From assembly GCA_903932425.1 (NCBI GenBank), contig CAIZGG010000013.1, positions 1 through 63,969 on the forward strand: 63,969 nucleotides of DNA, given 5' to 3'. The stretch comes from an uncultured beta proteobacterium (GTDB taxonomy: Bacteria > Pseudomonadota > Gammaproteobacteria > Burkholderiales > Burkholderiaceae_B). Made by a program: the position numbers and the translations under genes. Positions 1 through 63,969 of the stretch are shown here, in pieces. Every line of letters begins with the position of its first letter. The stretch's first letter is position 1. Below the pieces are notes generated by a model, which made no database searches, had not been told where the DNA came from, and saw nothing but the letters and a program-made list of their open reading frames with translations.

Positions 1-1302
1 ACGCTCGGGTAAAAGTTTGGCGTCAACGCAGTGCTTCAACACGTCTTGTGCCATGGCACGATAGGTGGTCCATTTGCCGCCCGTGACCGTCACCATCTTG
101 CTTTTGCTGATCAGTACGGTGTGCTCGCGGCTGATGGCTTTGGTGTTGCCATGTTCATCTTTTGGCGGCTTCACCAAAGGCCGTAGCCCGACCCAGATAC
201 TTTTAATGTCTGCACGCGTGGGCGCGCGCGTCAGGTAACGAGCCGACTCGCGCAAAATAAATTCTAGTTCTTCTGCATAAGGGTCTGGCTCACGGCTTAA
301 ATCGTGCCGCGGTGTATCTGTGGTGCCGATAATGACTTTGCCAAGCCAAGGCACGGCAAACAGTACGCGCCCATCTGACGTGTGCGGCACAATGATTGCG
401 TGTTCGCCTGCTAAAAACTCACGATCAACCACCACGTGCACACCTTGGCTTGGTGCGACCATATCGATACTTTTGGCGCCCGCAGCGGCCTCATCTTGTG
501 CGCGTAGCGCATCGACCCAGACCCCTGCCGCATTGACGACGCAGGTGGCTTTGATTGGATAGGTTTGTTTAGTTTCATGGTCTTGTGCAAGTAAGCCCGT
601 GATTTGTCCGGTGTGATCCCGTGCAGAGGAGTCGACGCCTAGACCATTACTGTGCGTGAGTTCAAGAGCGTTGCAATAGTTGATCAACAACGCACCGCGT
701 TGCGCCGCGGTACGTGCCAAGGCGAGTGCGAGGCGGGCATCGTCAAATTGGCCATCCCAATATTTGACCGAGCCCTTCAACCCCTGAGTATGCAGATTTG
801 GTACGTTTTTGAGGGTCTCTTGGGCACCCCAAAAACGGGTGCGCCCTAAGCTGCGCCTACCTGAGAGTGCGTCATATAAAAGCAAGCCAATGCCGTAGAA
901 CGGGAGCTCCCAAAACTTGTAGCAAGGTAGAACAAAGGCAAGCGGTTGCGCCAGGTGCGCAGCGTTGTGCAATAAGGTTGTGCGTTCGTGTAGCGCTTCG
1001 TAAACCAACGACACATTGCCTTGGGCAAGATAACGCACGCCGCCGTGCACGAGTTTGGTTGAGCGTGACGAGGTGCCTTTTGCAAAGTCGGTCGCGTCAA
1101 TCAGTACGACCGAATAGCCACGCGAGGCAGCATCAAGCGCTAAGCCCAAGCCCGTGGCGCCACCTCCGATGATGGCAAGGTCGTAGGTCTTGCCTTCAGC
1201 CAGACGAGCAAGTAACTGAGCCCGCTCGGTGCGAAGTGGCGGTTGTTGCGCTTGATCGCTGCGCGGTGAGGTCTGTGCTGCTTGTGGTGTTTGCTGTGTC
1301 AT
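1..1302 (-). CDS. glpD: glycerol-3-phosphate dehydrogenase, FAD-dependent (C-terminus runs off window)
   Basis: Minus-strand reading from ATG at 1302-1300 gives ...YDLAIIGGGATGLGLALDAASRGYSVVLIDATDFAKGTSSRSTKLVHGGVRYL..., the GlpD FAD-binding motif; no stop before window edge. Start overlaps glpK stop (TAATG). Confidence 0.92.
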   Translation of the reverse strand, partial: MTQQTPQAAQTSPRSDQAQQPPLRTERAQLLARLAEGKTYDLAIIGGGATGLGLALDAASRGYSVVLIDATDFAKGTSSRSTKLVHGGVRYLAQGNVSLVYEALHERTTLLHNAAHLAQPLAFVLPCYKFWELPFYGIGLLLYDALSGRRSLGRTRFWGAQETLKNVPNLHTQGLKGSVKYWDGQFDDARLALALARTAAQRGALLINYCNALELTHSNGLGVDSSARDHTGQITGLLAQDHETKQTYPIKATCVVNAAGVWVDALRAQDEAAAGAKSIDMVAPSQGVHVVVDREFLAGEHAIIVPHTSDGRVLFAVPWLGKVIIGTTDTPRHDLSREPDPYAEELEFILRESARYLTRAPTRADIKSIWVGLRPLVKPPKDEHGNTKAISREHTVLISKSKMVTVTGGKWTTYRAMAQDVLKHCVDAKLLPER

Positions 1303-2813
1303 TACGTTGCCCAGCCTTTTGCGCGTTCAAGTGCTTGGTGCCATCTGGCCAATTTGGCTTGGCGGTCAGCCAACGCCATGCTTGGTTCAAACCTGCGGTC
1401 AATCGACCACTGCGAGGCAATGTCTTGGGTGCTTGACCACAGGCCAATTGCAAGGCCCGCCAAGTAGGCAGCACCAAGCGCCGTCGTTTCAGTGATCTTT
1501 GGCCGCACAACCGGCACACCTAACAGGTCTGCTTGTATTTGCATGAGCAAATTATTTTTTGAGGCACCACCATCAACGCGCAGCTCTGCCAGTGCAATGC
1601 CCGAGTCTTTGGCCATTGCCTCAAACACATCCGCCACCTGAAGAGCGATCGCTTCAAGCGCTGCGCGCGCGATATGGGCCTTGGTTGTGCCTCGGGTCAT
1701 CCCAACGAGCGTGCCCCGAGCGTTACCGTCCCAGATGGGTGCGCCCAAACCGGTAAACGCAGGAACCAGATAGGTGTCAGCAACATCTTGGACGCTAGCG
1801 GCCAGTGCTTCAACCTCGGGCGCTGAAGAAATAATATTTAAACCGTCGCGTAACCACTGAATCGTGGCGCCGCCCATAAAGACCGAGGCTTCCAGGCAGT
1901 AGGTTGTAGCAAGCGACTGGGTCGCGTCTTCGGGGCGTTGCCAGCCAATGGTCGTGAGTAGCTTGTTGTGACTGGCCACTGGTTCATGGCCAGTATTGAG
2001 CAGCATGAAGCAGCCTGTGCCATAGGTATTTTTGGCCATGCCGGGCTCGAAGCAAGCCTGTCCGAATGTTGCAGCTTGCTGATCGCCGATTATTGAGGCA
2101 ATCGGGATCGCACGGCCAAGCAAGCTTGGCTCGGTGTGCGCCACGACGCCCGAACTAGGCACAACCTTGGGCAAGAGCGAGCGGGGGATATTGAACAATG
2201 CAAGTAGCTCGTCATCCCAGGCAAGGGTATGTAAATTAAAGAGCAGTGTGCGTGAGGCATTGCTTGGATCGGTGACGTGTGTCTTGCCCCTGGTCAGGTT
2301 CCAGACCAACCAGCTGTCGATCGTGCCAAAGGCGAGCTCGCCGCGTTCGGCTCGAGCGCGAGCGCCTGGTATGCTTTCAAGAAGCCATGCCAGTTTGGTT
2401 CCTGAAAAATAAGAATCTAAGACTAGACCGGTCTTGTCTTGTATCAGAGCCTGCTGGCCTTGCTGTCGCAAAGTCTGGCAATACTCAACGGTGCGGCGGT
2501 CTTGCCAGACAATGGCGTTGGCTAAAGGTTGCCCAGTTTGTCGATCCCATAAAACGGTGGTTTCGCGCTGATTGGTGATGGCGATTGCCGCAACCGACTG
2601 CCCAGGGTCAGCCTCGGCTAGCACTTGTTTCATCACCCGCAACTGAGTTTGCCAGATTTCGAGGGGGTCGTGCTCGACCCAGCCGAGTTGAGGGAATATC
2701 TGTTCGAACTCGAGTTGGGCGGTGTGCAGCGCGTTGCCCTGCGCATTGAATAAAATGGCACGAGAGCTGGTGGTGCCTTGATCGAGTGCAAGAATATGAG
2801 TCATCGTGTGCAA
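1302..2813 (-). CDS. glpK: glycerol kinase
   Basis: [15 protein letters not shown]-terminus, [48 protein letters not shown] kinase/GlpK motifs. Confidence 0.95.
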
Positions 2814-3142
2814 CCAAAATGGCTAAGAATAATTATGCTTTTGCGTTGTATGGTGACCGTTTACGGCGTCGTGCTTTAGTTTATTCGCCCTTTTAGGCAT
2901 CATAAACGTGCTTGGGTCGTCGTGCCTGTTCAAAATCGTAGTTGCGTGTTGAGGGCTCGGATCGTATGGGCGTGTTGGTTGTTGGTGGCTGAGGCCGGCA
3001 CCACAAAGTGCTTTGTGGGTGGCTTACTCAGATCGACCTCAGGCCGCAACCAGGCAACCAATAGAATTGAGTTGCGGTTAACATGAACTGTCACAATACA
3101 ACGCTAACCTTTAGGTTTGCTGAATATCCTCTGAGAGACGCT

Positions 3143-4462
3143 ATGAAATTTAAACCTTCTTTCGCTGCAGCCCTGTCGGCGTTGGCACTTAGTGCATCAG
3201 CTTTGATCCCAGCTCAGGCACAAACTGAAATTCAATGGTGGCACGCCATGAGTGGCGCGTTGGGCGAGTGGGTCAACGATTTGGCCAAAGACTTTAACGC
3301 CAGCCAGCAAAATTACAAAGTTGTGCCAGTGTTTAAAGGCACCTATGATGAAGCCATGACTGCTGCGGTTGCCGCTTTTCGTGCTGGCAATGCACCTCAT
3401 ATCTTGCAAGTGTTTGAGGTGGGCACCGCCACAATGATGGCCAGCAAGGGCGCGATCGTGCCGGTTGGTGAAGTCATGAGCAAGGCGGGCGTAAAGTTTG
3501 ACCCAGCCGCTTACGTGCCTGCAGTGGCCGGTTACTACACTGCGCCTAATGGCCAGATGCTAAGCTTTCCGTTTAACAGCTCAACGACTGTTTTTTGGTA
3601 CAACAAAGACGCCTTCAAAGCAGCGGGGCTCGATCCAGAAAAACCACCAGTCACCTGGCCTGAGGTCATCGCTGCAGCCAAAAAGCTCAAAGAATCGGGT
3701 CATCAGTGTCCCTATACAACCAGTTGGGTCAGCTGGACTCAACTTGAAAGCTTTAGCGCCTGGCACAACACAGAGTTTGCAACCCAGGGCAATGGTATGA
3801 AGGGTAATGACGCACGCCTGACGGTCAATGGCCCGCTGCAGACACGGCACATCCAGAACTTGGCTGACATGGCAAAAGATGGCTTGTTTGTTTACAAAGG
3901 TCGTGCCAATGCGGCTGACCCAGTGTTTGTTGCTGGCGAGTGTGCCATGACAACGGGCTCTTCTGCGCTGTACGGCAACGTCAAGCGTAACGCCAAATTT
4001 GCCTTTGGAACCTCAACCCTGCCGTACTACTCTGATGTCAGCGGCGCACCTCAAAATACTGTCATTGGTGGCGCAAGCTTGTGGGTCATGGCAGGCCGTA
4101 AAGCCGACGAGTACAAAGGGGTCGCACAGTTCTTTGAGTTTTTGTCACGTCCAGAAGAGGCTGCAAAAAGTCATCAGCGTACGGGCTACTTGCCGCTGAC
4201 GATTGCCTCGTTTGAACTCACAGAAAAATCGGGGTTCTATAAAGAAAATCCAGGTACCGATATTTCTGTAACCCAGATGATTCGTAAAACCACAGACAAT
4301 TCGCGTGGGATTCGGTTAGGAAATTTTGTTCAAATCAGGACCGTAATCGACGAAGAGCTCGAGCAAGTCTGGGCCGGTAAAAAAACCACTAAAGACGCAC
4401 TCGATACCATCGTCAAGCGTGGCAACGAGTTGCTTGAACGTTTTGAAAAAGCGAATCGTTAA
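3143..4462 (+). CDS. ugpB: sn-glycerol-3-phosphate ABC transporter substrate-binding protein
   Basis: Signal peptide MKFKPSFAAALSALALSASALIPAQAQ then TEIQWWHAMSGALGEWVNDLAKDFNASQ; UgpB-like; followed by two permeases and an ATPase. ORF opens upstream at 3083. Confidence 0.9.
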   Translation: MKFKPSFAAALSALALSASALIPAQAQTEIQWWHAMSGALGEWVNDLAKDFNASQQNYKVVPVFKGTYDEAMTAAVAAFRAGNAPHILQVFEVGTATMMASKGAIVPVGEVMSKAGVKFDPAAYVPAVAGYYTAPNGQMLSFPFNSSTTVFWYNKDAFKAAGLDPEKPPVTWPEVIAAAKKLKESGHQCPYTTSWVSWTQLESFSAWHNTEFATQGNGMKGNDARLTVNGPLQTRHIQNLADMAKDGLFVYKGRANAADPVFVAGECAMTTGSSALYGNVKRNAKFAFGTSTLPYYSDVSGAPQNTVIGGASLWVMAGRKADEYKGVAQFFEFLSRPEEAAKSHQRTGYLPLTIASFELTEKSGFYKENPGTDISVTQMIRKTTDNSRGIRLGNFVQIRTVIDEELEQVWAGKKTTKDALDTIVKRGNELLERFEKANR

Positions 4463-4579
4463 TTGAGCTGAAAGCGATGGCGTCGTAGGCGGCACCATCG
4501 CTGCCAGGGGATTGTGTGAGGCGTGATTCAGTGGGGGAATCACAAACAGTCGTGAGCACACAGCCCGCGATACGAGGCT

Positions 4580-5464
4580 ATGGAAAAAAAAGTTCGTTTT
4601 AAATCGCGTTGGTTGCCTTGGGTGCTGATTGCACCTCAATTGGCGATCGTATTGGTTTTTTTCTTTTGGCCAGCGGGCCAGGCACTTTATCAAAGCGTGC
4701 TTGAAGAGGATGCCTTTGGCATGTCGCGCCAGTTCGTGGGCATGCAAAACTTTTCACGTTTGTTCAATGATTCTCTTTATCTTGAATCGTTTCAAACCAC
4801 GGCATTATTTTCGGTCTTGGTTGCGGTCTGTGGCTTGACACTGGCACTTTTGCTCGCGGTCATGGCAGATCGCGTCTGGCGCGCTGCCAATATTTACAAA
4901 ACATTATTGATTTGGCCTTACGCAGTCGCACCCGCCGTCGCAGGTGTGTTGTGGGTATTTATGTTTGCGTCGCCCATGGGGGTGATTGCCTTTTCGCTAC
5001 GTTGGCTCGGCCTGAACTGGAACCATCTGCTTGATAGCCGTGACGCCATGACCTTGATCGTTGTGGCGGCCGTCTGGAAGCAAATTTCATATAACTTTCT
5101 ATTCTTTTTGGCTGGGCTGCAGTCGATTCCGAAGTCATTGCTTGAGGCGGCAGCCATTGACGGGGCGACACCCTGGCATCGCTTTCGCACGATTGTGTTT
5201 CCATTATTGTCACCCACCACGTTTTTTTTGTTGGTGATTAACGTGGTCTATGCTTTCTTTGATACCTTTGCCATTGTTGATGCGACGACGCATGGTGGCC
5301 CAGGCAAGGCGACCTCGATCCTGGTGTACAAGGTGTATTACGATGGCTTCAAGGCAATGGATATGGGCAGTTCGGCCGCGCAGTCGGTGATTTTGATGTT
5401 CATCGTGGTGTGCCTGACCGTGGTGCAGTTTCGCTTTATCGAGCGCAAGGTGCAGTATGCGTAA
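4580..5464 (+). CDS. ugpA: sn-glycerol-3-phosphate ABC transporter permease UgpA
   Basis: Membrane protein with [25 protein letters not shown] (EAA loop); operon position. Confidence 0.88.
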
Positions 5465-5479
5465 GCTGGTTGCCAGATC

Positions 5480-6334
5480 ATGATTGAACGACGCCCCGCG
5501 CTCACCGTACTATCGCACCTGGTATTGATTCTGGGCGTGTTGATTGTGGCGTTTCCGGTCTACGTCACCATCGTGGCATCCACGCAGACAACAGCGCAAA
5601 TTTCGCAAGCCATCCCGATGTCGTTGGTGCCTGGCGAGCACATGCTTGATACCTACCGCCTTGCCTTGTTCGGAGGTGAAACCGAGTCGGGCGGACGCAT
5701 CTCGCCCGCGTGGCCAATGATGTGGGTGAGCTTGGTGACGGCGCTGCTCATTAGTGTTGGCAAAATTACCATTTCAATGCTCTCGGCCTTTGCGATCGTC
5801 TATTTTAGATTTCCGTTTCGCGGCCTGGTGTTCTGGATGATCTTTATCACCTTGATGCTGCCGGTCGAGGTTCGTATCGGCCCAACCTACGAGGTTGTAT
5901 CCAATCTAGGGATGTTGAACTCGTACGCCGGGTTGACTATTCCGTTGATTGCCTCGGCCACGGCGACGTTTCTCTTCAGACAATTCTTTTTGACTGTACC
6001 GGATGAGTTGGTTGAGGCCGCGCGCATGGATGGTGCAGGGCCCATGCGTTTTTTTTGGGACGTGCTGTTGCCGCTTTCGCGCACCAGTATCGCGGCGCTC
6101 TTTGTGATTCAATTTATTTACGGTTGGAATCAATACCTGTGGCCCTTGCTGGTGACCACAGATGAAAAGATGTATCCAGTTGTGATGGGAATCAGGCGTT
6201 TGATTTCAGGCGATGCTTACACCGAATGGAACGTCGTCATGGCAACCGCGATGCTGGCCATGTTGCCACCCGCCTTGGTCGTGGTGCTGATGCAGAAGTG
6301 GTTTGTTAAAGGTTTGGTAGATTCTGAAAAATAG
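5480..6334 (+). CDS. ugpE: sn-glycerol-3-phosphate ABC transporter permease UgpE
   Basis: [26 protein letters not shown] loop; [24 protein letters not shown]. Confidence 0.88.
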
Positions 6335-6406
6335 GTCGTCAGTTGTTGACCATTTAAGTGCGATAACTCGTGTCTAAGACAACCTGCATCTTAATTGGAC
6401 CATCTT

Positions 6407-6448
6407 TACGTCACACCAACTACGTCACACCAAATACGTTACACCAAC
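6407..6448. repeat. three tandem copies of a 14-bp unit TACGTCACACCAAC
   Basis: 6407 tacgtcacaccaac / 6421 tacgtcacaccaaa / 6435 tacgttacaccaac, read directly; intergenic upstream of the ATPase start at 6479. Confidence 0.85.
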
Positions 6449-6478
6449 TCAGTTAATAACACCCAAGCGTAAACAGAC

Positions 6479-7483
6479 ATGGCCGCAATCTCTTTAAAAA
6501 ATATCGTGAAACGCTACGGCACAGGTAAGGCTGTGGTGCAGGTGATTCACGACGTCTCGGCCGAAATCGGTGACGGCGAGTTCGTCGTGATCGTTGGCCC
6601 CTCTGGCTGCGGTAAATCAACGTTGCTGCGCATGGTGGCCGGGCTTGAAGAGATCACGTCTGGCACCATTTCAATCGGTGCGCGCGTGGTCAATGATCTT
6701 GAGCCGGCCGAGCGCGATATCGCGATGGTGTTTCAAAATTATGCGCTCTATCCGCATATGACCGTCTTTGACAATATGGCGTATGGCTTAAAAATTGCGC
6801 GCGTCCCCATGGCTGAGATCAAAGCTCGTGTTGAAAAGGCTGCGGGTATTCTTGAACTCATGCCCTACCTAGATCGCAAGCCGCGCGCACTGTCCGGCGG
6901 GCAGCGTCAACGTGTGGCGATGGGCCGCGCCATCGTGCGTCAGCCGCAGGTGTTTTTGTTTGACGAACCCTTATCTAATCTTGATGCAAAATTGCGCGCC
7001 CAGACCCGACTTGAAATCCAAAAGCTGCATCGCGAACTGGGCATCACCTCTTTGTTTGTGACACACGACCAGGTCGAAGCGATGACCCTGGCGCAGCGCA
7101 TGCTGGTCATGAACGGCGGTGTCATGGAGCAGTTCGGTACCCCCGAAGAGGTCTACAACAGGCCCGCAAGTACTTTTGTCGCAAGCTTTATTGGCTCGCC
7201 GCCGATGAATTTGCTTAAGCACGCACCCGGTACAAAGCCTGACTCCATTCTGGGCATCCGACCCGAGCACCTGGAAGTTGGCAGTGAAGGCTGGGCCTTA
7301 GTGGTAGAAGGCATTGAGCTTTTGGGGGCAGAGCGTTTGTTGTACTGTCGCCTGCAAGACGAAGCTCTGATCGTTCGTATACACGAAGAGCAGCAAGCAC
7401 CAAAAGTGGGCGATACGATTCATGCCAAGCCTCGCGCAGATCGTATTCATTGCTTTGATGCCCGCACGGGGCAACGCATCTAA
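6479..7483 (+). CDS. ugpC: sn-glycerol-3-phosphate ABC transporter ATP-binding protein
   Basis: Walker [26 protein letters not shown] signature, [16 protein letters not shown]-terminal TOBE-like GIRPEHLEV. Confidence 0.9.
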
Positions 7484-7695
7484 GGGTTTTCGCTAGTGTT
7501 CGCAAGGCGTGTGGGCTGCATGCACTCAGACTGTGCTGAACGCCGCAGGCCAAGCGCATGAATCTCTAGCTTCAGTAGGTGTCACTGTGATATCGTGCCC
7601 AAACAAAAGAGAAAGGGCTTAGCTTGTTATTGCCCCGAAACAAAAGATGGGGTTGACTATATAGACAGCCCCGCACGCACTGAGACAAAACAACT

Positions 7696-8577
7696 GTGAT
7701 GCAGACTGATTCATATTTGCCTTTTGATCCAAGGGTTGAGCCTAAACAAAAATTACCGGCGGGTACCGTCGATTGCCATTTTCATGTGTTTGAGGATGCT
7801 GCTAAATATCCCTACACAGCAAATCGCTCGTACACGCCAAGCTTGGCCCCTTGGGCTGCGTTTGAAGCAATGAATAATGCGATCGGCGCCGATCGTGCGG
7901 TACTGGTGCACCCCTCGGTGTATGGTCATGACCATGCAACGCTTTATGACACGCTGCAAGCGCATCCTGACCGCCTACGTGCGGTCGGTGTCTTGCCACT
8001 TGATGTATCCGACAAAGAAATTGAAAAACTGCATCAGGCGGGTACGCGTGGCACACGTCTGAATATTTTATTTGCGGGCGGTGGTCAGTTAAGTGATGCT
8101 GAAAGTCTTGCAAAGCGCTTGAAGCCGTTTGGTTGGCATATCCAGTTTTTAGTGGACGTCGCGGCCCAGCCAGAGATCCCAGCCTGGGCAGCCAAACTCG
8201 GCGTACCAGTTGTTTTTGATCACTTCGGGCATCCTTCTAAACCTGATGTCAACGATGCCGGCTTTAAGAATATGTGCGCGTTGGTGAAAGAGGGGATTGC
8301 CTGGGTGAAATTGTCGGGCGCCTACCGTGTGGTGGATCCTGCTGCAAAGTGGGCAGCGATTCAAGGATTCGTGGATGCTTTGTTAGCGACACGAACCGAT
8401 CGCCTGGTGTGGGGAACAGATTGGCCTCATCCCAATATCCCAGCACCAATGCCTAACGATGGCGAGATCGCTGATGCCGTATTTAAGTGGTTGCCTGACG
8501 CGAGCTTGCGTCAACAAATTCTCGTTAAAAATCCCGAAGTGCTCTACGACTTCGCCCCATTTGTTCAAAAAGCCTAA
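7696..8577 (+). CDS. amidohydrolase family (2-pyrone-4,6-dicarboxylate hydrolase/LigI-like TIM barrel)
   Basis: GTVDCHFHVFEDAAKYPY, LVHPSVYGHDHATLYDTL, VVFDHFGHPSK, LVWGTDWPHPN: amidohydrolase_2 metal/active-site motifs. Confidence 0.85.
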   Translation: MMQTDSYLPFDPRVEPKQKLPAGTVDCHFHVFEDAAKYPYTANRSYTPSLAPWAAFEAMNNAIGADRAVLVHPSVYGHDHATLYDTLQAHPDRLRAVGVLPLDVSDKEIEKLHQAGTRGTRLNILFAGGGQLSDAESLAKRLKPFGWHIQFLVDVAAQPEIPAWAAKLGVPVVFDHFGHPSKPDVNDAGFKNMCALVKEGIAWVKLSGAYRVVDPAAKWAAIQGFVDALLATRTDRLVWGTDWPHPNIPAPMPNDGEIADAVFKWLPDASLRQQILVKNPEVLYDFAPFVQKA

Positions 8578-8598
8578 TCTTTTAATTCTGGAGACTCT

Positions 8599-9597
8599 AT
8601 GAAACGTCGTCACTTGTTCGCACTTTCGGCCTTGGTTGCTGCAACCTTTGCGTTGGGCGCTTCGACGTAAGCCTTTGCCCAAAAGACGATCTTGAAACTT
8701 GGTTGGACCACCGCTGATAGTGCAACAGATCCCTACACGGTTGGTGCTAAGGCCTTCAAGACAGCTGTTGAGGCAAACTCTAAAGGCTCGATTGAGGTGC
8801 AGTTGTATCCTAACCGTCAGCTCGGCGAAGAGAAACAAGTGATGGAGGCTGTGCGTTTTGGTACGGTTGACATGACTATTATGACGAATGCGGTGATTGC
8901 TCAAATTGAGCCCGCGTATCAAGTCAACGATTTGCCTTTTTTGTACTCAAGCGAAGAGCAGGCGCGTAAAGCGTTGGATGGCAAGCTTGGCAATGATTTG
9001 TCGGCACTGTTAGCCAAGAAAAATATGATTGTGCTTGGCTATATGGAAGGCGGTTTTCGCCAGATGATTAACAACAAAAAGCCGGTTGGTGTACCCGCTG
9101 ACGTGACCGGTGTGAAGTATCGTGTGATGCAAAACCCCATGTACATCGACATGTTCACCTCGTTAGGCGGTGCCGCAGTACCAATGGCCTGGGGTGAGGT
9201 GTTTACGGCTGTTCAGCAAGGCACGATTGACGGCCTTGAAATTCCGGTTGCGGTGATCGATAGTTCAAAGATGTACGAAGTGACGAAGTTTTTGTCGATG
9301 ACGAATCATACCTAATCGGCGATTGCTCTGTTGATCTCAAAACGCTCAATGGATAAGTTGACACCCGAGCAAAAAACAGCAGTCATCGAAGCCGGTAAGA
9401 TTGCGACAGCCGAGCAGCGTGCTGCAGCCCTGGTGAACGAGAAGGCCTTGATTGATGGCCTGGCAAAAAAGGGCATGATTATTAATCAAGTGGCAGACGT
9501 TACGCCTTTTCGCAAATCGGTTCAATCGATTTACGACAAGTCGCGTAAGGCTGTGGGCGATGCGATGATCAATCAGGCACTCGATGCGGTGAAGTGA
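8599..9597 (+). pseudogene. TRAP transporter substrate-binding protein DctP family, interrupted by two in-frame TAA codons
   Basis: Same frame: MKRRHLFALSALVAATFALGAST*AFAQKTILKLGWTTADSATDPYTVGAKAFK... and ...KFLSMTNHT*SAIALLISKRSMDKL. Stops at 8668-8670 and 9313-9315; no frameshift. Confidence 0.85.
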
Positions 9598-9653
9598 CAC
9601 GTTGTTCGAGTGAGGCGCCTCGGTGGTGAGGTGTTTTTTTCTCCCCTTGTCTA

Positions 9654-10136
9654 ATGAGATTCGCTATGCGTCGGTATTTTGATGCCATTGAAAGTGTGCT
9701 TAAGTTAGCTGTGGTCGTCATCGTAATATTGATGTTGGCGTCCTTAAGTGCACAAGTTGTATTGCGCTATGTTTTTGGGCAATCCCTATCTTGGAGCGAA
9801 GAGCTTGCCTTGTTGGGTTTTGCTTGGGTCGTTGTGATCACAACGGCCATTGGAGTGCGACGCTTGTCACATGCGCGCATGGATCTTGTTTTTAATATTC
9901 TGCCTAAGACCATGCACCGTTTAGCCGAAGTGGTGATTACTTTGATGATCATGGCGCTGGGGGCTTTCATGGCCTACGCGGGGTGGGGCTATTTGATGGA
10001 AACCAGTGGTTCTACCTCCGCAGCCATCGGTTTTCCGATTGAATTTTTGTATGCCTCAGCGCCCGCCTTTGGTGTGTTGGTGGCATTGTTTTCACTTGAA
10101 CGGTTGCTGCCGTGGGCGGAGTCATTAAATGAGTAG
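9654..10136 (+). CDS. TRAP transporter small permease (DctQ family)
   Basis: Four-TM protein with QVVLRYVFGQSLSWSEELALLGFAWVVVI; located between dctP and dctM. Confidence 0.88.
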   Translation: MRFAMRRYFDAIESVLKLAVVVIVILMLASLSAQVVLRYVFGQSLSWSEELALLGFAWVVVITTAIGVRRLSHARMDLVFNILPKTMHRLAEVVITLMIMALGAFMAYAGWGYLMETSGSTSAAIGFPIEFLYASAPAFGVLVALFSLERLLPWAESLNE

Positions 10137-11397
10137 CACTGCATGGCTCTTATCGGTAGGCTTCGCCGCCTTGATGTTGCTGGGAGTGCCATTTGCGTTT
10201 GCCATTGGGATTGTTGTGGCGCTATCTCTGGTGGTGTCTGGCATCGAGCCGATGCTGCTGCCTCAGACGCTTGTCGCAGGAACGCAGTCTTTCTCGCTGC
10301 TGGCAATTCCATTTTTTATGTTGGCTGGCGAGCTGATGTCGGTTGGGGGGCTGTCTCAGCGTTTGATCAAGGTGGCAGAAGTATTTGTACGCCATATGAC
10401 AGGTGGTCTGGGTCTGGTCACGGTTGGCGCTGCGACTATTTTTTCGGCAATTTCCGGGTCAGCACCGGCGACCACGGCTGCGATTGGCGCTGTGATGATA
10501 CCTGCCATGGCCGCTCGTGGGTACAGTAAGGCGTTTGCGACCGCGGTCGCGGTCAGTGCAGGTGTTCTGGGTCCCTTGATCCCTCCTTCCATAGCCTTCG
10601 TGATTTGGGGTGTGATCGCAGAGCAGTCTATTTCAAAGTTATTTAGTGCAGGCATTTTGCCCGGCATCATTATGGCGATTGGCCTGATGATTGTGTGCTG
10701 GTGGCATGCCAAGAAAAATAACATCCCCACCGAACCTCGTGCCAGTCGTCAAGAGATTTATGAGGCGTTGCGAGATGGTGTGTGGGCTATGTTGGCGCCC
10801 GTGATCGTTTTGGGTGGAATTTATGGTGGTGTGTTTACCCCGACCGAGGCTGCATTAGTCAGTTGTGTCTACGCCTTGGTGATTGGTACGTTGGTTGAAA
10901 AGCGGATCAAATGGAAAGAAATATACGAACTGGTGTGGCGATCGATGAAGGTGACATCTATTGTCATGTCGATCATTATCTTTTCTGCGGGTTTCGGAAT
11001 CCTAGTTGCTCAAGAGCAACTAGCACCCAAAGCTGCGACATGGCTTGCTGCCAATATCCATGAAAAATGGGTCATGCTCTTCGTGTTGAATATTGTTTTT
11101 TTCTTAATTGCAGCGGTCATGGATGAGATCGCTATTATGGTGATTTTTGGTCCATTACTCATTGCGATTGCGAAAAGCTTTGGAATCGACCCGATTCATT
11201 TTGGGTCGATTATTGTGACAAACGTCTCGATCGGTATGGCTGCACCTCCAATTGGCTATTGTCTCTTTGTGGGGATGGCGATTAGCGGTTTGAAGCTTGG
11301 CGAGGTTGCCAAGGTCATGTGGCCCTTTATTTGGGTGATGCTCGCCGTACTGATGATCGTGACGTATGTGCCTCAGTTCTCGTTAATCCTGATTTAG
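10129..11397 (+). CDS. TRAP transporter large permease (DctM family)
   Basis: PFFMLAGELMSVGGLSQRLIKVAEVFVRHMTGGLGLVTVGAATIFSAISGSAPATTAAIG; classical DctM. Confidence 0.93.
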   Translation: MSSTAWLLSVGFAALMLLGVPFAFAIGIVVALSLVVSGIEPMLLPQTLVAGTQSFSLLAIPFFMLAGELMSVGGLSQRLIKVAEVFVRHMTGGLGLVTVGAATIFSAISGSAPATTAAIGAVMIPAMAARGYSKAFATAVAVSAGVLGPLIPPSIAFVIWGVIAEQSISKLFSAGILPGIIMAIGLMIVCWWHAKKNNIPTEPRASRQEIYEALRDGVWAMLAPVIVLGGIYGGVFTPTEAALVSCVYALVIGTLVEKRIKWKEIYELVWRSMKVTSIVMSIIIFSAGFGILVAQEQLAPKAATWLAANIHEKWVMLFVLNIVFFLIAAVMDEIAIMVIFGPLLIAIAKSFGIDPIHFGSIIVTNVSIGMAAPPIGYCLFVGMAISGLKLGEVAKVMWPFIWVMLAVLMIVTYVPQFSLILI

Positions 11398-11516
11398 TGT
11401 GGTGTTTATTTGACTCATCGTTTAAACGATGGACTCAAATATGCAGGATCGAAGGTGACACGTTGCGAGCTGAAGTGGTCTGTACTTGATACCCGCCCAG
11501 CAGAATGGGTCGGGCG

Positions 11517-12212
11517 TCACTTCGTAAATTTGGCGTCTAGCGGGTCTTTGATCCCGACTTGTGCAAACCCTTTTGCCCTAAGCAAACACGAGTCGCACTG
11601 TTTGCAGGGCGCACCATTAGGGGCCGGGTCGTAGCAACTGGTAGTTTCTGAAAAATCAACCCCAAGCTCAAGCCCCTTGCGGATAATATCTGCCTTACTC
11701 ATGTTGATGAGTGGTGCACGAATCTTCAGTCGCTGGGTGCCTTCGACGCCGGCCTTAGTCGCGAGATTGCCCAAGTGTTCAAAAGCAGTGATGAACTCTG
11801 GCCGGCAATCAGGGTAGCCGCTGTAGTCCATCGCGTTGACCCCCACAAAGATATCTTGCGCGCCTAAGACTTCAGCCCAGCCTAGTGCGAAACTTAAAAA
11901 GATCGTATTGCGTGCAGGTACATAGGTGATCGGAATGCCTGCGCTGATGTCATCTACAGAGTGCCCCTTGGGGACGTCGATATCGGCGGTGAGTGCCGAA
12001 CCGCCAAAGCTGCGCAGATCAATATCCAAAATCGCATGACGAGCAACACCGCGCAACTTGGCAAAAGCCGCTGCCCGCTCAAGCTCAATCGAGTGGCGTT
12101 GACCGTAACGAAAACTCAGCGCGTAGACTTCAAAGCCTTCGTGCTGAGCCATCGCGATGACGGTCGTTGAGTCTAGACCGCCACTTAATAAACAGACTGC
12201 CTTTTTAGACAT
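11517..12212 (-). CDS. queC: 7-cyano-7-deazaguanine synthase
   Basis: [43 protein letters not shown] (PP-loop) and C-terminal [19 protein letters not shown] zinc motif. Confidence 0.95.
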
Positions 12213-12225
12213 TAGAGAAACGACC

Positions 12226-13749
12226 TTACTTCGCTGTAGGCATCACAAATTCAGCACCCTTGCCAATGGTTTCTGGCCAGCGCTGCATGACGGATTTTTG
12301 TTTGGTGTAGAACCGTACGCCTTCTTCACCGTACGCATGCATATCGCCAAACAGGCTCTTCTTCCAGCCACCAAACCCGTGCCAAGCCATGGGCACAGGG
12401 ATCGGCACATTGATACCGACCATGCCGACTTGAATGCGGCGGCTAAATTCGCGCGCCACGTTGCCATCGCGTGTGTAACACGACACGCCGTTGCCAAACT
12501 CATGCGCGTTAATCAGGTCAACCGCCTGGCCAAAATCTTTGACACGTACGCAACCGAGCACAGGGCCAAAAATTTCTTCTTTATAAATGCGCATTGACGG
12601 GGTGACGTGGTCAAACAAGCTGCCGCCGGTAAAGAAGCCTTGCTCATGACCTGGGACTTTAAGCCCACGCCCATCGACCACCAGCTTCGCACCCTCGTTG
12701 ACACCAACTTCGATGTAGCCCTCGATACGCTCAAGAGCCTGACGTGTGACGATAGGGCCCATTTCAGCATCAAGCTCAAGACCATTTTTGATTTTGAGTG
12801 TTTTTGCGCGTGCTGCAAGCAGAGGAACGATTTTGTCGGCGACATCACCTACCAACACCGCCACAGAAATTGCCATGCAGCGCTCGCCGGCCGAACCATA
12901 GGCCGCGCCAATGAGACCATCTACTGCTTGGTCGATATCGGCATCAGGCATGACTACCATATGGTTTTTGGCGCCGCCTAACGCTTGTACACGTTTGCCT
13001 AAGTCGGCGCCGCGTTGATAAATATATTGTGCGATGGGGGTCGAGCCGACAAAGCTGATTGCTTTGACATCAGGGTGTTCGAGTAAGGCGTCAACCGCGA
13101 CTTTATCGCCTTGCACGACGTTAAACACGCCGTCTGGCAGGCCCGCTTCTTTAAAGAGCTGAGCCATGTAGATTGAGGCAGACGGATCGCGCTCGCTTGG
13201 TTTCAGAATAAAGCAATTGCCCGCTGCGATCGCAACCGGAAACATCCAGCACGGCACCATGCAGGGAAAGTTAAAGGGCGTAATGCCCGCGACCACACCC
13301 AAAGGTTGACGCAAGGTCCAGTTGTCGATACCGGTCGAAACTTGGTCGGTGAAATCGCCTTTCAATAACTGAGGCATGCCACAGGCGAACTCAACGATGT
13401 CGATGCCACGCATGACTTCACCCTGTGCATCGGTGAATACTTTGCCATGCTCTTGAGTGATGATTGAGGCGAGTTCGTCTTTGCGCTCGTTGAGCAAAGC
13501 CAAAAAGTTATTCATGATGCGGGCCCGACGAATCGGAGGGGTATCGGCCCAACCGGCAAATGCTTTTTTTGCGCTTTCAACGGCAGACTGGACGGTATCT
13601 AAGCTGGCTAGTTCAACTTTGCGCGCCACTTGACCGGTGGCCGGATTAAATACATCTTGAGTACGAGCGCCGGCAGTGGTGACGGCCTGGTTGTGAACCC
13701 AGTGCGAGACCACACCGGGGATGACGGGCATTGGGGGCTGCTTAGGCAT
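12226..13749 (-). CDS. mmsA: CoA-acylating methylmalonate-semialdehyde dehydrogenase
   Basis: ALDH family; [77 protein letters not shown]. Confidence 0.92.
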
Positions 13750-13997
13750 ACAAATCCTTTATAGGTACCGAAAGGGGGCTATGAGACACGGTACGCAGGT
13801 TAAATGAGACGTAAATGGTCGATAATGCTGACAGTCTGGCTAGTAACAACATTGTAAAGTGGTTAGAGGGCGATGCCATGGCTGTCTGGGCTAGATTGGG
13901 CCCGCGACGATCTAGCCGTTGAAAAGAAATTGATTTTCGCACTTCTTGCTAAACTTTGTTCCATTCTTGTTCGATTGACCGGAGTCCTACACACGCT

Positions 13998-14753
13998 ATG
14001 AGTCAGCCCCTTCTTGGCAAAGTTGCCCTTGTGACCGGCGCCGCCCGCGGCATTGGTCGCGCCTGCGCATTGAAACTCGCCTCTGCTGGCTGCGACATCG
14101 TGGCCAACTACTACAACAGTTTTGACGAGGCTGAGGCCGTTTGCGCTGAGGTGCGGGCAATGGGGCGGCGAGCTATTGCGGTGCAGGCCAGTGTCGGTGT
14201 GCCTGATAGCGTGGTCGAGATGTTTGAGGTGATTACCAAAGAATTCGGGCAATTGGATATTGTGATCAGTAATGCCGCCTCTGGCGTGCTCAAGCCGGCC
14301 ATGGAAATGAGCTTGAAGCATTTTCGCTGGTGCCTCGAAACAAACGCGTTCGCGGTGAATTTGTTGGCGCAGCAGGCCTTGCCGCTCATGAAAAATGGCG
14401 GTCGTATTGTGGCAATGTCCAGTTTGGGCGCCCAGCGAGCCATGCCTCACTATGGGTTCATTGGTGCCTCAAAAGCCGCCCTAGAGGCGTTGGTGCGCAC
14501 GCTGGCACAAGAGCTCGGTCCACAAGGTATTCGGGTCAATACGGTTTCGGCTGGGGTGGTAGATACCGACGCGCTCAGTCACTTTCCAAACCGCGACCAG
14601 GTCTTGTCCGAGTTTGCCGCACGCACGCCAGCAGGCCCCAGTTTGCTGCCCACTAACGTTGCCGATGCAGTCTATCTGCTTTGTTTGCCAGAAGCCGCAT
14701 GGATCAATGGCCACACGCTAGTCGTTGATGGCGGCTTTTCAATTTCGGGTTAA
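13998..14753 (+). CDS. FabL-like enoyl-ACP reductase (SDR)
   Basis: Tyr-x6-Lys motif HYGFIGASKAALEAL (Tyr codon 14451, Lys codon 14472); NAASGVLKPAMEM and VDTDALSHFPNRDQVLSEFAARTPAGPSL closely resemble recalled Bacillus FabL. ORF opens at 13956; MSQPLLGKVALVTGAARGIG start preferred. Confidence 0.8.
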   Translation: MSQPLLGKVALVTGAARGIGRACALKLASAGCDIVANYYNSFDEAEAVCAEVRAMGRRAIAVQASVGVPDSVVEMFEVITKEFGQLDIVISNAASGVLKPAMEMSLKHFRWCLETNAFAVNLLAQQALPLMKNGGRIVAMSSLGAQRAMPHYGFIGASKAALEALVRTLAQELGPQGIRVNTVSAGVVDTDALSHFPNRDQVLSEFAARTPAGPSLLPTNVADAVYLLCLPEAAWINGHTLVVDGGFSISG

Positions 14754-14758
14754 ACACC

Positions 14759-15517
14759 ATGAGCTTTGAATCAGGTTTGGCCGGTAAGGTCGCAATTGTG
14801 ACGGGTGGCTCGCGCGGTATTGGGCGCGCCATTGTTGAATGTCTCGCGGCCCAAGGCGTAGATGTGAATTTTTTCTATCGCGGCAACGAGGCTGCTGCCC
14901 TTGAGGTGGTGGCCAGTGTCACGGCTGCTGGCGGTAAAGCCACAGCCCTGCAGGTGGATGTCAGTGACTCTGCGGCCTGTATTGAGGCCGTGAATGCAGT
15001 GGCCGATCGCTGCGAGCGCATTGATATCTTGGTAAATAACGCAGGCATTGTGCGCGATAACCTCATGGCGGTCATGGAAGACGACGAGATTTCTGACGTG
15101 CTTCAGACCAACGTCGGTGGGGTGTTTAATGTGACGCGCCCAGTGATTCCGTTCATGATGTCTCAGCGTGCGGGTCGCATCGTGAACCTGTCGTCTGTGG
15201 CCGGCAATAAGGCAGGGCGTGGGCAGGCTAATTACGCCGCCAGTAAAGGCGCGGTGGATGCGGTCACCCGAGCACTGGCCGTTGAGTTGGCGCCACGCAA
15301 AATCCTGGTCAATGCGGTGGCCCCAGGGGTCATTGATACTGAAATGTCGCAGCAAGTGCGTGATTTGGCTGATGACGAAGTCAAAGGCAAAATATTACTT
15401 AAGCGCTATGGGCAGGCTCAAGAAGTCGCCAATGCGGTGGCCTTTTTGGTGTCGGATATGGCTAGTTACGTCACAGGTCAGATTCTGTACGTCGATGGTG
15501 GCTTTAAGATGGCCTGA
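14759..15517 (+). CDS. 3-oxoacyl-ACP reductase (FabG-type SDR)
   Basis: VAIVTGGSRGIGRAI, LVNNAGIVRDNLM, NLSSVAGNKAGRGQANYAASKGAVDA (YxxxK), VAPGVIDTEM. Confidence 0.9.
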   Translation: MSFESGLAGKVAIVTGGSRGIGRAIVECLAAQGVDVNFFYRGNEAAALEVVASVTAAGGKATALQVDVSDSAACIEAVNAVADRCERIDILVNNAGIVRDNLMAVMEDDEISDVLQTNVGGVFNVTRPVIPFMMSQRAGRIVNLSSVAGNKAGRGQANYAASKGAVDAVTRALAVELAPRKILVNAVAPGVIDTEMSQQVRDLADDEVKGKILLKRYGQAQEVANAVAFLVSDMASYVTGQILYVDGGFKMA

Positions 15518-15619
15518 GTTTTTGGCCAAAGGCGCTCGAGGGATGCCGGCTAGCCAAGAGGGTATCTGCCTACACTTGAGTTAAAATAACGCGCGCTTAC
15601 CTCATATCCGGAGCTAATT

Positions 15620-16048
15620 ATGGCTGAAGCAGTCATCTCGAAAGAAGAAATCATGACGGTGTTTCCAACCGTCCAAAAAACGATGGCAGATGCCCTCGGT
15701 TGCGATGTAGATGACATCAAACTCGATGTATCCCTTATCGAGGGCCTTGACGCCGAATCGATCGACTTCTTGGATATGGTGTTTCGCCTTGAGCGCGCCT
15801 TTAAAATCAAGGTGCCACGCGGCAAAATTATCGAAGACGTGCGCGGCGACATGCCGGTAGCCGAGTTCGAACAAGGCGGTGTCCTGACAGACAAAGGCGT
15901 GGCACGTCTACGTGAGTATCTGTCTGAAATCGACGAATCACGCTTCAAACTACCCATGCGCGTAGATCACATCGCGCGGTTGTATACGCCCGAAACCTTC
16001 TGCAAGCTCGTGATTCGTGCTCAGCGCGCTTCACAAGCTGCTGGCTGA
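15620..16048 (+). CDS. AcpXL-like acyl carrier protein with C-terminal extension (142 aa)
   Basis: GLDAESIDFLDMVFRLERAFKIKVPRGKI resembles AcpXL (…[22 protein letters not shown]…); candidate phosphopantetheine Ser47 codon at 15758-15760. Confidence 0.8.
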   Translation: MAEAVISKEEIMTVFPTVQKTMADALGCDVDDIKLDVSLIEGLDAESIDFLDMVFRLERAFKIKVPRGKIIEDVRGDMPVAEFEQGGVLTDKGVARLREYLSEIDESRFKLPMRVDHIARLYTPETFCKLVIRAQRASQAAG

Positions 16049-16929
16049 TGGTCTTAAGTGCGGCGCGGGCCTCTGGTCCCGCGCCAACCGGTCGCTTTGC
16101 TGCATTTTCCTTTGTCGATCAGATCACTCAAATCCAAGGGGTCACACGTGTGTGTGGCCGCTACACAATCCCAGCAAATATTGAGCATTTCCCTGCCAGT
16201 CTAGTGGCAGAGGCGTTGGGTCAGCTGGCTGCTTGGGTGGCCATGTCGACACTCGGTTTCAGCCACCGCCCCGTAGCGGCCTTGGCTGGCGATACAAAGA
16301 TCTTTTCGCTGGCTAAGCCCGGCGATACGCTTGAGCTGATCGTCGATATTGAATCTTGCGATGCCGAATCCATTCTGTATCGCGGCCATGCCCTTGTGAA
16401 TGGCCGAACTGTGCTCGAGCTCGCCGACACGGTGGGTTCGATGCTTGATATTCACGAGTTTGACGACCCCGCGGCACTTGCCGCTGATTTTGCCCAACTA
16501 AGTACCGAGGGCCGCGCCATCGGCGCTTTCAAAGGCGTGCCGCGGGCAGCCTTAACTGACTTGCCCGCGTCAACGCCCGAGCATCTTCAGGCGCAGCTTG
16601 CCGTGCCCGCATCAGCCGCTTTTTTTGAAGATCATTTTCCACGTCGCCCAGTGTTTCCAGCAACCTTGCTGCTTGATGCTTTGTTGCAATTGGCAAACCC
16701 GGTCGCTGCACACGCAGCGGGTGACACTTTGCTGCGCCTCACACGCATCACCAATGTGAAGGTGCGCGCATTTACCGCGCCGGGTGCTACGCTAGTGCTG
16801 TCTGCCCAACTGGCAACGCCTGGCTCAGACGACCTCGAACCCTATATGGTTAAGCTGACTGCTCAGGCCGAGGGTAAAACAATCGCAGGTGCCAAAATGT
16901 ATTTTGCGCCTGCCGGAGAACTTGCATGA
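16048..16929 (+). CDS. double-hotdog 3-hydroxyacyl-ACP dehydratase-like protein
   Basis: Two hotdog-like halves; second half FFEDHFPRRPVFPATLLLDALLQLA matches the FabZ/FabA His-x13-acid spacing with Asp (as in FabA) in place of Glu. Confidence 0.75.
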   Translation: MVLSAARASGPAPTGRFAAFSFVDQITQIQGVTRVCGRYTIPANIEHFPASLVAEALGQLAAWVAMSTLGFSHRPVAALAGDTKIFSLAKPGDTLELIVDIESCDAESILYRGHALVNGRTVLELADTVGSMLDIHEFDDPAALAADFAQLSTEGRAIGAFKGVPRAALTDLPASTPEHLQAQLAVPASAAFFEDHFPRRPVFPATLLLDALLQLANPVAAHAAGDTLLRLTRITNVKVRAFTAPGATLVLSAQLATPGSDDLEPYMVKLTAQAEGKTIAGAKMYFAPAGELA

Positions 16930-18239
16930 CCACACGACGTCGCGTTGCGATTACAGGCATCGGGCTGGTAACGCCAGCTGGCCTGGACGCTGCTTCAACC
17001 TGGGCGCGGATTAAAGCCGCTCGTAGTTGTGCAGGGCCCATCACGATTTTTGATGCCTCAGGTTTCTCGACACGAATCGCAGCTGAAGTCAAAGGCTTTG
17101 ACGACTTGCCCGCCATTGATGATCGTAAGTTGCTTAAATATGCGAGTCGCGCACACCGCTTTGCACTGGCCGCAGCGGATCAGGCGATCGCCGATGCAGG
17201 CGTGCGTCCTAGCTTGCAAGATGCGGCACGCTGGGGTTGTGTGGTGGGGGCGGGGATGATGACCGTCGCGCACCAAGAAATTGCTGCTGTGCAAAGCGCT
17301 GCAGCACCTGAGGGCGAGTTTATGGCCAGCGCCTTGCTCAACGAGCCCATCGCTAATGATGTCATGGCTTTTAGCCGTAGTTTGTCGACAGCCGGTATTG
17401 CTTTGTTACTGCGTCGGTTTGGTATCCGAGGTTACGCCTCGACGGTGCACACCGCCTGCGCGTCGGGTGGGCAGGCAATCGGTACGGCCATGCGATTAAT
17501 TCGGCGTGGTTTAGCTGATCGAGTCTTGACGGGCGGTTTTGATTCAATGATCTCTCCGGTCGGTCTTTCGGGCTTTTGTTTGCTGTCTGCAGTGTCGCCC
17601 GATAACCATCAGCCCGAGCGCGCCAGTCGCCCGTTTGATCTGACCCGAAACGGGTTTGTGCTGGGTGAGGGTGCGGGCTTTTTAGTGCTTGAAGAATGGA
17701 ACTCTGCTGTGCAGCGTGGCGCAACGATTTACGCTGAGCTGGCTGGTGATGGCAATTCTCTTTCGTCGTATCGCATCACAGATTCTCATCCCTCTGGAGA
17801 TGGGCCGATTCAGTCGATGCGCAGAGCGATTGCCGATGCAGGTGCAAGCATTGCCGACGTCGATTATCTCAATGCCCACGGCACCTCTACACCCATGAAT
17901 GATCGCAGTGAATGTGCCGCGGTCAAGGCCGTATTTGGTGATCGGGTGAATGATGTTGGTGTCAGTTCAACGAAAAGTGTGACGGGCCATTTGATTGCTG
18001 CGGCGGGTGCGGTTGAGGCTGGGCTGTGCGCCTTGGCGATTCGCGATAGCTTGATGCCACCTAATGCTAATTTGCAGCAACTTGACCCTGACTGCGACGT
18101 CAATATCGTGCGGGATACGCCACGTGCCCAACGCATTGGGATGGCTATTTCAAATTCGTTAGGGTTTGGGGGCAGTAATAGTTGCCTGGCTTTCAGACAC
18201 CCCGAAGATACAGCGGCGCTTGTCGCCTCAGGACGGTGA
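16926..18239 (+). CDS. beta-ketoacyl-ACP synthase (FabF-like, intact Cys-His-His)
   Basis: VHTACASGGQAIG (Cys codon 17457), YLNAHGTSTPMNDRSE, STKSVTGHLIAAAGAVEA. Confidence 0.9.
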   Translation: MTTRRRVAITGIGLVTPAGLDAASTWARIKAARSCAGPITIFDASGFSTRIAAEVKGFDDLPAIDDRKLLKYASRAHRFALAAADQAIADAGVRPSLQDAARWGCVVGAGMMTVAHQEIAAVQSAAAPEGEFMASALLNEPIANDVMAFSRSLSTAGIALLLRRFGIRGYASTVHTACASGGQAIGTAMRLIRRGLADRVLTGGFDSMISPVGLSGFCLLSAVSPDNHQPERASRPFDLTRNGFVLGEGAGFLVLEEWNSAVQRGATIYAELAGDGNSLSSYRITDSHPSGDGPIQSMRRAIADAGASIADVDYLNAHGTSTPMNDRSECAAVKAVFGDRVNDVGVSSTKSVTGHLIAAAGAVEAGLCALAIRDSLMPPNANLQQLDPDCDVNIVRDTPRAQRIGMAISNSLGFGGSNSCLAFRHPEDTAALVASGR

Positions 18240-18244
18240 ACGCC

Positions 18245-19516
18245 ATGAGTCGAATCGTAATCACAGGAAATGGTGCGATCTGCGGTGCAGGGACTGACCC
18301 CGGCAGTATCGTTGAGGCCTTGCTGGCAGGGCGTTCGGCTTTAGCCCCGATCACGGGTTTTGACGCCGAACAGTTTCAAGGCCGCCTCGCAGCCGAAGTG
18401 CCTGACTATAACGGTGGCAAGTTGCTTGGTGACCGTAAATTGCTCAAGCTTGTACGTCGCTCTGATGTCTTTGGTATCTACGCGGGTAGTCAGGCGATTG
18501 AGCAAGCTGGTTTGCCGGCATGGCGCGAAGCGCTTGACGAGGCCGCGGCAGCGAACTACGCAGATCAAACTGGTTGCTATGTGGGCTCGGGCGGAGGCGC
18601 CTTTGAAGTCAATTACGACTTTTTTCCTCTGATGGCCGAAACAAAAAACGATTTGAATGGCTTCGGCCGTGAACTCTCGAACATGGTCAATCCCATGTGG
18701 TTGCTCAAGTCGCTGCCTAATAATGTGCTGTGTCATATCAGCATCCGTCATCAGCTTAAAGGACCAAACGGCTGCATCACCAACCACACGTCGAGCGGGA
18801 TTTTGTCGGTGATTGAAAGTGCGTGGGCGTTGCGCGAAGGCGATGCCCAGCGCGTCGTTGCAGTGGGTCACGATGCCCCGATTGAGCCGCAAACCTTGTT
18901 GTATCTTGATCGAGTCGGTTTGATTGGCAAAGATATTTTGCGTCCCTTTGATCAGCGGCACGATGGTTGTTTGTTGGGCGAAGGGGCCGCTTCGCTTGTC
19001 CTTGAAACTGAGGCCTCGGCGCAAGAGCGCGGTGCGACAGTGCTGGGCGAATACCTAGGCGGCGGAGACGCCTCAGAAGGCGAGGGTTTATTTTGCATTC
19101 GCGCTGATGGTGATGGGTTGAGTCGTGCGATTGAATTGGCTTTAGCCGACGCACAACTTCAGCCTGCAGACGTTGGCATGATTGTGGCGCATGGTAATGG
19201 TACGCAAGAGTCTGACGCGTCAGAGGCCGCGGCGTTGTTGCGTGTATTTGGTAACGACATGCCGCCGGTCACTGGTTTTAAATGGTCGGTCGGACACCTT
19301 TTTGCGGCATCGGGGCTCTTGGATGTCGCCGTGGGCCTTGAAGCGTGTCGACGCCAGGTGGTGCCAGGGATTGTCCCTCTTGAACGCTTAGCTGACGCCT
19401 GCGCGGGGCTCAATGTCTCTCAGCAAACGCGCGCACCGCGTAGCGATGTCGTATTAGTTTTGTGCCGTGGATTTGCGGGCACGAATGGCGCGTTGCTGTT
19501 GCGCGCGATTAAATAG
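18245..19516 (+). CDS. beta-ketoacyl synthase-like protein lacking active-site Cys (chain-length-factor-like)
   Basis: KGPNGCITNHTSSGILSVIESAW aligns with the FabF GPxxxxxTACxSG region, with Thr (codon 18788) at the nucleophile position; VAHGNGTQESDASE and KWSVGHLFAASG retain both His. ORF opens upstream at 18182. Confidence 0.85.
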   Translation: MSRIVITGNGAICGAGTDPGSIVEALLAGRSALAPITGFDAEQFQGRLAAEVPDYNGGKLLGDRKLLKLVRRSDVFGIYAGSQAIEQAGLPAWREALDEAAAANYADQTGCYVGSGGGAFEVNYDFFPLMAETKNDLNGFGRELSNMVNPMWLLKSLPNNVLCHISIRHQLKGPNGCITNHTSSGILSVIESAWALREGDAQRVVAVGHDAPIEPQTLLYLDRVGLIGKDILRPFDQRHDGCLLGEGAASLVLETEASAQERGATVLGEYLGGGDASEGEGLFCIRADGDGLSRAIELALADAQLQPADVGMIVAHGNGTQESDASEAAALLRVFGNDMPPVTGFKWSVGHLFAASGLLDVAVGLEACRRQVVPGIVPLERLADACAGLNVSQQTRAPRSDVVLVLCRGFAGTNGALLLRAIK

Positions 19517-19517
19517 A

Positions 19518-20750
19518 GTGTTTGTGTCGACAGGTCAGCCTGAAGCGTTGCCCGATGGCTGTGCGGTCGACACGATTGAAATCGCCCGTATCGCCCGCTT
19601 AATCGAGGCCCTACCGGGCGACCTTGAAAAGTTATTTTCTGCCCAAGAGTTAAGCGATGCCGGCGAAGGCGCTGGCCGTGTCGCGAGCTTGGCCGCACGC
19701 TTTGCCGCGAAAGAGGCTTGTTTAAAACTTTTTCCGCGCGAAACAGCACTGAACACTATTACGGCGATGGATTTCTCGGTTGTGCGTGATGCGTATGGCG
19801 CCCCGCAGGTGGTCGCCAGTCGCGCGGCTCAAATCGTGCTGGGCCTGCATTTAGTGGCCGAAATTAAACTATCTTTGACTCACACCCCGTTGTCGGCAAC
19901 CGCTGTGGCGTTGCGAGTGCCCAAGGTGATCAAGCCCAGTCGGGCCGGGCGCTTTGTGTATCAATGGTTGCCCTATCGGCGTCAGGTGATTTTAGATAAT
20001 TTAAATCGTGTGTACGGGGCGCAGGTGAGCCCGCAGCAAATCAAATTGCTTGCGCAAGCTCATTACGGGCATTTACTCAAGTTGCTGAAAGAGTTGTTGC
20101 AATTTCGGTTTATGTCGGCTCAACAAAAGAAAGATATTGTTAGAGTCGAAGGTGTACCTGAGATGATCAAGGCCTTTGAGGCCGGCAAGGGTGTACTGAT
20201 TTTGACCGGGCACTTTGGCAATTTTGAAGTTTCTACCGTGGCCGGAATTGAACATTTTCCGCAGGTCAAGGGGCGCATTCATTTTTTGCGTCGCCCAATC
20301 AAGCCCAAATGGCTGAGTAATTTGCTGACCCGCCGGTTTAATCAAGCTGGTTTTGGGGTCGTAGGTCGCCGAGGGTCTCTTGAAGAAATCGTCGCCACCC
20401 TTGAACGGGGCGACGCGGTGGTGTTTCCGTTTGATCAATATGCGCGGCGGCCAGAAGGCATTGAAGTCGAGTTTTTTGGTTATGCCGCCGGTACTTACAA
20501 AAGCATGGCGTTGATTGCCCTGGCAACCGGAGCCCCCGTGTTGCCGGCAGCCTCATGGCGCGAGGCCGACGGCAAACATGTACTGCGGTTTTTACCGCCG
20601 CTCGAGCCGATTGTCGATGACGATGTTGGTGCCGAAATCAAACGCAATACACGTGCCTTTAATCAGGCACTTGAACTTGCGATTGTCGAGCACCCCGAGC
20701 AGTGGTGGTGGGTGCACCGACGCTGGAAAAATCAGCCTGCTATCAAATAG
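19518..20750 (+). CDS. holo-ACP synthase (AcpS) / LpxL-HtrB family acyltransferase fusion
   Basis: N-terminal VDTIEIARIARLIEALPGDLEKLFSAQEL...SLAARFAAKEACLKLF (AcpS) continuous with C-terminal LILTGHFGNFEVSTVAG (HX4E) ...YARRPEGIEVEFFG...QWWWVHRRWKN (LpxL/HtrB). Open frame from 19467; GTG 19518 follows the upstream stop. Confidence 0.82.
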   Translation: MFVSTGQPEALPDGCAVDTIEIARIARLIEALPGDLEKLFSAQELSDAGEGAGRVASLAARFAAKEACLKLFPRETALNTITAMDFSVVRDAYGAPQVVASRAAQIVLGLHLVAEIKLSLTHTPLSATAVALRVPKVIKPSRAGRFVYQWLPYRRQVILDNLNRVYGAQVSPQQIKLLAQAHYGHLLKLLKELLQFRFMSAQQKKDIVRVEGVPEMIKAFEAGKGVLILTGHFGNFEVSTVAGIEHFPQVKGRIHFLRRPIKPKWLSNLLTRRFNQAGFGVVGRRGSLEEIVATLERGDAVVFPFDQYARRPEGIEVEFFGYAAGTYKSMALIALATGAPVLPAASWREADGKHVLRFLPPLEPIVDDDVGAEIKRNTRAFNQALELAIVEHPEQWWWVHRRWKNQPAIK

Positions 20751-20751
20751 C

Positions 20752-20994
20752 TTAGTTCGACTTTTGCTGTTGATGTTTGTCGTAAACATAAGTGCCGATT
20801 GCACCGATCGCTGCGCCACCTAAAGCACCCCACACTGGGTTGCCATCGGCGATCAACGCGATGCCCGCACCAGCCGCTGCGCCAATTGCACCGGCTGATA
20901 GGGTGCGCTGTTGAGTGTTGTTCATGTTAGAGCAGCCGCCAAGAGTAAGTGCCGCGCAAACAGGTAAAGCCAATAAGATTTTTTTCATGATCAA
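20752..20994 (-). CDS. small glycine-zipper outer-membrane lipoprotein
   Basis: LTLGGCSNM lipobox, GAIGAAAGAGIALIADGNPVWGALGGAAIGAIGTYVYD glycine zipper. Confidence 0.75.
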   Translation of the reverse strand: MIMKKILLALPVCAALTLGGCSNMNNTQQRTLSAGAIGAAAGAGIALIADGNPVWGALGGAAIGAIGTYVYDKHQQQKSN

Positions 20995-21047
20995 TCCTTA
21001 AAACGTAACGAAGTCAGACGTTGTGCACAACGCGCTAAAGGCTGTAT

Positions 21048-21410
21048 TTAGCGTTTGCAAGGAAACGTCTCGCCCAAATAACGCAAAATCGTATCTGAGG
21101 CAGAGGCCTGGTTGAACTGAGGTTGTGTGGCCGACCATTTCACAAAGTTATTAATGTGCTCTTGGCGTGTCAGCGTTGAGTTTTGCGCGCAGATAAAGCC
21201 AGGAGCGTTTTTAGGATGACGTGTCACGAGATAGGTTTCGTAGACACCTTGCCCGTAACCATGACAAAAGTTTTGAGCGGCGACATCCGCGGTGTTTGCA
21301 CACATACTGACAAATTTTTCAGTCGTTGTGGTTGCTGCCGGGGCTTGTTGGGCCGATGCGGTGGCGCTAGCCGCCGCCAGGCAAAGTAGTGCGATTTGTT
21401 TTTTCATCAT
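21048..21410 (-). CDS. Rap1a/Tai-like domain protein (secreted, Cys-containing)
   Basis: Signal peptide; FVSMCANTADVAAQNFCHGYGQGVYETY...GFICAQNSTLTRQEHINNFVKWSATQP...TFPCKR, the Cys/Trp pattern I associate with the Rap1a_Tai family. Confidence 0.6.
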   Translation of the reverse strand: MMKKQIALLCLAAASATASAQQAPAATTTTEKFVSMCANTADVAAQNFCHGYGQGVYETYLVTRHPKNAPGFICAQNSTLTRQEHINNFVKWSATQPQFNQASASDTILRYLGETFPCKR

Positions 21411-21593
21411 TCTTTTCCGTAAATCCTGACCGCTTTAGGCAAAGCGATAAGGGGTTGATTGCACCGCAATCGCGGTCTGGGGATTGATTAAAACTTGTAA
21501 ACTTAGCTACTCAATTTCTAAGCTGAATATTAACTTGGAAGTACAATCACGCAACAGCAGAGTTTCTTCCCAATTTATCCTCTTTTAATCGAG

Positions 21594-21689
21594 ATGGTTA
21601 CTGTGACCCAGCCAACAGGTAACTTTCATGTCGGGCAAAAGGTCTACATTGAAGGCGCTGGTACTGATGCACGCGTGGTCGCTCAATAA
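21594..21689 (+). pseudogene. small ORF resembling the C-terminus of a SlyB/Pcp-type outer-membrane lipoprotein (possible remnant)
   Basis: ATG-TAA ORF MVTVTQPTGNFHVGQKVYIEGAGTDARVVAQ; resembles the conserved SlyB-like tail but lacks lipobox and glycine zipper. Confidence 0.4.
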
Positions 21690-21731
21690 AAGCTCTAGTC
21701 GACCGGGCCCAAGAGGGTGTCGGTTGTTAGT

Positions 21732-21764
21732 AAAAAAAACCGCTGCGATTGCAGCGGTTTTTTT
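21732..21764. terminator. bidirectional Rho-independent terminator
   Basis: aaaaaaaccgctgc-gatt-gcagcggttttttt: perfect stem with A and T tracts, just 3' of the minus-strand HiPIP gene. Confidence 0.9.
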
Positions 21765-21782
21765 ACATGACCGTTTTAAGCT

Positions 21783-22088
21783 TTAAGCTTTTTTCACGTG
21801 TGCGTTACACCAGGCAGCTGCAGCAACAAGCTTGCCTGGGAAGATTGCACAGGCGCCCGCTTCGGCTGACTTGCTTGCGTACAATTGGCAGTTAGCGCAA
21901 TTTTGGCCGTCGGCATACTTGGCAAATTTTGCCTTGTCGACCGTGGTTGCAACAGCTTTGTAGCCTAAGGCAACGGCCTGTGGCTCGGTTTCACCGATCA
22001 GAGCTTGCGCGTTGGCTTGTTGCGCAAGGGGCAGTGTGGCTAAGCCAGCTGCTGTGTAAATAATGAATTGGCGACGTGATGTTTTCAT
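21783..22088 (-). CDS. high-potential iron-sulfur protein (HiPIP), Tat-exported
   Basis: SRRQFIIYTAAGLATLPL Tat-like signal; GQNCANCQLYASKSAEAGACAIFPGKLVAAAAWCNAHV, the four-Cys HiPIP pattern. Confidence 0.88.
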   Translation of the reverse strand: MKTSRRQFIIYTAAGLATLPLAQQANAQALIGETEPQAVALGYKAVATTVDKAKFAKYADGQNCANCQLYASKSAEAGACAIFPGKLVAAAAWCNAHVKKA

Positions 22089-22191
22089 ATCTGATATCCC
22101 AAGAATAAAAATGTTTTGTAAGCAAAAACCTTATTGTACGGATTTCGACGCTTAGATGTTGTGCCGCCAGTGTGGTTAATCTTACTTATTC

Positions 22192-23067
22192 TTAGTCAGC
22201 ATGGCGCTTGTCGAACTCCCAAACGTCTTCAAAACCCATCAGTTTGGTCAAGTCCGTAAAGTCGTACAGGTCAGCGGTGTTGCCCGTCGACGAACCCGTA
22301 CTTTTAAAATGTTGATAAACCTTCGTCATTGCCTGAACGCCCGCCAAGAGCGCTGTCACCGGAAATATCGCCAATTTAAAACCAAGCGCTTCGAGGTCGG
22401 CCTTGCTTAAAACTGGGGTGCGCCCCTTTTCGACCATGTTGGCTAAAAGCGGCAAATCAAACGACGCACCGATTTTGCGCATCTCTTCTTCGGTTTCGGG
22501 TGATTCCACAAACAGAATGTCTGCACCAGCCTTGGCATAGGCCTCGGCGCGTCGTAAGGCCTCATCGAGGCCGAGTGTGGTGCGCGAGTCGGTGCGCGCG
22601 ATAATTAAAAAGTCTTTTGACTGGCGCGCCTCGGCAGCCACTTTGATTTTTTTGACCATGTCGGCTGTTGGGATGACGCGACGACCTGGGGTGTGGCCAC
22701 ACTTTTTAGGAAACTCTTGGTCTTCGAGTTGAATCGCTGAGGCGCCGGCAAGTTCGTAGCCCTGCACGGTGTGGCGCACGTTTAACAGACCGCCATACCC
22801 CGTGTCACCATCGGCAATTAAGGGTGTACGCGCCATTTTTGCCATAGAACCGACCCGACCGACCATGTCGCTATAAGTGGCCAGACCGGCATCGGGTAAG
22901 CCCAAATGCGATGCCACAGCGCCAAAGCCAGTCATGTACAGGGCTTCAAAACCAAAACTATCTGCCAGTCGAAGTGACACCATATCGTAGACGCCGGGGG
23001 CGGTCACGAGGCCGGGTTGCTTTAGACGTTGATGGAGCTGCGCGGGTTTAGAGTTTGCCATGGTCAA
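22192..23067 (-). CDS. isocitrate lyase/PEP mutase family protein
   Basis: APGVYDMVSLRLADSFGFEALYMTGFGAVASHLGLPDAGLAT, LIADGDTGYGGLLNVRHTVQGYELAGASAIQLEDQEFPKKCGHTPGR. Confidence 0.9.
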   Translation of the reverse strand: MTMANSKPAQLHQRLKQPGLVTAPGVYDMVSLRLADSFGFEALYMTGFGAVASHLGLPDAGLATYSDMVGRVGSMAKMARTPLIADGDTGYGGLLNVRHTVQGYELAGASAIQLEDQEFPKKCGHTPGRRVIPTADMVKKIKVAAEARQSKDFLIIARTDSRTTLGLDEALRRAEAYAKAGADILFVESPETEEEMRKIGASFDLPLLANMVEKGRTPVLSKADLEALGFKLAIFPVTALLAGVQAMTKVYQHFKSTGSSTGNTADLYDFTDLTKLMGFEDVWEFDKRHAD

Positions 23068-23316
23068 GTGCCTCAGAAAAATGAGCGCTTATCGTAGCAG
23101 GTCGCTGCGCCTAAAGTGCTTGGCTGTGCCCGATGAGGGCCTGCAGCGGCATCAAGATGCTCTCACTAAATACTTGACTCGGTGTCACGGGCAAGCCACA
23201 CTCAAGACTTTGCAGCCGAGCACGTGAAAAGGGTCACAACGGATGCGTCGAGCGGTTCTTATTTGCGTGTTTTGATGGGTGTTGCGAGTGATTCTTATTT
23301 GTCTACGGGTACCACG

Positions 23317-24150
23317 ATGAACGATCTCAGTCTGCCAAAAGCAGTTAGCCATGCGGCGCTCTCTGCACAAACCGCTAACCCTGGCTATCAAGCTCGCCTG
23401 AGCAGTCGCCGCGGCGAGGCACGCGGTCACACCGCAGGTGTCGCACCGGGCAACGTGCAAGGCAATCTGATGGTCTTGCCTAAACACCTTGCCAGTGATT
23501 TTTTGTTGTTTTGCCAACGTAATCCAGGGCCCTGTCCGATCTTGGCGGTTTCTGAGCCAGGTAATCCAATGCTACCCAGTCTCGGTGAAGACGTTGATAT
23601 TCGCTATGACATCCCGCGCTATCGTGTTTATAAAGACGGCTTATTGGTCGACGAGCCCTACGACATTGCCAACCAATGGCGAGACGATTTAGTGAGTTTT
23701 GTGCTGGGTTGTTCTTTTTCCTTTGAGCAAGCATTGGTCGAGGCTGGGATTCCTTTGCGCCACATTGAAGAGCAGCGCACAGTGCCAATGTATCGAACCA
23801 ATATCCCAACGACGCCGGCAGGGGTGTTTCATGGCCCGATGGTCGTGTCAATGCGCCCGATGCGCCCAGCCGATATTGTGCGTGCGGTGCAGGTGACTTC
23901 GCGGTTTCCTAGCGTGCACGGTGCGCCTGTTCATATCGGACTGCCCCACTTGATTGGTATTGCAGATATTAATCAACCCGATTTTGGCGAGTCGGTCACG
24001 ATCCATGACGACGAACTGCCTGTCTTTTGGGCTTGTGGTGTGACGCCGCAATCTGTTGCGATGGCGATGAAGCCAGCATTTTGCTTGACGCATGCGCCGG
24101 GATCGATGCTTGTGACTGATTTAAGCAATAACAGTCTGGCAAGTTTTTAG
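23317..24150 (+). CDS. putative hydro-lyase (DUF1445 / D-glutamate cyclase-like)
   Basis: [39 protein letters not shown]...[15 protein letters not shown]...[27 protein letters not shown] opens at 23182; MNDLSLPK start preferred. Confidence 0.85.
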
Positions 24151-24293
24151 CAGTTGGTAGTTGGATCAAGCGGATAGTTGGATCATTTTGATGGGCAAGG
24201 CGTAGCGCCTGTCACAGCCAGTGCAGTCAAGACTGCTGGGGCATTTAAATTCTTTCTCTTGTGTCGTTGAGTCATATTCTTAGGAGCTTGTAG

Positions 24294-25379
24294 ATGAATG
24301 TTTTAAATCGATCGGCGATGTTCATGGCTTTGTGCGCCTCGTTGCAGTTGTCTGGTGCTGTTGCACAAACGGCAGCCTCTGGCCCTAAAGTTGCTGTGCA
24401 GGCAATCACTCAGACCACGCCTAATATCCCTCAGTACACGCAGGTCGATCAGCCAATGCTGCGCGACGGGATTAAGGCAGCAACGAATGGTCGTGTTGAG
24501 GTCACTTTGTCGTCGTGGCCTGAACGCAATGTGAACGGCCCTGAAGTGCTCCGCTTGGTGCGTTCAGGTCAGGTGGATATTGCCGCGGGCCCCCTCACAA
24601 CAGTATCGGGCGACGTGCCCATGCTTGATGGTATCGACCTTGCGGGTTTGAATCCCGGCATCGCACAAGCGCGTAAAGTGGCAGATGCGATGATGCCTGT
24701 TGCGAATAAAGAACTCGAAAAACTGGGTATCAAGCTTGTTGCAACGTACCCGTTCTCGGGTCAGATGCTCTTTTGCCGCAAGCCTATTGCGTCGTTGGCC
24801 GATCTGAAAGGCATGAAAGTGCGCATCAATGGGCCATCGGCTGGTGACTTAGTCAAAGCGCTTGGTGGGCAACCCGTGTCGCTTGCGTTTGGCGAGGTTT
24901 ACACCGCGCTTGAGCGCGGTACGGTTGATTGCGGTATTACGGGCTCAGGCTCAGGTAATGGTGTGAAATGGCCCGAGGTCACGACGCATCTTTACACCCT
25001 CTCAGTATCCTGGTCGACAGCGGGTTACTTTGTGAATTTGGCTTGGTGGAACAAACTCGAACCATCAATTCGCGCTGAGTTTGAAAAAACGTTTGCCGCG
25101 ATTGAAAATGCGCAATGGAAACTGGGCCAAGAGGCCACTGAAGACGGCATCGCCTGTAACGTAGGTCGTGCAGAAGGGTGCTCGGGCAAGTTGGCAACCT
25201 TGGTGAAGAAGCCGATGGTTGAAGTCAAAGCTCAAGCCAACGAAGCTGAACTGATTCAAAAAAATCTGGCTGAAACCGTATTGCCGGCTTGGGTCAAACG
25301 CTGTGGTGACCGTTGCGGAGTGGTGTACAACGAGGTGATCGCGCCAATCACTGGCGTGAAATACACTGCAGGCAAGTAG
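24294..25379 (+). CDS. TRAP transporter substrate-binding protein (DctP family)
   Basis: Signal peptide; ADLKGMKVRINGPSAGDLVKALGGQPVSLAFGEVYTALERGTVDCGITG. Confidence 0.9.
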   Translation: MNVLNRSAMFMALCASLQLSGAVAQTAASGPKVAVQAITQTTPNIPQYTQVDQPMLRDGIKAATNGRVEVTLSSWPERNVNGPEVLRLVRSGQVDIAAGPLTTVSGDVPMLDGIDLAGLNPGIAQARKVADAMMPVANKELEKLGIKLVATYPFSGQMLFCRKPIASLADLKGMKVRINGPSAGDLVKALGGQPVSLAFGEVYTALERGTVDCGITGSGSGNGVKWPEVTTHLYTLSVSWSTAGYFVNLAWWNKLEPSIRAEFEKTFAAIENAQWKLGQEATEDGIACNVGRAEGCSGKLATLVKKPMVEVKAQANEAELIQKNLAETVLPAWVKRCGDRCGVVYNEVIAPITGVKYTAGK

Positions 25380-25380
25380 T

Positions 25381-26001
25381 ATGTATCAAGGCCTTGAGTG
25401 GCTCAGTCGCCGTGCGATGTGGGTAGCCGGTTTTTGCTACCTGCTGATCACGGCGCTGATCTGTTTTGATATTTTTGCCCGGCAGTTGCTTGGGTTTTCA
25501 ACAGAGTCAACCATTGAACTGACCGGCTATCTGATGGCCGTTGGCATGAGTTGGGGCTTAGCAGGGACACTTTTTGAGCGAGGCCATGTGCGCATTGACG
25601 TCTTGGTGCAGCGCATGCCCTTGCGTGTGCGCGTTTGGTTGCATTTAGCTTCGTTGCTTGCCTTGGTGATTTCGACGGCGTTCTACGTGTACGGAGCGAT
25701 CTCTATCGCTAACGATTCTTTTGCGTTTAACGCCACTGATCTCACCACGCTTCGCACACCGTTGGTGTTGCCGCAGGGTGTTTGGGCGGCGGGCTTCGTG
25801 TTGCTATTGCTTGCAGCACTCGCATTGGCCCTGCGCTCTGTCACGCAATTGATGCGTGGAGATCTCGACAAGATGGATCGCGCATTGATGGCGCGCACCT
25901 ATGAAGACGAGGCAGCAGAAACCCTTGATGCGGTTGCACAAGCGCAGCTGCACATGCAGGCGCCTGGCTTGTCGCCTCTTCGTCATAAGGATCACCAATG
26001 A
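25381..26001 (+). CDS. TRAP transporter small permease (DctQ family)
   Basis: Four-TM protein, FDIFARQLLGFSTESTIELTGYLMAVGMSWGLAGTLFERGHVRIDVLV; between dctP and dctM. Confidence 0.88.
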   Translation: MYQGLEWLSRRAMWVAGFCYLLITALICFDIFARQLLGFSTESTIELTGYLMAVGMSWGLAGTLFERGHVRIDVLVQRMPLRVRVWLHLASLLALVISTAFYVYGAISIANDSFAFNATDLTTLRTPLVLPQGVWAAGFVLLLLAALALALRSVTQLMRGDLDKMDRALMARTYEDEAAETLDAVAQAQLHMQAPGLSPLRHKDHQ

Positions 26002-27398
26002 TTGCGATCGTTTTCATTGTGATCATGGCGATCGTGATCGGTGGCGCGAGCTTATTTGGCGGTGCAGGCAGTGTGGCAGCGCTGTCGGCGACTGCGGTGC
26101 CGTGGTGGGCGTTGCTTGCAGTCTTATTCGCGTTCGGCAGTTTTTTTGCCGGCGGCATTTACGTGGGTGCTGCATTGTCGTCGCTCGCGTTGTTGGCGGG
26201 CTTTTCGCTTTCTGATCGCCCATTTTGGAATTTTCTGGGTGAGATGATTTGGGCTCCGTCGACCAATTTTGTGTTGGTATCGGTGCCACTCTTTTTGCTA
26301 ATGGGCGAGATTATGTTGCGCGCTGGTCTGTCTGAGCGCCTGTATCGCGGATTAAATGTCTGGATGGGTCGTTTGCCTGGTGGCCTGCTGCATACGAATA
26401 TTTTGGCGTGTGGCGTGTTCTCTGCGGTCGCTGGCTCGAGTGTGGCAACCGCTGCCACCATGGGATCGGTCGCTCTGCCGTACTTTGAAAAAAGTCACTA
26501 CCCGCCAAAATTAGTGCTTGGGTCACTGGCTGCTGGCGGCGCCTTAGGTAATCTGATCCCGCCCGGTATCACCTTTATTATCTATGGATTGATCACCGAA
26601 ACGTCGGTGGGTGCCCTGTATATCGCGGCAATTGGCCCCAGTATTTTGGTTGTCATTCTGTTTATTCTGGTTATTTTTTACTATAGCTATAAGCTGAAGT
26701 TGCGCGCTGATCCCGCTGCGTCAGGCGTGACCTGGCGACATCGGGTTGCAAGCTTGTCAGACTTGTTGCCAACGACCTTGTTAATTGGGCTGGTGTTAGG
26801 CACCATTTATGCGGGCCTGGCCACGCCAACCGAATCGGCGGCGCTCGGCGTGGCGGGTAGTTTGATCTTGGCGCTAGTTGATCGCAAACTCAACTGGAAA
26901 ATGATCTCTGAGTCGTTGCATGCCACAGCGCGTACAACGTCGATGATTGCGCTGATTTTATTTGGCGCCTACGTGTTGAATTACATTTTGTCGGCCTTAG
27001 GTGTGCCGCAAATGTTGGCAAAATTCTTAACCGGATTGCCCCTGCCAGGTTGGGCCATCATGCTGGTGATCATTGGATTTTATTTGGCGCTGGGCACCTT
27101 CATGGAGGGCCTGTCAATGGTGATTTGCACCGTGCCCCTGCTGTTTCCGGTGGTGAAGGCCTTGGGGTACGATCCAATCTGGTTCGGAGTTGTCATCACG
27201 ATGCTCGTTGAGATTGCAATGATCAGCCCGCCTGATGGCACGGTGCTGTATGTATTGCAAGGCATGCGACGGCAGCCAGGGCCCATTACTGACGTCTTTT
27301 CTGGTGTGATGCCCTTTATGTTTGTGTACATGTTGGCCATCATCATTTTGATGGTGTTTCCAGCGATCGCGTTATGGCTGCCAGCGGTCTTGTCTTGA
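25998..27398 (+). CDS. TRAP transporter large permease (DctM family)
   Basis: VPLFLLMGEIMLRAGLSERLYRGLNVWMGRLPGGLLHTNILACGVFSAVAGSSVATAATMG. Confidence 0.93.
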   Translation: MIAIVFIVIMAIVIGGASLFGGAGSVAALSATAVPWWALLAVLFAFGSFFAGGIYVGAALSSLALLAGFSLSDRPFWNFLGEMIWAPSTNFVLVSVPLFLLMGEIMLRAGLSERLYRGLNVWMGRLPGGLLHTNILACGVFSAVAGSSVATAATMGSVALPYFEKSHYPPKLVLGSLAAGGALGNLIPPGITFIIYGLITETSVGALYIAAIGPSILVVILFILVIFYYSYKLKLRADPAASGVTWRHRVASLSDLLPTTLLIGLVLGTIYAGLATPTESAALGVAGSLILALVDRKLNWKMISESLHATARTTSMIALILFGAYVLNYILSALGVPQMLAKFLTGLPLPGWAIMLVIIGFYLALGTFMEGLSMVICTVPLLFPVVKALGYDPIWFGVVITMLVEIAMISPPDGTVLYVLQGMRRQPGPITDVFSGVMPFMFVYMLAIIILMVFPAIALWLPAVLS

Positions 27399-27473
27399 CA
27401 TCCTTCCTGTCTTAAACAGAAAGCACTTCTGCGCATTCCGTTAAACTTTTTTCTCTCTTATTTTTTAATCATC

Positions 27474-28196
27474 ATGATCAAACCTCACCTTTATTTTTCG
27501 TGCGAAGCAATTAGCGCTGACGGCACGGTCACGACAACCCTGGCCGCCGTTGCCCCCAGGCATTACGTGATTGCTGGCTGGACGGGGCGCGATGCCGCAG
27601 CGATCGAACATCACATTCACGAACTCGGTTTGATTGGTGTGCCGGCGCCCTCTACCGTGCCGCTGTACTACCGCGGTAGCGCACTGTTACTGACGCAAGC
27701 TGACACGATCGAGGCCGTGGGGCCCGATAGTTCGGGTGAGGTAGAACCCGTGTTGTTTTACACCGGCGGTGAATGGTGGCTAACGGTTGGCTCGGATCAT
27801 ACTGATCGCCGTGTTGAAACCTATTCGATTGCGGTATCCAAACAATTGTGTCCCAAACCGACGGGCACCGCAGCCTGGCGATGGTCTGATGTCTCAGCAT
27901 ACCAAGACGAACTTGAGTTGATCTCTCGAATTTTTGAGGATGGTAAGTGGGTCGAGTATCAGAAGGGTACGTTCGCGTCGATTCGTCCTCTTGAATCCTT
28001 GCGTGACGGTTGCTTTGCGGGGCCACATGTTGACGAGGGTAGCTTTGTGTCCTGCGGCACCCTCGGTGCGATCCCGAATGCGAAGGGTGAGGGGATTCGA
28101 GCCGCCGCTCAGATGGAACTTGAAATTCGTGATCCTCGGCGAAAACGCAGCATTAAACATCGATACTCGGTCGACGTCTTGCCTTTGGTGGCTTGA
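27474..28196 (+). CDS. DUF2848 family protein
   Basis: HYVIAGWTGRDAAAIEHHIHELGLIGVPAPSTVPLYYRGSALLLTQ; recognised as DUF2848-like. Confidence 0.75.
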   Translation: MIKPHLYFSCEAISADGTVTTTLAAVAPRHYVIAGWTGRDAAAIEHHIHELGLIGVPAPSTVPLYYRGSALLLTQADTIEAVGPDSSGEVEPVLFYTGGEWWLTVGSDHTDRRVETYSIAVSKQLCPKPTGTAAWRWSDVSAYQDELELISRIFEDGKWVEYQKGTFASIRPLESLRDGCFAGPHVDEGSFVSCGTLGAIPNAKGEGIRAAAQMELEIRDPRRKRSIKHRYSVDVLPLVA

Positions 28197-28365
28197 CGCC
28201 TGTTTTTCAGTTGGCGTTTTGGCTAGGCTCGAAGCGTTTATAACTATCACAGAGGTGGTAACAAGGGGGAACGTTGCAACGTTGCGGTTGCCACACCTTA
28301 ATACGGGCGTATCACGGGTTTAGACTTCACCGTACACGCATTTTTTATCCTTTTCAACACTCATC

Positions 28366-29715
28366 ATGACGCACATCACACAAACCATCGCTCAGCTTAA
28401 CGCCCGCCTCGCACGCGGCGACATAACTCGTGAAGCAGTTGTTTTGCAGGCCCTAGAAAACGCTACTAAGGCGTCGGCTAAAAGTGTCTTCACGAAACTT
28501 TATCCAGAGGCGGCGCTTGCGGCCGCGCGTCAAGCAGATGCGGCTCAAGCTGCCGGAATTGAACAACCCGCATTGGCGGGTTTGCCCGTTTCGATTAAAG
28601 ACCTTTACGGCGTTGCTGGTGAAACCACAATGGCAGGGTCGGTCGTGTGCAAAGGTGAACCAGTACAAACGCACGATGCCCCAGTCATTGCACGGCTGCG
28701 CGCTGCCGGTTCAGCCATTATCGGTAAAACCAATATGACCGAATTCGCTTTTTCAGGAATCGGCATTAATCCGCACTACGGTACTCCCGTCAATCCTACC
28801 GATACCTCGGTGGCAAGAGTGCCAGGCGGCTCGTCTTCGGGTGCCGCCGTGTCAGTGGCATTAGGCTTGGCGGTTGCCGGCTTGGGTTCGGATACGGGCG
28901 GGTCGATTCGTGTCCCCGCAGCGCTCTGCGGAATCGTCGGATTCAAGAGTTCTCAGTTCCGTGTGCCACTTACAGGCGCCTTTGAGCTTGCCCGCACGCT
29001 CGACACGGTATGTGCCATGACACGCAGTGTTCAAGATTGTTTGACGGTTGATGGTGTGCTCTCTGGTGCAATGTTAAAAGTCAAACGTCGCCCATTGTCT
29101 GGTATGCGCTTTGCCTTGCCGCAAACGACTCTTCTAGAGGGGCTAGATGCAACGGTGTCTAAGGCCTTTGCGCGCAGTGTGTCGGCGTTGGCGGCCGCGG
29201 GTGCGCAGATCGTTGAAATCCCGTTAACCGAGCTGGCTGAGATCCCTAAACTCAATGCCCCAGGTGGGCTGTCGCCGATCGAGGCTTATGCCGTGCATCA
29301 TGAGCGCCTGGCCAAGTCCAAAGAAGGTTTTGATCACCGCGTGGCCGCTCGGGTTGCCCTTGGGGCACCGGTCACCGCGCAGCAGTACCTTGCGCTGCTC
29401 GACAACCGGCTGGATTGGATTGCAAGAGTTGAACGCGCCCTTGACGGGTTTGATGCGGTGCTTTGCCCGACCACGCCGATTATCGCGCCCGAGATCGCTG
29501 CGCTTGAGGCCTCTGATGAAGCGTTTTTTAAAGCGAATGGCCAGATGTTGCGTAACACGTTTGCCTTTAACTTCTTAGACGGTTGCTCGTTTAGCTTGCC
29601 TTGCCATATTGCTGGAGAACAGGCCGTTGGTTTGATGCTGTCCTCGGTAAAGGGCGACGATGCAGCGCTGGCTGCAGTCGCCTTGGCTGTTGAGGCAGCG
29701 CTGGCCTCGCGCTAA
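28366..29715 (+). CDS. amidase (amidase signature family)
   Basis: LPVSIKDLYGVAGETTMAGS (Lys), GGSSSGAAVSVALGLAVAGLGSDTGGSIRVPAALCGIVGFK (Ser-cisSer-Lys signature). Confidence 0.92.
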   Translation: MTHITQTIAQLNARLARGDITREAVVLQALENATKASAKSVFTKLYPEAALAAARQADAAQAAGIEQPALAGLPVSIKDLYGVAGETTMAGSVVCKGEPVQTHDAPVIARLRAAGSAIIGKTNMTEFAFSGIGINPHYGTPVNPTDTSVARVPGGSSSGAAVSVALGLAVAGLGSDTGGSIRVPAALCGIVGFKSSQFRVPLTGAFELARTLDTVCAMTRSVQDCLTVDGVLSGAMLKVKRRPLSGMRFALPQTTLLEGLDATVSKAFARSVSALAAAGAQIVEIPLTELAEIPKLNAPGGLSPIEAYAVHHERLAKSKEGFDHRVAARVALGAPVTAQQYLALLDNRLDWIARVERALDGFDAVLCPTTPIIAPEIAALEASDEAFFKANGQMLRNTFAFNFLDGCSFSLPCHIAGEQAVGLMLSSVKGDDAALAAVALAVEAALASR

Positions 29716-29919
29716 CCAAGGGTCTATGTTGTAAAGAGCAACGTGGTAAAGAGCAAAACAGGCCCGCAGGATGACTCCTCGCGGGCGAAAGAAGGCTGAA
29801 AAAACCTGCTGAAAGCACCTGAAATCGATCGAAACAGTTTGCCCTGACTGCACCTCTTACCTCGGACGAACAACGGCCTTAAGCTAGGCCTGAGTTCAAC
29901 TAAAGAGAGGAGTCGAGTC

Positions 29920-30123
29920 ATGAGAGCCTTGCGCGGTATGGTGATTGGGGTATTTGTTTTGCTAACAGGCTGTGTGGCCTATGGCCCCCAGCCCGCGGCG
30001 TATGGGTATGGGCCCGCTTACTCTTATTCGCCCGTGTACGTAGCGCCCTTTCCGACGGTGGTTGTGCCGATAGTGAGAGCCCCGGTATACAGGCCTGGTT
30101 GGCATCGCCGTTGGCGTGGGTAG
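29920..30123 (+). CDS. small Tyr/Pro-rich lipoprotein
   Basis: MRALRGMVIGVFVLLTGCVAYGPQPAAYGYGPAYSYSPVY: lipobox LTGC, purine-rich SD (gagagga) upstream. Confidence 0.65.
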   Translation: MRALRGMVIGVFVLLTGCVAYGPQPAAYGYGPAYSYSPVYVAPFPTVVVPIVRAPVYRPGWHRRWRG

Positions 30124-30246
30124 TCGCTGCAAGCGACAAATATGTACGCTTTGGCACACAAACCTGTAAAGTGTCGGCACTTGCCCAATTTAGAGCCCGC
30201 TTGACGGTCTCTGCCCCCAGAGTGGCAAGCTGATACGGAGCAGCCC

Positions 30247-31095
30247 TTGAAAGTCCCGCAACGCCTCGCGCCGCTTGTCGAAGAAGGTTTGGTTGACGAA
30301 GTACTCAGTCAACTGATGAGTGGCAAAGAGGCAACCGTTTATGTGGTGCGTTGCGGCGACTCTGTGCGTTGTGCCAAGGTGTACAAAGACGCCAAGCAAC
30401 GTAGCTTCAAAAACGCTGTGTCCTACACCGAGGGCCGAAAAGTCAAAAATAGTCGTCAGGCGCGTGCAATGGAAAAAGGTACGCGTTACGGTCGACAGAT
30501 GCAAGAGGAAGCTTGGCAAAACGCCGAGGTCGATGCGCTATTTCGGTTGGCAAATACAGGGGTGCGGGTGCCACAACCCTATATTTGTACTGATGGCGTC
30601 TTGCTGATGGAGCTGGTGACAGATGCTGACGGTCAAGTCGCGCCTCGACTCAATGATGTTGAGCTGACCGAAGCGTTAGCGCTTGAGCATCACGCGTATT
30701 TGATTCATCAGGTCGTGCGTATGCTGTGTGCCGGAGTCATCCATGGCGACCTCTCCGAATACAATATTTTGATGGCTGCTAGCGGCCCTGTGATTATTGA
30801 TTTGCCGCAGGCTGTCGATGCTGCCGGTAATAATGAGGCTGCTGCGATGCTCGCGCGCGATGTGCAGAATCTGGCGGTTTACTTTGGTCAATTTGCGCCG
30901 CAGTTACTGACAACCCAGTATGGCAAAGAAATCTGGCAGCACTACGTCGCGGGCACGCTTACGCCAGACACCCCGCTAACCGGTTTTGTCGTGGCGGACA
31001 CGACACCTGTTGATATGGCTGGCTTGATGCAAGAAATCGAAGATACCCGTCGCGAAGAGCAAGAGCGCAGACTGCGGCTACAAGAGCGCGATTGA
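30247..31095 (+). CDS. RIO1-family serine/threonine kinase
   Basis: LMSGKEATVYVVRCGDSVRCAKVYKD, CAGVIHGDLSEYNILMAASGPVIIDLPQAVD. Confidence 0.9.
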   Translation: MKVPQRLAPLVEEGLVDEVLSQLMSGKEATVYVVRCGDSVRCAKVYKDAKQRSFKNAVSYTEGRKVKNSRQARAMEKGTRYGRQMQEEAWQNAEVDALFRLANTGVRVPQPYICTDGVLLMELVTDADGQVAPRLNDVELTEALALEHHAYLIHQVVRMLCAGVIHGDLSEYNILMAASGPVIIDLPQAVDAAGNNEAAAMLARDVQNLAVYFGQFAPQLLTTQYGKEIWQHYVAGTLTPDTPLTGFVVADTTPVDMAGLMQEIEDTRREEQERRLRLQERD

Positions 31096-31116
31096 GGTAA
31101 TTCTCGGTCACATGGC

Positions 31117-31122
31117 TATAAT
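31117..31122 (+). promoter_or_regulatory. possible -10 element (TATAAT) upstream of ilvE
   Basis: Exact TATAAT 37 bp upstream of the ilvE start; weak TTGAGG candidate -35 at 31092 with a long 19-bp spacer. Confidence 0.35.
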
Positions 31123-31145
31123 CAAGTGAAAATATATCTAATTAC

Positions 31146-32255
31146 TTGAACCTTGCCATGACTGCACAATCTTCACTTACCTTTCGCTCGACCAAGTCTG
31201 ATCATCCAACGCCTCAGGCCGAGCGCGAAGCGATCGTCGCGAATCCTGGGTTTGGTAAGTACTTTACCGATCATATGGTATCGATTGACTGGACCTTAGA
31301 GCAGGGGTGGCACGATGCCGCGCTCAAGCCCTACGGGCCCTTAATGCTTGATCCGGCCTCCTCCGTGTTGCATTACGCTCAAGAGATTTTTGAAGGTCTT
31401 AAAGCATATCGTCACCCCGATGGTTCAATCTGGACTTTCCGCCCCGAAGAGAACGCGGCCCGTATGCAGCGCTCGGCAACTCGACTAGCGTTGCCACCGC
31501 TACCGACTGATTTATTTCTTGAATCCATTAAACAGCTCGTGCGTGCCGATGCCGCTTGGGTGCCAGGTTCAGGCGAAATGAGTTTGTACCTTCGGCCTTT
31601 CACGATCGCCAACGAAAGCTTTTTGGGCGTGCGTTCGGCTCATCGTGCAGCCTACTATGTCATCGCAAGCCCCGCCGGCCCTTATTTTGCAAAAGGTGTG
31701 GCACCTGTGATGATCTGGTTGGCTGAGGATCACGCGCGTGCTGCGTATGGTGGTACTGGCGCAGCCAAATGTGGTGGTAACTATGCCGCCTCGCTGTTGC
31801 CTCAGCAAGAGGCCTATGAAAACGGCTGCCCCCAGGTTTTGTTTTTAGATTCTCAAGAAGGTAAGTACATCGAAGAGCTCGGTGGCATGAATGTGTTCTT
31901 GGTGCTTAAAGACGGCACCTTGGTAACCCCCGAGCTGACAGGCAGTATTCTTGAGGGTGTGACACGCATGAGCATTATTCAACTTGCTCGCGATCGTGGC
32001 CACAATGTTCAAGAGCGAAAAATCACGATTGACGAGTGGCGCGATGGTATCGCTTCTGGCGACGTCACTGAAGCGTTTGCCTGTGGCACAGCTGCTGTAG
32101 TGACGCCGATTGCAGCACTTAAAGGCCGCGGCTTTATAGCTGGTGACGAAAATGCTCCAGCTGGCAAACTTACGATGTCTTTACGGCAAGAGCTCACCGA
32201 CATTCAATCTGGGCGTTTGCCCGATCGTCACGGTTGGATGATGCGTTTGGTGTAA
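31146..32255 (+). CDS. ilvE: branched-chain amino acid aminotransferase
   Basis: VLHYAQEIFEGLKAYRHPDGSIWTFRPEENAARM, GGTGAAKCGGNYAASLLPQQEAYENGCPQVLFLD, EELGGMNVFLV, AFACGTAAVVTPI. Confidence 0.93.
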   Translation: MNLAMTAQSSLTFRSTKSDHPTPQAEREAIVANPGFGKYFTDHMVSIDWTLEQGWHDAALKPYGPLMLDPASSVLHYAQEIFEGLKAYRHPDGSIWTFRPEENAARMQRSATRLALPPLPTDLFLESIKQLVRADAAWVPGSGEMSLYLRPFTIANESFLGVRSAHRAAYYVIASPAGPYFAKGVAPVMIWLAEDHARAAYGGTGAAKCGGNYAASLLPQQEAYENGCPQVLFLDSQEGKYIEELGGMNVFLVLKDGTLVTPELTGSILEGVTRMSIIQLARDRGHNVQERKITIDEWRDGIASGDVTEAFACGTAAVVTPIAALKGRGFIAGDENAPAGKLTMSLRQELTDIQSGRLPDRHGWMMRLV

Positions 32256-32272
32256 TGCTTTCGATTAAGCGC

Positions 32273-32821
32273 TTAGCCTGATTTAAGCGCGAGCGAAAGC
32301 ATCAACTGATATTGTGCAGCCTCAAGGTAGGGCTGCTTGTTCATTAAATCCATTAAAAGCTGATCGGCCAAAATGACTTGGTCGGCAGGCAGCTCTTTCA
32401 TGACGGCCGAATACACCGCAAAGCGACCACCGTTTGCCCAGGCTTGAATAGCCTGCTCTTGCGCTTGTGTGTGTTGAAGCTTTTGTTGAGTCCGCTTCAG
32501 GCGCTGTCGGTCGGCTTCAATTTGCCCGTAGTGCGTGCGCGCGGCTGTTTGCCCTGAACCTCTCAGAACTCTGAGGCGCGCTGCCGTGCGAATCGTCAGG
32601 TAATCGGCTTGAGTGGTGAGCCTGGCACGTTCAAGCTGTTGAATTTGAGCCAACAGCACGTCAGCCTGAGCATCCTCTTGCGATGAGAGTTTTTTTAAGG
32701 CGGCCGGCACACGCTGCCCACGCTGCTCAAGCAGGGTTCTGTAGCGTTGCGCAGTGAACTGCACTTGGCCTAAAGGGATTGAACGTGGAAGCGGCATCTT
32801 TAAATCACCTCGCGAACACAT
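32273..32821 (-). CDS. hypothetical protein, predicted coiled-coil
   Basis: 182-aa ORF rich in Gln/Ala/Leu/Arg heptad-like runs; no family recognised. MPLPRS start (32797) also possible. Confidence 0.55.
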   Translation of the reverse strand: MCSRGDLKMPLPRSIPLGQVQFTAQRYRTLLEQRGQRVPAALKKLSSQEDAQADVLLAQIQQLERARLTTQADYLTIRTAARLRVLRGSGQTAARTHYGQIEADRQRLKRTQQKLQHTQAQEQAIQAWANGGRFAVYSAVMKELPADQVILADQLLMDLMNKQPYLEAAQYQLMLSLALKSG

Positions 32822-32876
32822 AGTATATCTTAGTGAAATAAATTAGTACATCTTTCGCGATCTATCCAGTACATCT
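32822..32876. promoter_or_regulatory. three AGTAYATCT motifs at exact 23-bp spacing
   Basis: agtatatct (32822), agtacatct (32845), agtacatct (32868), in a divergent AT-rich intergenic region. Confidence 0.5.
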
Positions 32877-32970
32877 AGCGCGTCGATTAACATTCATCTC
32901 ATTGATAATATTAGTATTTGCTTGATCAGGCTGACTTTTCCTTTGCTGTATTGGTCGCCATTAATATCCG

Positions 32971-34458
32971 ATGAAACAGAGTGCATTTTCAATACAAGCC
33001 AATCTTGCGACTGCAAAGAGGCTGATTCTATCCGGTGCCGAGTTGAACTCTAAATATCTCCAGATTTGTTGCATTTTCCTGGGCGGTCTGTTTTTGCTGT
33101 GGCCTGCGTTCTATAACGGTTATCCACTGGCCTACAGCGACTCGCACGTCTTTATTTCGCAACCCGTGGCCGGTTTTATGAACTGGGATAAGCCCTTTGT
33201 CTATGGGCCTCTCATCCTCTTGTTTCACGGCTGGCAAACCTTGTGGTTGGTTGTCGCCGCGCAGGCCTTGCTCGTGTCACACCTGGTGTGGTTGGTGATC
33301 GTTGCGTTAATGCCTGAACGAAAACTCGCCGCTGCGCCCAACGCGCCTAAGGGTTTGGCGGCGACCGCGGTGTGGTGCATCGCGAAGCGGCATTTATTTG
33401 TATGCGTCGTGCTCGCAGCGGCGACCACAGCCCCTTGGTTCGTCAGTTTTCTGATGCCTGACATCTTTGCGGCAATCACGGTACTGTGTATTTTTTTATT
33501 GGGTTTTTCGACGCGCTTGGGTCGTTACGAATTCGCCTGGCTCGCGCTACTTGGTGCTTTAGCAATCGCCGTTCATTTGTCGCACCTTGTGATTGCTGCT
33601 GCGTGTCTGCTTGGCGTGCTCTGCCTTAATGTGCGTCGTTTAAAAATTGCGCTAGTGCCGCTGATCTGTGCCATTGCAATTTTGCTTGGCACCAACTGGT
33701 ATGCGTTTCAAAAAGCGTCGATCTCGCCGCACGGCTCAGTCTTTATGCTTGCGCGCTTGTCGGGCGATGGCAATACCAAAGAGGTGCTAGAAAAATATTG
33801 CGCACAAAAAAATTGGTACCTGTGCGCCTGGGCTGATCGCTTACCGACTGATAGCGATGATTTTTTATGGAATGGAAAGGGTCCCGTCTGGAGTCATCCC
33901 GGCGGGCCAATTGGGCTGGCACCAGAGGCCTCAGAGATTGTGTCCTACGTGTTACGCACCAGACCTTGGCCCGTTCTGTTGTCTGGGTTGAATAATATGG
34001 CGGGGCAGCTTTGGATGATTCAACTTGGTGACACCTTGCATCCTGATCATCTTGACGTCACGGTTGCGAAAAGTGTGCGTCAGCATTTTGCACCCGTAGA
34101 GCTTGAGCGCCTCAATGGTTCTCGACAAATGAGGGATACGCTTGCAGCAGATGCTGTATGGTTCAGCCGTTTGAATGTCTTAATCTTTTATTGTGCTGTG
34201 GTCTTTAGCCTCTGTGTTTTGTTCAGCGCATGGAGCAAGCGAGGCACCGCGCCTGCTCATACCCAAAGGGATGCTGACGCGCACACTAAATTGGTGGTTC
34301 GGTTTATTTTGATACTTTGGATCGGTGTCGCGGCCAACGCCTTTGCGACTGGTGCGCTCTCGAAGCCGCACCATCGTTATCAAGCTCGTATTGCGTGGTT
34401 GCTGGTGTTGCCACCGCTGCTGACCACGTTTGCACGCCGGCGTCAGAAGATCTCTTGA
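32971..34458 (+). CDS. hypothetical multi-spanning membrane protein
   Basis: 495-aa ORF with many hydrophobic segments (YLQICCIFLGGLFLLWPAFYNGYPLAYSDSHVF...); SD absent but ORF long and uninterrupted. Confidence 0.7.
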   Translation: MKQSAFSIQANLATAKRLILSGAELNSKYLQICCIFLGGLFLLWPAFYNGYPLAYSDSHVFISQPVAGFMNWDKPFVYGPLILLFHGWQTLWLVVAAQALLVSHLVWLVIVALMPERKLAAAPNAPKGLAATAVWCIAKRHLFVCVVLAAATTAPWFVSFLMPDIFAAITVLCIFLLGFSTRLGRYEFAWLALLGALAIAVHLSHLVIAAACLLGVLCLNVRRLKIALVPLICAIAILLGTNWYAFQKASISPHGSVFMLARLSGDGNTKEVLEKYCAQKNWYLCAWADRLPTDSDDFLWNGKGPVWSHPGGPIGLAPEASEIVSYVLRTRPWPVLLSGLNNMAGQLWMIQLGDTLHPDHLDVTVAKSVRQHFAPVELERLNGSRQMRDTLAADAVWFSRLNVLIFYCAVVFSLCVLFSAWSKRGTAPAHTQRDADAHTKLVVRFILILWIGVAANAFATGALSKPHHRYQARIAWLLVLPPLLTTFARRRQKIS

Positions 34459-34459
34459 A

Positions 34460-34485
34460 GCGAAGGCGCAAGGCCGCGCCTTCGC
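34460..34485. terminator. hairpin between convergent genes
   Basis: gcgaaggcgc-aaggcc-gcgccttcgc, perfect 10-bp stem; no strong U tract. Confidence 0.5.
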
Positions 34486-34493
34486 CCTTCACA

Positions 34494-35477
34494 CTATTCG
34501 CGTTGGATATTGCTGGCCTTGATGACGGCCGCCCACTTAGCGATTTCACCATCCACAAATGCTGCGAGCGCATCGGGTGTGCTGCCTTCAATTTCGATCG
34601 CTTGTTGTACCAACTTGGCCTTGAGTTCAGGGTCAGCTAGAACGGTGTTGATGTCGCGATTCAAACGCGCGATGATGGCTGGCGGCGTACCTGTCGGCGC
34701 AAAGAAGCCGTAGCTCGCAACGGATTCAAAACCCGGATAGCCTGACTCGGCAACTGTGGGCAAATCAGGCAACAAGGCCGAACGTTTTGCTGTGGTGATG
34801 GCAAGCGCACGAACCTTACCGTCTTTCAGCATCGGCAAATAGGGCGGTAACGTATCAAGCGCCATCGTGACCCGCCCTGAAATCAGATCAGGCATTAAAA
34901 GCGATGTGCCCTTATAGGGAATATGCAAGATATCAACGCCCGCCGCCACTTTGAACATTTCGCAGGTTAAGTGAATCAAGCCGCCGGTTCCTGAGGAGCC
35001 GCAGGTCAGTTTGCCTGGATCCTTTTTAGCCAGTGCAACGAGTTCAGTCAGATTTTTAACGGGTAACTCGTTGCCCACAACAACGATATTGCTCAAAGTG
35101 CCTGCCGTTGAAATCGCGGTCAAATCCTTTTTGAAGTGGTAGCCAGGATCTTTGTAATAACTGACTGCGATCGAATGCGAACCGATTGAGCCCATCAAAA
35201 GGGTGTATCCATCGGGCGCCGCTTTGGCAACGTATGCTGCGCCGATATTGGCACCGGCGCCGGGCTTGTTCTCAATGACCACTGATTGACCAAGTTTGAC
35301 CGCTAGTTTTTCGGTAATCGCGCGGGTCAAGATATCGGTAGCGCCGCCAGCGGGAAAAGGCACCACGACCTTCAGAGGCTTGGAGGGATAGGTGTCTTGT
35401 GCTTGTACTGGAGCAGACAGCCACGCGCCAAAGGCAACAATCGCCAGTAGGGCCTTTAAGTAACGATTTAAGTGCAT
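34494..35477 (-). CDS. Bug/TctC tripartite tricarboxylate transporter substrate-binding protein
   Basis: YPSKPLKVVVPFPAGGATDILTRAITEKLAVKLGQSVVIENKPGAGANIGAAYVAKAAPDGYTLLMG. Confidence 0.93.
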   Translation of the reverse strand: MHLNRYLKALLAIVAFGAWLSAPVQAQDTYPSKPLKVVVPFPAGGATDILTRAITEKLAVKLGQSVVIENKPGAGANIGAAYVAKAAPDGYTLLMGSIGSHSIAVSYYKDPGYHFKKDLTAISTAGTLSNIVVVGNELPVKNLTELVALAKKDPGKLTCGSSGTGGLIHLTCEMFKVAAGVDILHIPYKGTSLLMPDLISGRVTMALDTLPPYLPMLKDGKVRALAITTAKRSALLPDLPTVAESGYPGFESVASYGFFAPTGTPPAIIARLNRDINTVLADPELKAKLVQQAIEIEGSTPDALAAFVDGEIAKWAAVIKASNIQRE

Positions 35478-35719
35478 ACAGTTTTATCCTGAAGTGTAAA
35501 AATTCAATACAAGTTTCGAGCAGAAACGTGGCAAGCTTTAAGCTAAAAGCAAGCTACCAACAGCAAGCTACCAACAGCAAGCAAGAACCATGCCGACACC
35601 CTGAGACAAAAAGGATATAGTGTCACCACAAAATATAGAATTCACTCAGTTCGGCAGCTAAGTGAGTCACATAAAAATCCATTTGGCGTTGAACGTCAGG
35701 TGAATCATAGGGGACACAG

Positions 35720-36745
35720 ATGTTCAATGCAAAAGTAGGCGGGCTTGGCTCAGTGGTTAAAACGAGCCCTGTCGGGCCCAACGCCACCCGCAGAACGCTT
35801 TTAACAGCAGCAGGCGCTGCGATCATCGCGCAACCTGCCTTTGGCCAGACGAAGTTTCCAAGTAGGCCTATTCGTATCGTGGTGCCCTGGTTGCCGAGTG
35901 CTGCTGCGGATCTTGAATTGCGTGCGCTGGCGCAAGCCGCGTCGGGCTACTTTGGCGAAGCCGTTGTCATTGAAAATAAGGCCGGGGCCAGTGGCACGCT
36001 AGGTGCTCAGTTATTGGCGAGCGAAACAAAAAGCGACGGCTATCTGCTGACCCAGATGCATTCGACGATTTTTCGTGTTGCTGGGATGGTGGATAAGCCA
36101 AGCTATGACGTGATGACTGATTACAGCTGGATTTTGCAACTGGTTGGCTACTCGTATGGCGTGGTGGTGCGCGCCGATGCGCCCTGGCAGACCTTCGGTG
36201 ATTTGCTGGCCTATGTGAAGGCGAACCCAGGTAAGTTAACCCTGGGGACCGCGGGTGTGGGCACCACGCAGCACATCACCATGGCACAGGTTGCGATGCA
36301 GCAAGGCCTTGATTGGTTGCATGTTCCCTTTCGGGGCGGTGGCGATGATGTGCAAGCCTTGTTGGGCGGTCAAATCATGGCGGTGGCATCGTCAACCCTT
36401 TGGGGTGAACTGGTGCAGGCAGGTAAGTTGCGCCTGTTGGTCACCTTTGGACAAGAGCGGATTAAACGGTTTCCTGAAGCACCCACCTTAATCGAGTGCG
36501 GTATCGACATCGCACAGACTTCACCCTACGGTTTGGTTGCGCCTAAAAATCTTGATCCTGCGATTAAACAAATTCTGCACGATGGTTTCAAAAAGGCGCT
36601 TTATACCCAATCGCATCTTGATGCCATCGCACGTCTTGATATGCCGGTGCAGTACCTCGATAGCGCCGAATATGAAGTCAAAGGCAAAGAGCTCTTTCAA
36701 AAAGAAATGGCCGCAGTACGCCAACTTGGTATTCGCTTGAATTAA
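35720..36745 (+). CDS. Bug/TctC-family substrate-binding protein
   Basis: FPSRPIRIVVPWLPSAAADLELRALAQAASGYFGEAVVIENKAGASGTLGAQLLASETKSDGYLL. Confidence 0.88.
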   Translation: MFNAKVGGLGSVVKTSPVGPNATRRTLLTAAGAAIIAQPAFGQTKFPSRPIRIVVPWLPSAAADLELRALAQAASGYFGEAVVIENKAGASGTLGAQLLASETKSDGYLLTQMHSTIFRVAGMVDKPSYDVMTDYSWILQLVGYSYGVVVRADAPWQTFGDLLAYVKANPGKLTLGTAGVGTTQHITMAQVAMQQGLDWLHVPFRGGGDDVQALLGGQIMAVASSTLWGELVQAGKLRLLVTFGQERIKRFPEAPTLIECGIDIAQTSPYGLVAPKNLDPAIKQILHDGFKKALYTQSHLDAIARLDMPVQYLDSAEYEVKGKELFQKEMAAVRQLGIRLN

Positions 36746-36773
36746 CCAATTAACTTTTAAGATCAACCTTGAT

Positions 36774-37820
36774 ATGACACATCCAAAATCAGAAAGCCAT
36801 TTTCCACCAGCACATATCCCCGTGCGTACTGACTGGATTGAGCAGTCAAACGAAGAGATTCTTGAACCGGCTTTGCCGATTGTCGACCCCCATCATCATT
36901 TGTGGGATCGCCCGGGGCAGCGCTATTTGTTTGAAGATTTTCTCGCAGATGTGCAAAGTGGCCATAACATTGAAGCCACGGTATTTATTCAGTGTCGCTC
37001 GATGTATCGCTCAAGCGGCCCCGTTGAGATGCGTCCGGTAGGCGAGGTTGAGTACGTGAACGGTGTCGCTGCGCAAAGCGCCAGTGGTTTATACGGACCC
37101 ACTGAGATTTGCGCAGGGATCGTCGGCTTTGCCGATTTGATGCTGGGGGCGCGTGTACGCCCGGTGCTTGAAGCCGAGTTGGCCGTAGCGCCAGAGCGTT
37201 TTCGCGGTATCCGTGTGATGATCGCCGCCAGCCCTCACAAAGAGATTGCGCCAGGCTTTGGCAAGGTGCCTGAGGGCATTATGACGAACCCAGTCTTTCG
37301 TGAAGGGTTTGCCCAGCTTGCACCACTGGGGTTGTCCTACGACATGTGGGCATTTCATCCGCAGCTGGCTGAGGTGGTGGATCTTGCGCGGCGCTTTCCT
37401 GAGACCTCGATTATTGTGAATCATGCGGGTGGTCCGCTCGCCATCGGGCCCTACAAAGGACGGCGCGACGAGGTCTTTAACGACTGGTCAAAGAGCCTGC
37501 AAGAGTTGGCAACTTGTCCAAACGTCACCATGAAAATCGGGGGTCTAGGCATGCACATTGGTGGCTTTGATTTTCACACTCGGCCCTTGCCACCAAGTTC
37601 AAAAGACTTGGCTCAGGCCTGGCAACCTTTTGTTCAAGGCTGCATTGATGCGTTTGGGCCTGCGCGGTGCATGCTTGAGAGCAATTTTTGTGTCGATAAA
37701 GGTACGGCCAGTTATGTGAACTTGTGGAATGCATTCAAGCGCTTAACGCAAGATTTTTCAGCAGCCGAAAAAGCACAACTTTATAGCGAGACGGCTAAGC
37801 GCGTGTATCGCTTGAAATAG
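36774..37820 (+). CDS. amidohydrolase family 2 protein
   Basis: LPIVDPHHHLWDRPGQRYLFEDFLADV, SIIVNHAGGPLAIGPYKG, RCMLESNFCVDK. Confidence 0.88.
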   Translation: MTHPKSESHFPPAHIPVRTDWIEQSNEEILEPALPIVDPHHHLWDRPGQRYLFEDFLADVQSGHNIEATVFIQCRSMYRSSGPVEMRPVGEVEYVNGVAAQSASGLYGPTEICAGIVGFADLMLGARVRPVLEAELAVAPERFRGIRVMIAASPHKEIAPGFGKVPEGIMTNPVFREGFAQLAPLGLSYDMWAFHPQLAEVVDLARRFPETSIIVNHAGGPLAIGPYKGRRDEVFNDWSKSLQELATCPNVTMKIGGLGMHIGGFDFHTRPLPPSSKDLAQAWQPFVQGCIDAFGPARCMLESNFCVDKGTASYVNLWNAFKRLTQDFSAAEKAQLYSETAKRVYRLK

Positions 37821-37955
37821 TCAGCTTGGCTCAGCGATGACAGGGCACTGACGCTCAAATGAGCTCGGTTTGCTGGGCTTAGAGATCGATTCTGTCTTTG
37901 ACGCCACAAAAAATGGCGAAAGTAACGGGGCGGTCTGAAAGCCGCCTGAGTTTGT

Positions 37956-38990
37956 TCAATCAAATTTGATGTTGGCAGCTTTTAAAACGACCGCCCATTT
38001 TTTTATTTCACTCGTCGTTAAGTTGCCTAAATCTTCGGGTGTGCCCGGCGCGGGCGAAGCACCTTGCTGCGCAAATTTTTCTTGCAGGTCAGGCATAGCC
38101 AGGGCTTGGTTCGTGGCAGCGTTGATCGCCTGAATGACTGGTGCGGGAGTACCCGTCGGAGTGAATAATGCAAAGTAAGAGGTCACGCTAAAGCCAGGTA
38201 TGCCGGCCTCGGCGATGGTGGGCACCTCGGGTAAAGCGGCGATACGCACGGGCCCAGTGACGCCTAGGGCACGTACATTGTTGGCTTTGATTTGTGCCAT
38301 TGCAGTGGGCAAATTATCAAACATCATTTCAATATGCCCGCCCATCAAGTCGGCCATTGCGGGCGTGCTGCCCTTGTAAGGGACGTGCACCATGTTGACT
38401 TGCGCCATGTAGTTAAACAGTTCGCCAGCCATATGCAGCGACGACCCAGCGCCCGCCGAGGCAAAAGAGAGCTTGCCCGGTTCTTTTTTTGCTAGGGCAA
38501 TCAGCTCTTGAACATTTTGCACGGGTAATTTTTTGGTGACGATCAATACATTGGGTGCATGGGTCACCAACGCAACGGGCGCAAAATCACGTACAAAATC
38601 AAACGGCAATTTACGCTCGGCCGCCTGATTGACTGGATTGTTGAGTGAGCCAAGGTAAAGCGTCAGCCCATCTGGCGTCGAGCGTGCAACTTCAGCCGCC
38701 GCGATATTACCGTTAGCACCGGGTTTGTTTTCAACGATGACATTGGCTTGCAGGATTGGTCCGATTTTTTCGGCAATGCTGCGCCCAATGCTGTCTGAGG
38801 TGCCGCCTGCCGGAAACCCAATTAATAAACGAATTGTTTTGCCCGACAGAATGCTCGTTGCGTCGCTGCCTTTGGCAGTTTGCGCAGAGGCTGTGAAACT
38901 ATTTGCGCACAAGCCCAAGAGCAGTAGGGACGTCGCCAAGCTCAGCTTCGTTGCATAACCTTTCGTGGCAAAGCCTCTCATTAAAAACAT
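37956..38990 (-). CDS. Bug/TctC-family substrate-binding protein
   Basis: GKTIRLLIGFPAGGTSDSIGRSIAEKIGPILQANVIVENKPGANGNIAAAEVARSTPDGLTLYLG. Confidence 0.92.
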   Translation of the reverse strand: MFLMRGFATKGYATKLSLATSLLLLGLCANSFTASAQTAKGSDATSILSGKTIRLLIGFPAGGTSDSIGRSIAEKIGPILQANVIVENKPGANGNIAAAEVARSTPDGLTLYLGSLNNPVNQAAERKLPFDFVRDFAPVALVTHAPNVLIVTKKLPVQNVQELIALAKKEPGKLSFASAGAGSSLHMAGELFNYMAQVNMVHVPYKGSTPAMADLMGGHIEMMFDNLPTAMAQIKANNVRALGVTGPVRIAALPEVPTIAEAGIPGFSVTSYFALFTPTGTPAPVIQAINAATNQALAMPDLQEKFAQQGASPAPGTPEDLGNLTTSEIKKWAVVLKAANIKFD

Positions 38991-39013
38991 CCCTAAGTCT
39001 CCAAATTTTATTT

Positions 39014-40150
39014 TTAGCGTATCGACAACTTGCGTCCCAGCTTAATCATGGGCTTTTCTACTGCGTAGTAAATGAGGCTGGATAGCGCAATTGTGCAGAG
39101 GATAGTCATTATTAAATATACTGCGAGGTGCGCGTTGGCAAGCCACGGCAAGCGATTGTCACGCAGCAGCGCAAAGAGCGTGTAAAACACAAGGGGATGA
39201 AACAGATACATTGAGTAGCTGATTTCACCTAGCCAAGTTGTGAATCGACTGTTGATCTGTATTTTGGTCGACAGTAAGATGAACAACCCGAGCCCAACAG
39301 ACACCGGCGGCATAAATACCGATAATTTTAATGCAAGGGCGCTTGGCAAGTGCGTGTAAAAGATCCAGTTGATCAGAGGCAAGATACACACACCTAGCGG
39401 AAACAAAATAAAGACAACCAGCACCGCTCGAGAAAAGGGTTGAGCGCCGCCAGTTTGATCGCGATCATGCCAGCAGCGAAATAGAGCCCCCCAAAACATA
39501 ATCGAAATAAACAGCGCGTATTCTGTAAGGTAGTTCAGAAATGGGCCAGAGCTAGTCGGATTTAGCCAATTAGGGTTTAATAAATGCACGCATCTTGGAA
39601 GCACAGCAAAAATGATTGGGCCAGCAAACATGCCAACCACTAACCCTCGCGGTTGCTGCAGTACCCCTAGCGTAAAGAGAAGTGCACAGGCAATATAAAA
39701 AATTAACTCCAGACGTAATGTCCAGTACAGACCCAAAACGTCTGGTGCACCGAAGATGCTCTGAATCATCGTCAAATTCAGCAACACCGTCTGCGGCGAG
39801 AAGGGCGTCATTAAGAACATCCCCATTAGGGCTGCGCCCAAGACCGAAACCCAGTAGGCCGGATATAGTCTGAACACCCTACGAACCACAAAGATTCGTA
39901 GTGCGTCTGGTTTAGTTTGATTGCTAACAGCTCGCAAACTTGAGGGAATCACGAAGCCGCTGATGGCAAAAAACAGGATCACTCCAACGCGCCCAGTGTC
40001 GATCGCCGCTGAAAAAGCGTAGAACAACTCACCGACTGGCGGTGTTGGCAATTGCCTGAAGGCGTCTGTGGCGTGCAGCCAGATCACTAATAAGGCTGCA
40101 AGCCCACGTTGCGCGTCGATATAGCCAAAGCGTTGAGCTAGTGTTGTCAC
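39014..40150 (-). CDS. acyltransferase 3 family membrane protein
   Basis: FGYIDAQRGLAALLVIWLHATDAF, GVILFFAISGFVIPSSL, RVFRLYPAYWVSV, LGEISYSMYLFHPLV. Confidence 0.9.
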   Translation of the reverse strand: MTTLAQRFGYIDAQRGLAALLVIWLHATDAFRQLPTPPVGELFYAFSAAIDTGRVGVILFFAISGFVIPSSLRAVSNQTKPDALRIFVVRRVFRLYPAYWVSVLGAALMGMFLMTPFSPQTVLLNLTMIQSIFGAPDVLGLYWTLRLELIFYIACALLFTLGVLQQPRGLVVGMFAGPIIFAVLPRCVHLLNPNWLNPTSSGPFLNYLTEYALFISIMFWGALFRCWHDRDQTGGAQPFSRAVLVVFILFPLGVCILPLINWIFYTHLPSALALKLSVFMPPVSVGLGLFILLSTKIQINSRFTTWLGEISYSMYLFHPLVFYTLFALLRDNRLPWLANAHLAVYLIMTILCTIALSSLIYYAVEKPMIKLGRKLSIR

Positions 40151-40155
40151 CGACC

Positions 40156-41208
40156 TCAGTCCGCTTGAATTTTGTTGTCTTTAATTAATTTTCCATACAA
40201 GGCATATTGCTTTTGAGTCGCTTCGCCAAATTCTGCAGCAGATGTGCCGCGGATTGTCACCCCTAAGGCCACTAAGCGCTCACGTGTTTGCGAGTCGGCA
40301 AGTGCCTTTTGCATTTCGGTATTGAGCTTATCGATAATGGGTTTGGGCGTGCCAGCCGGCGCAATCATCGCGAACCAAGAGTTAAAGAAAAAATCGCCGA
40401 TGCCCGCTTGGACAACGGTTGGCACCTCTGGGTATTGCGCAAGGCGCTCGGGCGTTGACACAGCCAGTAAACGCAGTTTGCCACCTTGAATTAACGAGGT
40501 GACCGTGCCTAAGCCCTGGTATGACACCTCGACTTGCCCGGCTGCAGCTGCGACGGCCGCTGGTGTTGCACCCTTGTACGGCACGTGCACAAGATCGATC
40601 CCGACGCGTTGTGCAAACAGCGCCATGGCAATGTGTTGAGGGCTGCCGCTGCCGCCCGAGCCGTAGTTGATTTTGCCGGGGTTTGCCTTTGCCGCAGCAA
40701 TGAAATCATTGAGGGTTTTGTAAGGCGATTGGTCTGCGACGACGATTCCCCATTCGATCGTGGCAACCAGCGAAATCGGCTCAAAGTCTTTAAGCGGATT
40801 CCAGGGGATGTTCGAATAAATATGCGGCAGCATCGTTAAGATGCTGTCGTTGACGCCGCCGATTGTGTAGCCATCAGGGGCTGCTTTGGCGATGCGATCG
40901 GCACCAATGAGCCCCGACGATCCGGCCAAGTTTTCAATCACAATGGGTTGTCCCATATTTTGCGCCATTTTTGCTGTTAACAGTCGAGCCGCACCGTCAA
41001 CAGCGCTGCCAGCGGCCAACGGCACAATCATGCGAATGGGCTTGCTCGGATAGTGCTCTTGCGCTTGCGCGATACTCAAAGACACCAGAGTAAACATAGC
41101 AAGCGTCAGGGCTGTTGCCCATTTTGCTAAGAAGGCGTCGACTCTGAACCAGGGGGGTGACAGGCCCTCAGCCGTTAACCGGTTTTGTGAACGCATACGT
41201 GGGGTCAT
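40156..41208 (-). CDS. Bug/TctC-family substrate-binding protein
   Basis: EHYPSKPIRMIVPLAAGSAVDGAARLLTAKMAQNMGQPIVIENLAGSSGLIGADRIAKAAPDGYTIG. Confidence 0.92.
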   Translation of the reverse strand: MTPRMRSQNRLTAEGLSPPWFRVDAFLAKWATALTLAMFTLVSLSIAQAQEHYPSKPIRMIVPLAAGSAVDGAARLLTAKMAQNMGQPIVIENLAGSSGLIGADRIAKAAPDGYTIGGVNDSILTMLPHIYSNIPWNPLKDFEPISLVATIEWGIVVADQSPYKTLNDFIAAAKANPGKINYGSGGSGSPQHIAMALFAQRVGIDLVHVPYKGATPAAVAAAAGQVEVSYQGLGTVTSLIQGGKLRLLAVSTPERLAQYPEVPTVVQAGIGDFFFNSWFAMIAPAGTPKPIIDKLNTEMQKALADSQTRERLVALGVTIRGTSAAEFGEATQKQYALYGKLIKDNKIQAD

Positions 41209-41222
41209 AGGACCTCCAAAAA

Positions 41223-42290
41223 TTAAATTGAGAGTGGTGTGATGCCAAGCTCAGTCGCCAGAGCATTCAAATCGGCGACAAGGACGGGCGCAAGCGGTAT
41301 GCCTTGCTTAGCATAGGCAATGCGTTTTGCATGGCTTTGTTCGCCCGGCAACCATACCCGCTCAACGCCAGGCAAGCGTTCGCTACCGCGAAGATCTTTG
41401 ACCAATTGATCAACGGCCCCTTTAAAGAAACCAGGCTCACCGAAGGCCTTGAGGTCAATGACTAAAATCGCTTGCCCGGTGTTGGTAGGAGTCACGTGAT
41501 CTTTATTGAAATCGACGACCTCTTTGCCCATTGACGCGCCCTGTAACGTACCGGCTAGTAAGCCAACGATCAAGGCGAGGCCGTAGCCCTTGTGTCCGCC
41601 GATCGGCAATAAAAAACCCTCGTCTGCACGGTTAGGATCTGTGAGAGGGCGGCCCTGACGATCAATCATCCAGCCTTCTGGCATGGTTTCGCCCCGCTTC
41701 GCCTTGGCTTTGACTTTGCCGTAAGCCGCCACCGTTGTTGCCATATCCAGCACCACCGCAGGTTCACTGCCTGCAGGGATGCCGGCCGCGATAGGGTTCG
41801 TCGACAGCAACATATCCATGCCGCCCCAGGGCGGTAAATGGTTGGCATTGCCCACAGCAAAATACAAACCAATCATGTCATGCTCAATCGGCATGCGTGC
41901 ATAGAGCGAGGCGGGGCCGGCGTGATTGCTATTGCGCGTGCCAACCCAAGCCACACCCGCATCGGCCGCTTTTTTGATTGCGAGCTCAACGGCGTGCGAC
42001 ACCACAAGATGCCCCATGCCGTTATCGCCATCGACCACGGCCATCGCCGCCTTATCTTGCACGACTTTAATTTGGGGCTTGACGTTGATCCCCCCTGCGC
42101 GAATACGCTTGACATACTGGGGCAGGCGAATCACGCCGTGACCATCAGAGCCCTGTAGGTCGGCTTGCGCCATCAGTAAGGCGACTTTGTTCGCGTGCTC
42201 GGGTGACAGCCCGTTGGCTTCTAACGCACGGGCGATAAAAGTTTTGAGCGCGTCAAACTGAACGATGATTGAGGAGTTGGCTTCGGACAT
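41223..42290 (-). CDS. malate/L-lactate dehydrogenase family (Ldh_2) oxidoreductase
   Basis: DLQGSDGHGVIRLPQYVKRIRAGGIN, NSNHAGPASLYARM, MLLSTNPIAAGIPAG, GGHKGYGLALIVGLLAG. Confidence 0.9.
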   Translation of the reverse strand: MSEANSSIIVQFDALKTFIARALEANGLSPEHANKVALLMAQADLQGSDGHGVIRLPQYVKRIRAGGINVKPQIKVVQDKAAMAVVDGDNGMGHLVVSHAVELAIKKAADAGVAWVGTRNSNHAGPASLYARMPIEHDMIGLYFAVGNANHLPPWGGMDMLLSTNPIAAGIPAGSEPAVVLDMATTVAAYGKVKAKAKRGETMPEGWMIDRQGRPLTDPNRADEGFLLPIGGHKGYGLALIVGLLAGTLQGASMGKEVVDFNKDHVTPTNTGQAILVIDLKAFGEPGFFKGAVDQLVKDLRGSERLPGVERVWLPGEQSHAKRIAYAKQGIPLAPVLVADLNALATELGITPLSI

Positions 42291-42381
42291 GTTGATTTGT
42301 AAAGAAGTGAGTTGAAAGCGGATGTAAAAAAATCGTCGAAGAGCAATCGCAAGGAGTCACGAATTGCCTAAGCGACGATCG

Positions 42382-42870
42382 CTAGTTGGTTTTGCCAGCA
42401 TCGGTCCAGGCCGGTACGCGCCCAAGTTGCTCGGCTTCGTGCCAGGCGAAGTTAAGCTCTACCTTGATTCCGTTGATCGGTTCACGCATGAATAGTTGAT
42501 ATAAATTTGAGTTGTGTGCTTTGCGTTCACTAAACTCGATGCCATTTTTAGACAGGCGCTCGATAAACTCAGCGAGTCCATCACAGTTCAGGCACAAGTG
42601 GTCAATACGGCCCGAGCCCAAGGCACCCGCCGCAGAGTAGTCAATATCTTTCTGATCCGTCGGGGTTTGCAGATAGGTATCCTGGTGAGCCGAATGCCTG
42701 GCTTTGCCGATATGCAAGACGTCTTGCTCGCCGATATACAGCCAATACACCGGAAACCCAAACTCAGGGTGGAACCCATCGGTGAAACCCAAGTTTTTAC
42801 AAAACCAGTCGCGCGTACCTTCGGGGTCGTGCGTGAGGATCAGTACGTGCTCTAAAAATCTTAAGCCCAT
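42382..42870 (-). CDS. VOC/glyoxalase-fold protein
   Basis: GLRFLEHVLILTHDPEGTRDWFCKNLGFTDG...YWLYIGEQDVLHIG...GRIDHLCLNCDGLAEFIERLSKNGIEF. Confidence 0.82.
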   Translation of the reverse strand: MGLRFLEHVLILTHDPEGTRDWFCKNLGFTDGFHPEFGFPVYWLYIGEQDVLHIGKARHSAHQDTYLQTPTDQKDIDYSAAGALGSGRIDHLCLNCDGLAEFIERLSKNGIEFSERKAHNSNLYQLFMREPINGIKVELNFAWHEAEQLGRVPAWTDAGKTN

Positions 42871-42917
42871 TTTATGCTCTAGTTAAAAATCGTTTCTGGG
42901 GGAAGGCTCAGTGACGG

Positions 42918-43853
42918 TTACCGCTGTAGCGCGTCAAGGTAGTGTTGAACAACGTGTTTGGATAGTTTTTGGCGCTCACGCTCGACAATATATACCGTGG
43001 CGAGTTGCATCTGTGACAGATCTAGCTGCGAGCCTGAAATGATCTGTGTACCTTGCGTTAAAAGGCTTTTCTGCAGCGCCGCATCTTGTTGAGCTGCCAG
43101 CGCGCGTTGCTGTTTAGTTGCCTGGGTGGCTGCCTCGTGTAGTGCCTCTTGTTGTGAGTCGGATAGCGAGGCAAACCAAGTTTGATTACAGAGTAATAGC
43201 AGCACCCCAAAGACGTGGCCCGTTAAGCTTAAGTAAGGATGATGCTCATAAATTTTAAAGTTACTGTAGTTGGTGAGTGGGTTCTCTTGTGCTTGTACTT
43301 CACCCGTGCGAATGACGCGCATCAAGTCGCTGACGTCTGTTGTTACAGCTTCAAATCCCAAGGCGTTTAAAGACTCACGATAAATCGCACTATCAAGTGT
43401 CCGAATCTTTAAGCCTTGGCTGTCTGCAGGTTGACGAAGCGGACGGACGGAATTTGAAATATGCCTAAAGCCATTGTCCCAAAAGCCCAGTATTCGATAA
43501 TTTGAATGCTGTTCGATTGGAATGCTTAATAATTCGCCCGCAGTGTGATCTAACGCTGACAAGGCGCGAGCACGGTCTGTCACCGTAAAGGGCAGGTCGA
43601 GAACAGCTAAATCGGGGGCGAGTGCCGTTAAGTAGCCCGATGCGGCATAACAAATTTGTCGTGCCCCGAGGTTGACGCTTTGAAATAATTTCCCAGCCGT
43701 TTCACCTTGTGCAGTGACGTCAAGAGTTGTTGCGACGGGCCCAAATAACTGGCTCGCTTCAAGCGATTGAGCAAGGTGCAGCAGTGAGGCACTTAAAATA
43801 GAGCCTGCCCCTTGATAGCCCGCCAGTTCAACGGTTGCATGTTTGGACAACAC
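42918..43853 (-). CDS. TRAP-type substrate-binding protein (DctP-like), unpaired
   Basis: LTALAPDLAVLDLPFTVTDRARALSALDH, ILGFWDNGFRHISNSVRPLRQPADSQGLKIRTLDSAIYRESLNALGFEAV; no recognisable signal peptide. Confidence 0.75.
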   Translation of the reverse strand: MLSKHATVELAGYQGAGSILSASLLHLAQSLEASQLFGPVATTLDVTAQGETAGKLFQSVNLGARQICYAASGYLTALAPDLAVLDLPFTVTDRARALSALDHTAGELLSIPIEQHSNYRILGFWDNGFRHISNSVRPLRQPADSQGLKIRTLDSAIYRESLNALGFEAVTTDVSDLMRVIRTGEVQAQENPLTNYSNFKIYEHHPYLSLTGHVFGVLLLLCNQTWFASLSDSQQEALHEAATQATKQQRALAAQQDAALQKSLLTQGTQIISGSQLDLSQMQLATVYIVERERQKLSKHVVQHYLDALQR

Positions 43854-43854
43854 T

Positions 43855-44868
43855 TCAGGCGCCTTGGATATTAGAATCCTTGATGATTTTTTGCCACCGC
43901 TCGTAATCAGTACGCATAATTGTTATCAGTTGGTCAGGCGTGCGCGGCCAGGGATCCAAACCCGCCCGCAGCATTTTTTCTTGTATGGCCTGATCATTGA
44001 CAACAGTGGCCGTGGCCTGGCGTAAGTCGTTTAAGGCGCCAGTGGGCACGCCTTTTTGCGCGAACAACGCAATCCATGAAGAGTAATCGTAATTTTTAAT
44101 ACCTTGCTCGATCAAGGTCGGTATCTTGGGGTACTGCGGGTGCCGCTCGGTACCGCAATAACCGATGAGGCGAATACGCCTTTCTGCCAAAAAAGGCTTT
44201 GCCAAGGACAGCGCCATCGGCATGACTTGTACCTCGTTTGAAGCCACAGCCAAGGTTGCTTGACTAGCACCACGGTACGGCACATGAATCAATTTCACCC
44301 CAGCGTAAGCATTGAACATCTCGCCCGCCAGATGTTGGGGACTGCCGATTCCTCCTGAGGCGTAATGGATACGGTCGGGTTCTTTGCGCGCCAGTTCAAG
44401 CAGTTCTTCGATGTTTTGGATGGATGACTGAGCGGGTACCGCAAAAAAAGTTGGAATGTTGGCGATGCCCGCGATGGGTTCAAACTCGGTGAGCGTGTCG
44501 ACTTTGACGTTTTGAGGTTGCAAGTGAGGCAAAATCGTCAAAATACTGTTGTTGAGTGCCGCGAGCGTTTGGCCGTCAGGCTTGGCTCGCGCCAGGCGAT
44601 CAAGGCCAACGATGCCACCCGCACCGGTCATGTTTTCGACCACAAAACTCACGCCCATTTGAGCAGAGAGGGCGTTGGTGACATAACGCACGGCGATATC
44701 CGAGGCACTGCCGGCCTGCAAGGGAAGCCCTACGGTGATTGGGTTACCAAAGGCATGTTTTTGGGCCTTGGCTAAGCCGGGCAAAATCGCCACCCCGCTA
44801 ACGGCAAGACAAGTCTTAAGAAATTTTCTTTTAATCATGAGGTTTTTGGTTACCCGTGTTGGGGTCAA
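43855..44868 (-). CDS. Bug/TctC-family substrate-binding protein
   Basis: NPITVGLPLQAGSASDIAVRYVTNALSAQMGVSFVVENMTGAGGIVGLDRLARAKPDGQTLAALN. Confidence 0.9.
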   Translation of the reverse strand: MTPTRVTKNLMIKRKFLKTCLAVSGVAILPGLAKAQKHAFGNPITVGLPLQAGSASDIAVRYVTNALSAQMGVSFVVENMTGAGGIVGLDRLARAKPDGQTLAALNNSILTILPHLQPQNVKVDTLTEFEPIAGIANIPTFFAVPAQSSIQNIEELLELARKEPDRIHYASGGIGSPQHLAGEMFNAYAGVKLIHVPYRGASQATLAVASNEVQVMPMALSLAKPFLAERRIRLIGYCGTERHPQYPKIPTLIEQGIKNYDYSSWIALFAQKGVPTGALNDLRQATATVVNDQAIQEKMLRAGLDPWPRTPDQLITIMRTDYERWQKIIKDSNIQGA

Positions 44869-44925
44869 AAGGTTTAACCTTGATGATTAGAATTTACTCT
44901 GTTTTTTTAGTCCAAAGGGTTGCAA

Positions 44926-45303
44926 ATGACGGCAAATGCCTTGAATGTGTTGGGCACTGAGTTGATGGCTTGTTCTTATGATCCGCTCACTGGGTACTAT
45001 CGCGACGGTTGCTGTAATACCGATATGCAGGATTTGGGCAGCCACGTCGTATGCACGAAGGTCACGCAAGAGTTTTTAGAGTTCTCGGCGAGCCGCGGTA
45101 ACGATTTGTCGACGCCACGTCCTGAGTACCGCTTTGCCGGTTTGAAAGCGGGCGATCGTTGGTGTCTCTGTGCACTACGTTGGAAAGAAGCGTTACACGC
45201 GGGTGTTGCCCCGTTGGTGATTCTTGAAAGCACGCACGCTAAAGCGCTAGAGTTTGTCACGCTCGAGCAGTTGCAAGAGTACGCATTGCAAACTGAAAAG
45301 TGA
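44926..45303 (+). CDS. DUF2237 family protein
   Basis: NVLGTELMACSYDPLTGYYRDGCCNTDMQDLGSHVVCTKVTQEFLEFSASRGNDLSTPRPEYRFAGLKAGDRWCLCALRWKEA. Confidence 0.85.
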   Translation: MTANALNVLGTELMACSYDPLTGYYRDGCCNTDMQDLGSHVVCTKVTQEFLEFSASRGNDLSTPRPEYRFAGLKAGDRWCLCALRWKEALHAGVAPLVILESTHAKALEFVTLEQLQEYALQTEK

Positions 45304-45377
45304 TGAGCGAACTGAATCGAACCCTTGTTGCCCAGTCTTAGATGATCACACGCTTGAGCAGAGCCCGGCTTGGCCGT

Positions 45378-46355
45378 TCAGTGCTCAAGCGAAATCCCCT
45401 CATGGGCGGCAATCAGCTCTAGAGCATGCTCAAAGAGGGCGCGAGCCTGACCGGATACCTCGGTTAAGTGTTCATGCAGCAGTTGATCGGCTGCGTTTTT
45501 ATTGATGCACTCTTGGCTGTATTGCTCAAAGCTCGACAGTTGAGTGAGTAGTTCGGCCACGTGGCGCGGGCATTCGCACATGACGGCTGTTGAGATCTTT
45601 GCGACTCGTGCGAGCGTCTCATCCGAATATTTTTTTGGGGTGACCGGGCTGCCTGCGGGTGATTGGGTAGCACCGCGCAATGCTTGCTCGAGGCTAATGT
45701 TTCGTACCCATTGACTGAGCGCTAGATCTGACACCGAGTCTTTGTATACCGTCAGCCCGGCACGGCTAAGTTTTTGCTGATTGCTACTGGCGGCGTACAC
45801 ATACAGCACCAAAGTATGGGTAGCACCACTCGCTTGCACAAGCTCGATAATTTCTGAAACCGTGCTCTCTTGAATCGTGTTCAGGCGGATCAACAGCAAA
45901 TCAGTTTGTGCGTGTTCGGCTGCGCTGCGCGCTGTGGCCAGATCGGAGAAAACCTGAGCACGCTCGCTATGCTCTGCAAAGAGTCCGAGCGTTTGCCGTG
46001 TTGAACCTAGGCGCTGCGCCAGGCCAGTACCGACGATCCATGCCCGTAACAAGGTGGCTTGCGTTGCCTCTTGGCTCAGGGCACCAGCGGACAGCCCTTG
46101 AGCATGCAGCAACTGCAACTGTGTGCTGTTTAGTGTCGCGATACGGCTGATGGCGTGCCCTTGTTCACTCAGTTGTTTGAACAAGGTCGCGCGCAGAACA
46201 TCGTCTTGCCCATACAGACGGTGCTGGCCAGCCGTCTTTGTGGGTGCAAAGGCTCGGTAGCGGGTCTCCCAAATGCGTAGTGTAGTAACAGGCACATTCG
46301 CGAGTTTAGAGACTGCACCGATACGGTAAGAGGGGGCGGTGTCAAGAGAGGTCAT
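45378..46355 (-). CDS. MerR-family transcriptional regulator with LitR-like architecture
   Basis: YRIGAVSKLANVPVTTLRIWETRYRAFAPTKTAGQHRLYGQDDVLRATLFKQLSEQG (MerR HTH); C-terminal half resembles a B12-binding fold but has no visible DxHxxG. Confidence 0.8.
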   Translation of the reverse strand: MTSLDTAPSYRIGAVSKLANVPVTTLRIWETRYRAFAPTKTAGQHRLYGQDDVLRATLFKQLSEQGHAISRIATLNSTQLQLLHAQGLSAGALSQEATQATLLRAWIVGTGLAQRLGSTRQTLGLFAEHSERAQVFSDLATARSAAEHAQTDLLLIRLNTIQESTVSEIIELVQASGATHTLVLYVYAASSNQQKLSRAGLTVYKDSVSDLALSQWVRNISLEQALRGATQSPAGSPVTPKKYSDETLARVAKISTAVMCECPRHVAELLTQLSSFEQYSQECINKNAADQLLHEHLTEVSGQARALFEHALELIAAHEGISLEH

Positions 46356-46512
46356 GAGGATAAGTAAAAGTTTATTTGAATAGTATTTGAGTAGATTATA
46401 TGGGATTTAATTATTAAATATTGTTAATAAACTACTAATATTTGCATTTATGTATAAAAATTTGATATAAACGTGTTAATTTCTACTCAGTTAAACAGAT
46501 TGAGGTTTTACC

Positions 46513-46932
46513 ATGTTGTCAAATAGAGCCTTAAGTGCCTTAAACGCTACTGTTTTTATTGCAGCAAAAGGGCATCAGCATCCACCCACCACCCGCGAGT
46601 TGTCCGCTGCTTTGGGCTTGTCGGTCTCCTCCTTACACGGCATGCTCAAACTGCTTGATGACCACGGCATCGTGCGTTCATTCAGAGGGGCAGAAAAGCG
46701 TTACGAAATCAAAGCCGATCCAACCACCATGACGGCTTGGGATGTTGTGCAGATTTTTGAAGATCCGCACCCCCCCGTTGCCCAAAATGCAAAAGAGAAA
46801 GAAACCGCTTCTTACGAATACGAAAACACCTACTGCGAACTGTTGAAAGATTTTTTGGCCTCGCAAACAATTAGTGACCAGATTGCGGGCATCGGTTCGG
46901 GCGCAGGCAGCCGTTCAGTTGCTTGGTCGTGA
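46513..46932 (+). CDS. Rrf2-like winged-helix transcriptional regulator
   Basis: LSALNATVFIAAKGHQHPPTTRELSAALGLSVSSLHGMLKLLDDHGIVRSFRGAEKRYEI. Confidence 0.7.
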   Translation: MLSNRALSALNATVFIAAKGHQHPPTTRELSAALGLSVSSLHGMLKLLDDHGIVRSFRGAEKRYEIKADPTTMTAWDVVQIFEDPHPPVAQNAKEKETASYEYENTYCELLKDFLASQTISDQIAGIGSGAGSRSVAWS

Positions 46933-47237
46933 ACCTATCGCTGACCGAGGCTGAGCGTTCACGGCTTATCGAGATGGCGTGGGAGGATCGCACGCCCCTC
47001 GAAATGATTCGCTTGCAGTACGGTATGACAGAAGCGGCCGTGATCGATTTTATGCGTAGCAACATGAAAAAAAGCTCGTTCAGGATGTGGAGAAAACGAA
47101 TGAATGGACGGCTGACTAAGCACCTTGTGCTCAGAGGTATGTCAATTCAAAGCAACCATTACTCTTCGGATTTTGGCGCTAATAAACATAAAGTTGCGAC
47201 GGCCTCTAAAACATTAGGAAAATACTCTGATGAGTGA
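46923..47237 (+). CDS. TIGR03643/DUF2805 family protein
   Basis: LTEAERSRLIEMAWEDRTPLEMIRLQYGMTEAAVIDFMRSNMKKSSFRMWRKRMNGR; GTG start overlapping previous gene. Confidence 0.82.
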   Translation: MVVNLSLTEAERSRLIEMAWEDRTPLEMIRLQYGMTEAAVIDFMRSNMKKSSFRMWRKRMNGRLTKHLVLRGMSIQSNHYSSDFGANKHKVATASKTLGKYSDE

Positions 47238-47442
47238 AGATCTTCGATGCTGCGGCTCGGGTACTTGCATCATTAACCAAGAGGGGCTCTGCTGGTGTGG
47301 CCAGCAGTGGGATGGTGAAACAATGCGTCACCAACCGATCGTTGCGCCTCTAAAATCGACAAAGTGTGCTGAAGGTTTGGGTGCTAACGCATCAAGCGCT
47401 TTGAGCAAGCCTTCAACTGATTCAGCGACCGGTGTGCAGTGA
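47230..47442 (+). CDS. small Cys-rich protein
   Basis: MSEDLRCCGSGTCIINQEGLCWCGQQWDGE; start overlaps upstream stop; C-terminal half is antisense to the SDR gene. Confidence 0.6.
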   Translation: MSEDLRCCGSGTCIINQEGLCWCGQQWDGETMRHQPIVAPLKSTKCAEGLGANASSALSKPSTDSATGVQ

Positions 47443-48113
47443 TCGGGCGTTGCAAACGGCTTAGACAACGCTGAGGCGACAGTCCCTGGTTGAAGTGCAG
47501 CGAGGATCGCCTGAGGATTTTTGCGCGCAAATTCGATCGCGGCTGTCTGTAAAAACATATTCACCGCCGCCTTGGAGGCACGGTAGCCATACCAGCCACC
47601 CTTCGAGTTATCACTAATACTACCGACTCGCGCAGACAGTTTTGCGTAAATCGTACGCTCGCGTGCTAGCAGCGGCAGAAAATACTTCAGTAAGAGCGCT
47701 GGGCCAACAGCGTTCACTTGAAAGCTACGAAGTAGTCGTGTTGCATCGAGCGCACCCAAATGCTTTTCAGGGCCGTGACCATCGATAGTCAGCGCACCCG
47801 TTGCGTCGACGATGAAGTGAAAAGGTCCAGACGGCGCGCATTGTCGTGTCGCTTCAGCCAAGCTCGCTTCGTCTGCCAAATCAAACCCAGGATTGTGGCG
47901 CCTTGAAACCTCAGCAACCAGTTCGCAGTTCGGATCTTGAGCGAGGGCCGTAAGAAAGCCAGCGCCAATCGTCCCGGTCGAGCCGATGACGAGTGCACGA
48001 TAACTTGATCCCAAAGAGTCCATTACCACAGTCACGATTAACGATAAGATGGTGCGCAGAGTACAAGAGTTCCGTTGGAACCACTTGAATGTCCTTAGAG
48101 TGGTTGCAACCAT
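47328..48113 (-). CDS. short-chain dehydrogenase/reductase family protein
   Basis: SYRALVIGSTGTIGAGFLTALAQDPNCELVAEVSRR...KLSARVGSISDNSKGGWYGYRASKAAVNMFLQTAAIEFAR (YxxxK). MDSLG (about 48024) may be the true start. Confidence 0.82.
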   Translation of the reverse strand: MVATTLRTFKWFQRNSCTLRTILSLIVTVVMDSLGSSYRALVIGSTGTIGAGFLTALAQDPNCELVAEVSRRHNPGFDLADEASLAEATRQCAPSGPFHFIVDATGALTIDGHGPEKHLGALDATRLLRSFQVNAVGPALLLKYFLPLLARERTIYAKLSARVGSISDNSKGGWYGYRASKAAVNMFLQTAAIEFARKNPQAILAALQPGTVASALSKPFATPDHCTPVAESVEGLLKALDALAPKPSAHFVDFRGATIGW

Positions 48114-48176
48114 GCACCGCGCTCAGCCGATCCGCTCAGCCTTGAAAAACGGTGTGGCAGCACATGCCCGGCGAAA

Positions 48177-49169
48177 TTATTCGGCCTTGATGTCTGCTCG
48201 CTTAACGAGCGCGCCGTACATTGAGAGTTCGCGCTTGATGAGTTCTGCAAACTGAGCCGATGAATTACCCACCAAGTCATTGCCGCCTTTTGTCTGCAAA
48301 GCCTCAATCACTTCTGCGTCTTCAAGCGCCTGCTGAGTGCTTCGACTCAACCGTTCGATAAGGGCCGGGTCTGTGCCTGCTGGGGCGAATAGACCCACAA
48401 ACTGCGTGATATCAAAATCCTTAAATCCAGCTTCTTGCATGGTAGGTATGTCGGGTAAAGAGCGCGCTCGTTTGGGGCCCGACACCGCAAAAGCTCTGAG
48501 GCGCTTGTCTTGAATTAAAGGCGATGCAGTTAGCACGGTGTCAAAGGTAAACGCCAGTTGACCGCCTAGCAGGTCGACCAAGGCAGGTGCGCTGCCCTTG
48601 TAGGGCACATGATTAAACTGGGCGCTGCTCAGCAGCGAAAACATTTCTCCGGCAAGGTGGCCTCCACCGCCAATTCCAGTTGAACCAAAACTGAGTTTGC
48701 CAGGTTGGGCTTTGCCTTGCTGCGTAATCTGGTCAAGCGAATTGAACGGCGATGATGACGGCACGACCAAGACGTATTGAAACGACAGTACCTGACTGAT
48801 CGGCATCAAGTCCTTGATTGGATCGTAGGGCACTTTGGCATACAGAACCGGGTTAATCACGATCGGTCCGCTTGCAGCCATGAGAAGCGTATAGCCGTCG
48901 GCCGCTGCCCTCACGACTGCGTCTGTCCCGATCATGCCGTTTGCGCCACTGCGATTTTCGACCACTACCGGAACATTCAGGAGCACACTCATCTTTTTCG
49001 CGATGACGCGGCCTGTAATATCGGCATTACCACCCGCAGGATACGGCACCACCATTTTGATGGGGCGGCTTGGATAAGGTTGGATTTGCGCCTGGGCGGA
49101 CGCCAGCCCCGTAGCGCCTAATGCAAGCGCTAACAGCCAAAACAAAGGTCGAAAATGGTGGAGGCGCAT
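48177..49169 (-). CDS. Bug/TctC-family substrate-binding protein
   Basis: YPSRPIKMVVPYPAGGNADITGRVIAKKMSVLLNVPVVVENRSGANGMIGTDAVVRAAADGYTLLM. Confidence 0.93.
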   Translation of the reverse strand: MRLHHFRPLFWLLALALGATGLASAQAQIQPYPSRPIKMVVPYPAGGNADITGRVIAKKMSVLLNVPVVVENRSGANGMIGTDAVVRAAADGYTLLMAASGPIVINPVLYAKVPYDPIKDLMPISQVLSFQYVLVVPSSSPFNSLDQITQQGKAQPGKLSFGSTGIGGGGHLAGEMFSLLSSAQFNHVPYKGSAPALVDLLGGQLAFTFDTVLTASPLIQDKRLRAFAVSGPKRARSLPDIPTMQEAGFKDFDITQFVGLFAPAGTDPALIERLSRSTQQALEDAEVIEALQTKGGNDLVGNSSAQFAELIKRELSMYGALVKRADIKAE

Positions 49170-49264
49170 GGCGTAGATGTCAGGGGGAGGTGAGTTAGAT
49201 TAAACTGCATCGCCAATTTAGCTCAATATTACCGCCGCAGCCCTACTTTATTCAAAGAACAACT

Positions 49265-50485
49265 ATGCGTTTATTTCAAATACTCACCTGTCTGGTCGCC
49301 GCTGCAGGATGCTTGTTTGTTGGAGCCACCCCCGCTCAGACCGCCGAGTCGGTAAGCGGTTCAGTCGTGCCTGCGCAGGCCAGTGAGGCGACCGGTAGCG
49401 CCACCACAACTGTTGGGCAGTCAGTCGGCGTGCCGCGAGGCCCAACGCTAGCGCCGCCGGTGACTGCTGGGACGAAAGACCCAGCTGCCGCCATCAAGAC
49501 TGCTGCGATCTTGTTGGCGGGCCAACAGCCCGTAACAGGTTTGCCGCCAGCGATTGCACAAAGTCCGCGTTGGGCCGCGTTCGCGAAAGAGGTGACTGCA
49601 AACTGGACGCGTTACAGCCAAAAAATCGCTGAGCCCATGTCGAGATGGTCCTTGGCCGAGCTACCTGCAATATCGGATACGGTGTTTTATCCGTTCTCTG
49701 GCCCAGACTTTGTGACCGTACATCTGTTGTTTCCAACAGCCCAACGCTATGTGATGATGGCCATGCAAAATGCCGAGCGGCCACTTGATTTAGCCAATAT
49801 TGCCCCTGATCTGCTCGAGCCAAGCCTCGGCGTGCTGACTTCAGCTTGGCAACATTTTGGAGAAAATGGCTTTTACGTCACCGAATATCTCGAAAAATAT
49901 TTATATTCGACTCGTGCCAATATCGGCGCGAGCACGTTCATTGTCAGTTTTTTAAGTTTGCAGGGCTTTGAAATTGAGCGTGTTGTCCCAATTCAGGTTG
50001 GCGCCGACGGGACGCTACAAGAGATGTCGCCAGACACTCCACGCTGGCGCTCGGTGCGGATTCAGGCGAGCAAGCAAGGCCGGCCCGTCATCATTGATTA
50101 TCTGAAGATCGATCTGTCGAATGCTGGCCTTCAGGCCACGCCAGAAAACCTCACACTGATCGGCACCCTGACCACAAATCCGGTGTTGTTCAAGGCAGCT
50201 TCACATCTGCCACAAAACGTTGGCTTTAACGTGATCGCTAATCAAGTGCTCGCGCAGTCGCCATTGATCGTGCAAGATGAAACGGGTCTGAGTTACTCGA
50301 CGCTGATCCGAGCTCACCAAGTTGCACTGTTTGGCAAATTCGTAGTCGCTCATCACGCCTTTACAAGTTATCACACTGACCTTGCAAAAGCCTTCGCCCA
50401 ACGAGATGACATCAAGCCCTTAAATTTTAGGTTTGGCTATTTTAAAGATGGTAACTACGCACTCATGGTGGCTGCGCGCAAGTAG
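49265..50485 (+). CDS. conserved hypothetical secreted protein
   Basis: Signal peptide MRLFQILTCLVAAAGCLFVGATPAQTAE; conserved-looking core AISDTVFYPFSGPDFVTVHLLFPTAQRYVMM. Confidence 0.7.
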   Translation: MRLFQILTCLVAAAGCLFVGATPAQTAESVSGSVVPAQASEATGSATTTVGQSVGVPRGPTLAPPVTAGTKDPAAAIKTAAILLAGQQPVTGLPPAIAQSPRWAAFAKEVTANWTRYSQKIAEPMSRWSLAELPAISDTVFYPFSGPDFVTVHLLFPTAQRYVMMAMQNAERPLDLANIAPDLLEPSLGVLTSAWQHFGENGFYVTEYLEKYLYSTRANIGASTFIVSFLSLQGFEIERVVPIQVGADGTLQEMSPDTPRWRSVRIQASKQGRPVIIDYLKIDLSNAGLQATPENLTLIGTLTTNPVLFKAASHLPQNVGFNVIANQVLAQSPLIVQDETGLSYSTLIRAHQVALFGKFVVAHHAFTSYHTDLAKAFAQRDDIKPLNFRFGYFKDGNYALMVAARK

Positions 50486-50657
50486 TTCTTAGCGGGGCTG
50501 AGGCGCAGCTGAAGTGTATTTGTTGACGAGCCTTCCCTTCATCCTCTTTTAAGCGAATCAGAACGTTGACATCTTCACCGTTCTGAACGTCGAGGTCTTA
50601 CGCGCAGATTCAATAAATTGCAAGTATGCTAACGCTTTAATGTCGCGCGAGAAGAAT

Positions 50658-52256
50658 ATGAAACGTCGTGATTTTTTGCGTGCAAGTGCAGCGCCCTTGC
50701 TTACCGCGCTGCCTAGCGCAGTGTTTGCGCAGTCGCCGCCAGCATCAGCCTCATCCGCATGGGATGCCGGTCAAGTCAGGCACCTTTTACCTACGGCAAA
50801 TCACTCAGAATTTCTGCTCAAAGTTTCTTTTGTATCGCCTCTGAGTGCGCCGCCCAGACTCACGGTGAACGGTGTGGCGGTCGAAGGTCGCATGACCGAT
50901 ACGCAAGGCGAGTTCTGGCAATTTCGTGCGACCGGTTTGGCAGCTGGGAAGACGTATCAGTTATCTTTGAAGGGCCCAGACGGTAAACAATTGTGTCAGC
51001 ACTGGGATCTGGCGACCTTTCCAGAACCTGCCAGTAGCCCCGACCACTTGCGTCTGTTGTTGTTTACGTGTGCGGGTGGGCACGAGGCGATGAAATTTTT
51101 GCCTGCGACGACCAGACATCGTTTGCTCAAGCGCGCTTTGTCGTTTAAGCCTCACGCGGCCGTCGCAAACGGCGACCATGTTTACTGGGATTTACGGTCA
51201 CCGCTTACCGCGAAAAATTCGGGTGGTTCAGAGCTGGCTAAATCGTTGATCGGCGGAACCTTTGAGCGCTCGAGTGCAGTGTTTGGAACCAATAACGAAC
51301 AGTTGCTTAAAAAGGCGGCTGACCCGCAAATTGCACCTGTATACGGTACCGAGTTTCGCTCCACTCCGACATTCTTTATCCAGGATGATCACGACTATTG
51401 GGATAACGACGATGCGTTCGATACGGTCATCACGTTTCCGCCCGATTTTTTTATGCGACAGATGGCCCGCGTGACTCAATCGATGTACTACCCCGAGTTC
51501 TTGCCTGATATGACACGTCCAACAGGCTTGCCAGGAGCGGCGATGTTGGGGCGTGCGGATTCTGTGGCTGAAAGTTTCGGCACCCTGCGCTATGGCCGTT
51601 TGGCAGAGATGTTGTTGTATTCGGTGCGCCCCACCATGACGCTTGCAGGTCCTAGCGCTGTCTTTGTTGAAGATACTGTCGAGGGCTGGCTCAAGCAGCG
51701 CATGGCCGAGTCTGATGCGGCCCATGTGATCAATGCCCCGTCAAATCCGCATGGCTGGACGGCGGGCAAATGGGGTGAGTGGTACCCCGACGTATTGAGC
51801 AAAGAGGGCAAGCTCACCCTTGAGGTTAAAAAGCCATATTGGCAAGAAGGCTGGCTTAAGCAGCACGATCGTTTGCTTGAGGCGATGTCTGCCATGAAAG
51901 GCAAAATTCCATTGTCTGTGAGCGGCGATCTGCACGCGATTGCGTTGGGCAGCATTACACGTACCGGAACAGTCGATCTTTCAAAAAACCCAGTCGTGTC
52001 GGTGGTGACGGGGCCAGTTGGTACGCGCCCCTCAGGCTGGCCCTCGGGTATCCGCAAAATCGGTGCTCAGCCATCGCTGCATCTGAGCATGACTGAAGCG
52101 ATTGCCCCAATCGAGCAGCATGGCTTTACGATTGCAGACTTTACGCATGACAAAGTGATTTTGAAGTTTTTTAAATGGGATTTGAATACTCAATCCGTTG
52201 AGGCGATTGACACCCTCGAACCCTTTCATACCGCAGAGCTAAGGAGACCCGCATGA
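50658..52256 (+). CDS. metallophosphatase (PhoD-like), Tat-exported
   Basis: MKRRDFLRASAAPLLTALPSAVFA Tat-like signal; AVANGDHVYWD, FFIQDDHDYWDNDD, SVSGDLHAIALGS metal-binding motifs. ORF opens at 50640. Confidence 0.82.
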   Translation: MKRRDFLRASAAPLLTALPSAVFAQSPPASASSAWDAGQVRHLLPTANHSEFLLKVSFVSPLSAPPRLTVNGVAVEGRMTDTQGEFWQFRATGLAAGKTYQLSLKGPDGKQLCQHWDLATFPEPASSPDHLRLLLFTCAGGHEAMKFLPATTRHRLLKRALSFKPHAAVANGDHVYWDLRSPLTAKNSGGSELAKSLIGGTFERSSAVFGTNNEQLLKKAADPQIAPVYGTEFRSTPTFFIQDDHDYWDNDDAFDTVITFPPDFFMRQMARVTQSMYYPEFLPDMTRPTGLPGAAMLGRADSVAESFGTLRYGRLAEMLLYSVRPTMTLAGPSAVFVEDTVEGWLKQRMAESDAAHVINAPSNPHGWTAGKWGEWYPDVLSKEGKLTLEVKKPYWQEGWLKQHDRLLEAMSAMKGKIPLSVSGDLHAIALGSITRTGTVDLSKNPVVSVVTGPVGTRPSGWPSGIRKIGAQPSLHLSMTEAIAPIEQHGFTIADFTHDKVILKFFKWDLNTQSVEAIDTLEPFHTAELRRPA

Positions 52257-52708
52257 TACAAACACGCCACATTTTTCAGATCGTTTTAACAGTCCCTAAT
52301 ATTGTTGACCTAGGTCAGACTCCTGTGGGCGGTCGCAAGATTGCCAACGTGACGGGTGGTACGTTCGAGGGCGAGCGCATTCGCGGCACCGTTAAGGCAG
52401 CACCGGGTGGCGACTGGTTGTTGATGCGGCCAGATGATGTGCTGACCTTAGACGTGCGCCTCATCCTTGAAACGGACGATAACCAGCTGATTTACATGAG
52501 CTATCGCGGCTTGCGTCACGGCCCTAAAGATGTGATGGCCCGCCTGAACAAGGGCGAAAAAGTTGATCCGGCCGAGTATTACTTTCGCACCACACCGGTG
52601 CTTGAAACCGGCTCAGAAAAGTATAGCTGGCTTAACAAAATCATTTGTGTTGCAACGGGGCGCCGTGACGCTGCAGGGCCGGTGTATGACGTCTACGAGG
52701 TCTTATAG
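52253..52708 (+). CDS. DUF3237 family protein
   Basis: GGRKIANVTGGTFEGERIRGTVKAAPGGDWLLMRPDDVLTLDVRLILETDDNQLIYMSYRGLRHG; overlaps upstream stop (ATGA). Confidence 0.88.
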   Translation: MIQTRHIFQIVLTVPNIVDLGQTPVGGRKIANVTGGTFEGERIRGTVKAAPGGDWLLMRPDDVLTLDVRLILETDDNQLIYMSYRGLRHGPKDVMARLNKGEKVDPAEYYFRTTPVLETGSEKYSWLNKIICVATGRRDAAGPVYDVYEVL

Positions 52709-52939
52709 GCGTAGTTGGACTAGCAGCTGGGCGCCTTCGTTGCGCCCAGAGCGCTTAAAGAGTAACCTTTGAGGGCGCGTTTGAAGGTGTACCGGTACAA
52801 ACTCAGACGCTACGATAAAAATAACATTGAGACACGACCTACGAGTTTGCCGCTTTGAAGGCTGGGCCCAATTTGGGCTGCCTTCCGATTGGATTCCTGT
52901 TGAGTAAATGGATTTGTCTGACTAACTAAAGAGATAACA

Positions 52940-54151
52940 ATGAATTTTTTGTTCAGTGCTGAAGAAGAAAAACTGCGTTCAACCGTTCGTGAATTTTTGG
53001 CCGAGCACTTCACTGACGAAGTGCGTGCTGAAAACACGGCAGGTAAGCGTGGCGAAGGTTGGGGGCCCGCAATTCGTGCCTTTTTTGATACCGTCAATGA
53101 AAAGCGTTGGTTCGCCTGGAGCTGGCCGACTGAATTCGGCGGTGGTGGCGGTGATCGCACTGCGCAGTTTGTAATCGAAGAAGAGTTTTATCGGGCAACC
53201 GGTATCACTTTGGGCGGCGGTACAGGCGCGCCGGCGATTCTATCTGTTGGTACCGCTGCGCAAAAACAAGAATTTGTGCCGGGCGCCATCAAGCGTGAAA
53301 TCATTTTTTGCCAGGGCTACAGCGAGCCTGGCTGTGGTACTGACTTGGCCGGTATTCGCTGCCGCGCAAAACGTGTCGGTGATAAATACATTATCACGGG
53401 ACAAAAAATTTACACCACCAACGCTCAAAATGCGACGCACATCTATTTGATGTGCCGTACCGACCCTGATTCAGTACGTCACCGCGGCCTATCAATTTTG
53501 CTCGTGCCGATGGATATGCCCGGCTTAACCGTGCGTCCACTCTGGACCGTGCAAAACGACCCGCCCGCACCGTTCGGCACGACTTACGGCGAAGAACGCA
53601 CCAACGAAGTATTTTTTGATGACGTCGAAGTGCCGGTGTCTTGCCTGTTGGGCGAAGAGGGCGGCGGCTGGGAAGTCGCACGGCGCGGTTTGAATCTGGA
53701 TCGCGTAGGCGCGTGGCGCTATTTGATTTCTGTGATGCGTGATGAAGATATTGTGAACTGGCTGCACGGCGAGGGCGAGTTGCAAGAGTCATTGCGTCAT
53801 GATCCTCAAGTGCGCGACAAAATCGCCGAGATGTGGACCGAAGCTGAAGTGTGTCGGTTGATGACTATGCGCAGCATCAGCATCGAGCAAAGTGGCGGAA
53901 AGTTCACCTATGAAGGTTCGGCCGAAAAAGTCTTTGCACCCGAGCACAGCGTGCGCACGACCGAAGCGATCAGTCAGATTTTGGGCCCGTTTGCGCAGTT
54001 GATGCAAGGCTCGCCCACCGCGATTGAAAAGGGCGTCTTTGCGCACAATATTTTGGGTGCCTACCAGTCAACGATCAACCACGGCAGCGTGCAGGTGATG
54101 CGCGATCAGGTGGCTCGTATTGGTTTGGGCATGCCGCGCGCTGCAAAATAA
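52940..54151 (+). CDS. acyl-CoA dehydrogenase
   Basis: FCQGYSEPGCGTDLAGIRCRAKRVGDKYIITGQKIYTTNAQNATHIYLMCRTDP; C-terminal ACAD fold. Confidence 0.93.
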   Translation: MNFLFSAEEEKLRSTVREFLAEHFTDEVRAENTAGKRGEGWGPAIRAFFDTVNEKRWFAWSWPTEFGGGGGDRTAQFVIEEEFYRATGITLGGGTGAPAILSVGTAAQKQEFVPGAIKREIIFCQGYSEPGCGTDLAGIRCRAKRVGDKYIITGQKIYTTNAQNATHIYLMCRTDPDSVRHRGLSILLVPMDMPGLTVRPLWTVQNDPPAPFGTTYGEERTNEVFFDDVEVPVSCLLGEEGGGWEVARRGLNLDRVGAWRYLISVMRDEDIVNWLHGEGELQESLRHDPQVRDKIAEMWTEAEVCRLMTMRSISIEQSGGKFTYEGSAEKVFAPEHSVRTTEAISQILGPFAQLMQGSPTAIEKGVFAHNILGAYQSTINHGSVQVMRDQVARIGLGMPRAAK

Positions 54152-54171
54152 GAATAAAGGTAAAGAGAATC

Positions 54172-55329
54172 ATGGATATATTGCTTGACGATCAAGAAGT
54201 ACAAATCCGCGAAGCGGCTTCAGAGTTTTTGGCTGGTGAATGCACGTCTGCGCTGGTGCGTAAGATCGAAAATGATCCCCTCCAATACTCACCCGCGTTA
54301 TGGGAAAAATTTGCCGAAAACGGCTGGCTGCAATTGTGTCTGTCGGATAAAAATGGCGGTCAAGAATTACCACTAACGTATTTAGCCTTGTTATTTGAGT
54401 TGGCTGGCTATCACATTGCTCCAATCCCCTTGCATGCGACCATGGTTCCGGCCATGATCCTTGATCGGCATGGCAATGCAGAGCAGCAGCAACTTCTGCA
54501 GCACGTGCTCAGTGGTGAGTTGATCTTGAGCCATGCCGTGACCGAAGCCAACGGTCGCTGGACACCTGAGTCGATTAAGCTCGAAGGCCGGGTTGAAGGC
54601 AATGGGCTGGTATTGAACGGCACCAAGACGTTCGTCGGAAGTTATCGTGCCTCGAAGCAATGCTTGGTTGTCTATCGCGAAGCGACAGCACCTCATCACT
54701 TGGGCGTTGTACTGGTGCCCACCGATGCAACGGGCTTAAGCAGCGATGCCTTGGTATCGATGGCAAAGGATGGCGAAGCAAACGTGCAATTCAACAACGT
54801 GCGTGTGCCCTTGAACGCGCGTATTGGTTCGCCTGAACAGGGCAACGCGATCGCACTTGAAGTCATGGATTTTTCGTCGGTGCTGTATGCCTCGATGATT
54901 GCGGGTGCGGGCCGCAGAACCCTTGACATGGCCGTGGCCCACGCTAAACAGCGCGAAGCTTTTGGTCAGCCGATCGGTGCGTTTCAAGCGATTCAGCATT
55001 TGTGCGCAAACATGGTCAATGCCATTGACGGCACGACGATGCTCGCTCGCGAAGCGCTGTGGCGGATGGATCAAAAGTTGCCGTACCGCGTGAACGTTGC
55101 GCAGGCAAAATCGTTTGGAAACGAGCAAGGCATGATGGTGGTGCGTTCAGCACAGCAAATTCACGGTGGTATGGGCTTCATCCGTGATTTTGACTTGAAC
55201 CTTTGGTATCGCAGAGTGGGCTCCTGGAGTCTGCGTGGCGGTACGGCGGCAGAGCATCGTCGTACGATCGCTGCTGCGTTGTTAGATCAGCCGAACAAGG
55301 TTCGCATCGGTAATATCCCACAGGCTTAA
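54172..55329 (+). CDS. acyl-CoA dehydrogenase family protein
   Basis: ENGWLQLCLSDKNGGQELPLTYLALLFE, AHAKQREAFGQPIGAFQAIQHLCANM, QIHGGMGFIRDFDLNLWYRR. Confidence 0.93.
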   Translation: MDILLDDQEVQIREAASEFLAGECTSALVRKIENDPLQYSPALWEKFAENGWLQLCLSDKNGGQELPLTYLALLFELAGYHIAPIPLHATMVPAMILDRHGNAEQQQLLQHVLSGELILSHAVTEANGRWTPESIKLEGRVEGNGLVLNGTKTFVGSYRASKQCLVVYREATAPHHLGVVLVPTDATGLSSDALVSMAKDGEANVQFNNVRVPLNARIGSPEQGNAIALEVMDFSSVLYASMIAGAGRRTLDMAVAHAKQREAFGQPIGAFQAIQHLCANMVNAIDGTTMLAREALWRMDQKLPYRVNVAQAKSFGNEQGMMVVRSAQQIHGGMGFIRDFDLNLWYRRVGSWSLRGGTAAEHRRTIAAALLDQPNKVRIGNIPQA

Positions 55330-55354
55330 CGCCAGCAACATCAAGCATCAAATC

Positions 55355-55403
55355 ATTCTTGTGCTTTAGCGATTAACTCGCTAAGGCACAAGAATTTTTT
55401 TTG
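55355..55403 (+). terminator. Rho-independent terminator after the acyl-CoA dehydrogenase pair
   Basis: attcttgtgctttagcga-ttaac-tcgctaaggcacaagaattttttttg: 18-bp stem with one G-T wobble, followed by a T tract. Confidence 0.9.
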
Positions 55404-55438
55404 CTTTTATTCGACGCCTTACCTTTGAGCGGATTGAT

Positions 55439-55561
55439 ATGGCTCAAGAATCACTCTTTACAAACGATTGTCGTGCTCATCATCGGGCGCATACTGGGCG
55501 TTGGTGGCCCGGTTTGGGTCACAGCAACCACAACGATACGTTTGTGAGGGTACTGAAATGA
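55439..55561 (+). CDS. candidate small His-rich protein (40 aa) coupled to the cytochrome b561 gene
   Basis: MAQESLFTNDCRAHHRAHTGRWWPGLGHSNHNDTFVRVLK; stop overlaps the next start (ATGA at 55558). Not in the supplied ORF track because of length. Confidence 0.4.
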   Translation: MAQESLFTNDCRAHHRAHTGRWWPGLGHSNHNDTFVRVLK

Positions 55562-56049
55562 ATGCGATTGCTAACCTGACGGGCTTGAAGACGACTGTGC
55601 CGAGCACGACCCGGCGGGTCAACGACTTAGCAACACGAACTTTTCACTGGTTGCTAGCCTTCTCCTTTTTAGGCGCCTATCTCACAGCAGACTTTGACGG
55701 TTTGCGTGGTGTGCATATCGCCCTCGGTTACACGATGCTTGGCCTCTTGGGGTTTCGTATCGTGTGGGGCCTCATTGGGCCAAAGCACGTTCGTTTTAAA
55801 TTGCTGTTTGGAAAGTTCTCGGGCGTACGTGGGTGGTGGACTGCGACCCGGCAGGCGCCCAGCCTTTGGTCGATTGACTGGAAGCGGGGGCAGAATATGC
55901 TGATGGCATTTGCAGTGCTTAGCCTCTTAGTGCTGGTGTTGCCTTTGGTGGGCTCTGGCTATTTGGTGAATAACGAGTTCGGCGGAAAACTGCTCGAAAG
56001 CACACATGAGTTTTTTCTTAATGAAAGTTCAAGTCGAAGGTGGCTTTAA
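55558..56049 (+). CDS. cytochrome b561-family protein, apparently truncated after TM3
   Basis: RTFHWLLAFSFLGAYLTAD, GVHIALGYTMLGLLGFRIVWGLIGPKHVRF, then LLESTHEFFLNESSSRRWL* where TM4 would be expected. Confidence 0.65.
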   Translation: MNAIANLTGLKTTVPSTTRRVNDLATRTFHWLLAFSFLGAYLTADFDGLRGVHIALGYTMLGLLGFRIVWGLIGPKHVRFKLLFGKFSGVRGWWTATRQAPSLWSIDWKRGQNMLMAFAVLSLLVLVLPLVGSGYLVNNEFGGKLLESTHEFFLNESSSRRWL

Positions 56050-56356
56050 AACGACCCTCAGCGATATGGGCGATGACAAAGGCGTCGCCCTTGTATTTAT
56101 GTTGGTTGCAGTCTGTTTAGCGGTTGGCGTGACTTATTTCACTGTTCGTGTGCAAGGTATTAATCGCGGCAAGCCAGGTTGGGTGCTCGGCACACTGCCT
56201 GTGATCGGCGCAATGACACTATTATCTTGGACCAACGTCAATTTTTCTAATTTTAATTGGGCAGACTGGCTGGTCGAAGCCATTGGGCTTGGGCAACTAT
56301 ATGTCTTATTTTCAATATACAAATTGCTGAACGCAGCTAAATCTGCACAAGGCTAA
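56006..56356 (+). CDS. small membrane protein overlapping the b561 C-terminus
   Basis: ORF with hydrophobic segments VALVFMLVAVCLAVGVTYFTV and WVLGTLPVIGAMTLLSW; true start uncertain (56006 or 56021). Confidence 0.4.
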   Translation: MSFFLMKVQVEGGFKTTLSDMGDDKGVALVFMLVAVCLAVGVTYFTVRVQGINRGKPGWVLGTLPVIGAMTLLSWTNVNFSNFNWADWLVEAIGLGQLYVLFSIYKLLNAAKSAQG

Positions 56357-56438
56357 CACCACCACCAAGAGTGCCAAGCGAAACTGAGCGACGATTAGCG
56401 GTCAACAGTACAAATATTCGCGATGGTAAGATGAACAG

Positions 56439-57101
56439 ATGCCCCCTCACACCCCCGTTTTACTTCAAGCCGAAGGCCTTTCAAAGCGGGTTTCGCCTGA
56501 GCGCTGGCTATTTCGAAACTTAAATATATCTGTTGCGCCTGGCGAACAACTTGCGCTTCGGGGCGCGTCAGGTGTGGGCAAATCTACACTGTTAAACCTG
56601 ATGGCCGGGCTCGATCTGCCTGACGAGGGGCGTGTGCTTCTAAAGGGCCAGAATCTTGCTGAGATGACTAAGGGTGAACAGCTGGCGTTGCGTCGCGCGA
56701 CTTTTGGTTTTGTGTTTCAGGCGTTTCATTTAATGCCGCATCTCAATGCCTTACAAAATGTAATGGTGCCCTGTTTGTTGGCTGGCTTAGCCTTCGCGCA
56801 GGCCGAAGAGCGTGCTGAGCGTTTAATCGAAGCACTTGAGCTCATGGGTGTTGCACAATCCTTTCCCTCGGTGTTATCAGGCGGCGAACAGCAGCGCGTT
56901 GCACTTGCCCGAGCGCTCGTCCACCAGCCTGAAATTGTCTTGGCCGACGAGCCCACCGGTAATCTTGATCCTGAAACGGCTCAAAAGGCGCTTAACCTCC
57001 TTTGCAGTACCTGTCGCGAGCAAGGCGCTGCATTACTGATGGTGACGCATTCAGCTGAGTCAGCCGCAAGGCTGGATCGCACTTTTGTTTTAAACGGTTG
57101 A
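56439..57101 (+). CDS. LolD-like ABC transporter ATP-binding protein (AttE-like)
   Basis: [61 protein letters not shown]. Confidence 0.92.
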
Positions 57102-59677
57102 TGCTGTTTTTTTGGCTTCTGACTTCGGCTTTTCGGGCGCAACCGGGCCGTTGGCTGGTCGCCGGGCTGACCGTTGCGCTAGGTATCGGTTTGGCCGTCG
57201 CCATTCACACGGTCAATCGTTCTGCCTTAAGTGAATTTGGTCGCGCACTCGACACTGTCAATGGCCAGGCTTCGGCGCAACTCGTTGCGACTTCGGGAGA
57301 TTTTTCAGACGCGTTGCTTGATGGAGTGGTGTCCCGTCAAAAAGAGTTGGGCATACGTGCGGTGAGCCCTGTGCTCGAGCGCGCAGCGCAACCGGTGAGG
57401 GTACTTGGCTTGGATATTTTTCAAGCGGGCCGCGTCACCTCTGCTTTGCTTCCCGCCGTTTCTGAAGAGCAGCGTATGCGGGTCTTTGATCCGGATGCGA
57501 TTTTTTTGTCAGCAACGGCATTAAAAGAGTTGGGCGTTATCGTGGGTGATGACCTGAACCTTTCGTTTGGGGGTATCAGGCAAACGTTTAAGGTCGCAGG
57601 CCTAGTGCCGGGTGTCTCAGGGCAGAGCCTCGCCGTGATGGATTTGGGTGTCGCACAATGGCGTCTGGGAGGGCTTGGTCAACTCAGTCGCTTAGACATT
57701 CAATTGGAAGATGGCGCAAGCGTAAACCAATTGGTAGTAGCACTTAAAAATTTAAACTTGGGGCTGACTTTGGTCACTGCGGATGACCGTGACCGCAGGA
57801 TGTCGAATTTATCCCGCGCCTATCGCGTAAATTTAAGCGTACTCGCCTTGGTCGCTTTATTCACCGGCGCATTTCTGGTGTTTACGACGATTAGTTTTTC
57901 TGTGCTGCGTCAGCAGTCTGAACTCGCGCTCTTGAGCGTACTAGGTGCAGGGCGCACGTGGTTGTTTGGTTTAGTGTTGACGCAAGCCCTGGTGGTTGCC
58001 GCTGTGGGCGGTTTACTTGGTATTGGTTTGGGATTGGGCGTTGCCTCAGTCTTATTGCGTGTGATGGGTGGCGATCTCGGGGCTGGGTATTTTTCAACAA
58101 CCGTCCCGCCACTTGATATTGATGTGTCGCTGTTGTTTGGATTTTGGCTGCTGTCGTTATTCGTGGGCGCCGTAGCAGGATATTTTCCCGCGCGTGCGGC
58201 AACTGCTGGCTCGCCCGTGTCGCAGCTGCGCGCAGGCGCCACCGAGCGTATGCTCAAGCCAGTCTTGAACGCGCGGCTCGCTGTTGTGTTGGCGTTAAGC
58301 AGTTTGGTGTTGACGTTGATACCACCCATCGATGGTTTGCCCCTCGCGGCTTATCTGTCGATTGCCTTCTTATTATTTGCTGGGATCGCGTTGATGCCTT
58401 CGCTGGTGAAGCAGTTCTTTACATGGCTAGCTCACGTTATACCGAGCGAAGGTGCACGAGCCATTTCACCTTCACTGACCCTTGCACTATGGCGTCTTGC
58501 GCAAGCGCCAGCAAGCGCGGCAGGGCTGATCGCTGGCGTGGTGGCTGCGTTGGCCTTAACCGTTGCGATGGTGGTGATGGTCGCTAGTTTTCGCGACTCT
58601 GTCACGCAGTGGCTCGATAAAGTTTTGCCTGCCGATCTGTATGCGAGTTTGACCCGCTCTGATTTAAATAACGCCCCAGGGCAGGATCCTACCTCGTATT
58701 CAAGTGACGCCTCAGGGCAGGATCCCGCCTCGCTTCACAGACTTGCAGCCGTACCCGGGATTGCGCGTGTGGAATTTACGTTGCAACAGAAGCTTCTGTT
58801 TCGCCCCGAGCAACCCGAGGTCGTGTTGATCGCCCGGCCGGTCCCTAACAATCGTGCGGCCAAAGTGCTGCCTCTGACGGGTGATCTGTCTACTCAACCA
58901 ATGGGTACAAAAGATTCGTTACCAGAGGTGTTCGTCTCAGAGGCGCTGTTGGATTTATACGGATGGAAGCCCGGTGAGACACATACCTTGCCTGTGAAGG
59001 CAAAAAGCGGCGAGTATCTCTCGGTATGGGTGGCGGGCGTATTTCGTGATTATGGTCGTCAGCATGGTTCGGTCGTCATGGATATCTCGGTGTATCAGGC
59101 GCTGACGCAAGATAGACGTCGCACAGATATTGCTCTGTGGCTCACGCCTGAAGCAAATTCAACAGAAGTTTTAGAGCGCGTACGCACACAGTTTGCGTCA
59201 TTTAAGGCACTTGAGTTTCGAAGCTCCACTGATCTGCGAGCATTGTCGCTCACAATTTTTGACCGGAGTTTCGCGATGACCTATGCGTTAGAGGTCGCAG
59301 CATTGCTGGTCGCACTCTTTACGGTAGCCGCAGGGTTTGCCGGGCAGGCGCTCTTACGACAAAAAGAATTTGCACTCGTGCAGCAATTGGGTCAGTCTTC
59401 ATCTCAGCTGACGCAATGGATTTCCTTTGAATCAGGCCTATTGCTTGCGCTCGCCGCCTGTTGGGGCACACTGCTCGGCTTGTTGATGAGCCAGGTACTC
59501 ATCCATCGCGTCAATCCCCAGTCTTTTCACTGGACCATGGAGACAAGCCTGCCTACAGTCGCAATCGTTGTACTCATTCTTGTGACTGTATTGTTGGGGA
59601 TGCTGGCCGCTGTGTGGGCAGCGAAAAGAAACTTGAATGCAAAGCAACTGGCTTTGTCATTGCGCGAGGACTGGTGA
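57101..59677 (+). CDS. FtsX-like ABC transporter permease (duplicated FtsX domains, AttFG-like)
   Basis: 859-aa permease with two FtsX-type TM blocks; ATG overlaps upstream stop. Confidence 0.88.
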   Translation: MLFFWLLTSAFRAQPGRWLVAGLTVALGIGLAVAIHTVNRSALSEFGRALDTVNGQASAQLVATSGDFSDALLDGVVSRQKELGIRAVSPVLERAAQPVRVLGLDIFQAGRVTSALLPAVSEEQRMRVFDPDAIFLSATALKELGVIVGDDLNLSFGGIRQTFKVAGLVPGVSGQSLAVMDLGVAQWRLGGLGQLSRLDIQLEDGASVNQLVVALKNLNLGLTLVTADDRDRRMSNLSRAYRVNLSVLALVALFTGAFLVFTTISFSVLRQQSELALLSVLGAGRTWLFGLVLTQALVVAAVGGLLGIGLGLGVASVLLRVMGGDLGAGYFSTTVPPLDIDVSLLFGFWLLSLFVGAVAGYFPARAATAGSPVSQLRAGATERMLKPVLNARLAVVLALSSLVLTLIPPIDGLPLAAYLSIAFLLFAGIALMPSLVKQFFTWLAHVIPSEGARAISPSLTLALWRLAQAPASAAGLIAGVVAALALTVAMVVMVASFRDSVTQWLDKVLPADLYASLTRSDLNNAPGQDPTSYSSDASGQDPASLHRLAAVPGIARVEFTLQQKLLFRPEQPEVVLIARPVPNNRAAKVLPLTGDLSTQPMGTKDSLPEVFVSEALLDLYGWKPGETHTLPVKAKSGEYLSVWVAGVFRDYGRQHGSVVMDISVYQALTQDRRRTDIALWLTPEANSTEVLERVRTQFASFKALEFRSSTDLRALSLTIFDRSFAMTYALEVAALLVALFTVAAGFAGQALLRQKEFALVQQLGQSSSQLTQWISFESGLLLALAACWGTLLGLLMSQVLIHRVNPQSFHWTMETSLPTVAIVVLILVTVLLGMLAAVWAAKRNLNAKQLALSLREDW
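58673..58733. repeat. in-frame imperfect 36-bp duplication within the FtsX-like gene
   Basis: gccccagggcaggatcctacctcg (58673) and gcctcagggcaggatcccgcctcg (58709), encoding APGQDPTSYSSD / ASGQDPASLH. Confidence 0.8.
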
Positions 59678-60795
59678 TGCGACGTCGAGCTTGGCTTAAA
59701 CGTATTCTGCTGTTAGCTTCAGTGCCTTCTTTACCGTTTTCAGCAGCTCAGGCTGACGGCGTTGCCGGCTCATTTTATCCAGAAGTTTTTCCAAGAAAAC
59801 TAGTTTTCCCGCAGGATTTTGGTGCGCATCCAGAGTATCGGACCGAGTGGTGGTACATGACGGGATGGTTGAGTGAGGGTGCAGATAAGCTGGGCTTTCA
59901 AGTGACATTTTTTAGAAGTCGAACCCAGCATCCTGAGAGCAATCCAAGTCGGTTTGCACCGCGACAGCTACTGTTCGCTCATGCAGCCTTAGCTATACCG
60001 AGCATGGGCCAGTTGCTTCACGCTGAGTTGGCTGGCCGAGCGGGCTCGGCTGGTGCTTCATTTGGTTCAGCAGATACCGCGCTTGCACTGTCTGGCTGGA
60101 GCTTACGGCGTACCGAAAATGATCACTACAAGATTTTGATTTCTGCAGAGCAATTTACGCTTGAGCTCGATGCGTTGACTCCGCTTGCTCCGGTTTTACG
60201 AGGTGACGATGGGTTTTCTTTAAAAGGGCCGACCTCACAATTTGCAAGTTATTACTATAGCCGCCCGCAGTTGAATGTCTCAGCGAAAGTCACATTAAAA
60301 AAATCCTCAGATAGCCGCAGCAGAGCAGAACAGCCCTTGAGTCTCGCAGGGGCAGCGTGGTTTGATCACGAGTGGTCAAGTAGTTTGCTAATGGCGGGTG
60401 CTGTCGGTTGGGACTGGGTCGGGATCAATCTTTTAGATGGCGGTAGCCTGATGGCGTTTCGGATGCGTAACGCGGCAAACGCAACCCTGTTCACTGAATG
60501 GGACTGGCGCGATTCGAGCGGGCAGGTGACCGATAAGCGACAGGATGTGGGCTGGCAAGCAGTGGGGCAGTGGCGTTCACCACGGTCGCTCGTTACTTAT
60601 CCCGAGGGCTTTCAGTTGCGAGTAGCGGGGCGTACATTAACCCTACGGCCTCTGATGGCAGATCAAGAAGTCAATGCGCAGGCCAGCACAGGCGGTTTTT
60701 ATTACGAGGGCGCAGTCGAGTTGACAGAAGGCGGCAAGTTGCTTGGCAGGGGGTACTTAGAGCTCACCGGCTACGGGGCTCCTGTAGCGCTTTAG
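59677..60795 (+). CDS. AttH-like / carotenoid 1,2-hydratase (CrtC) domain lipocalin-type protein
   Basis: FPQDFGAHPEYRTEWWYMTGWLSEGADKLGFQVTFFRSRTQHPESNPSRFAPRQLLFAHAAL; AAWFDHEWSSS. ATG overlaps FtsX stop; the ORF track entry starting 59461 overextends. Confidence 0.9.
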   Translation: MRRRAWLKRILLLASVPSLPFSAAQADGVAGSFYPEVFPRKLVFPQDFGAHPEYRTEWWYMTGWLSEGADKLGFQVTFFRSRTQHPESNPSRFAPRQLLFAHAALAIPSMGQLLHAELAGRAGSAGASFGSADTALALSGWSLRRTENDHYKILISAEQFTLELDALTPLAPVLRGDDGFSLKGPTSQFASYYYSRPQLNVSAKVTLKKSSDSRSRAEQPLSLAGAAWFDHEWSSSLLMAGAVGWDWVGINLLDGGSLMAFRMRNAANATLFTEWDWRDSSGQVTDKRQDVGWQAVGQWRSPRSLVTYPEGFQLRVAGRTLTLRPLMADQEVNAQASTGGFYYEGAVELTEGGKLLGRGYLELTGYGAPVAL

Positions 60796-60911
60796 TGGTG
60801 GGTACCGCGTTGGTTCGCCTTGTGGAAGTTTGCCTCATGTTAACGGGCATCTCAGCGGTTCCCTTTGTAGACGTCCTACAAGTACACTGATTCCTTTCAA
60901 GCTGATTCAAC

Positions 60912-62654
60912 ATGCCAACAAAACTCAGCAGTCTCATCGGCTGGTTACGAGAATATCAAGTTGTCTCGCGGTACAGAAAGCAATGGTGTCTCGCCGCGCT
61001 ATTTTTGATTTTAGCCGCGGCTGCAACACTCGCCGTGCCGCTTGCCTTTCGGGGGCTGGTCGACGCAGGGATCACCAGTGAGGCCAGCGACCTCAAATTT
61101 ATCTACTTGTTAGTCTTAGCGATAGTCTTAGCTGTGGTGACGGCTAGTCGGTTTTATATGATGTCTTGGCTCGGAGAGCGTGTTGTCGCCGACATACGCC
61201 AGCGTGTCTTTAAAAACGTTTTGCGCCAAAGCCCAGTTTATTTTGAAACGCTACAGACCGGCGAGGTGTTGTCCAGGCTCACGAGCGATACGACGGTGAT
61301 TCAAACCTTGGTGGGTTCAAGTATCTCAATCGCCTTGCGTAGCGCGCTGATGCTGGTTGGCGGTATGACGATGATGCTCGTGACAAGCGTCTGGCTCGCA
61401 AGCGTCATGATTGTGCTTTTGCTATTGATTGTGCTTCCGCTTTGGGCAATGGGGCGGCGCGTACGAAAAATGTCGCGTGCTAGCCAAGATAAGGTCGCCG
61501 ATACAAGCGCGATGGCCGGAGAGGTTTTAAACGCAGTCACAACTGTGCAAGCGTTTGTGCGTGAAGCGTACGAGCAAAAGCGTTTCAACGCTGCCGTAGA
61601 AGCCGCTTTCAGCGAAGCAAAAAAGCGTATCACTGCTCGGTCATTACTGACCGCCCTGACGATTACGATGGCCTTTGCTGTGATTGTGTTTGTGTTGTGG
61701 ATGGGTGCGCGACAGGTGATTGCAGGCGCGATGACAATTGGCGAACTGACTCAGTTTGTTCTGTACGCTGTGTTCATCGCAGGCTCGATCGGTGCCTTAT
61801 CTGAAACCTTTGGGGATGTGCAGCGTGCCGCGGGGGCGATGGAACGCCTGGTAGAGCTGATGCAGGCCGCACCTGTTCAGATTGGCGCAGCCCAGCCTCA
61901 GCAGGCGATCTTTTTGGATGCTAAAGATGCGATCGTATTAAAAAACGTGACGTTTACGTATCCGTCGCGGCCTGACTTTTTGGCGATGAATCAGGTGTCG
62001 TTTGTTGTGCCTCGGGGCGCGCGCTATGCGTTGGTCGGTACCTCAGGCGCCGGTAAAAGCACACTGTTTTCGCTGTTGTTACGGTTTTATGCACCGAGCT
62101 CTGGGCAGATCGAAGTTTTTAGTCGAAATGCTAGCGAATGGACCTTGGATAACTTGCGCAATAGTATCGGGATCGTTTCGCAAGAGCCTGTGATTTTTGC
62201 GACGAGTGCACTAGAAAACATTCGTTACGGCAGACTCGATGCTAGCGATGAAGAAGTGATCGTCGCTGCGAAAACTGCATACGCACACGGGTTTATCTCA
62301 GCGCTACCCCAAGGGTACGATAGTTTTTTAGGAGAGCGTGGCGTACGCTTGTCTGGTGGGCAAAAACAACGAATTTCAATCGCCCGTGCCATCTTGAAAA
62401 ACCCCCCAATTTTGTTGCTCGATGAAGCGACCAGCGCACTCGACGCAGAATCCGAGCGCGAAGTGCAATTAGCGCTTGATGCGGTGTTGCCCGGTAGAAC
62501 CTCTCTGACGATTGCCCATCGCCTATCGACCGTGATGCGGGCCGATCAAATCATCGTACTGGAAGATGGCGCAGTGATTGAACAAGGCACGCATGAGACC
62601 TTGCTTGCGCAGGGCGGGCTGTACGCAAGACTGGCGAAACTTCAATTCACCTAA
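60912..62654 (+). CDS. MsbA-like ABC exporter (TMD-NBD)
   Basis: TM domain plus ALVGTSGAGKSTLFSLLLRFY, VRLSGGQKQRISIARAILKNPPILLLDEATSALDAESE. Confidence 0.92.
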   Translation: MPTKLSSLIGWLREYQVVSRYRKQWCLAALFLILAAAATLAVPLAFRGLVDAGITSEASDLKFIYLLVLAIVLAVVTASRFYMMSWLGERVVADIRQRVFKNVLRQSPVYFETLQTGEVLSRLTSDTTVIQTLVGSSISIALRSALMLVGGMTMMLVTSVWLASVMIVLLLLIVLPLWAMGRRVRKMSRASQDKVADTSAMAGEVLNAVTTVQAFVREAYEQKRFNAAVEAAFSEAKKRITARSLLTALTITMAFAVIVFVLWMGARQVIAGAMTIGELTQFVLYAVFIAGSIGALSETFGDVQRAAGAMERLVELMQAAPVQIGAAQPQQAIFLDAKDAIVLKNVTFTYPSRPDFLAMNQVSFVVPRGARYALVGTSGAGKSTLFSLLLRFYAPSSGQIEVFSRNASEWTLDNLRNSIGIVSQEPVIFATSALENIRYGRLDASDEEVIVAAKTAYAHGFISALPQGYDSFLGERGVRLSGGQKQRISIARAILKNPPILLLDEATSALDAESEREVQLALDAVLPGRTSLTIAHRLSTVMRADQIIVLEDGAVIEQGTHETLLAQGGLYARLAKLQFT

Positions 62655-62749
62655 TTGGCGTTTGAAAAATCTCAGGCCTTGTCCTAACCTTTAGCGAGGC
62701 GTCACATGAACAATACCAGCCTCGATTGCGCTCTCTCTTAAAACCTTGC

Positions 62750-63969
62750 ATGAAAAATATAAGTTTTTTTCCGACACTCGCCTTCGTAGATATAGAAACG
62801 ACCGGGGGCCATTACGAACGCGATCGTATTACTGAAATCGGTATCAAAACATTGAGCCATGGTCAGGAGAGTGTCTGGGAAAGTCTCATTAACCCCGAAA
62901 CGTTTATCCCACTGAATATTCAAAGACTGACTGGAATCTCACCGCAGATGGTCGCAGGGCAGCCTACCTTTGAAGACCTGGCGCTGACCATCCAAAAAGA
63001 GCTCGAAGATAAGATTTTTGTTGCGCATAACGCACGCTTTGATTATGGCTTCATCAAAGCCTCTTTTAAGAGAGTCGGCATTGACTTTAGGCCCAAGGTT
63101 CTGTGCACCGTGAAGCTATCGCGGCTGCTGTTTCCTGAGCAACCGCGTCATAATCTAGACACTATCATCAATGCCCACGGCTTAAGTGTAAGCGCACGAC
63201 ATCGAGCCTTAGGGGATGCAGATTTGTTAGTGCAGTTCTGGCGCGTATGTGAACAGGCTGTTGGCCCCGAGCGTTTGCTCGCGGCATTAAACCAGTTAAT
63301 TGGTTCAGCGAGTTTGCCGCCAAATATTGATCAAAGTGCGATTGATGCGATTCCGGACGCACCTGGGTGTTACATCATGTATGGTGAAAATAAGGCGCCT
63401 CTGTACATCGGTAAAAGTATTGCATTACGCACCCGTGTGCTTGGGCACTTTCAAGCTGCGCTAACAAGCCGAAAAGAAATGAAGCTCTCGCTACAGGTGC
63501 GTGAGGTGGATTGGATCGAGACGAGTGGCGAGTTAGGCGCACTGATCCTAGAAGCGAAACTTATCAAAGAACGTATGCCCAGCATGAATATCAAGCTGCG
63601 TCGTTCAAAGGATTTGTGTGCCTGGCGGTTGGCACATGATGCCGCTGGCGTTTTGCGGCCTTCTCTTGTGAGTCATCACGAGTTGATCCCCGGGCTTCAA
63701 GATAATCTCTATGGATTGTTTTACAGCAAACGAGAAGCGAATACTTATTTAGGCGCAGTCTCTAAAAAATATCGACTCTGCGCGGCTTTGCTAGGCTTAG
63801 AAAAAGTAGACGAAGGAAAATCTTGCTTTGCCTATCAGGTCAAGCAGTGCGCAGGCGCCTGCATCGGTGCCTCGTCACTTGAACTGCACAATCTACAAGT
63901 TCAAACTGCACTCAATTTTTATAAGGTGCAAGCGTGGCCTTATCAGGGTGCGATCGCGATCAAAGAGGG
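62750..63969 (+). CDS. DnaQ-like 3'-5' exonuclease / GIY-YIG nuclease fusion (partial, runs off window)
   Basis: Translation from ATG 62750: MKNISFFPTLAFVDIETTGGHYERDRITEIGIK...FVAHNARFDYGFIKASF...HRALGDADLLVQFW, then IPDAPGCYIMYGENKAPLYIGKSIALRTRVLGHF (GIY-YIG). No stop before window end, so absent from the ORF track. Confidence 0.9.
   Translation, partial: MKNISFFPTLAFVDIETTGGHYERDRITEIGIKTLSHGQESVWESLINPETFIPLNIQRLTGISPQMVAGQPTFEDLALTIQKELEDKIFVAHNARFDYGFIKASFKRVGIDFRPKVLCTVKLSRLLFPEQPRHNLDTIINAHGLSVSARHRALGDADLLVQFWRVCEQAVGPERLLAALNQLIGSASLPPNIDQSAIDAIPDAPGCYIMYGENKAPLYIGKSIALRTRVLGHFQAALTSRKEMKLSLQVREVDWIETSGELGALILEAKLIKERMPSMNIKLRRSKDLCAWRLAHDAAGVLRPSLVSHHELIPGLQDNLYGLFYSKREANTYLGAVSKKYRLCAALLGLEKVDEGKSCFAYQVKQCAGACIGASSLELHNLQVQTALNFYKVQAWPYQGAIAIKE

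Follow-up and report, generated by a model that had tools for sequence, protein, structure and literature searches.

In rhizobia and Agrobacterium, the acpXL-fabZXL-fabF2XL-fabF1XL-adhXL-lpxXL cluster makes the very-long-chain fatty acid of lipid A (PMC11901934). The aryl polyene (ape) cluster of E. coli CFT073 combines a ketosynthase and Cys-less partner with a FabG, a hotdog dehydratase, two acyl carrier proteins (ACPs) and a lysophospholipid-type acyltransferase; it has a half-size ApeC (PMC8358021), carries ligase, glycosyltransferase, LolA and MMPL genes, and has no enoyl reductase.

We analyzed a window of 63,969 nucleotides from an uncultured member of Zwartia/Jezberella, a freshwater genus of the Alcaligenaceae. 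Between positions 13998 and 20750, one strand carries tightly packed genes for a FabL, a FabG, an ACP, a double-hotdog dehydratase, a ketosynthase (KS), a partner KS, and a fusion of AcpS to an LpxL-type acyltransferase. This module has in common with the rhizobial cluster a dedicated ACP, a dehydratase, an active KS with a Cys-less partner, and a terminal LpxL-family acyltransferase. It is set apart by its own FabL, FabG and phosphopantetheinyl transferase (PPTase), all three found at the locus as a preliminary description had claimed, and by a double-hotdog dehydratase in place of FabZ; neither an adhXL dehydrogenase nor a stand-alone FabZXL is present at the locus. With LpxL/LpxM and PatA the terminal enzyme shares the PF03279 family, the HX4E dyad and the fold, but it differs from them in being fused to AcpS and encoded beside its own type II fatty acid synthase (FAS-II). 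Searches of the open-licence literature turned up neither an AcpS-LpxL fusion nor the seven-gene module.

Results

Organization of the Gene Set

The preliminary description of seven tightly packed, partly overlapping same-strand genes held throughout: the open reading frames and their translations place all seven at the positions and on the strand first reported, and the HMM and structure searches that it had called for agree with the family assignments. FabL and FabG are separated by 5 nt, FabG and ACP by 102 nt, and KS and partner KS by 5 nt; ACP and dehydratase overlap by 1 nt, and dehydratase and KS by 4 nt. The gap between partner KS and fusion is 7 nt, provided that the fusion starts at GTG 19524. 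The operon promoter is presumed to lie within 13750..13997 (+), defined by position only as the intergenic region between a divergent aldehyde dehydrogenase gene (mmsA-like) and fabL. A promoter and terminator scan around the operon gave chance-level results, and a PHROGs search returned nothing useful.

Reductases, Carrier Protein and Dehydratase

The FabL-type enoyl-ACP reductase (13998..14753, +; 251 aa) scored 339.7 bits against the NCBIfam equivalog NF005975 (cut-off 328) and has the Tyr-X6-Lys spacing, bearing out its initial reading as FabL-like. Its YGFIGASK-type motif is kept in the aligned relatives (L118 ends at a contig edge there). It differs from FabL of that family in being genetically tied to a dedicated module, not to bulk synthesis. 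The FabG-type 3-ketoacyl-ACP reductase (14759..15517, +; 252 aa) matched PF13561/PF00106, as expected for the ketoreductase proposed, and contains an NYAASK motif; it scored 241 bits against the FabG subfamily PRK12826.1-2 (cut-off 222) and 264.7 bits against TIGR01830, under the equivalog cut-off of 297.75.

The dedicated ACP (15620..16048, +; 142 aa; PF00550, 8.4e-8) has a C-terminal extension, and its phosphopantetheine site, AES[I/V]DFLD, is kept in 23 of 23 aligned sequences. It had been called AcpXL-like, but as family membership this failed: against PRK06508 the window ACP scored 35.2 bits and its relative in L116 54.4 bits, the cut-off being 83, a further difference from the rhizobial cluster. 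True AcpXL was found in 13 of 150 Pseudomonadota and was not found in G000.

The dehydratase (16048..16929, +; 293 aa) matched PF07977 (FabA-type hotdog), and its AlphaFold model (pLDDT 90.2) contains two hotdog folds, confirming the double-hotdog assignment; the best fold match was 2cf2_C, which represents the dehydratase in a model of mammalian FAS. Across 23 sequences two residues are invariant, Glu55 (N-terminal hotdog) and His196 (C-terminal hotdog).

The Ketosynthase Pair

The first ketosynthase (16926..18239, +; 437 aa) matched ketoacyl-synthase families and has a Cys-His-His triad (TACASG plus both His), in agreement with its description as the active KS. It scored 407.7 bits against PRK07314 (cut-off 387) and 424 bits against TIGR03150, under the equivalog cut-off of 493.75. 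It clustered with rhizobial FabF1XL in a tree without partner sequences (SH-aLRT 98.6, UFBoot 90) and, with UFBoot 82, in one that included them; it fell away from ApeO and ApeR. Against PRK06501/PRK06519 the KS pair scored 310 (cut-off 629) and 49 (cut-off 320), both under. The pocket gate has Met at the EcFabF Ile108 site, and the gate residues allow no safe prediction of chain length.

The partner (18245..19516, +; 423 aa; PF00109/PF02801) is a full-length ketosynthase whose nucleophile site, TNHTSSG, has Thr in place of Cys. It retains both His; rhizobial FabF2XL, in contrast, lacks the first and has Glu at the nucleophile position. The claim of a Cys-less partner thus stands for the window but not for every relative, the residue being Thr in the window, Ser in other Burkholderiales, and Cys in Verrucomicrobia and in L112; L066 has an Ala-type partner. 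The proposed likeness to the rhizobial cluster gains some phylogenetic support from the KS grouping, and a Cys-less partner occurs in both, but it does not extend to the ACP.

The AcpS-LpxL Fusion

The last gene is a single open reading frame of 427 aa, open from 19467 and with a likely GTG start at 19524 (19524..20750, +), that matched PF03279, PF01648 and TIGR00556. The AcpS (4'-phosphopantetheinyl transferase) domain (approximately 19557..19922, +) scored 26.5 bits against PF01648 (cut-off 25) and 48.5 against TIGR00556 (cut-off 45.35), and these scores together with its catalytic Asp and Glu motifs place it among the AcpS/PPTase enzymes. The motifs [V/I/L]D[T/S] and RFAA[K/R]EA are kept in 21 domain-bearing sequences (with small variants in L106 and L105). 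The LpxL/PatA-type acyltransferase domain (approximately 19941..20729, +) scored 115.5 bits against PF03279 (cut-off 22.3), and its catalytic HX4E (HFGNFE) is kept in 23 sequences. In Foldseek searches of the AlphaFold model (pLDDT 87.3), the acyltransferase half matched PatA (5oce) and LpxM (5kn7), and the AcpS half matched 3qmn and 5vbx. The fusion had been proposed from the window, where it is borne out; it is not constant, since some relatives have a degenerate AcpS part or have lost it.

The acyltransferase scored 103.6 bits against the LpxXL family PRK06553 (cut-off 273) and so falls outside that family. In the tree, the LpxL domain formed its own clade outside both housekeeping lipid A clades and was weakly placed relative to LpxXL. 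Assignment of the module to the AcpXL system was rejected on the AcpXL and LpxXL scores, both under cut-off, and on the lack of adhXL and FabZXL.

Distribution and the Extended Operon

The gene-neighbourhood survey suggested in the preliminary description found all seven genes, in unchanged order, in Zwartia/Jezberella, in scattered Burkholderiales, in Verrucomicrobia and in one Methylomirabilota MAG. The flanks of the block, surveyed by tblastn with verified proteins, differ among carriers. Dozens of loci from two or more phyla share this fixed order, so the gene set is not a chance assembly. The fusion was present in 27 of 29 genomes of the window's genus and in none of 398 other sampled Pseudomonadota; cultured carriers are Zwartia hollandica, Z. 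vadi, Z. panacis and Jezberella montanilacus.

Besides the seven-gene form there is a form of roughly ten to eleven genes. This extended operon, to which most of the Burkholderiales versions of the block and some of the Verrucomicrobia versions belong, adds genes for an ICMT/PEMT methyltransferase and a PapA/condensation-like protein, together with one or two lipoproteins of the alpha/beta-hydrolase type. The methyltransferase matched the Leptospira lipid A phosphate methyltransferase LmtA weakly (1.2e-5, far under cut-off), and for two of the extended-operon families neither Pfam nor NCBIfam gave a named match above cut-off. The lipoprotein hydrolase, the one accessory gene searched for with positive controls, was absent from Zwartia, Jezberella, G234 and G010.

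Housekeeping Genes and the Ordinary LpxL

A FabI homologue was retained in eight of eight genus genomes tested, matches of 270-330 bits being taken as FabI by comparison with control genomes, all of which, like most matches, missed the family cut-off. A separate FabF was present in 9 of 9 genomes checked. Since carriers in the genus keep their own FabI, the module is not the housekeeping synthase, as had been proposed.

Within the genus, LpxL was scored in six good-quality carriers and two non-carriers. The E. coli-type enzyme was missing from all six carriers (95-100% complete; G172, G205, G253, G272, G304 and G330) and was present in the cassette-less congener G231; it was not found in G000. 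Five relatives (G003, G098, G138, G150, G151) also have it. These data suggest that the module has replaced the ordinary LpxL in the window's genus. The pattern reflects few independent events, because LpxL and cassette coexist in four genomes (the sister-genus G234 and G256, also G010 and G397) and cassette-less G318 (a 94% complete MAG) lacks both.

Discussion

We consider it somewhat probable (roughly 0.55) that the module is a dedicated FAS-II with its own delivery enzyme, whose chain is placed on a lipid of the envelope, the likeliest destination being a secondary acyl position of lipid A. The KS-KR-DH-ER-ACP-PPTase-acyltransferase set is complete and its catalytic residues are conserved; as first described, the only missing activity is malonyl-CoA:ACP transacylase (MAT), for which the housekeeping FabD is the presumed malonate loader. 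The AcpS half of the fusion would activate the module's own ACP. The KS would elongate the chain, probably in a heterodimer whose Cys-less subunit would determine pocket shape and chain length. Each two-carbon unit would be fully reduced by FabG, FabL and the double-hotdog dehydratase, the last acting through one composite His/Glu site. The ACP would then hand a finished saturated chain to the fused acyltransferase for transfer to the envelope lipid. The genus carriers without E. coli-type LpxL favour lipid A as the predicted acceptor, and the fused enzyme may have taken the place of the ordinary LpxL there. The grouping of the KS with FabF1XL and, weakly, the LmtA match of the extended operon's methyltransferase also count for this reading; the weak placement of the LpxL domain relative to LpxXL counts against it. 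Published Zwartia fatty acids include no obvious unusual chain, although chains above C20 would probably have gone uncalled (PMC10535154).

The acceptor is the point at which a second, less probable reading departs, namely that the same FAS-II serves an acyltransferase whose target is some other lipid of the membrane, be it a glycolipid, a phospholipid or an amino-lipid. PatA acylates phosphatidylinositol mannosides, and its structure ranked before LpxM among the predicted fold matches; this counts against lipid A because the same fold serves another acceptor. The position of the LpxL domain outside both housekeeping lipid A clades points the same way, as do the three unidentified lipids and an aminolipid of Z. 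vadi (PMC10535154). The PapA-like protein, methyltransferase and lipoprotein hydrolases of the extended operon would complete and place such a lipid, but the hydrolase is not found in the genus, the seven-gene form has no acceptor-synthesis gene (glycosyltransferase or head-group enzyme), and the genus carriers tested lack the ordinary LpxL. A further reading, of similar probability, takes the module as a unit for lipid acylation that is exchanged horizontally in its shorter and longer forms. In Betaproteobacteria and Verrucomicrobia it would make an undescribed acyl chain and attach it to a lipid of the outer membrane, and the methyltransferase, PapA-like protein and lipoprotein hydrolases would yield a finished lipid class unlike the rhizobial very-long-chain lipid A.

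The KS with its Cys-less partner, the hotdog dehydratase and the acyltransferase recall polyketide-type clusters of the aryl polyene or dialkylresorcinol/flexirubin type, and FabG also scored with FlxB (249.5 bits, cut-off 340). A secondary metabolite cluster assembled from FAS-II parts is nevertheless improbable. The enoyl reductase would remove a conjugated polyene; the AMP ligase, thioesterase, GT2, LolA and MMPL genes of the CFT073 cluster are absent; the partner is full length, not half-size like ApeC; in the tree the KS lies apart from ApeO and ApeR; and Z. hollandica is described as unpigmented. We therefore dropped this reading, which the preliminary description had named as the case that would overturn its own. 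A redundant back-up of housekeeping synthesis, such as an inhibitor-resistant FabL route, was dropped as very improbable: FabL belongs to an alternative family of enoyl reductases and every core activity except MAT and KSIII is encoded, but genus genomes also have FabI and FabF, the distribution is patchy, and such a role hardly explains a fused LpxL, a Cys-less KS partner or an ACP of its own.

If the reading of a dedicated FAS-II with its own delivery enzyme is right, the module would be, to our knowledge, the first such system of non-rhizobial type to end in an LpxL-type enzyme with a fully reduced chain. The cultured carriers make it directly testable. A fixed block of genes would then combine a private acyl chain, activation of its carrier and transfer of the product, and would have crossed phyla; it may also have supplanted one of the core lipid A genes in a common lineage of freshwater bacteria.

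Gene content and catalytic residues of the module

ORF coordinates in the window bore out the seven genes of the preliminary description (13998-20750, forward strand). Pfam and NCBIfam searches identified the window ORFs as FabL, FabG, an ACP, a FabA-type hotdog protein and two ketoacyl synthases (the KS and its partner KS), and placed PF01648 and PF03279 within a single ORF, the AcpS-LpxL fusion. Gene spacing is operon-like, with a single 102-nt gap just 5' of the ACP gene. AlphaFold modelled the dehydratase with confidence as a double hotdog (pLDDT 90.2), and its Foldseek matches were double-hotdog enzymes (top match 2cf2_C). The fusion was modelled, also with confidence, as AcpS and acyltransferase domains (pLDDT 87.3), and its fold matches were PatA, LpxM and AcpS. 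MAT and KSIII are not among the module genes and are presumed to be supplied by the cell. The proposal that the module is not a housekeeping system held, module-bearing genomes having a separate FabF and every tested genome of the genus (Zwartia/Jezberella) a FabI homologue.

Among 23 representatives, the KS Cys-His-His, the ACP Ser, the acyltransferase HX4E and the FabL Tyr-X6-Lys were kept (the FabL of L118, a Verrucomicrobial locus, ends at the contig edge). An AcpS domain is present in 21 of these, all of which retain its Asp and Glu motifs. Lineages differ at the nucleophile site of the partner KS: genomes of the genus have Thr, other Burkholderiales Ser, and Verrucomicrobia and locus L112 Cys. 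Both His residues are retained in every case. Because Glu55 of the N hotdog and His196 of the C hotdog are invariant whereas the alternative C-hotdog Asp/Glu varies, the dehydratase likely has one composite active site. Sister-genus genomes and three loci from Verrucomicrobia (L118, L192, L193) have a degenerate AcpS part or none, so this part is dispensable; a housekeeping AcpS presumably substitutes there.

In the sister-genus genome G234 the partner-KS match is spread over two frames (L044:8182-9446), and the gene may be interrupted by a frameshift or a sequencing error. Three module-bearing MAGs carry a second partner-KS copy elsewhere (L066:10001-12267, L074:9953-12266, L119:2510-4506). 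Its nucleophile position is occupied by Ala, the L119 copy has an internal deletion, and a membrane fatty-acid desaturase gene (PF00487) follows directly 3' in each. The second copy may be an interchangeable partner that sets chain length, accompanied by a modifying enzyme.

Distribution of the module

The source genome is a MAG (84% complete, 6% contamination) whose named relatives, Zwartia, Jezberella and Sheuella, form the freshwater GKS98 group of the Alcaligenaceae. Among 251 genomes in the family, the fusion was found in 27 of the 29 of the genus and two of the sister genus. It was found in one other genome among 150 sampled from the order (the remaining matches being ordinary LpxL) and in 7 of 196 genomes of one Verrucomicrobial order; a further 398 sampled Pseudomonadota had none. 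A partner-KS scan gave 66 named loci, among which the seven-gene order is constant wherever contigs are long enough to show it. The flanks vary from group to group, and no mobile element was seen with the module. The invariant order and patchy distribution point to movement of the module between lineages as a unit.

In many genomes of the genus, genes for a Rap1a-type small protein (PF18602; window 21048-21410) and a HIPIP iron-sulfur protein (PF01355; 21783-22088) lie 3' of the module as conserved neighbours; neither was seen adjoining it in other carriers. MAGs titled 'Bordetella parapertussis' (L057, L080, L086, L097, L120) have loci of the freshwater Alcaligenaceae type, except L120, whose locus belongs with more distant Burkholderiales, and those titled 'Akkermansia muciniphila' (L111, L115) have Verrucomicrobial copies; these species labels look doubtful.

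Comparison with the rhizobial acpXL system

Rhizobial-type comparison clusters were drawn from genomes with a true AcpXL. The module KS clusters with FabF1XL, away from FabF, FabB-like KSs, ApeO and ApeR (SH-aLRT 98.6, UFBoot 90; UFBoot 82 once partner KSs are added). In rhizobial FabF2XL the nucleophile is replaced by Glu, so an active KS paired with a Cys-less partner is common to both systems. To this extent the acpXL cluster stands as the closest architecture, as had been proposed. However, the module's ACP, both KSs and acyltransferase fall below the rhizobial family cut-offs, so that 'AcpXL-like' as a family assignment is not supported for the ACP; the dehydratase is of another architecture, and AdhXL is absent. 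Judged by sequence, the module is not an acpXL system; by analogy, it would work like one.

Extended operon

Ten Burkholderiales loci (L089, L091, L096, L101, L104, L105, L106, L108, L110, L120) carry additional genes 5' of FabL, and three Verrucomicrobial loci (L111, L115, L117) carry them in a different order (upstream genes at L089:1458-5591, L106:1432-5478 and L115:2257-5284). These encode an ICMT/PEMT-family methyltransferase, a PapA/condensation-like protein and one or two alpha/beta-hydrolase lipoproteins, the latter two families having no Pfam or NCBIfam name above cut-off. The methyltransferase is weakly similar to LmtA, the Leptospira enzyme that methylates lipid A phosphate, a likeness that offers a lead only. 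In the hydrolases the lipobox Cys and the Ser of a GHSQGG-type motif are invariant. Under the Lol rule of E. coli, lipoproteins with a residue other than Asp after the Cys go to the outer membrane; the hydrolases lack Asp there and are therefore predicted to be outer-membrane proteins. Zwartia, Jezberella, G234 and G010 gave no match to the hydrolase family in a search with positive controls, or to the PapA-like family in a search without one. No extended-operon genes adjoin the module in L090, L100, L103, L112 and L116.

LpxL genes and the acyl acceptor

Outside the module, PF03279 genes fall into two clades, and E. coli LpxL belongs to clade 2. Both clades are present in G231, a member of the genus without the module, and in five related non-carriers (G003, G098, G138, G150, G151). 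In six carriers of the genus, 95-100% complete, clade 1 is present and clade 2 absent; in the window's own genome (84% complete), too, only a clade 1 copy was found. Since sister-genus carriers retain both clades alongside the module, the common ancestor probably had the module and clade 2, one or the other being lost later. This pattern, drawn from few genomes and few independent events, would be expected if the module and clade 2 overlapped in acylating lipid A. It is limited further by the congener G318, which has neither module nor clade 2, and by carriers G010 and G397, which retain clade 2 beside the module. Two Burkholderiales carriers, L209 (G398) and L210 (G399), have neither housekeeping clade and instead another pair of PF03279 genes with the motif LAAHxxNWEWLL.

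Chains longer than C20 are probably not named by the MIDI method, so the Zwartia fatty-acid data are neither for nor against a very long chain. The main fatty acids of Z. vadi and Z. panacis are C16:0 and cyclo-C17:0, and Z. vadi also has three unidentified lipids and one aminolipid (PMC10535154).

The module is real and conserved, and apparently undescribed until now. Taking both acceptor readings together, it is likely to serve as a dedicated acyl-chain synthase that would feed an envelope lipid (probability about 0.85). Lipid A is the acceptor we favor, at odds a little better than even.
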